From Cyclobacteriaceae bacterium (lineage in GTDB: Bacteria > Bacteroidota > Bacteroidia > Cytophagales > Cyclobacteriaceae): a stretch of DNA of 33,909 bases. Made by a program: the position numbers and the translations under genes. The DNA is taken from NCBI GenBank assembly GCA_018224645.1, contig JAGTVG010000121.1:1-33909 (forward strand), in the 5' to 3' direction. Shown piece after piece: positions 1 to 33,909 of this stretch (position 1 is its first letter; each line of letters begins with the position of its first letter). The notes under the pieces are model-generated. The model saw nothing but the letters and a program-made list of their open reading frames with translations. It ran no database searches and was not told the DNA's origin.

Positions 1-892
1 CCCGGCTCATATGGAGGCTTTCCCGGATGGGCCGGGTTGGTTCAAAATTATTTTCGTGTGCCAGTTCCACGATCAGGTCGCCGTTAAATCTGATTTTTCG
101 GAGGGCTATTCCTATGGCAGTAAAATCCGTATCACCCTCCCCGAGAGATTCAGCCCATTGGCCGTTCTTATGCTGATCTCTAAGATGCATGAACACAATC
201 TGATCACCATATTCGAGGATAAATCCAACCGGATCCACGCCAGCACGCTGAAGCCAGTTGATATCGGGTCCCAGGGGCATGTCCGGTATCCTTTTCAGTG
301 TACCTTTCAGGTCGAACATACCGTTTTCAACTTCATAGGTATGATTGTGAAGATTCACCACAATATTCCTGTCCATTGCCATTTTCCTGATCCTGATCAG
401 CAATTCTGCCTGGGCATCCAGTTGACCTTCAGTTTTCTGTGCATCCGTATTTCCGACAGATATTCCCAGGGTTCTTCCGCCTGTAAGGGCTAAATGGGTG
501 AGTATCTTTTCAATCTCCTCCAGGATATCCGGATGACTTTTCCGGTCCCACATATCCGCACCATACGAGGTGCCGATTACCGGCAAGTCATATTTTTCGA
601 TCAGGTCTTTCAGGATATTGACGTTCTTTCCATCCCTGAGCGGGTGGTGCATCAATTCCACTCCTTCAAAATGTGCATATTTAACATCCTGAAAGATCTT
701 CTCCAGGACAGGCGTAATATCATATTCAGGTAATTGAGCCGCGTATATCCAGGGATGTGCACCGACCGTTACTTTTTTTTTCTTCCCTTCCTTGATTTTA
801 TCATTTAAATTTCCGGGAAAAGATGGCCACATGCCTGCCCCAAGGAGGCCGCCTGACCTGAGCATGAAGGATCTTCTCGATAAAATCATCAT
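1..892 (-). CDS. Sugar phosphate isomerase/epimerase-like (xylose-isomerase-type TIM barrel) protein with Tat-like leader; 3' end runs off the window
   Basis: Not in the ORF track on the minus strand because no stop falls inside the window. Reverse complement from 892 reads MMILSRRSFMLRSGGLLGAGMWPSFPGNLNDKIKEGKKKKVTVGAHPWIYAAQLPEYDITPVLEKIFQDVKYAHFEGVELMHHPL...VVNLHNHTYEVENGMFDL...DINWLQRAGVDPVGFILEYGDQIVFMHLRDQ. The NLHNH and D.NW..RAG.DP motifs fit the AP_endonuc_2/isomerase family. The plus-strand ORFs at 11-733 are shadows. Confidence 0.85.
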   Translation of the reverse strand, partial: MMILSRRSFMLRSGGLLGAGMWPSFPGNLNDKIKEGKKKKVTVGAHPWIYAAQLPEYDITPVLEKIFQDVKYAHFEGVELMHHPLRDGKNVNILKDLIEKYDLPVIGTSYGADMWDRKSHPDILEEIEKILTHLALTGGRTLGISVGNTDAQKTEGQLDAQAELLIRIRKMAMDRNIVVNLHNHTYEVENGMFDLKGTLKRIPDMPLGPDINWLQRAGVDPVGFILEYGDQIVFMHLRDQHKNGQWAESLGEGDTDFTAIGIALRKIRFNGDLIVELAHENNFEPTRPIRESLHMSR

Positions 893-1000
893 TATGGAAT
901 TTGAGGATTAAATTCCCTGAATTAATAAAAATTAATTTGATAAATCAATCAATAAATGATTAAATTGCCTGGAAAATGAATTTTTTAAACATTTTTAGTC

Positions 1001-2401
1001 ATGGCAATATATAGAAAATCCTCACGAAGAAAATTTCTGGAAAAGGTTGCTTTGGGTACGGGAGCTTTGACCATCCCCAATATCGTCACTGGGAAAACCG
1101 GGCAGAACAGGGTAGAAATTTTACACCGGGAATACAGAACCGGGAAATACAGTGCAAACGACAAGATCAACCTGGCAACCATAGGTTTCGGTATTCAGGG
1201 TATTGGCGATACCGCAACTGCAATTGAAGTATCCGGCGTAAAATTGGTTGGTGTCTGTGATCTTTATACCGGCCGGCTGGAAAGGGCCAGGGAATTGCAT
1301 GGCAATGAACTGGTAACTACGAGGGACTACCGGGAGATATTGGCTGATAGGAACATCGACGCGGTGATCATTGCGACACCGGATCACTGGCACCGCAGGA
1401 TCGCTGTTGAGGCCATGAAAGCCGGGAAAGCAGTATACCTTGAAAAACCGATGATTCAGAAAGTTGAGGAAGGTCAGGATATCATCCAGACTGAAAAAGA
1501 AAACAAGGCTGTTCTTCAGATTGGAAGTCAGGGCATTTCCTCGCTGGGAAATGAAAAAGCCAGGGAACTTTTCAGAGAGGGTGTAATCGGCGATCTCGTC
1601 ATGGTTGAGATCTTTAATGACCGTTTTTCTTCAGAAGGGGCATGGCAATATCCGGTCCCTCCCGATGCTTCTCCCCAAACCATTGATTTTGATACCTTCC
1701 TGGGAAACGCACCCAAAGTGGCTTATGACCCGGTGCGCTTTTTCAGGTGGAGAAATTACCAGGATTACGGAACCGGTGTTGCCGGTGATCTTTTTGTTCA
1801 TTCCTTTACCACATTGCATTATGTGATCGATTCAAAGGGGCCGGAACGTGCACGCTCAACCGGCGGATTAAGGTACTGGAAGGACGGCCGGGATGTACCC
1901 GATATAATGATGTGTCTGTATGATTTTCCAGAAGCTGAATCTCACCCTGCATTCAATGCCATCCTCCGTATAAATTTTGTGGCAGGAAATGGCGGAGGCG
2001 GAGGATTCCGGCTGATAGGTTCTGAAGGTGAAATGAGCGTGGGATATAACAGTATTACCGTAAGACGCAACCGGATGGGCATGAAACCTTCCGGCTATTC
2101 GCTGCGTGCTTATACAAATGCAGTTCAGGAACAGATCCGGCAGGAATATGATAAAAAATTCAGTGCCGTGGACCGTGAGATGAATCATCCCGAGGAGATT
2201 GTCTATCAGCCGCCAGGTGATTATAAAGGAGGTGATTATGACCATTTCTATAATTTTTTTGGTGCCATGAGAGGCGAAAGAAAAATAGTGGAGAATGGCA
2301 CCTATGGTTTAAGGGCTGCTGGAGCTGCCTTATTGGCCAATTACAGCTACTACAGGAATGAAATCGTAAACTGGAATCCAGATCTGATGCAGCTTGTATA
2401 A
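1001..2401 (+). CDS. Gfo/Idh/MocA family oxidoreductase with Tat signal
   Basis: SSRRKFLEKVALGTGALTIPNIVTG leader; NLATIGFGIQGIGDTA Rossmann start; AVIIATPDHWHRRIAVEAMKAGKAVYLEKPM (EKP motif). Confidence 0.93.
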   Translation: MAIYRKSSRRKFLEKVALGTGALTIPNIVTGKTGQNRVEILHREYRTGKYSANDKINLATIGFGIQGIGDTATAIEVSGVKLVGVCDLYTGRLERARELHGNELVTTRDYREILADRNIDAVIIATPDHWHRRIAVEAMKAGKAVYLEKPMIQKVEEGQDIIQTEKENKAVLQIGSQGISSLGNEKARELFREGVIGDLVMVEIFNDRFSSEGAWQYPVPPDASPQTIDFDTFLGNAPKVAYDPVRFFRWRNYQDYGTGVAGDLFVHSFTTLHYVIDSKGPERARSTGGLRYWKDGRDVPDIMMCLYDFPEAESHPAFNAILRINFVAGNGGGGGFRLIGSEGEMSVGYNSITVRRNRMGMKPSGYSLRAYTNAVQEQIRQEYDKKFSAVDREMNHPEEIVYQPPGDYKGGDYDHFYNFFGAMRGERKIVENGTYGLRAAGAALLANYSYYRNEIVNWNPDLMQLV

Positions 2402-2429
2402 ATTTAAACTACTCTAAATATTATTTCGT

Positions 2430-3299
2430 ATGAAAATTTTGATAATATCCCTGTGTCTTTTCTTTTCAGTCCGGTTTGTTGTTGCCCAGGAGGCCCCATT
2501 GAATGTGATCGTATTTGGGGCACATCCTGACGATCCTGACAGCGATGCCGGTGGATCAGCCATTCTCTGGGCTAAGATGGGCCACAATGTGATGTTTGTT
2601 GCGCTGACAAATGGTGATGCCGGGCACCAGCGTATGGGAGGTGGTGCGCTTGCAAAGATCAGGAGGGCTGAAGCAGCCGAAGCAGGAAATCGATACGGTA
2701 TTAAAAAATACATAACGCTGGATAACCATGATGGTGAATTGATGCCGACCCTGGAAAACCGGCTTAAGATAATACGCCTCATCCGTCAGTGGAATGCTGA
2801 CCTGGTGATCGGTCCCCGGCCGAATGATTACCATCCTGATCACCGGTATACAGGTGTTTTACTGCAGGACGCTGCTTATATGGTTATTGTGCCCAATGTA
2901 GCCTCCGATACACCGCCGCTGAAGAAAAATCCTGTATTCCTTTATTCATCTGACCGCTTTCAGAAACCCAATCCTTTTTCACCTGACATTGTGGTTGATA
3001 TCAGTGATGTTTTTAAACAGAAGATATATGCCATGGCTGCGCATGAATCGCAGTATTTCGACTGGCTGCCATGGACTGCCGGGAGACTCGGCGAAGTGCC
3101 GGAAGGTGAACAGGAAAGACTGGATTGGCTTGCAGAAGTGCGGTATGGGAATATTTCTGAGGAAGAAAAAACATCCCTCACCAAATGGTATGGAAACATA
3201 AATGCAACCAACGTCGAGTCTTTTGAGATCTGTGAATATGGCCGGAGGCCATCGGATGAAGAGATCCGTATGCTATTTCCAATGTTGGGTAATCAATAA
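2430..3299 (+). CDS. PIG-L family deacetylase (exported, copy 1)
   Basis: Signal peptide MKILIISLCLFFSVRFVVAQ; AHPDD motif (NVIVFGAHPDDPDSDAGG) and HPDH motif (NDYHPDHRYTG). Confidence 0.93.
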   Translation: MKILIISLCLFFSVRFVVAQEAPLNVIVFGAHPDDPDSDAGGSAILWAKMGHNVMFVALTNGDAGHQRMGGGALAKIRRAEAAEAGNRYGIKKYITLDNHDGELMPTLENRLKIIRLIRQWNADLVIGPRPNDYHPDHRYTGVLLQDAAYMVIVPNVASDTPPLKKNPVFLYSSDRFQKPNPFSPDIVVDISDVFKQKIYAMAAHESQYFDWLPWTAGRLGEVPEGEQERLDWLAEVRYGNISEEEKTSLTKWYGNINATNVESFEICEYGRRPSDEEIRMLFPMLGNQ

Positions 3300-3312
3300 C
3301 CGATAAAAGAAT

Positions 3313-4188
3313 ATGAAAAGAATCCTTGTTTTAATGATGTTGATCCTGGGCATCCAGTACGTTTCCTGCGGGCAGGGGGATAAAATAAACGTGATCGTAT
3401 TTGGGGCACATCCTGATGACCCAGACGGTGATGCAGGTACGGCCATTAAGTTTGCCAGCATGGGTCATAATGTGATGTTCGTATCGCTCACCAATGGTGA
3501 TGCCGGTCATCAGTCCATGGGCGGCGGTGCATTGGCCAAGATCAGGAGGGAGGAAGCAGCCGAGGCAGGAAAACGTTACGGTATAAAAAAATACATTACC
3601 CTGGATAATCACGATGGTGAACTGCTGCCAACGCTTGAGGTCCGGCACCAGGTGATCCGCCTGATCCGGGAATGGGATGCGGATGTTGTGATCGGCCCGA
3701 GGCCGAATGATTACCATCCCGACCACCGGTACACCGGTGTCGTCCTTCAGGATGCCGCCTATATGGTCATCGTGCCCAATGTGGCCTCCGATACGCCCCC
3801 GTTGGAAAAAAACCCTGTATTTTTATACACCCGCGATCATTTTCAGAAACCAAACCCTTTCAATCCGGAAATTGCCGTAGATATTTCGGATGTTTATGAA
3901 AAGAAAATATTCGGTATGGCAGCTCACGAATCACAGTTTTTTGACTGGCTGCCCTGGACTGTCGGGAGACTTGAAGAAGTACCGGAAGGTGGGAAGGAAC
4001 GACTTGATTGGCTGGCAAAGACCTGGAGCGATGAAATAACGCCCGGGATCCGCAGCTCATTGGCAAAATGGTACGGTGCTGACCGGGCCGCTAAAGTGAC
4101 CCACGCTGAAACCTTCGAGATCTGTGAATATGGACGTCGGCCTTCCGACGAGGAGATCCGTAAACTTTTTCCGATGCTGGGGAAATGA
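3313..4188 (+). CDS. PIG-L family deacetylase (exported, copy 2, probable lipoprotein)
   Basis: MKRILVLMMLILGIQYVSCGQGDK leader with a lipobox-like Cys; GAHPDDPDGDAG and HPDHRYTG motifs; long blocks identical to the upstream ORF. Confidence 0.93.
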   Translation: MKRILVLMMLILGIQYVSCGQGDKINVIVFGAHPDDPDGDAGTAIKFASMGHNVMFVSLTNGDAGHQSMGGGALAKIRREEAAEAGKRYGIKKYITLDNHDGELLPTLEVRHQVIRLIREWDADVVIGPRPNDYHPDHRYTGVVLQDAAYMVIVPNVASDTPPLEKNPVFLYTRDHFQKPNPFNPEIAVDISDVYEKKIFGMAAHESQFFDWLPWTVGRLEEVPEGGKERLDWLAKTWSDEITPGIRSSLAKWYGADRAAKVTHAETFEICEYGRRPSDEEIRKLFPMLGK

Positions 4189-4208
4189 TCGATGAAATAA
4201 AAAAAACC

Positions 4209-5363
4209 TCAGTTCCTGACATTCCTATCGATCATCACCCGCTTCCCGCCATTGGCCCAGGATTCCCTGATCCCGTCGACCACGATCATGTCCAGCAATC
4301 CTTCCTCCCCGGGAACACGCATGGGTTTATTCTCCCGGATACATACCGCCACTTCATCCATCTGTGCCGCCTGCTGGTTGATCTGGGGGAAATTGATGGG
4401 CCCATTTGAACTCATGCCCTTTATGCCGCCGTAAGCCTGGAAGGGTTCAAGACCGAACCAGCCTTTTTGGGCTGTGGCACGTATATGTCCGAAGTTGGCG
4501 TGGAATCCTGTGATCAGGTTGGCAACAGAGCGGTCAGGAAAATCGAGCTGGAAGGAAGCAATTTCATCCACCCCGGTAAACACCTCCGGCCGGGTCTTGA
4601 ACTGCTGGGCAGTGACAGAAACCGGTTCCAAACCTGTAATGTATCTGGCAGCATTCAGGGGATAAACACCCATATCCATCATGGCGCCCCCACCCATGGA
4701 ATCTTTCATCCTCCAGTTATCATACATGGATTCCGGCATATAAAATCCGGCTCCGCCTGTAACCTGTAAAACCTTTCCGAAATCTTCCTCCCGACGCATC
4801 CTGATGATTTCCTGGGTATTGGGTTCAAAATGCATCCTGTATCCAATGGAAAGCCTGACATTGTTTCTGTTGCAGGCATCGATCATATCCCGGCATTCCT
4901 GCGCATTCATGGCCATGGGTTTTTCACAGATCACATGCTTGCCGGCTTCTGCTGCCCTTATCGTAAATTCCATATGCATGGAATTAGGCAGCACGATGTA
5001 GATTATTTCAATGTCCCCATTATTTTTGAGATCATCGAAATTGTCGTAATTGTAAATATTTTTCCCGGGGATGTTGTATTTTTCTGCCCAGATCTTTTCC
5101 TTATCCGGAGTGCCCGTTACAATTCCTGCCAAATACGTCTCCTTCGTTTCAAGCAATGCAGGCCCCAGCAGATCCCTGCTGTAATATCCCAGTCCAACAA
5201 GGGCCACCCCTGTTTTTTTGCCGGATCTGCCTGGCCGTTCCCGACAGGCGGCAGAACCTGAAGCAAGGGCGAGGCCAAGGAACCCCATGGAAGCATTTTT
5301 AATAAAATTTCTTCTGTCTATCGATAAATTATGTTCGTTTTTCATATGCTCTGGATGATTCAT
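4209..5363 (-). CDS. Gfo/Idh/MocA family oxidoreductase, glucose-fructose-oxidoreductase-like, Tat + lipobox leader
   Basis: SIDRRNFIKNASMGFLGLALASGSAAC leader; VALVGLGYYSRDLLGPAL; AGKHVICEKPMAMN; GGGAMMDMGVYPLNAARYITGLEPVSVTA, which resembles periplasmic GFOR. Start could be the internal Met at MKNEH. Confidence 0.92.
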   Translation of the reverse strand: MNHPEHMKNEHNLSIDRRNFIKNASMGFLGLALASGSAACRERPGRSGKKTGVALVGLGYYSRDLLGPALLETKETYLAGIVTGTPDKEKIWAEKYNIPGKNIYNYDNFDDLKNNGDIEIIYIVLPNSMHMEFTIRAAEAGKHVICEKPMAMNAQECRDMIDACNRNNVRLSIGYRMHFEPNTQEIIRMRREEDFGKVLQVTGGAGFYMPESMYDNWRMKDSMGGGAMMDMGVYPLNAARYITGLEPVSVTAQQFKTRPEVFTGVDEIASFQLDFPDRSVANLITGFHANFGHIRATAQKGWFGLEPFQAYGGIKGMSSNGPINFPQINQQAAQMDEVAVCIRENKPMRVPGEEGLLDMIVVDGIRESWANGGKRVMIDRNVRN

Positions 5364-5486
5364 TTCCTGAAAATATAAAAAAATCAGGATCAGAAAGAGA
5401 TACTGGAATTTTTTCGTTGCAATTTAACCGGGGAATGATGATGTTTATGAATTATTACTATTTTTCTATCAGAAATATTTTTTATC

Positions 5487-6785
5487 ATGAAAAAAATCCA
5501 GAATAATACTTCCAGAAGAAAATTTCTTAAAACTACATCGAAACTGGCGGTCTTTACCCTTGTCCCCAGGATGGTATTGGGTGGCCGGGGATATGTTCCG
5601 CCAAGCGATCAGATAACCATCGGATTCATCGGCACAGGCAAACAAAGCCGGGGACTTTCCGGCGGATATATTCCCCTGGAAAATGTCAGGATCATCGCCA
5701 ATGCCGATGTTGATCAGCAGAAAAGGGAAGCATATGCCCAATGGATAAATGAAAAATATGCAGAAAGGACCGGCAAGCCCGGATATAGCGGAATGGATAT
5801 ATACGGCGATTATCATGAGCTGATCGGACGCGAGGATATCGATGCGGTTATCGTAGCGACGCCGGACCACTGGCATGCCCGGATCGCAATCGATGCCATG
5901 AATGAAGGTAAGGATGTTTACTGTGAAAAACCCATGGCCCATACCGTTTTCGAAGGCAGAAAAATGGTGGAAGCCACCCGGAAGAAAAAAAGGGTCTTTC
6001 AGACAGGAAGTATGCAACGGTCATGGAAAGATTTCAGAAGGGCATGCGAACTGGTAAGAAACGGATATGCGGGTGATATCAGGACCATTAAAGTGAATGT
6101 AGGTGATCCGGCAATTCGCTGCGACCTTCCAGGGGAGGATCAGCCGGCCCACCTTGACTGGAATATGTGGCTTGGACCTGCACAGGAAAGACCCTATAAT
6201 TCCATTCTTTCACCCCCCATTTCCTACGACGGCTGGCCGAATTGGCGCAAATACTGGGAATATGGAGGAGGAGGAGTAACGGATTGGGGAGCCCATATGT
6301 TTGACATCGCCCAATGGGGACTTGGCATGGATGAATCGGGGCCGGTCGAATTAATCCCTCCGGCAACGGCCGGGGCTGTGAGAGGACTCAGGTATATCTA
6401 CAGCAACGGGGTGGAAATGGTGCATGAGGATTTTGGCAGAGGTTATGCCGTTGAATTTATAGGTACAAAGGGAACGATTAGGATTTCCCGTGAATTCCTT
6501 GAAGCAGAGCCGGAAAATATACTTTCTGCTGAGATACCTTCGGGCGGAATACAGTTATATAAGAGCGATAACCATTATAAAAACTGGATCGATTGCATTC
6601 TGTCGCGGGAAATGCCTGTCTGTGATGTTGAGACAGGGCACAGGACAGCCACAGTTTGTAATATCGGGAACATTGCCTATAAAATGAACAAACCACTCAA
6701 ATGGGATCCTGTAAAGGAAATTTTTGACAATAAAGAGGCAAATTCCTGGCTGACGAAAAAATACAGGAAACCATACAAGGTATAG
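5487..6785 (+). CDS. Gfo/Idh/MocA family oxidoreductase with Tat signal
   Basis: TSRRKFLKTTSKLAVFTLVPRMVLGG leader; ITIGFIGTGKQSRGL; AVIVATPDHWHARIAIDAMNEGKDVYCEKPMAHT; GGGGVTDWGAHMFDIAQWGLG. Confidence 0.93.
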   Translation: MKKIQNNTSRRKFLKTTSKLAVFTLVPRMVLGGRGYVPPSDQITIGFIGTGKQSRGLSGGYIPLENVRIIANADVDQQKREAYAQWINEKYAERTGKPGYSGMDIYGDYHELIGREDIDAVIVATPDHWHARIAIDAMNEGKDVYCEKPMAHTVFEGRKMVEATRKKKRVFQTGSMQRSWKDFRRACELVRNGYAGDIRTIKVNVGDPAIRCDLPGEDQPAHLDWNMWLGPAQERPYNSILSPPISYDGWPNWRKYWEYGGGGVTDWGAHMFDIAQWGLGMDESGPVELIPPATAGAVRGLRYIYSNGVEMVHEDFGRGYAVEFIGTKGTIRISREFLEAEPENILSAEIPSGGIQLYKSDNHYKNWIDCILSREMPVCDVETGHRTATVCNIGNIAYKMNKPLKWDPVKEIFDNKEANSWLTKKYRKPYKV

Positions 6786-6802
6786 AATTTGTTTTCAAAA
6801 AC

Positions 6803-6830
6803 CCGGGGATAACCCTGATAAAATCCCCGG
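6803..6830. other. Hairpin-forming inverted repeat downstream of the Gfo/Idh/MocA gene
   Basis: Perfect 8-bp arms ccggggat / atccccgg around a 12-nt loop, 18 bp after the stop at 6785. No T-tract follows, so it is not called as a terminator. Confidence 0.45.
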
Positions 6831-6993
6831 CCCCACGAGGAATAAATAAAAATTTTTATTAGATTATCCATGAAACAGGGCTCCGGCGAAAAGGGCTCTG
6901 TCAATCATGGCTGTCCTGACTGGGCAGTTGTTCACTGCATTTCAAGGATGAAATGTTATTTACCGATTATTGATTACATGAAATTCATAGTCT

Positions 6994-7458
6994 ATGGCAT
7001 GCAAAAAACTAATAGAATACCTTGATGATCATAATGTGAAGTATATCACGATCACACATTCACAGGCTTTTACTGCACAGCAGGTAGCTGCTTCAGCCCA
7101 TATAAAGGGCAGGGAGATGGCTAAAACTGTGATCATCAAGATCAACGGCAAAATGGCGATGGCTGTATTACCGGCCAATTACCACGTGGATTTTCATTTA
7201 CTGAAGGAAATTACAGGAAATGAAGATGTCGTACTGGCACATGAATCGGAATTCAAGGAACTTTTCGATGATTGTGAGACCGGAGCCATGCCTCCTTTTG
7301 GCAATTTATATGGCCTTGATGTTTTTGTCGCTCAGACCCTTATGGAAAATGATGAAATTGCTTTCAACGCTGGCAATCATTCAGAACTTATCAGAATGCA
7401 TTACAGGGATTTTGAGAATCTTGTAAAACCGAAAGTTCTTAAATTTTCGGCACATTGA
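6994..7458 (+). CDS. YbaK/EbsC-family aminoacyl-tRNA deacylase-like protein
   Basis: 155-residue-class protein: VKYITITHSQAFTAQQVAASAHIKGREMAKTVIIKINGKMAMAVLPANYHVD...GAMPPFGNLYGLDVFVAQTL...IAFNAGNHSELIRM. Confidence 0.85.
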   Translation: MACKKLIEYLDDHNVKYITITHSQAFTAQQVAASAHIKGREMAKTVIIKINGKMAMAVLPANYHVDFHLLKEITGNEDVVLAHESEFKELFDDCETGAMPPFGNLYGLDVFVAQTLMENDEIAFNAGNHSELIRMHYRDFENLVKPKVLKFSAH

Positions 7459-7479
7459 GTTTTTAACGGGTTTTATTGG

Positions 7480-7515
7480 AAAGGGTGTCATGGTTACCGC
7501 CATCGACACCCTTTT
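7480..7515 (+). terminator. Rho-independent-type terminator after the YbaK-like gene
   Basis: Perfect 10-bp outer arms aaagggtgtc / gacaccctttt (10 pairs plus T-run), inner atgg/ccat pairing, loop ttaccg, short T tract; 21 bp after the stop at 7458. Confidence 0.75.
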
Positions 7516-7626
7516 GTCTGTTTCCGGGATTTTTTACTCAGCCGGGTATTTTTCATGATATCTTATATTTATTTTATGAACAGACTTTATCCTTTTGATG
7601 AAATTTATTGATCCTTTTTCTGAACC

Positions 7627-9582
7627 ATGCCAACCTCAACGAAAAGAAACACCCTGAAGACTGCATTGATCTTTTTTACCGGTATCTGCTTTTCGTGCAG
7701 TATTAGTGAACAAACCGGAATGAATTATCCCATTCAACCCGTCCCATCCAGCCAGGTTGCCCTGAAAGACAACTTCTGGAAACCCAGAATCGATATAAAC
7801 AGGCATGTGACGGTGCCATTCGGCTTCAAGATGTGTGAAGAAACCGGCCGTATCGATAATTTTAAAATCGCAGCCGGATTAAAGGAAGGTTCTTTTTCCT
7901 CCGTTTTTCCGTTTGATGATTCTGATGTCTATAAACTCATCGAAGGGGCATCCTATGTGCTGGAACAGGAATACGACCCTTCGCTTGATATGTTCCTGGA
8001 TAGTGTGGTATTTTATATCGGGGCTGCGCAGGAAGACGATGGATACCTGCAGACCTGGAGGATCATCGATCCCGGAAAACCGGGCGATGACTGGTGGGGC
8101 GAACGCGAAAGATGGACTTCCCTCATGCATGGTCATGAATTGTATAATGTGGGACATCTCTACGAGGCGGCAGCCGCCCATTATTATGCCACCGGAAAAA
8201 AGTCGCTGCTGGATATCGCGTTGAAAAATGCGGATCTGGTGGCTCAGACCTTCGGGCCGGATAAAAGTATCGCCGTACCCGGCCATGAAGAAATAGAGAT
8301 CGGCCTGATCAAATTGTACAGAATCACGGGCAAGGAACATTACCTTGAACTGGCAAAATTTTTTGTGGATCAGCGGGGACTGAAGGAGAACCGTGAATTG
8401 TGGGGGGAATACCACCAGGATCATATGCCGGTCAGGGATCAACGGAAAGCTGTGGGGCATGCGGTAAGGGCAGGATACCTTTATTCAGCAATGGCTGACC
8501 TGGCTGCCTATACAGGGGATTTCTCCTATCTTCCTGCCCTGGACAGTATCTGGTCGGATGTGGTTCATACAAAAATGTACATAACCGGCGGGATCGGCGC
8601 CTCCCGGAACGGAGAAGCGTTCGGTGCACCCTATGAACTTCCCAATGCCGAAGCCTATGCCGAAACCTGTGCCGCCATTGCCAATGTATTCTGGAATCAG
8701 CGGATGTTCCTGCTCAGTGGTGACGGGAAATATTATGATGTCCTGGAAAGGACATTGTATAATGGATTATTATCCGGCGTTTCCCAGTCCGGGGACAGGT
8801 TCTTTTATCCGAATCCATTATACTCAGATGGTCATACGGCTTTTAATTATGGCAGAGCCACACGGCAGGAATGGTTTCCCTGTGCCTGTTGTCCTTCCAA
8901 TATTTCCAGGTTCATGCCCGCAGTTCCGGCATATATCTATGGTGTAAAAAAGGATACCCTGTATGTGAACCTTTATGCCACCAATACAGCTGAAATCAGG
9001 ACGGATGATCTTGATCTTGAAATCCAACAGGTTACGGATTATCCCTGGGGCGGAAAGGTTTTTTTACATATTGAACAAAGGAAAAGGAACGATCTTGTCC
9101 TGGCGTTGCGTATCCCGGGCTGGGCAGTGAACCGGCCTGTGCCGGGCGACCTCTACGTGGTAAATAATCCTGTTGGGAACCAGCCCGAAATTCTGGTCAA
9201 CGGACAAAAAATTTCACCGGATGTCAATCAGGGATATGTATTTATTGGGCTGAACGGGAAAAAGGAGGAAAACATCGAACTCTTTCTCCCCATGGAGATC
9301 CAGAAAATCAGGGCTCATCCGGAAGTAAAAGAAAATGCAGGGCAAATTGCGTTGCAGAGGGGGCCGCTTGTATATTGTTTTGAGGAGGCAGATAACGGGG
9401 AAATCATTGACAGGCTGAAGATTACCGCGGAAGATACTCCGGAAGCGGTAGAAAGTGAAAATTTTGAAGGTATCCAGGAGATCCGGTTCACATCAGGGGA
9501 CCTTGAAATCAGGGCCATACCTTATTATTTATGGTCAAACCGGGGTGAAAATAAAATGACAGTCTGGTTTGCAGGTGAATGA
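7627..9582 (+). CDS. DUF1680 glycoside hydrolase (GH127/GH146-like, beta-L-arabinofuranosidase family)
   Basis: 651 aa; SQVALKDNFWKPRIDINRHVTVPFGFKMCEETGRIDNF; YAETCAAIANVFWNQRMF and WFPCACCPSNISRF, matching the Glu/Cys...CysCys metal/nucleophile arrangement known for GH127 HypBA1. Confidence 0.9.
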   Translation: MPTSTKRNTLKTALIFFTGICFSCSISEQTGMNYPIQPVPSSQVALKDNFWKPRIDINRHVTVPFGFKMCEETGRIDNFKIAAGLKEGSFSSVFPFDDSDVYKLIEGASYVLEQEYDPSLDMFLDSVVFYIGAAQEDDGYLQTWRIIDPGKPGDDWWGERERWTSLMHGHELYNVGHLYEAAAAHYYATGKKSLLDIALKNADLVAQTFGPDKSIAVPGHEEIEIGLIKLYRITGKEHYLELAKFFVDQRGLKENRELWGEYHQDHMPVRDQRKAVGHAVRAGYLYSAMADLAAYTGDFSYLPALDSIWSDVVHTKMYITGGIGASRNGEAFGAPYELPNAEAYAETCAAIANVFWNQRMFLLSGDGKYYDVLERTLYNGLLSGVSQSGDRFFYPNPLYSDGHTAFNYGRATRQEWFPCACCPSNISRFMPAVPAYIYGVKKDTLYVNLYATNTAEIRTDDLDLEIQQVTDYPWGGKVFLHIEQRKRNDLVLALRIPGWAVNRPVPGDLYVVNNPVGNQPEILVNGQKISPDVNQGYVFIGLNGKKEENIELFLPMEIQKIRAHPEVKENAGQIALQRGPLVYCFEEADNGEIIDRLKITAEDTPEAVESENFEGIQEIRFTSGDLEIRAIPYYLWSNRGENKMTVWFAGE

Positions 9583-10881
9583 TTACCGGAAAAGGTCAAT
9601 GACCAGATTGGCGCCAGATAAAAGGGCGATAAGCCATAAAACAGGAGATATCTTCCTATAATTGCCTGAAAGGATTTCCAGGACCACATGGCTGAGGAAT
9701 CCAAAGGCCAGTCCCGTACTGATGCTGCTTGTAAACGGCATCAGCAGGATGGTCAGAAAGACAGGGATCCCTTCCTTCAGGGAATTGAAATTTATGTTGA
9801 TTATATTCTTGAACATGTAGAAACCCACAATCACAAGGGCAGGTGCCGTGGCATATGCCGGAACAATTCCGATCACCGGGGCAAAAAATAAAGCCAGAAG
9901 GAACAGGAAAGCCGTGATCATGCTGGCAAATCCCGTTCGTGCTCCGGCGGCAATTCCTGAAGCCGATTCCACATACGTGGTAACCGTAGAGGTGCCCAAT
10001 AATGATCCAAGGAGAGTGGCAATGGCATCAGCAGAAAGGATCCTTTTTAATTTCGGAATTTTCCCTTTTTTATCGATCATATCCGCTTCATAAGCGCAAC
10101 CGATGATGGTCCCGATCGAGTCAAACAGGTCAACGTAGAGGAAGGAAAAGATCACACCTGCCAGGCTGAGGCTCAATGCCTGCCCGATATCCAGTTGAAA
10201 GGCAATCGGCTGAATGGAAGGCGGGGCAGAGAGATAGATTCCCGGTGGCTGAATATTTCCCAGAACCATGGCAACTGCCACAATGAACAGGATTCCCAGA
10301 AGAATACTTCCCCTGATTTTCCGGAATTCGAAAAATACGATGAGCAGTAATCCGCATAAACTGATCAATACCGTTCCGGTCAGCATGCCAAGTTTTAAAA
10401 AAGTATTTTCACCCCTGATCACCAGTCCCATATTCTGAAAGCCGATAAATGCGATCAGTAAACCGATCCCGGCCGGAACGGCCAGCTTCAGTGATTCCGG
10501 GATTGCATCCGCCAGCTTTTCGCGGAACCCGAGGATGGTCAGCAGCAGAAACAGGATACCGGAAACAAAAACGACTCCCAGTGCGACAGGCCAAGCAATT
10601 CCCATGCCGAGAACAATTGAATAGGTAAAAAAGCTGTTCAGTCCCAGTCCGGGTGCCATCGCGAAAGGGACATTGGCCAGGAGGGCTACAATTAACGTTC
10701 CGGCAAAGGAAGCCAGGCAGGTTACCGTGATGAGGGCCTGTTTATCCATCCCCGTCTCAGCCAGCATATTCGGATGGAGGAAGATGATATATGCCATGGT
10801 CAGAAATGTGGTGATACCGCCGATAACCTCCTTTTTTATGGAAGTATTTTTTTCTTTCAGTCTGAAAAATTTATTAATCAT
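9583..10881 (-). CDS. NCS2 family permease (AzgA/GhxP-like purine permease)
   Basis: 432 aa hydrophobic; RLKEKNTSIKKEVIGGITTFLTMAYIIFLHPNML, VPFAMAPGLGLNSFFTYSIVLGMG, YVDLFDSIGTIIGCAYEADMIDKKGKIPKLKRILSADAIATLLGSLLGTSTVTTYVESASGIAAGARTG. Confidence 0.93.
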   Translation of the reverse strand: MINKFFRLKEKNTSIKKEVIGGITTFLTMAYIIFLHPNMLAETGMDKQALITVTCLASFAGTLIVALLANVPFAMAPGLGLNSFFTYSIVLGMGIAWPVALGVVFVSGILFLLLTILGFREKLADAIPESLKLAVPAGIGLLIAFIGFQNMGLVIRGENTFLKLGMLTGTVLISLCGLLLIVFFEFRKIRGSILLGILFIVAVAMVLGNIQPPGIYLSAPPSIQPIAFQLDIGQALSLSLAGVIFSFLYVDLFDSIGTIIGCAYEADMIDKKGKIPKLKRILSADAIATLLGSLLGTSTVTTYVESASGIAAGARTGFASMITAFLFLLALFFAPVIGIVPAYATAPALVIVGFYMFKNIININFNSLKEGIPVFLTILLMPFTSSISTGLAFGFLSHVVLEILSGNYRKISPVLWLIALLSGANLVIDLFR

Positions 10882-11036
10882 GCATAAGCTTATTCCCGAA
10901 GCAATCTCAAATTAGAAATAAATTATTAATAATATAATGTCACAAGGAATTGATTCGAAATCATGGTCATGAAATACCAAAATGCATATCTTTATGGCCA
11001 AATGAAAAGATTTTTCAAATAGTCCCATTTCATTCC

Positions 11037-12485
11037 ATGCGAAAAAAAACAAAGATCGTCGCGACCATCTCAGACAAAAAATGTGATGTTGATCTCATCC
11101 ATAAGCTGAGGGACAATGGTCTGAATGTTGTCAGGTTGAATACTGCCCATATGGATTTCAACTCAGCCATGAAGGTGATCAAGGATGTTAGGGCGGTTTC
11201 TGACAGTATTGCTATTTTGATTGATACCAAGGGACCAGAGATCCGGACAACTTCGTCGGATGGACCGATCCACGTCACATTTGGTGACCGGATCAAATTA
11301 AAGGGCGATCCAGATAGTAACACCACCGCTTCCTGCCTCAATGTGAATTATAAAAACTTTGTTCAGGATGTTCCTGCCGGAAGCCGGATCCTGATCGATG
11401 ACGGGAGTGTTGAATTGGTTGTTCTTCAGAAGGAAAACGATCACCTGATCTGTGAAGTGAAAAATCAAGGCGTCATCGAAGGCAGAAAAAGTGTGAACAT
11501 TCCTTCAGTGCATGTCACTTTGCCTTCCCTCAGTGAAAAGGACAGGGATTTCATCGTGTTCGCTATTGAACATGATCTTGATTTTATTGCCCATTCCTTT
11601 GTCAGAAGTAAGAAGGATGTGCTGGCCATCCAGGAGATCCTTGACGAAAAGAAAAGTCAGATCAAAATCATCGCCAAAATTGAAAACCAGCAGGGCGTTG
11701 ATAACATTGATGAGATCCTTGATTATGCCTATGGTATCATGGTGGCAAGGGGAGACCTTGCCGTGGAGATCCCCCAGGAAAAAATACCGGGCATACAGAA
11801 ACAACTGATCGAGAAATGTATGCGGCGGCGGAAACCGGTAATCATCGCCACGCAGATGCTTCATTCCATGATCAGGAATCCAAGGCCAACCCGTGCAGAG
11901 ATCAGCGATGTAGCCAATGCCATCTACGATGGTACCGATGCGATCATGCTGAGCGGTGAAACGGCTTATGGAGATTATCCGGTGGAATCGGTCAGGACCA
12001 TGAGTGAGATTGCCATTGAGACGGAAAAGATAAAACCTTCCATCATAGAATTACCACAGGTAGTCCTGAACAGCGATGTAACTGCTTTACTGACGATCGC
12101 AGCAGTAAAAGCATCCGTTGAACTGAATGCAAAGGCGATTATCTGTGACACCATGGATGGACGTTCGATCAGGGCCATGGCAGCTTATCGGGGGCGGAAC
12201 ATTATATTTGCTCAGTGTTATAAAAAACGGGTAATGAGGGAACTTGCACTTTCCTATGGCGTTTATCCCAATTACCAGGATCTGACAGATAGAAACCTTG
12301 ATTTTGTGCTTCCGGCAATAAACATCCTGCTGAAAAATTGGGATGTACGCCAGGATGACCGGATTGTGGTGGTGGCAGGCGATCATCAGTGGGAATCAGG
12401 CATTTCCAATATAGCCATCAAAACGGTAAGAGGATTTTTGAAAAAATTAAATGTTGCTGATAAATTAATGAAAAATGAGCATTAG
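11037..12485 (+). CDS. pyk: Pyruvate kinase
   Basis: MRKKTKIVATISDKKCDVDLI...VVRLNTAHM...ILIDTKGPEIRT...KIENQQGVDNIDEIL...GIMVARGDLAVEIP...PVIIATQMLHSMI...PTRAEISDVANAIYDGTDAIMLSGETAYGDYPVE. ATG at 11037 preferred over the upstream ORF start at 10950. Confidence 0.95.
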   Translation: MRKKTKIVATISDKKCDVDLIHKLRDNGLNVVRLNTAHMDFNSAMKVIKDVRAVSDSIAILIDTKGPEIRTTSSDGPIHVTFGDRIKLKGDPDSNTTASCLNVNYKNFVQDVPAGSRILIDDGSVELVVLQKENDHLICEVKNQGVIEGRKSVNIPSVHVTLPSLSEKDRDFIVFAIEHDLDFIAHSFVRSKKDVLAIQEILDEKKSQIKIIAKIENQQGVDNIDEILDYAYGIMVARGDLAVEIPQEKIPGIQKQLIEKCMRRRKPVIIATQMLHSMIRNPRPTRAEISDVANAIYDGTDAIMLSGETAYGDYPVESVRTMSEIAIETEKIKPSIIELPQVVLNSDVTALLTIAAVKASVELNAKAIICDTMDGRSIRAMAAYRGRNIIFAQCYKKRVMRELALSYGVYPNYQDLTDRNLDFVLPAINILLKNWDVRQDDRIVVVAGDHQWESGISNIAIKTVRGFLKKLNVADKLMKNEH

Positions 12486-13248
12486 ACCTTATATCCTGAA
12501 CGAGATCAACTGGGAAATGGTTGGATCAACTGATTATGAGATCGCTGTTTTACCCTGGGGGGCTACGGAAGCCCATAATTATCACATGCCCTATGGAACC
12601 GACAACATACAGAATGAATATATCGCTGCAGAGGCTGCCCGGCTTGCATGGGAAAAAGGCGTGAAAGTGGTGGTGCTTCCCAATATTCCATTCGGCGTGA
12701 ATACCCAGCAACTCGATATTAAGCTGACCATCAATATGAGCCCTTCCACCCAGGCTTTTGTCCTCCGGGATGTGGTGGATGCCCTGTATGGCCAGGGAAT
12801 CCGGAAACTCGTCGTTTTTAACGGGCATGGGGGAAATGATTTCCGTCAGATGATCCGTGAAATCAAAGCCGATTTTCCTGATTTTTTTATCTGTTCATTG
12901 AACTGGTTCCAGGCGGATAAAAACTGGGATAAGTATTTTGAGGATACAGGTGATCATGCCGGTGAAATGGAAACGAGCATCATGATGAACATCGTGCCGG
13001 AATGGCTGCTTCCCCTGGAAAAAGCAGGTGATGGAAAAAGCCGGAAACTGAAATTCAAGGGGAGGGATGAAGGCTGGCTCTGGGCGCCCAGGGAATGGAC
13101 AGCGGTGACAAAGGATACCGGGATTGGCAATCCGGCTAAAGCCACGCCTGAAAAAGGAAAAAGATACCTTGATTCGGCAATCCGGAAAATCGCCGAATTT
13201 CTCATTGAACTGAATGCCACCTCACCCGGTGATGTATATATCGATTAA
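12475..13248 (+). CDS. Creatininase family protein
   Basis: IAVLPWGATEAHNYHMPYGTDNIQNEYIAAEAA, KLVVFNGHGGNDFRQMIREI, TGDHAGEMETSIMM. Start overlaps the 3' end of pyk by 11 bp. Confidence 0.88.
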   Translation: MSIRPYILNEINWEMVGSTDYEIAVLPWGATEAHNYHMPYGTDNIQNEYIAAEAARLAWEKGVKVVVLPNIPFGVNTQQLDIKLTINMSPSTQAFVLRDVVDALYGQGIRKLVVFNGHGGNDFRQMIREIKADFPDFFICSLNWFQADKNWDKYFEDTGDHAGEMETSIMMNIVPEWLLPLEKAGDGKSRKLKFKGRDEGWLWAPREWTAVTKDTGIGNPAKATPEKGKRYLDSAIRKIAEFLIELNATSPGDVYID

Positions 13249-13264
13249 ATTCTGAAGACATCCT

Positions 13265-14278
13265 ATGATGCCTGATAACAAGATTCTCATTTCCTTTGAG
13301 AGGCTTAAAAGTCAACTGAACAGCATATTGATTGAATATGGTTTCACCCGGCAAAAGGCGGATCTGCTTTCCGGGATATTTGCCGGGTCAAGCCTGGATG
13401 GTGTTTACTCTCATGGCGTTAACCGTTTCGCACGTTTTATTCAGACGGTGAAAATGGGAATTGTACAAATTGACGAAGAACCGGAGCTGCTGAATTCATC
13501 AGGATCGGTGGAACAATGGAACGGCAACGGTGGACCGGGAATCCTGAATGCCCTCCGCATGATGGAAAGGGCGGTGGAGATCGCCGGAGAATCAGGGATC
13601 GGCTGTGTGGGATTGAACAATACGAATCACTGGATGAGGGGTGGGACCTATGGCTGGCTGGCGGCGGAAAAGGGAAAAATAGGCATATGTTTTACCAATA
13701 CCAAACCCAATATGGTTCCCTGGGGAGGGGCTGAAAAAAGGATCGGCAATAATCCGCTGGTCATTGCCATACCCCGGGAAAAAGGTCATATCGTACTCGA
13801 TATGGCGATGTCCCAGTATTCATTTGGTAAAATTCAGGAATATGCCATGCGGCATCAGGAACTTCCATTCCCTGGAGGATTTGATGATCTCGGGAACCTT
13901 ACGCACGATCCGGAGATTATATTAAAAAATGAAAAGACGATTCCGATCGGATTCTGGAAAGGCAGTGCCCTCTCCTTTGTCCTTGATATCCTTGCAACCC
14001 TGGTTTCCGGTGGCGACAGCGCCTCCCGAATCGAAGGCAGGGAGGAAGAATACGGACTTTCACAGGTCTTTATAGCCATTCAGCCTGGGTTTCTGCCGGA
14101 AAATGAAAAGGACAGGCTGATCGGAGAGATCATTTCCTTTACAAAGAATGTCCCCGGTTTCCGTGAGGGTGATAAGATCTATTATCCGGGTGAAAAAACC
14201 CTTTTCATACGCGAGTTGAACCGGAAAGAGGGGATTCCGGTGAGCGAAAAAGTATGGACTGAAATTTTAAACCTCTGA
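13265..14278 (+). CDS. Malate/L-lactate dehydrogenase (Ldh/YlbC/DlgD/AllD) family oxidoreductase
   Basis: GSSLDGVYSHGVNRFARFIQTVKMG, IGCVGLNNTNHWMRGGTYGWLAAEKGKIGICFTNTKPNMVPWGGAEKRIGNNPLVIAIP, HIVLDMAMSQYSFGKI. Confidence 0.9.
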   Translation: MMPDNKILISFERLKSQLNSILIEYGFTRQKADLLSGIFAGSSLDGVYSHGVNRFARFIQTVKMGIVQIDEEPELLNSSGSVEQWNGNGGPGILNALRMMERAVEIAGESGIGCVGLNNTNHWMRGGTYGWLAAEKGKIGICFTNTKPNMVPWGGAEKRIGNNPLVIAIPREKGHIVLDMAMSQYSFGKIQEYAMRHQELPFPGGFDDLGNLTHDPEIILKNEKTIPIGFWKGSALSFVLDILATLVSGGDSASRIEGREEEYGLSQVFIAIQPGFLPENEKDRLIGEIISFTKNVPGFREGDKIYYPGEKTLFIRELNRKEGIPVSEKVWTEILNL

Positions 14279-14280
14279 AA

Positions 14281-15969
14281 ATGCCAGGGTTGAACCTTTT
14301 CATCATATTGCTCTTGTTCATTTTTTCCTGTACAGGGGAAAAATACGGTACTGGAGATGAGAGGATCGTTGTACTTACGTTCGATGATGCGGTCAGATCA
14401 CACCTGACTGTGGTGGCACCGATGTTGAAAAAGTACAATTTTCCGGCTACTTTTTTTGTGACCCATGCATTCATGGATGATTCCGTCAATTTCCTCACCT
14501 GGAGGGAAATAGGGGAACTTCATAAAATGGGCTTTGAAATCGGGAACCATAGCTGGACACATCCCGATTTTTCCCAGCCGGAAAATGCTGCCGGACTTGC
14601 AGGAGAGCTTGGATTGGTAAACTGGCAATTGATGCGACAGGGTGTTCCTGAACCTGTGAGCTTTGCCTGGACAGGAAATGGTTTCGGTCCGGAAGCTTTA
14701 CGGGTTTTGCAGGAACAGGGAATCCGTTTTGCCAGAAGGGGTATGCAACCCGAAGTTCCTTACGGGAAACTGCAGCCTGGGCCTGTGTATATGCCTGATC
14801 AACATCACCGCTTACTGATCCCTACTACCAGAGACGCATATCCGGATATGCAATTATCCGATTATATTCGGGCCATTGAACAGGCGGAAGATGGCAGGAT
14901 TGTTGTCCTGCAGTTTCATGGTGTGCCGGATCCCATCCATCCCTGGGTACACACGGAACCGGAAATGCTTGAAAAATGTTTCAATTACCTGCAGCAGAAT
15001 GCTTATAAAGTGATGGCCTTGCGTGACCTTGAATCCTGGCTGCCGGATTCTGATCCTGTGGATCCCCTGGTAAACAAAAGGCATGTCCTCGGCGATCCGG
15101 ATGATCTCAGGTGGCCGCAGGAAGTGTTATCCACGAGAGAGGATAGGGATTTCTGGATAGGCATCATGAAAGCATTCAATTACAGCATTGCTGAAATGGC
15201 CGGTGTTTTCGGCTGGCCTGAAAAAGAAATGCAGGAGGTAATTCAATCATCCTCATTTTCCCCGGTCCTGCCGGCCCCTGATCAGATAATGGTCCTGCCT
15301 TATCCTGGCGGAAGGCATCCCCGGATCAGTTTCAGGGAAGGCATGTTAAGCCCGATGAGAGGAACCAAGGTCGGCATATTTTTACCGTGGGATCCACAGG
15401 ATTACCTTCTACTCGACCTCCCGGAAGCTGTTTTCAGCCAGTACGGACTTACTTTTCTGGGACACAAACATATCCCGACTTTTTTTGATTTCCGCAAAAT
15501 AAAAATACAGAACCGCGACTGGGTCCTGCATCCGGACGGACATGTGACCAACTCTTGGGAGCTTCCGAACCGCATGGTGATCGGTGCTGAAATTTATCCG
15601 GGTCGGGAGCAGGTGTATATGGATTTGTGGATGTATAACGGCACCAGGGATACCACATTTACTGATATGCAGACGCAGATTTGCATCATGTTCAGGGGAG
15701 CTGAAAATTTCGATTCGCTCACGAATGAAAATAAACTTTTTCAGGATCCGGTCGCCGCTGTCAGGTCGGAAGATGGAGAGCGCTGGATACTGACTGCATG
15801 GGAAGGATGCAATCATGCCTGGGGAAATGAAGATTGCCCATGCATGCATTCCGATCCTGTTTTACCTGATTGTGCTCCTGGAGATACGGTCCGCGTATCT
15901 GGAAAGATATGGTTTTCCATGAATGAAAAAATAAACCTGGAAATGAATAATTACAAAATAAAAGAATAA
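14281..15969 (+). CDS. Polysaccharide deacetylase (NodB-like) lipoprotein with a long uncharacterised C-terminal region
   Basis: LLLFIFSC lipobox; IVVLTFDDAVRSHLTVVAPMLKKYNFPATFFVTHAFMDD; FEIGNHSWTHPDF; SFAWTGNGFGPEAL; then about 300 aa not matched to a family by eye. Confidence 0.85.
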   Translation: MPGLNLFIILLLFIFSCTGEKYGTGDERIVVLTFDDAVRSHLTVVAPMLKKYNFPATFFVTHAFMDDSVNFLTWREIGELHKMGFEIGNHSWTHPDFSQPENAAGLAGELGLVNWQLMRQGVPEPVSFAWTGNGFGPEALRVLQEQGIRFARRGMQPEVPYGKLQPGPVYMPDQHHRLLIPTTRDAYPDMQLSDYIRAIEQAEDGRIVVLQFHGVPDPIHPWVHTEPEMLEKCFNYLQQNAYKVMALRDLESWLPDSDPVDPLVNKRHVLGDPDDLRWPQEVLSTREDRDFWIGIMKAFNYSIAEMAGVFGWPEKEMQEVIQSSSFSPVLPAPDQIMVLPYPGGRHPRISFREGMLSPMRGTKVGIFLPWDPQDYLLLDLPEAVFSQYGLTFLGHKHIPTFFDFRKIKIQNRDWVLHPDGHVTNSWELPNRMVIGAEIYPGREQVYMDLWMYNGTRDTTFTDMQTQICIMFRGAENFDSLTNENKLFQDPVAAVRSEDGERWILTAWEGCNHAWGNEDCPCMHSDPVLPDCAPGDTVRVSGKIWFSMNEKINLEMNNYKIKE

Positions 15970-15972
15970 AAT

Positions 15973-16761
15973 ATGAAGCTCGATCGCAGGAAATTTATAC
16001 AGCAGGCAGGGCTGACTGCCGGTGCGGTTTTGGCCGGAAATTATGTTTATCCTGCTGAAAACCCCGGGATTACACATATCCTTTCCCTGAGTTTTGATGA
16101 TGGTTTTGCCAGATCCTTTATTAAAACGGCTGATATCTATGAAAAATATGGATTGAAGGCCTGTTTCAACGTGATTGCCTCGGGCGGAACCCCTGGCTTC
16201 AAAGGAGTGGATGATTATATCCTTCCGGGGACTATGGGTGATTTTGACCTATGGAATGAACTTCAGGACCGGGGCCATGAGGTCATGCCTCACAGCTACA
16301 AACATGCCAACCTGACACAGATACCCATGGAAGAGGTAAAGGATCTGTTCACCAGATGCATGGATGTTTTCGCAGATCAACTGAAGGGATTCAAACCTGA
16401 GAATTCCATTTATAACTTCCCGTTTAACGCCTCCAATCCCGAGGTGGAATCCTGGATAGGAAAGAGAGTGATGGCTTTTCGGACAGCGGGTGACCTCGTC
16501 AATCCCATGCCGGACCGGAAACGGAAAAAACTAACCTGTATCAGCCAGGGTCCGGATAATATAGATGATTACCTTTCCGCTCAGGTGGATAAATTCCTCG
16601 GGTCAGCCGGAGGATGGTTTATTTTTAACACCCATGGACTGGATGGGGAAGGATGGGGGCCGCTGAGTTCCGGGCTGTTGGATGAAATGCTGGCAGAATT
16701 TGTTGAAATGAAACACGTAGCGGTGTTGCCTGTCGGGACAGCATACAGGCAATTTGGCTGA
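15973..16761 (+). CDS. Polysaccharide deacetylase family protein with Tat-like leader
   Basis: MKLDRRKFIQQAGLTAGAVLAG; ILSLSFDDGFARSFIKTADIYEKYGLKACFNVIA; HEVMPHSYKHANLTQIPMEEV; NFPFNASNPEV. Confidence 0.85.
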   Translation: MKLDRRKFIQQAGLTAGAVLAGNYVYPAENPGITHILSLSFDDGFARSFIKTADIYEKYGLKACFNVIASGGTPGFKGVDDYILPGTMGDFDLWNELQDRGHEVMPHSYKHANLTQIPMEEVKDLFTRCMDVFADQLKGFKPENSIYNFPFNASNPEVESWIGKRVMAFRTAGDLVNPMPDRKRKKLTCISQGPDNIDDYLSAQVDKFLGSAGGWFIFNTHGLDGEGWGPLSSGLLDEMLAEFVEMKHVAVLPVGTAYRQFG

Positions 16762-16776
16762 TTACCGTGAAACTGG

Positions 16777-17688
16777 ATGAAAACCTATGATGTATTCGGT
16801 ATAGGGGCCGTTACCGTTGATCTGATCGGGAAGGCAGCTTACTGGCCTGGTTCCGGTGATAAAGTACGGCTTGATTCGCTTGAAATGTTTGATGGCGGGT
16901 TGACCGGTACAGCGATTGTAGCGGTTGCCCGTTTGGGTGGAAAGGCGGGGATCGGTGCTAAACTGGGTTATTCTTACTGGTCCCAACGAGCCATAACGGC
17001 TTTGGAAAATGAAAGTGTCGACACTTCATGTATCCTGCGCCGCCATGGATGTGAACCGGTCATTTCTATGATCATTACCAACCAGGAGGATTATGAAAGG
17101 AATATCTTTTTTTCAAGAAAGGGTGTGAGTTATCCCATGCCGGAAGAACTGCCTGATCCTGATTGGTACTTGAAGACAAGCGTGCTTATGATCGATCATG
17201 GCACGGGAAAAGCCGGAGTTGAGGCTGCGAGGCTGGCCTCACAACATGGCGTGGAGGTGATGATCGATGCGGAACGCGTGGAGCCCGGGCTGGAAGAAAT
17301 GTTCGAATTTTGCAATCATATTGTGGTTTCCCGGAAATTTGCCCTGATGTATTCCGGTGTGGAAAAGGTTGAAAAAGCCGCTTTTACTCTCAGAAAGTTC
17401 CCGGAACAGACAATAATCATTACCCTGGGGGAAATGGGACTTATCGGATTGTCCGGCACTCTTGAATTTTCGGTTCCCGGGCACCAGGTAACTGTGGACG
17501 ATACCACGGGGTGCGGGGATGTATTTCATGGCGCCTATGCCCTTGCCATTGCCCGGAAAAAATCTGTTCCGGAGGCAGCCCGTTATGCAAATGCTGCTGC
17601 TGCACTTTCGGCTACCAAAACAGGTGGCCGTGCTGGTATTCCCACGTCGGCTCAGCTTCAAAAATTCCTTCGGGAAAATTCAGGTTGA
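16777..17688 (+). CDS. PfkB family carbohydrate kinase
   Basis: YDVFGIGAVTVDLIGKAAYWPGSGDKV; FDGGLTGTAIVAVARLGGKAGIGAKLG; C-terminal VDDTTGCGDVFHGAYALAIARKKSVPEAARYANAAAALSATKTGGRAGIP (anion-hole GCGD). Confidence 0.92.
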   Translation: MKTYDVFGIGAVTVDLIGKAAYWPGSGDKVRLDSLEMFDGGLTGTAIVAVARLGGKAGIGAKLGYSYWSQRAITALENESVDTSCILRRHGCEPVISMIITNQEDYERNIFFSRKGVSYPMPEELPDPDWYLKTSVLMIDHGTGKAGVEAARLASQHGVEVMIDAERVEPGLEEMFEFCNHIVVSRKFALMYSGVEKVEKAAFTLRKFPEQTIIITLGEMGLIGLSGTLEFSVPGHQVTVDDTTGCGDVFHGAYALAIARKKSVPEAARYANAAAALSATKTGGRAGIPTSAQLQKFLRENSG

Positions 17689-18061
17689 GCAGGAGGAATG
17701 TTTGGAGTTTGATATTTACATTGATGAAATCCAGTTATACTTTTAAAATCAGACTTCCGCTCATTTTTCTTTCAACAACCATCATGTCCTTCAGCAGGAA
17801 TTTTGATAATTCCTTATGAGACAACCTCTTAGGGAAAAAATGTTTACAGGCCAGGAAAATATGAATGTCCTGATTTTTCGTAAGTCACCTTAAACCCGTC
17901 ATTGCTAGTTTGTGGATGTTACCCTGATCTAACCCGTCCGGAATTACAAAAATTACCATGTTTCGGCAGAAAAACGCAACGGGTAAAAAAAATCAGAAAT
18001 TAAATGGGTTTGATTTTATAAATTTTGTATTTTTCTGGATACACCCTTTAATAATCGAACC

Positions 18062-19669
18062 TTGTTTCAGATCAAAAGTCAAATCAATGTAAACGCCCCC
18101 GAATTTAAAAATAAGCAGGCGGAAGTACGTGAGCAGGTGAAAAATTATCACAATATTCTTAAATCCGTGATCGACCGGTCCTCATCCGATGCTGTTAAAA
18201 AACACAGAGACCGGGGCAAGCTCCTCGCGAGGGAAAGAATAAATCTGGTCCTGGACCCGGATACTCCTTTCCTGGAATTATCCCCCCTGGCGGCCTATGG
18301 GATGCATGATAACCAGTTTCCTTCAGCTGGGATCATAACGGGGATTGGCGTGATCTCTGGTCATGAAACAGTGATCGTAGCCAATGATGCCAGTGTAAAG
18401 GGAGGAACCTATATCAGGGAAACCATCAAAAAACATATCAGGGCACAGGAAATTGCCATACAGAATCATCTTCCATGTCTTTACATGGTAGATTCCGGAG
18501 GTGTATTCCTTCCTGAGCAGGCGCGGGTATTTCCGGATAAATATGATTTCGGAAGGTTTTTTTATAACCAGGCAAAATTATCAGCCATGGGTTTATCCCA
18601 GATTTCGATCGTCATGGGTTCTTGCACGGCGGGCGGAGCATACGTACCGGCAATGAGTGATGAAACAATCATTGTCAGGAATCAGGGCACCATTTTTATT
18701 GGAGGACCGCCCCTGGTGAAAGCCGCTACCGGCGAGGTGGTCGATGCAGAAACATTGGGGGGGGCCGAGATCCATACATCAACATCTGGCGTAGCCGATC
18801 ACCTGGCTGAAAACGATCGCCATGCCCTTCAGATTGCCAGGAATATTTTCAGGACCATGCCGGTAAAATCTGGCTTCCACTTTGAGCGGATCAATCCGGA
18901 GGAACCGGCTTATGATCCTGAGGAATTATATGGACTGGTTCCACTGAATCTGAAAATACCTGTTGATGCCAGGGAGATCATTGCAAGGATTGTCGATGGA
19001 AGCAGGTTTCATGAATTCAAGGCTGAATATGCGCCCACCCTGGTGACAGGATTCGCCCACCTGATGGGTTACCCGGTAGGAATACTCGCCAATAATGGCG
19101 TGTTTTTTTCGGAGACATCCCTGAAGGGCGCTCACTTCATTGAATTATGTGCATTCAGGAAAATTCCATTGATCTTTCTGCAGAACATAACCGGTTTTAT
19201 CGTGGGAAAAGAATATGAACATAAGGGGATCGCCAGGGATGGAGCCAAACTCGTTCATGCGGTCGCTAATGTCCAGGTTCCGAAATTCACCGTCATTGCA
19301 GGCGGATCTTTCGGTGCCGGAAATTATGCCATGGCGGGAAGGGCCTACGAACCCAATTTGCTTTTCATGTGGCCAAATGCTAAAATTTCGGTCATGGGGG
19401 GTGAACAGGCTGCCGAAGTGCTGATCACCATCAGGGAAGACAAACTTAATGCCATGGGAAAATCCCTGGGTGATGCTGAACGGAAAAAGATATACGAAGA
19501 AACCATCAGAAAATATGAGGAAGAAGGTTCGGCCTATCATTCTACAGCGCGGCTATGGGATGATGGGATCATCGATCCTGTGGATACACGGAAAATTTTG
19601 GCGATGGGTATCGCCATGTCGCTGAACCGGGAAATCCCTGAACCAAAATTCGGAATTTACCGGATGTAA
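18062..19669 (+). CDS. Acyl-CoA carboxylase carboxyltransferase (beta) subunit, methylcrotonyl-CoA/geranyl-CoA carboxylase type
   Basis: [131 protein letters not shown] start at 18062; in-frame TGA at 18011 and no ATG between. Confidence 0.92.
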
Positions 19670-19686
19670 CAGTTTAAGCAGTTTAT

Positions 19687-20475
19687 ATGAAAGATTTTCA
19701 AACAGTCCTTCTCGAAAAGGAAGGCAATTTTTCAACGATCTGGCTGAACAGGCCTGAGAAAAGAAATGCCTTGAATGAAAAAATGATCGATGAGTTAACT
19801 GAGGCAATCACAAACATCAACCTGGAGAATCAGCAACGGTTGATCATCCTACGGGGGAAAGGGAAGGCATTTTCATCGGGTGCTGACCTGGATATGATGC
19901 GTGATGCGAAGGAAACCGCTCCAGGAGTGAAGATTGGCAAAATAAACCAGCTTCCACGTTGCCTCTCTGTCATTTATCAATCTGAAATTCCGGTAATTGG
20001 CGTGGCGCATGGATCAGTATTTGGCGGAGCCAATGGGATCCTTGCGGCCTGCGATATTGCACTCGCCGGAGCAAACACTGTTTTTGCTTTCAGCGAGGTA
20101 CGCCTCGGCCTTATACCCGCAGCGATTGCCCCTTATGTGATGAAAAGAACCGGGGAGTCCAAGGCCAGGGAATTTATGCTCACCGGTAAAAGATTTATGG
20201 CCCGGGAAGCGGAGATGTCAGGTTTGATCAACAGGTCACTTCCTGAAGATGCCCTTGAGGCCCATCTGGATGATTTGGTACAGGATATTCTGGCAGGGGG
20301 TCCGGAGGCCATCAGCATATGTAAATCGATGATCAGTCAGATTGCAAACGTCTGGGATTTGAATGAATCCCTGATTGAAACCGGAAAACTCATCCTGCAG
20401 GTCAGGGGGTCCGAAGAGGCACAAAGGAGGATGAGCTCATTTTTGAATAAAAAGCAAGGAAATTCAGCGAAATAA
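19687..20475 (+). CDS. Enoyl-CoA hydratase/isomerase family, methylglutaconyl-CoA hydratase (LiuC)-like
   Basis: WLNRPEKRNALNEKMIDELTEAI; LRGKGKAFSSGADLDMM; FGGANGILAACDIALA; FAFSEVRLGLIPAAIAPYVMKRTGE (LiuC-like signature). Confidence 0.88.
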   Translation: MKDFQTVLLEKEGNFSTIWLNRPEKRNALNEKMIDELTEAITNINLENQQRLIILRGKGKAFSSGADLDMMRDAKETAPGVKIGKINQLPRCLSVIYQSEIPVIGVAHGSVFGGANGILAACDIALAGANTVFAFSEVRLGLIPAAIAPYVMKRTGESKAREFMLTGKRFMAREAEMSGLINRSLPEDALEAHLDDLVQDILAGGPEAISICKSMISQIANVWDLNESLIETGKLILQVRGSEEAQRRMSSFLNKKQGNSAK

Positions 20476-20494
20476 AAAGATTAAAACAGGCATT

Positions 20495-22501
20495 TTGGGT
20501 TTATTTAAAAAAATACTGATAGCCAATCGTGGAGAGATCGCTATCAGGATACAGAAAACAGCCAGAAGGCTGGGAATCCATACGGTGGCCATATGTACGC
20601 CTGAGGATGCAGATGATATGTATGTAAGAATGGCGGATGAATCCTGGCAATTGAAGGGGAAAAGCCTTGCCGATACCTACCTGAATATCACCCGGATCAT
20701 TGACCTTGCCATCCGGTCAGGAGCAGAGGCGGTTCATCCCGGTTATGGGTTTCTTTCTGAAAATCCTGAATTTGCGGATGCCTGTGAAAAACATCATATG
20801 GTTTTTATCGGCCCCCCGGGAGAAATGATCCGATTGATGGGAAATAAGATCACCTCCGGAAAATTTGTGGAAAGCCTGGGCGTACCTGTCCCCGAAACGA
20901 TCACGGGAAATAAATCTGAAATCCTCAGCCGCAGACATTCCATCGATTTTCCGGTGCTGGTAAAAGCTGCCGGAGGAGGAGGAGGTAAGGGTATGAGAAT
21001 TGTGGAATCGGCTGAACATCTTGAAACGGCGCTGTTATCCACCGCACGGGAAGCAAAAGCCTATTTTGATAATGAAGAGATATATCTTGAAAAATATATT
21101 GAAAAACCCCGTCATATTGAAGTACAGATCCTGGGAGACCATTACGGGAATGTAATCCACCTGTTTGAAAGGGAATGTTCTGTCCAGAGAAGATATCAGA
21201 AGATCATTGAAGAGACGCCTGCCGTGAAGGTGCCTGAAAAGATACGGGAAAGGATCAGGCACGATGCAGTTACCATCGCCGGCGGGATGCAATACAGGAA
21301 TGCGGGTACCATCGAATTTCTTGTCGACGGGAATTGGGATTATTATTTCCTCGAAATGAATACAAGGCTGCAGGTTGAACATCCGGTTACGGAAATGACC
21401 ACGGGGATTGACCTGGTGGAACAGCAGATAAGGATTGCTTCGGGAGAAAAACTGGGGATATCGCAGGAAAATATACGTCAAACCGGCCATGCGATGGAAT
21501 GCAGGCTCTATGCGGAAGATCCAGCCCGGGATTTTCTGCCTTCGCCGGGCAGGATAACGCTGTACAGGGAGCCGGTATCGGAAAAGATCAGGATGGATTC
21601 AGGCATTTCCGGACCCGGGAATATTTCTCCCAGGTTCGATCCGCTGATCGGAAAGCTGGTCGTCAGGGGAGTGGATAGAAAGGAGGTCCTGGAACAAATG
21701 TCTTCTGCTTTATCTTCCTGCATCATACACGGCGTCACCCATAACATCCCCTTTCTCCAGTCCCTTATCCGGCATCCATTATTCAAGTCCAATGATATCT
21801 CTACCCATTTCTATGAAGAGAATAAGAAAGAAATTCTGGAAAACATGAAACATGAACAGGAAAAATTGGATCCTTTATTGCCGTTGTCCTTTTTTCTGGT
21901 TCATCAGTTGAACACAAGCAGACAAATCAGGCCGGTGAATGTCTGGCAGGAAATTGGTTTCTGGCGTTTGATGATGGAAATACCCGTTAAAAGCCAATCC
22001 GGTGAAATGATTGTCAGCATATTGGGAAACGATAACCAGGGGTTTAAACTGGAGATGGGTGCCAGAGAACTTACTGCCGGTATTATTTCGGCCGTTGATA
22101 ATGATATGACGCTGGAAATTAATGGGAAAACCTTGAGGGCAGTTGTTTCTTCCGGAAATGGTGGAAAGGGATGGGTCTCCTTTGAAGGACAGTTGTTTGA
22201 ATTCAGCCGCCTGGATGTCCTTCCCGGAGAATATATTTTTACGGAAACGGGTTCAGGTGAAAATAGCCATTCGGGGAAGATATTTTCACCCATGCCGGGT
22301 AAGATAGTGGATATACGGATCAGCAGAAACGCTACGGTCAGCAAGGGAGATATTCTTCTGGTCGTTGAGGCCATGAAAATGGAAAACAGCCTTGTCGCAC
22401 CTTTTGACGGACAGGTCAGCGCCGTTCATGCCAGGATGGGGCAATTGATCGGCAACAGGGAATTATTGATGGAATTGGTTCCGTCAGGGAAGGAAAATTA
22501 A
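20495..22501 (+). CDS. Acyl-CoA carboxylase alpha subunit: biotin carboxylase + BCCP
   Basis: GLFKKILIANRGEIAIRIQKTARRLGI; AAGGGGGKGMRIV; FLEMNTRLQVEHPVTEMTTGIDLVEQQIRIASGE; C-terminal VVEAMKMENSLVAPFDGQV biotinylation site. TTG start. Confidence 0.94.
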   Translation: MGLFKKILIANRGEIAIRIQKTARRLGIHTVAICTPEDADDMYVRMADESWQLKGKSLADTYLNITRIIDLAIRSGAEAVHPGYGFLSENPEFADACEKHHMVFIGPPGEMIRLMGNKITSGKFVESLGVPVPETITGNKSEILSRRHSIDFPVLVKAAGGGGGKGMRIVESAEHLETALLSTAREAKAYFDNEEIYLEKYIEKPRHIEVQILGDHYGNVIHLFERECSVQRRYQKIIEETPAVKVPEKIRERIRHDAVTIAGGMQYRNAGTIEFLVDGNWDYYFLEMNTRLQVEHPVTEMTTGIDLVEQQIRIASGEKLGISQENIRQTGHAMECRLYAEDPARDFLPSPGRITLYREPVSEKIRMDSGISGPGNISPRFDPLIGKLVVRGVDRKEVLEQMSSALSSCIIHGVTHNIPFLQSLIRHPLFKSNDISTHFYEENKKEILENMKHEQEKLDPLLPLSFFLVHQLNTSRQIRPVNVWQEIGFWRLMMEIPVKSQSGEMIVSILGNDNQGFKLEMGARELTAGIISAVDNDMTLEINGKTLRAVVSSGNGGKGWVSFEGQLFEFSRLDVLPGEYIFTETGSGENSHSGKIFSPMPGKIVDIRISRNATVSKGDILLVVEAMKMENSLVAPFDGQVSAVHARMGQLIGNRELLMELVPSGKEN

Positions 22502-22502
22502 T

Positions 22503-24326
22503 ATGAAAAAAAGCATCAGGATAGGCAATGCAGGAGGTTTCTGGGGAGATGATCTCCAGGCTTTCAGGAGACAGCTTCTGACAGGAAAGCTTGATTACCT
22601 GACGATGGATTTTCTTGCAGAGATTACCATGAGTATACTCCGCAAACAGCAGATCCGTGATCCGGAGGCGGGATATATCGGGGATTTTGTCGATCAGGTT
22701 GTTGAAAATGCGGAACTCATTGAAAAATCAGGCACGAAGATCCTGACAAATGCCGGCGGGATCAATCCACTTGGCTGTGCCCGGAAAATCATATCAGCAT
22801 TGAAAAAGCAGAACAGGTCGTTGAAACTGGCTGTGGTTGACGGGGATGATCTGATGGCGGTTATTGACCAGTTGTACCCTGGAAAGGCGGATTTTAAAAA
22901 CATGGAAACGGGGGTATCATTTGAAGAGATCAGGCAGCAGATTCAGAGTGCGAACGCCTACATGGGAATAATCCCTCTGCTGAAAGCCCTTCAAACTGAG
23001 GCAAATATCATCATTACAGGCCGTGTGACAGATACATCCATTACTATGGCCCCGATGGTACATGAACTGGGTTGGGAATTAAATGACTGGGATAAACTGG
23101 CCAGCGGTTTAATTGCCGGACATATCATTGAATGCGGGGCTCAGTCTACCGGCGGAAATTTCACCGATTGGAAAACGATAAAAACCTGGACCGACTTCGG
23201 GTATCCCATTGTCGAAATGTATGAAGATGGCAGTTTTGATGTCATCAAAGCCGATAATTCCGGGGGGATCATCAGCAGGGATTCGGTGAAGGAACAGATC
23301 GTCTATGAAATGGGTGATCCATCTGCATATATCAGCCCCGATGTCGTGGCTGATTTTACTGCCATTCAAATTTCAGAAAAGGGTAAGGACCGGGTCAGGA
23401 TTTCCGAAGCAAAAGGGTATCCGCCAACTCATTTTCTGAAAATATCCATGGCATACAAGGATGGATATTCGGCAAGTGGCCATGTGATCATCAGTGGTCC
23501 TGAGGCCATAATAAAGGCGGAAAAGGTCCGGGAAATATTCTGGGACCGCCTTGGTATAAGCTTTGAAAAACAAAATACGGAATTTATCGGATTTAATGCG
23601 GCGCACCTTAATCTGGCTGCTTCGTTGGAACCGAACGAGATCCTGATCCGTTTCAGTGTTTATGACAGGGAGAGGGAAAAGCTGGAAATTTTTTCAAAGA
23701 ACATTGCCCCATTGATCCTGAGCGGACCTCCCGGAATGGCCGTTACGGGTGGCCGACCCAGAATTACACAGGTTTTGACGTATTGGCCGTCATTGATTCA
23801 TAAAAAATGGATAAATCCCAGGTTAATAATTCCTGATGATCAGGGGCATATTAAGGAAGAATATATGCTAAGTTCAGTAACCGGTTTTGAATCGGGACAG
23901 GATTACAGCAGGAGCAGGGTTCAGGAGGCAAAGGACCCTGAAGCATTCAATATATCCGGGGAAACGGAGAATATACGCCTGGCGGATCTATGCCTGGCGC
24001 GGAGTGGAGATAAGGGGGATACCGCCAATCTGGGGGTTCTGGCAAGAAGTAGGGAGATATATGAATTTCTCAAGGAACACCTGACGGCTGGAATTATTAA
24101 AAATATGTTCCGGGGACATTGCCGGGGAAAAGTAATAAGATATGAACTGGATAATCTTCAGGCCTTGAATTTTCTGCTTCATGAAGCATTGGATGAGGGA
24201 GGCACCAGGTCATTACGGATCGATGCGCAGGGTAAAACCTTTGCCCAGGCATTTCTGAATCAAAGGGTCCCGGTACCGGTATCCTTGTCAGCATTGGTTA
24301 CGCAGAATTTATCAAAGAAAGGATAA
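22503..24326 (+). CDS. Acyclic terpene utilization AtuA family protein (DUF1446) with C-terminal AtuA-like domain
   Basis: SIRIGNAGGFWGDDLQAFRRQLLTGKLDYLTMDFLAEITMSIL; TNAGGINPLGCARKI; IITGRVTDTSITMAPM; AGHIIECGAQSTGGNFTDW; C-terminal IRLADLCLARSGDKGDTANLGVLARS. Confidence 0.92.
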   Translation: MKKSIRIGNAGGFWGDDLQAFRRQLLTGKLDYLTMDFLAEITMSILRKQQIRDPEAGYIGDFVDQVVENAELIEKSGTKILTNAGGINPLGCARKIISALKKQNRSLKLAVVDGDDLMAVIDQLYPGKADFKNMETGVSFEEIRQQIQSANAYMGIIPLLKALQTEANIIITGRVTDTSITMAPMVHELGWELNDWDKLASGLIAGHIIECGAQSTGGNFTDWKTIKTWTDFGYPIVEMYEDGSFDVIKADNSGGIISRDSVKEQIVYEMGDPSAYISPDVVADFTAIQISEKGKDRVRISEAKGYPPTHFLKISMAYKDGYSASGHVIISGPEAIIKAEKVREIFWDRLGISFEKQNTEFIGFNAAHLNLAASLEPNEILIRFSVYDREREKLEIFSKNIAPLILSGPPGMAVTGGRPRITQVLTYWPSLIHKKWINPRLIIPDDQGHIKEEYMLSSVTGFESGQDYSRSRVQEAKDPEAFNISGETENIRLADLCLARSGDKGDTANLGVLARSREIYEFLKEHLTAGIIKNMFRGHCRGKVIRYELDNLQALNFLLHEALDEGGTRSLRIDAQGKTFAQAFLNQRVPVPVSLSALVTQNLSKKG

Positions 24327-24334
24327 TTAAGACC

Positions 24335-25480
24335 ATGGATATATTTTGTAATGAGGAACACGATCTTATCCGGCAGACTGTCAGGGATTTTGCAGAGCAG
24401 GAGATCAGGCCGGTTGCACGTGAATTGGATGAAAAGGAAGAATTTTCGGTTTCGCTGACTAAAAAGATGGGGGAAATCGGATTGTTCGGCATGGTGGTGA
24501 ATGAACAATATAACGGGGAAGGATTTGATACCCTGTCATACATCATTGCGGTGGAAGAGCTGGCTCGCATTGACAGTTCGCAGGCAGCTACGGTAGCTGC
24601 ACATAATTCACTGGGGATCGGCCCAATCTATCATTACGGATCGGAAAAACAGAAAAAAAAATACCTGCCCATGCTGACTACCGGGGAATACCTTTGGGGT
24701 TTCGGTCTGACGGAACCCAATGCGGGTTCAGATTCCAGGGCAACGCGGACTTCAGCCAGGTTGGATGGGGATGAATGGGTGATCAATGGGTCAAAAATAT
24801 TCATTACAAATGCCGCAACCTCCATTACCCTGGGCACCACCGTACAGGTCAAGACAAGGGACCGGTCCGGGAGGAAAAACCTATCGGCCATTATTGTTGA
24901 GCAGGACACTCCTGGTTTCAAAGCTGAGGAAATGAAGCATAAAATGATGTGGCGGTCCTCCAATACAGCACAATTGTTTTTTGATCATTGCCGGGTCCCT
25001 GCTGAAAATCTGCTGGGAAAGGTGGGCATGGGATCTGGGATCATGCTCAGTACCCTTGACAGCGGACGGTTATCCATTGCTGCCATGGGACTTGGTCTTG
25101 CCCAGGGAGCCTTTGAAATGGCATTAAAATACGCCGGTCAGAGAAAACAATTCGGCAAGGTTATTGCCAAATTCCAGGGAGTGTCTTTCAAGCTGGCAGA
25201 AATGGCAACAAAGATTGAAGCTGCGAGGAACATGTTGTACAAAGCCTGCTGGCTGAAGGATAAAAAAAGGCCTTTTGCCAGGGAAGCCGCCATGTCAAAA
25301 TTATTTTGTTCCGAAATTGCCAAGGAGGTAGCCGATCATGCGGTGCAGATCCATGGCGGGTATGGATTAATGAAGGAGTATGATATTGAACGGTTTTACC
25401 GGGACCAGCGATTGCTGCAGATTGGTGAAGGCACTTCGGAGATTCAGAAAATAGTAATTATGAGGCACCTGGGTCTTTAG
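24335..25480 (+). CDS. Acyl-CoA dehydrogenase (short-chain/general type by active-site signature)
   Basis: FGLTEPNAGSDSRATRTSARLDGDEWVINGSKIFITNA; YAGQRKQFGKVIAKFQGVSFKLAEMATKIEAARNMLYKAC; HGGYGLMKEYDIERFYRDQRLLQIGEGTSEIQKIVI. Confidence 0.94.
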   Translation: MDIFCNEEHDLIRQTVRDFAEQEIRPVARELDEKEEFSVSLTKKMGEIGLFGMVVNEQYNGEGFDTLSYIIAVEELARIDSSQAATVAAHNSLGIGPIYHYGSEKQKKKYLPMLTTGEYLWGFGLTEPNAGSDSRATRTSARLDGDEWVINGSKIFITNAATSITLGTTVQVKTRDRSGRKNLSAIIVEQDTPGFKAEEMKHKMMWRSSNTAQLFFDHCRVPAENLLGKVGMGSGIMLSTLDSGRLSIAAMGLGLAQGAFEMALKYAGQRKQFGKVIAKFQGVSFKLAEMATKIEAARNMLYKACWLKDKKRPFAREAAMSKLFCSEIAKEVADHAVQIHGGYGLMKEYDIERFYRDQRLLQIGEGTSEIQKIVIMRHLGL

Positions 25481-25573
25481 GAATATTTCTGACCGATTTC
25501 CCAGTTGATTATTTTTTTTACTAATTTTAAGTATTGTTATCGTGTATTTTTTCATTTTAACCATTTTTTAATC

Positions 25574-27127
25574 ATGGCTTACGCAACTTCTGAGTTAATT
25601 TCTTCCAGGCCGTTCAGGATTATTTTTACTGCTTTGAGAATGCTTATCGGATGGCATTTATTATATGAAGGGATCCTAAAGATCATTGATCCGGCCTGGA
25701 CTTCTGCTGCCTATCTGGCGGGATCGACGGGTATATTGTCCGGATTTTTTCAATGGATCGTTGATTCATCAGTCATGCTGACGGTTGTGGATGCCCTCAA
25801 TGTTTGGGGACTGACGGTCATCGGTTTCGCCCTGATAATCGGATACAGGACAAGATTTTTCGGAATCGCCGGAGCATTGTTATTGTTCATGTATTATATG
25901 GCTTATCCTCCTGTTATAGGCAGAAGTGGATTATCTGTGGAGGGGAATTATTTATTTGTGGACAAAAACCTCATTGAATCGATTCTGCTGCTTGGTTTTG
26001 CAACCTTTTCCAATGGGTATCTTTATGGGCTTGATAGAATACTGAATGGATCCGGAATAAAACTGCATCCCTTTGAACGTAAAAACCTTCAAATTCCAGA
26101 TCAGGAGGAGATCCAGGGAGAATTGAACAAGTTGAGTATGAACAGGAGGGAGTTGATCAAGAATCTCTCTGCATTGCCCGTGCTGGGGCTTTTTGGCTTT
26201 GGGTTTTTGAAGAAAAAACAATGGATGAGCCTCGAAGAAAAAAAGCTGGTAGCGATGGGAGGAACCGATGCAGTTACCAGCGCCACCCTAAAAACCTTTC
26301 ATTTTTCAAAACTTGAGGATCTAAGAGGAACCCTGCCCATGGGGAAAATTGGCAATCTGGAAGTGAGCAGATTGTTCATGGGTGGAAACCTGATCGGAGG
26401 GTGGGCCCATGCGAGAGACCTTATTTATGTCTCTAAACTGGTAAAATCCTATCATTCTGATGAAAAAGTGATCCATACGATGCAGCTTGCCGAACAATGT
26501 GGAATCAATACCCTGCTAACCAATCCACAGCTCAACAGGATCATCAACAAGTACTGGCGTGAAACAAAAGGAAAAATGCAGTTCATTTCTGATTGCGGTA
26601 TTTCGGAAGACCTGCTTAAGGGAGTTCAGATGTCAATCGATGGCGGTGCACATGCCTGTTACAGCCAGGGAGAAATCTCTGATCAGCTTGTCAGGGATGG
26701 AGATTTTGATACATTGGCCAGAGCCCTTTATATGATCCGTCAGAACGGTTTGCCTGCCGGAATCGGCGCCCACCGTCTCGAAACAATACAAGGCTGTGTA
26801 GAAAAAGGATTAAAACCTGATTTCTGGGTAAAGACCCTGCATCATCATAATTACTGGTCAGCCTCTCCGGCAGAATGGAATGATAACATGTATTGTTTTA
26901 AGCCGGCGGAAACCATTCAGTTTATGTCAGGTCTCGAAGAACCCTGGATTGCCTTCAAGATTCTGGCGGCCGGATCGATCGCGCCTGAAGAAGGTTTCAG
27001 GTATGCCTTTGAGAATGGTGCCGATTTTATCTGCGTGGGAATGTATGATTTTCAGATCGTTGATGATGTGAACATTGCACTGGATACACTGAACGGTTTG
27101 CAGAGGAACCGGCCCTGGAGAGCCTGA
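25574..27127 (+). CDS. Fusion: N-terminal DoxX-like membrane domain + C-terminal aldo/keto-reductase-like barrel domain
   Basis: N-term: ISSRPFRIIFTALRMLIGWHLLYEGILKIIDPAWTSAAYL... with several TM segments (DoxX-like); C-term: LPMGKIGNLEVSRLFMGGNLIGGWAHARDLIYVSKLVKSYHSDEKVIHTMQLAEQCGINTLL...GADFICVGMYDFQIVDDVNIALDTL. ATG at 25574 preferred over 25505. Confidence 0.8.
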   Translation: MAYATSELISSRPFRIIFTALRMLIGWHLLYEGILKIIDPAWTSAAYLAGSTGILSGFFQWIVDSSVMLTVVDALNVWGLTVIGFALIIGYRTRFFGIAGALLLFMYYMAYPPVIGRSGLSVEGNYLFVDKNLIESILLLGFATFSNGYLYGLDRILNGSGIKLHPFERKNLQIPDQEEIQGELNKLSMNRRELIKNLSALPVLGLFGFGFLKKKQWMSLEEKKLVAMGGTDAVTSATLKTFHFSKLEDLRGTLPMGKIGNLEVSRLFMGGNLIGGWAHARDLIYVSKLVKSYHSDEKVIHTMQLAEQCGINTLLTNPQLNRIINKYWRETKGKMQFISDCGISEDLLKGVQMSIDGGAHACYSQGEISDQLVRDGDFDTLARALYMIRQNGLPAGIGAHRLETIQGCVEKGLKPDFWVKTLHHHNYWSASPAEWNDNMYCFKPAETIQFMSGLEEPWIAFKILAAGSIAPEEGFRYAFENGADFICVGMYDFQIVDDVNIALDTLNGLQRNRPWRA

Positions 27128-27218
27128 TTTCCCCGATTAACTCATACCATCACTCCGGGTGATGCCATGTGCATATCGGCCATCATCTCCCTGATGTTTA
27201 CCTTTCACAGGATCACTT

Positions 27219-29207
27219 TTATTGATCTTCACCCCCTTTTTTCACAAACATCATCTTTGTGAAAACCAGATGATTACCGCTTCCCCCAGCTTCCTTCATG
27301 AGGGTGACTGAAGGATAATTTTCATTCAGATTTATATCCCCTATATAAAGATCTTCCATTGATTCGACATTTTCTGAATGTGAGCTGATAGTCTCAGAAA
27401 CCCTTTTCTGCCGTTGCCATATGGAAAAATCACATCCTTCGCCGCTCTTCAGGAAACTGATGTACATCCCATATTTCCCCCGGGGGATTTCATCGAGATG
27501 AACAACCATAATGCTGTTCTCATCACCATGAAACATGAATTTACCCCAATCGATACGGCTCACCGCATTATAAAGTCCAACGGTTACCTTCATCAGGTCA
27601 GGCGTTATGATCAGTGTATCGGGTAAATATATTTCCCTCAATTCCTCCCGGGGCTCCATAATTTCTGTTGGCGGATGTTCACCATAATAGAAGGCAATGG
27701 ATGTATAATCGACCGGATACCGGTTCCCTTCAGGTCCGTGTTCGATGGTATGAAGGAAATGCTGCCGATAACTGATTTTATCTGTGAGATAGAACCTGTA
27801 TCCACCGGTTCGGGATAACGGGATGGAATATTCAAGGCAGCCGTGGATGGGCAGACTGAAAGCCCTGTCCCATCGGTTCGGCAGTGCATACCAGCCCCCG
27901 TTAAAATAATCTTCAGAGCCGGTACCATGCAGCCGCAAGGTATGATCGACAAGCGTGGAATCATCACCTTCAAAGAATCTGGTCATTCCGGCACTTAATC
28001 CCCTTGCCTGCAATATGGTTCCGAAATGATGTCCTTTCCCACTGGATTCCTGGAAAATGTATGGTTCTCCTTCCTCCGGGTGTATTATTCTTTTCCATTG
28101 TGTATAAAATTTCCCCTCAAATGCAGGATTCCTTCTCTCCGGAACAAATCCAATGGATGATTTTAATGCTATTGCAGGCTGATCGGCATTTCCCCTTTTT
28201 GCATAAATCAATTCAAATTTTGCACGAGAATCAAAAGGCATCGGTATGAAACAATAATTGATCCCCGATTCACTTCCATGCAGGATACTCCTGGTTGATG
28301 GTTTTCCGAAAGCATAGCCAAAAAAATCTATAACCGGACAGAACACAGCCGGTTGATCTTCATCATCCCACAGGATCTTGATTAAGAGGTCTTTGTTGAT
28401 TTCTACTGAACCTGAGGTAGTTACCAGTTCAAATTTAAGGATTCTTCCGGCTTTCTCAAGGTTCAAAAGGTCTACTGTTTCACCCGGGGAAATCGTAAAT
28501 GATTGAGTTATCGACTCCTGGCCGGTATTGATAGAATCGATGTAGGATTCAATATCCGATCTCCTGCTTTCCCAGAATCTGGCGGCTCTTCTTAAAACTG
28601 TATTTTCGGCTTCATTCAGCTCCATCCGGAAACTTTCAGGACCGGTTGTGCCATTGAATTTTCTGTATTGTATCTGGTGAAAATATAACTGATCTCCGAT
28701 GTAGACGATTTTGCAGGATTGCTGGTAGGGAATGGGTAAATACGAATAATAACCGCCAACTTCATTGCCCACGATAGGTGTGATGAATGGATATTGTTTG
28801 CCACTGAACAAATCGATGAAGCGGATACTGATCCTCGGTTCGGTTTCACCATCAAAATAAAACTGTATGGTATCTTCCGAAGGTGTAGGGGTCCATATTC
28901 TTTCGATCACTCCCGGCCCCTGAAGATCGGCTATGATCAATTTATCACCTTCTTTCCGGATGTATGAATATAAACCGGAAAATCCATCATTGTTACCTCC
29001 GGTTGTATCGTAACTTGAGACCTGCTCGACGGTTGTATTATCCCTGTATTGCGGAAGAAGATCTAACCGGTAAAGATATTCAAGTTCATCCGAGAATGAA
29101 TATACGCTGTGTAGCGAAACCGTCCTGATAAGAACGGCATCATCCTCCCGGCAACTGATTAAAAAAGCAAGAACCAGGAAAAAGTAAAAAAAACGATTGA
29201 TTTTCAT
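27219..29207 (-). CDS. DUF2961 (GH172-like) lipoprotein
   Basis: FLVLAFLISCRED lipobox; LIIADLQGPGVIERIWTPTPSEDTIQFYFDGETEPRISI; LRLHGTGSEDYFNGGWYALPNRWDRAFSLPIHGCLEY (hallmark GTGSEDYFN..WY). Confidence 0.9.
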   Translation of the reverse strand: MKINRFFYFFLVLAFLISCREDDAVLIRTVSLHSVYSFSDELEYLYRLDLLPQYRDNTTVEQVSSYDTTGGNNDGFSGLYSYIRKEGDKLIIADLQGPGVIERIWTPTPSEDTIQFYFDGETEPRISIRFIDLFSGKQYPFITPIVGNEVGGYYSYLPIPYQQSCKIVYIGDQLYFHQIQYRKFNGTTGPESFRMELNEAENTVLRRAARFWESRRSDIESYIDSINTGQESITQSFTISPGETVDLLNLEKAGRILKFELVTTSGSVEINKDLLIKILWDDEDQPAVFCPVIDFFGYAFGKPSTRSILHGSESGINYCFIPMPFDSRAKFELIYAKRGNADQPAIALKSSIGFVPERRNPAFEGKFYTQWKRIIHPEEGEPYIFQESSGKGHHFGTILQARGLSAGMTRFFEGDDSTLVDHTLRLHGTGSEDYFNGGWYALPNRWDRAFSLPIHGCLEYSIPLSRTGGYRFYLTDKISYRQHFLHTIEHGPEGNRYPVDYTSIAFYYGEHPPTEIMEPREELREIYLPDTLIITPDLMKVTVGLYNAVSRIDWGKFMFHGDENSIMVVHLDEIPRGKYGMYISFLKSGEGCDFSIWQRQKRVSETISSHSENVESMEDLYIGDINLNENYPSVTLMKEAGGSGNHLVFTKMMFVKKGGEDQ

Positions 29208-29331
29208 GGTAAAAATTAATTATTGATGCGGACGAATTTAATCATATATTCAGGCGGATGAAATAATAAACAATCAGTTTTTTAATCGGTTCCCGGACTG
29301 ATTTAGTGAAAGGGTATTATTGTTATTCTAT

Positions 29332-29560
29332 ATGCTCATGAGATGCCCCCTGCCTTTTCCTGTTTATGAATTGATTCCGGATGGGAAAACGGCCCTTAGT
29401 ATTGATTTTGAAATGATCCATGATCTGCATCCGGGCTATAGTTAAGCATCCCAACAATCAATGTTTTGCACCTGAAAATGCCGGCAATCATATCAATGAT
29501 CTGAAAGCAGTGTCACGGAGATTAATCATTTCCCTGGTAGGGAATCATAAGAGATCCAGT
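29332..29560 (+). pseudogene. Possible degraded fragment of an oligogalacturonate-lyase-like/WD40-type beta-propeller gene
   Basis: Frame A 29332-29445 reads MLMRCPLPFPVYELIPDGKTALSIDFEMIHDLHPGYS*; the adjacent frame continues IVKHPNNQCFAPENAGNHINDLKAVSRRLIISL. Together they resemble the P.Y.(V/L)SPDGK.A.S.DF.R.H..RPGYGY...APE.DG...D..TG...LI.SL pattern I recall from that family. No database check. Confidence 0.35.
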
Positions 29561-29657
29561 GTTGACATCGATTATTACAGGGGATCTGCCGGCCGTCAAC
29601 TATATCTCATGGATATATCGGAAGTAATCCGGAAAATTCCTCATTTCAGGTTCCACG

Positions 29658-29747
29658 GTCTAACCAGGCACCGTGGTCAGACCATGATCCCTCGTCAGAC
29701 CACGACCCTTCATCAGGCCACGGCCCTTTGTCAGACCACGGACCAGT
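29658..29747. repeat. Degenerate tandem repeat, 18-bp unit x 5
   Basis: gtctaaccaggcaccgtg / gtcagaccatgatccctc / gtcagaccacgacccttc / atcaggccacggcccttt / gtcagaccacggaccagt; ends 1 bp from the DUF2807 stop codon (29749-29751). Confidence 0.85.
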
Positions 29748-29748
29748 A

Positions 29749-30462
29749 TCAATTGATCTTAACGATCTTACCCACGCCGGTATGATTCACGGTCATCGAA
29801 GGACTGCCCATGTATCTGATATCCCCAACACCGCTGAGGTTGATTTTCAATTCATCGGTAACATTGATATCAATATTGCCCGTTCCTGATAAATTCAGAT
29901 CCCCATCCCTGCCTGTCAATTCAAATAATCTCAAATTGCCAACACCGGAGTGCTCCGCAATAATATCATCGGCCGTTCCTTTAACTTCCACATCGCCTAC
30001 CTCATCAAGGTCAAAATACACACGCTGGACATCAATATCGGAAAGGTAGATGTTTCCCACACCATCCTGAACCACCCTGAGTTCATTAACGGCCAGTAAA
30101 TCATTACTTCGGATGATTGCCACCCCATCCAGCCTGATCAGCGTAAATTCCGGTGCATAAACATCAAATTCGAGTTGATCGATCTCCTTGTGCTTGCCGG
30201 TAAGCTTTATGTAAAGTTCCTCATCAGAGATGGATAGAATGATGTCGTCGAGTACATTGGCATTGGTGTTTATCATTACCCTGTATTCCTGGGCGATATG
30301 CAGATTGACCTTTCCGATAGTCTCCACATGAACGCCATCAAAGGCTGATAATACCCTCTCCTCTGTTGCCAGGGGGCCTGGTTCCTCTCCAACTGTACAG
30401 GATAAGAACAATATGGTCAGAATGGATGAAAGAATTGCTGTTGTTTTGAGTCCTTGATTCAT
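29749..30462 (-). CDS. DUF2807 (head GIN domain) lipoprotein
   Basis: MNQGLKTTAILSSILTILFLSCTVGEEPG lipobox; FDGVHVETIGKVNLHIAQEYRVMINTNANVLDDIILSISDEELYIKL; repeated (S/D)GVGNI, SGTGNI, SGVGDI beta-helix-like turns. The ORF track start at 30489 adds 9 residues. Confidence 0.88.
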   Translation of the reverse strand: MNQGLKTTAILSSILTILFLSCTVGEEPGPLATEERVLSAFDGVHVETIGKVNLHIAQEYRVMINTNANVLDDIILSISDEELYIKLTGKHKEIDQLEFDVYAPEFTLIRLDGVAIIRSNDLLAVNELRVVQDGVGNIYLSDIDVQRVYFDLDEVGDVEVKGTADDIIAEHSGVGNLRLFELTGRDGDLNLSGTGNIDINVTDELKINLSGVGDIRYMGSPSMTVNHTGVGKIVKIN

Positions 30463-30659
30463 TGTTTTTATAAGTTTAATTAACACCATTTACGGATATT
30501 TATTGGGTAAGTTTGTTAAAGAGACAATCATCTTGCCTCAGACCCGTACCCTAAATTTCAATTTTTTTAAAAATTTCAAGTCAGGGAATTATCCGGTTAA
30601 AAATTATTTTCATTTAAATTTTTTTTAAATTACGGAATCATTTTTTGAGGATATGCTGG

Positions 30660-32048
30660 ATGTATAAACGTTTATTGCTTCTTTTAGGCTGCCTGGTTAT
30701 TTTTTATTTCATGTTACCGGCTGTTGTCCTTTCCCGGGATTCTCTATCAATGGAGAGAGTAACAAACAAAAATAAGGTGATTCAACCAAAGGAAGGTTGG
30801 ACATTCGGGATCCTTCCGGCAATATCCTTCGATACCGATGTCGGATTCCAGTATGGAGCCCTGGCCAACCTGTATTATTATGGTGATGGTTCGAAATATC
30901 CGGAATACCTTCAAAGTCTTTACCTGGAATGGTCGCAGACCACCCGCGGAAGTGGAATTGCCAGATTTTATTATGATTCAAAATACCTCATTCCCGGGAT
31001 CAGACTGACGGCTGATATCAGCTACCTGACGGAAAAAGCCATGCAATTTTATGGATTTAACGGGTATGATGCAGTTTACCATTCGGAATGGGAGGACGAT
31101 ACAGATCCAGGGTATGTCTCGAGGGTCTTTTTCAGGCATGATCGTAAGATATTCAGGATAATGGCCAATTTTCAGGGAAATATCATAAAAGAAGATAACA
31201 GGTTCCGGTGGATCACCGGTTTTGCTTATTATAATAATTCCATCGGGCCGGTGGACATCGATCGCCTGAACAAAGGAAAAAGTGAGGATGAAAAGTTACC
31301 GGCTGTGGATGGGCTGTACGATAAATATGTGGAATGGGATGTCATTACTGATGAAGAAAAGGACGGTACTGTTACCACCTATCTGAAGGCGGGACTGATC
31401 TACGATACCCGGGATTTTGAAGCCCTGCCCTTCAAGGGGATCTGGTCGGAGGCCGTCATCTCCTATTCGCCTTCCTTCCTGGGGGATGATCGTTTTTCCT
31501 ATTCAAAACTTACCCTTATCCATCGCCAATATTTTACCCTCGTGCCCGGAATCATGTCATTCGCTTACCGGGTGGGCTACCAGGGCACCCTGACTGGAAC
31601 TGTTCCCTTTCATATGCAGCCCCATATCGTTCCGACGTTCCTGACAGGGGCTACCTCCCAGGGGTTGGGAGGTTCAAGGACCCTGCGGGGAGTTCTGAGG
31701 AACAGGGTGGTAGGAGATGGAATTGTTCTGGGAAACCTTGAGTTGAGATTAATTTTCTACCGGACAGTGATTTTTAACCAGAATCTCTATATCGGCACCA
31801 ACCTGTTTTTCGATGCTGGACGTGTAGTGGATGAAATGGATATTGATTTTTCAGGGGCAGAAGAAGAACTGGGAGAAGATTTTCCCATGTACTTTAATCC
31901 GGGTGCTGAGTCGGTACACATGAGTTCCGGTATTGGTTTAAAAGTCGGGTTAAATGAAAATTTTATCGTAAGCCTGGATTTTGGAAAAGCCTTTGACCGA
32001 CAGGATGGGAATACCGGTTTTTACATCAACCTGAATTATCTTTTTTGA
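30660..32048 (+). CDS. BamA/TamA-like (Omp85 superfamily, bacterial surface antigen) outer-membrane barrel
   Basis: Signal sequence MYKRLLLLLGCLVIFYFMLPAVVLS; AISFDTDVGFQYGALANLYYYGDGSKYPEYLQSLYLEWSQTTRGSG; YDTRDFEALPFKGIWSEAVISYSPSFLGDD; GGSRTLRGVLRNRVVGDGIVLGNLELRL (RG motif); ends in aromatic YLF. First ATG of the frame is 30660 (the listed 30645 start is TTG). Confidence 0.85.
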   Translation: MYKRLLLLLGCLVIFYFMLPAVVLSRDSLSMERVTNKNKVIQPKEGWTFGILPAISFDTDVGFQYGALANLYYYGDGSKYPEYLQSLYLEWSQTTRGSGIARFYYDSKYLIPGIRLTADISYLTEKAMQFYGFNGYDAVYHSEWEDDTDPGYVSRVFFRHDRKIFRIMANFQGNIIKEDNRFRWITGFAYYNNSIGPVDIDRLNKGKSEDEKLPAVDGLYDKYVEWDVITDEEKDGTVTTYLKAGLIYDTRDFEALPFKGIWSEAVISYSPSFLGDDRFSYSKLTLIHRQYFTLVPGIMSFAYRVGYQGTLTGTVPFHMQPHIVPTFLTGATSQGLGGSRTLRGVLRNRVVGDGIVLGNLELRLIFYRTVIFNQNLYIGTNLFFDAGRVVDEMDIDFSGAEEELGEDFPMYFNPGAESVHMSSGIGLKVGLNENFIVSLDFGKAFDRQDGNTGFYINLNYLF

Positions 32049-32058
32049 AAATACCATT

Positions 32059-32952
32059 ATGAAAACACCTACCAGAAGATCATTTGTTAAAACAGGTTTG
32101 GCCGGCATAGCCGCGATCCCCCTTTATCATATGTTTGGTTGTACACAGGGTACAGCGAAACTTCCTCACATCGGACTTCAGATGTATACGGTCAGGGATG
32201 AAATCGAAAAAGACATTAAAAAAACCCTGGCTAAAGTAGCGGATATGGGTTTGGCGGGAGTTGAGTCCGCTTTCCTGCCGGAAGGAATAAGTATCGAAGA
32301 AGCAGGAAAACTTTTTAAGGAATACGGACTGCATGTTTTTGCAGCCCATGTTGAGTTGCCTGTCAGTCAGGCTTCAAAGGATGAAATGCTGAGAATCGCC
32401 GACGCCTATCAATGCAAAAGGATGATATGGCATGGCTGGCCTGAGGATAAAAGGTATAAAACGGAAAGTGGAACCCTGGAGCTGGTTGAAATATACAATG
32501 AAGCCAACAGATTTGCCAGATCCAACGGTTTGAGCTTCGGTGTTCATAACCATTGGTGGGAGTATGAAAAACAGGCTTCCGGTCAATATCCTTTTGAAAT
32601 TTTATTAAGGGAACTGGATAACGAAATTTTTTTTGAGATCGACACCTATTGGGTAACTGTGGCTGGCCATGAGGCGGCAGAAATCATCAGGAAATTTGGC
32701 GAGAGGGCTCCGTTGATCCATATCAAGGACGGACCTGCCACTTACAGCGATTCCCTCGATGCCGATGACCCTGATCCCATGGTCCCCCTGGGAAAAGGTT
32801 CAGTCAATATTCCTGCCATTGCTGCTGCGGCGAGGAATTCAGCGGATTGGATGATTGTGGAACTGGATGTCGTCAGGACGGATGTATTTGAAGCCATCAA
32901 GGACAGTTATGACTATATGATTTCCAACCAATATGCAAATAGCCGATCCTGA
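32059..32952 (+). CDS. Sugar phosphate isomerase/epimerase-like protein with Tat + lipobox leader
   Basis: TRRSFVKTGLAGIAAIPLYHMFGC; LPHIGLQMYTVRDEIEKDIKKTLAKVADMGLAGVESA; LSFGVHNHWWEYE; IFFEIDTYWVTVAGHEAAEIIRKFGERAPLIHIKDG. Confidence 0.9.
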   Translation: MKTPTRRSFVKTGLAGIAAIPLYHMFGCTQGTAKLPHIGLQMYTVRDEIEKDIKKTLAKVADMGLAGVESAFLPEGISIEEAGKLFKEYGLHVFAAHVELPVSQASKDEMLRIADAYQCKRMIWHGWPEDKRYKTESGTLELVEIYNEANRFARSNGLSFGVHNHWWEYEKQASGQYPFEILLRELDNEIFFEIDTYWVTVAGHEAAEIIRKFGERAPLIHIKDGPATYSDSLDADDPDPMVPLGKGSVNIPAIAAAARNSADWMIVELDVVRTDVFEAIKDSYDYMISNQYANSRS

Positions 32953-32970
32953 TAATCCGGGATCATTTTA

Positions 32971-33006
32971 TGAGTTAACCGCAGTTAATGAGCAGACCGT
33001 GGTTAA
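32971..33006. repeat. Two 18-bp repeat units related to the 29658-29747 array
   Basis: TGAGTTAACCGCAGTTAA (32971-32988) / TGAGCAGACCGTGGTTAA (32989-33006), 13/18 identical by eye; shares the CAGACC(R)(Y)GG core with the first array. Confidence 0.6.
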
Positions 33007-33008
33007 AA

Positions 33009-33155
33009 TCAGTGTTTCCGTACCATTCTCAGCATTTTCAGGTTGATGATGATAAACCTGAAAAATTGCCACAGCAGGTTTGTCCTTAACCATTTTGTGA
33101 ATCCAGTCGGCACTGGGGGATAATAGTTCTGGTCATAGGGAGTTCTTTTATTCAT
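33009..33155 (-). CDS. Small ORF (48 aa), hypothetical, cotranscribed with the SQR-like gene
   Basis: Reverse strand reads MNKRTPYDQNYYPPVPTGFTKWLRTNLLWQFFRFIIINLKMLRMVRKH*. Begins 11 bp after the stop of the SQR-like gene on the same strand. Absent from the ORF track, whose shortest listed ORF is 60 aa. Confidence 0.6.
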   Translation of the reverse strand: MNKRTPYDQNYYPPVPTGFTKWLRTNLLWQFFRFIIINLKMLRMVRKH

Positions 33156-33166
33156 GGTTTTCTAAT

Positions 33167-33909
33167 TTATTCAGGGATTACTTTCCAGAATGGATTGGCT
33201 TTCGCTTTATAGATAAATGCATAATGAAGGAGATGTTTTACCCAATGTCCTGCGAGGCCGATTTCACCTGAAGTATAGGATAAACTCCGGCCTGTCCCCG
33301 GAAATCTATCGAAATCAGGGATAATGGGATACATGGTCATTGAAACCGCAGTGCCTTTCAACAAACTGGCTCCGGCAGAAGCAATGCAGGCTGCTCCCAT
33401 ATTGGCCATGGATGCTTTTCTGACAGGATGATCAGATTTTCCCATAATCATATCAGCAATGTTATAGGCAACTTTCCTTGCCATAACTCCTGAAGGCATG
33501 CCTGTCCTTGGAGGGGTGGGAAATATGGGTGTACCTTTTGGACTTTGTTTAGGTTGTGATATGGGGTGCGGCGGGGCGAATGCGATTCCTACGGCAAAAA
33601 TGTTTTTATATTTCGGATTCTGGTAAGTTGAAGGCCAATCCTCAGGTTTCCATTCTTCATAGGGTTTTTTGGTATAATCCCCGTCTACAAGCATAAAACC
33701 ATTTGGTGCAAAAATCTCATGGGTGATGTCGGCGTTGTTTTTATCAAAGGAATTTAACCCTACACCTGAAAAAGGGGGCAGCAGCATGGCAAAATCAAAC
33801 GCCTGTTCCAGGTTCTCACCCTTTATTGTCTCATAGGATATCTCTTCATTGCCAACCTCATCGACATGGGCCTGAGTGATCCATTTAATTCCTCTTTCAG
33901 TATAGAGGG
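33167..33909 (-). CDS. NAD(P)/FAD-dependent oxidoreductase, sulfide:quinone-oxidoreductase-like; N-terminus beyond the window
   Basis: Reading frame stays open past the listed start at 33787 to the window edge (LYTERGIKWITQAHVDEVGNEEISYETIKGENLEQAFDFAMLLPPFSGVGL...). NIFAVGIAFAPP, RTGMPSGVMARKVAYNIADMI, GLAGHWVKHLLHYAFIYKAKANPFWKVIPE. Confidence 0.82.
   Translation of the reverse strand, partial: LYTERGIKWITQAHVDEVGNEEISYETIKGENLEQAFDFAMLLPPFSGVGLNSFDKNNADITHEIFAPNGFMLVDGDYTKKPYEEWKPEDWPSTYQNPKYKNIFAVGIAFAPPHPISQPKQSPKGTPIFPTPPRTGMPSGVMARKVAYNIADMIMGKSDHPVRKASMANMGAACIASAGASLLKGTAVSMTMYPIIPDFDRFPGTGRSLSYTSGEIGLAGHWVKHLLHYAFIYKAKANPFWKVIPE

Follow-up and report, generated by a model that had tools for sequence, protein, structure and literature searches.

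Tandem arrays of an 18-bp GTCWGAC palindrome in a Cyclobacteriaceae genome and their likeness to REP elements linked to Y1 transposases

The window analyzed here, a stretch of 33,909 bp corresponding to contig C121 of a 4.69-Mb draft genome (561 contigs; 88% complete), contains a short run of 18-bp repeats just beyond the stop codon of a DUF2807 gene. This raises the question of what kind of element the repeats are, and whether their place beside a stop codon is part of their character. The five-unit array recognized in the initial annotation is present, occupies 29653–29742 (array 1; Table 1), and has two degenerate units, the first and the fourth; in the GTCWGAC frame the cores start at 29658 (GTCTAAC, degenerate), 29676, 29694, 29712 (ATCAGGC, degenerate) and 29730. 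TRF gives a period of 18, and a profile derived from the genome's remaining arrays gives the whole array 7–24 bits; four of its five units score 14–24 bits, far above the rest of the window, where the best non-array site has 9.4 bits. GGTCTG lies 11 nt after the DUF2807 stop (29749–29751, minus strand), as previously stated. Elsewhere in the window (18062–25480, plus strand), carboxyltransferase, biotin carboxylase, AtuA-like and acyl-CoA dehydrogenase genes are consecutive, in a row resembling a leucine/terpene-type acyl-CoA degradation cluster.

Table 1. Repeat units of array 1, its neighbouring genes and the claimed second array (window coordinates; scores from the profile of the genome's other arrays)
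Feature	Coordinates	Strand	Remarks
Unit 1, CCACGGTCTAACCAGGCA, degenerate	29653–29670	.	Core GTCTAAC; profile score 7.5
Unit 2, CCGTGGTCAGACCATGAT, perfect TSGTCWGACSA palindrome	29671–29688	.	Score 20.6–22.6
Unit 3, CCCTCGTCAGACCACGAC, perfect core	29689–29706	.	Score 24.3, top score of the window
Unit 4, CCTTCATCAGGCCACGGC, two core changes	29707–29724	.	Score 14.1–14.6
Unit 5, CCTTTGTCAGACCACGGA, one core change	29725–29742	.	Score 18.4–20.7
DUF2807 (PF10988) gene, neighbour outside the repeat	29749–30489	-	Stop 7 bp from unit 5
DUF2961 (PF11175) gene, neighbour on the other side of array 1	27219–29207	-	Start 445 bp from the array
Claimed second array, not a member of the family	32971–33006	.	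Chance similarity; profile score -3.97

A second array of two units had been claimed 3' of a 48-aa ORF (which may not be a gene), but its similarity to array 1 is due to chance. Scored against background, a comparison named in the initial annotation as able to refute the claim, it is indistinguishable from shuffled windows, its best profile score ranking 205 in the window with about 196 equal or better matches per shuffled window, and on this ground it is ruled out as a family member. Its two 18-mers are identical at 13 of 18 positions, a degree of similarity that 56 positions of the window attain; it is without the GTCWGAC palindrome, the defining feature of the family; and its match to CAGACCRYGG depends on the degenerate core drawn up in the initial annotation itself.

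As was originally supposed, array 1 belongs to a dispersed repeat family and is no random microsatellite. BLAST and pattern searches place the unit on many contigs of this genome, and from the fetched contigs we collected 29 arrays at 28 loci (the arrays on C406 and C526 being one locus), with 98 units and 2–6 units per array. The unit consensus is CCGTSGTCWGACSACGG plus 1 bp, an odd palindrome, and 74 of the 98 units match TSGTCWGACSA perfectly. A pattern search of the genome with GTCWGAC-N11-GTCWGAC returns 48 exact pairs versus none for the reversed control, and 69 matches versus one when up to one mismatch is allowed; the W centre is invariant in the exact pairs, with 48 matches whether W or N is specified. 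Successive cores are spaced by exactly 18 bp in about 90% of cases, indels being few, and the array ends are sharp, with no half-decayed units alongside. Between adjacent units, differences within the core occur in 1–4% of cases at the inner T, C, G and A, in 10–14% at the central W and at the outer G and C, and in 35–43% at the S positions, and the outer spacer positions differ in 33–65%; unit detection demands near-matches to the core and core conservation is therefore somewhat overstated by these figures, the genome-wide pattern search agreeing in direction. As for REPs, the element is a short palindrome dispersed between genes, 23 of the 28 loci not overlapping any ORF of 100 aa or longer and the loci having no fixed context. 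The unit consensus lacks the GTAG/GGAG-type tag that proteobacterial classes have at the stem foot, as do the repeats of TnpAY1 subclass 2.6 (PMC6006769).

Several observations bear on the turnover and spread of the units. Spacer identity is 8.15 of 11 positions at lag 2, 6.85 of 11 at lag 1, and 5.6 of 11 between arrays; identical spacer pairs are shared between different loci eight times, versus 1.2 expected (maximum of 5 in 200 simulations), and a 34-bp stretch occurs twice on contig C192, inverted, 2.7 kb apart and with unrelated flanks. Two pairs of contig ends (C406/C526 and C120/C434) represent one locus each with differing units, which we read as strain variation in unit number, assembly error being possible. 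A pattern search of the same-genus genome G001 gave no copy of the two-core unit, as expected of a mobile element and not of a conserved host element; in a comparison with G001 aimed at an empty site, DNA identity is about 67%, and the homologues of the DUF2961 gene and of the Omp85/DUF2807 genes are on different contigs.

The same core at the same spacing flanks Y1 genes in relatives. Two-core matches were found in nine of 58 other genomes in a search of relatives and in 22 of 292 other genomes drawn from the order, some of these being single and chance-like and many being hairpins with genome-specific arms and 18-bp spacing. The arms of the relatives' hairpins do pair, and those in G025 and G168 carry GTGGTCWGACCAC arms, like this genome's. 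GTCWGAC hairpins are located on both sides of an intact 197-aa Y1 gene in G017 and on both sides of a Y1 remnant in G032, and G259 has an intact Y1 gene with two hairpin copies upstream and one downstream; in G117 an intact Y1 gene is flanked by a GTCCGAC variant whose arms are those of the GTCAGAC hairpins of that genome. A scan of PF01797 and NF047646 genes in seven to eight genomes found GTCWGAC hairpin flanks at the G017 gene only. G313 has 67 GTCWGAC hairpins, some of them REPIN-like inverted doublets 63 bp apart, and a weak Y1 match only. Protein P0001 carries the NHFH and YIHQNP motifs given for TnpAY1 subclass 2.6 (PMC6006769) and at the level of motifs appears to resemble this subclass, which is mostly found in Bacteroidetes and has atypical flanking structures (Quentin et al. 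2018, PMC6006769). In G032 we also note two hairpins and a partial tandem copy inside a 613-codon open frame (L098:8958–9555), where the repeat may be translated.

We favour, with moderate confidence, the explanation that a palindrome family, REP-like and Y1-linked, is present here as a tandem variant, dispersed between genes and descended from REP hairpins. The ancestral element would have been, as in the relatives, a two-armed hairpin of roughly 33 bp whose GTCWGAC cores are spaced 18 bp; it would have been of the kind linked to Y1 single-strand transposases (TnpA-REP/RAYT) and would have been copied into further intergenic positions. Here, this two-armed hairpin would then have multiplied into short head-to-tail arrays with a strict 18-bp period and a changing number of units. 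The arrays would have grown either through slippage or through new units inserting at existing cores, and would have been dispersed by a RAYT that is now unseen.

The claim is one of descent from REPs and likeness to them; strict membership fails both on arm pairing and on a neighbouring Y1 gene. The fetched DNA surrounding the arrays of this genome contains no Y1 gene or remnant at any locus, and no Y1 gene flanked by the GTCWGAC repeat was found in the genome, which is 88% complete, so that the partner gene may be missing. The only RAYT-like gene found here, on contig C113, was rejected as the partner of the arrays because the palindrome flanking it differs from the array unit and has 12 copies of its own. 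Each unit alone is a short palindrome, but the complementary arms of a REP stem-loop are not seen, adjacent arms pairing at 0.44 versus 0.53 for randomly combined halves, and the S positions have no covariation. Single-strand folding of seven arrays gave some strongly above shuffles and two not above them at all. Arm pairing below random together with two arrays devoid of excess stability indicates that the REP hairpin is not maintained, and an RNA or ssDNA hairpin was discarded as the conserved feature of the arrays, given arms without covariation and two folded arrays no better than shuffles. Also counting against REP descent, conservation of the core far exceeds that of the spacers, a contrast larger than expected from the neutral decay of a dead mobile element.

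As arm pairing is no better than random and the RAYT-like gene of this genome is accompanied by a palindrome of another sequence, the reading of the arrays as protein-binding arrays is a live, if rather unlikely, rival. Here the arrays would be a binding platform for a sequence-specific, probably dimeric DNA-binding protein reading an 11–17 bp palindrome, with the 18-bp phase letting adjacent dimers touch, as in operator, nucleoid or partition-like arrays. The contrast between core positions, most of which differ in 1–14% of neighbouring units, and outer spacers is as such a platform predicts, as are the near-constant 18-bp distances, the sharp array ends, and the retention of the single-unit palindrome while inter-arm pairing is not kept; yet the platform has no copy in same-genus G001 and no common gene context, the sharing of units between loci and their changing number would be unusual for a regulon, and the same core forms transposase-flanking hairpins in relatives. 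Invariant cores in exact 18-bp register, with spacers turning over almost freely, might tentatively be attributed to core-targeted insertion of units by a single-strand transposase, or to a cooperative DNA-binding array that spread as a mobile element and was put to use by the host.

It is very improbable that the arrays are 3'-UTR elements following stop codons (a terminator, mRNA-stability or protein-binding array), as first proposed, and this reading is largely refuted by position. Where both neighbours are visible (22 arrays), ten arrays are between tandem genes, six between convergent genes and six between divergent genes, a split that matches the intergenic background (chi-square P = 0.56; gene calls are mechanical, using the longest ORFs, and small shifts are possible), and we found no common gene context across the arrays. 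A facing stop lies no more than 20 bp away at six of the 28 loci versus 2.1 simulated (P about 0.012), and array 1, folded as its minus strand, is more stable than shuffled sequence (z -3.15, DNA parameters), but the other 22 loci are farther from a stop, six arrays with visible neighbours separate divergent genes, two of the folded arrays have no fold potential, and the second array that had completed the pattern is a product of chance. Stop-codon adjacency is a mild tendency of a minority of loci, not a defining property; a bias toward stop-codon proximity is known for ordinary REPs (PMC3733652). With arrays in every gene arrangement, and in proportions matching the background, a stop-codon element is ruled out as the rule, removing a false lead. 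For the alternative put forward in the initial annotation, a stop-codon-associated mobile repeat, the mobile part fits and the stop-codon part does not, as tandem, convergent and divergent positions are all occupied. The shared orientation of units noted there has little meaning, since the unit is palindromic with W at its centre.

Plain minisatellites of independent origin by replication slippage, with no mobile source, would account for the tandem arrangement, the unit numbers differing between contigs and the higher spacer identity within arrays at lags 1 and 2, but are most unlikely, as the recurrence of one 18-bp palindromic core in some 30 unrelated places contradicts independent origin, exact units are common to different loci, and similar hairpins are scattered in other genera.

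Compared with known systems, the favoured REP-like family is closest in type to the REPs of TnpAY1 subclass 2.6 (PMC6006769), with which it shares dispersed intergenic palindromes and, in relatives, Y1 genes (NHFH, YIHQNP) flanked by the same core at 18-bp spacing; it departs from them in its tandem arrays of 2–6 units, with arms not complementary above random and no adjoining Y1 gene found. REPINs and BIMEs of proteobacteria (PMC3116915, PMC2817692) are likewise clusters of short palindromes between genes, and the inverted doublets of G313 are similar, whereas the arrays here are without a GTAG tag and have a fixed 18-bp head-to-tail period instead of alternating hairpins. The TIR families of TIRYT genes (Di Nocera et al. 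2013, PMC3733652) are also linked to Y1 genes, are sometimes self-complementary, and occur as singles, dimers and groups, although their GGGGWSAS motif appears to differ from the unit here. In searches for a GTCTGAC/GTCAGAC or GTCCGAC/GTCGGAC repeat, there was no paper on a GTCWGAC repeat among the literature matches listed.

A three-core pattern run over GTDB representatives returned mostly 9-bp arrays or other 18-bp repeats among the matches listed. The 9-bp GTCNGACNN arrays of other phyla share a palindromic GTCNGAC core, a fixed phase and variable spacer bases with the arrays here, but have a period of 9 and occur in other taxa: among the matches listed these are Lentisphaerae, Verrucomicrobia, Muribaculaceae, a Planctomycetaceae and other bins, and those at L170, L174, L178, L186, L198, L205 and others have an invariant palindromic core and a variable two-base spacer. 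Arrays of an 18-bp GGGGTCWGACCCC-like unit, with core and period as here, are present among the same matches at L224, L233 and L244 (Deltaproteobacteria M1803, another phylum), and also at L269 and L281. CRISPR arrays consist of identical repeats of 23–50 bp with long unique spacers and cas genes; the 18-bp period here leaves 7–11 nt between cores.

The conserved GTCWGAC palindrome, which in several Bacteroidota-like genera occurs as a single hairpin next to RAYT-like genes, is thereby connected with a tandem-array form having fixed spacing and free spacers. If descent from REPs is true, it would reveal a route from REP hairpins to phase-locked arrays, and single hairpin, inverted doublet and array would form a natural set for asking what a transposase or host protein reads.

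The RAYT-like gene on C113 (G000:C113:4680–5216; L146, L313) has a perfect hairpin, ACTCGTACTACGACTTAAGTCGTAGTACGAGT, just upstream, and the 28-bp centre of this hairpin has its 12 copies on other contigs of the genome with zero mismatches, suggesting recent spread. Beside some hairpins of this type, the ACGAGT end motif is tandemly repeated together with local flanking bases (5.3 copies of 13 bp, 5.1 copies of 14 bp and about two copies of 12 bp; L444:2547–2612, L447:2599–2664, and also L441 and L442), as if the hairpin end seeds tandem duplication.
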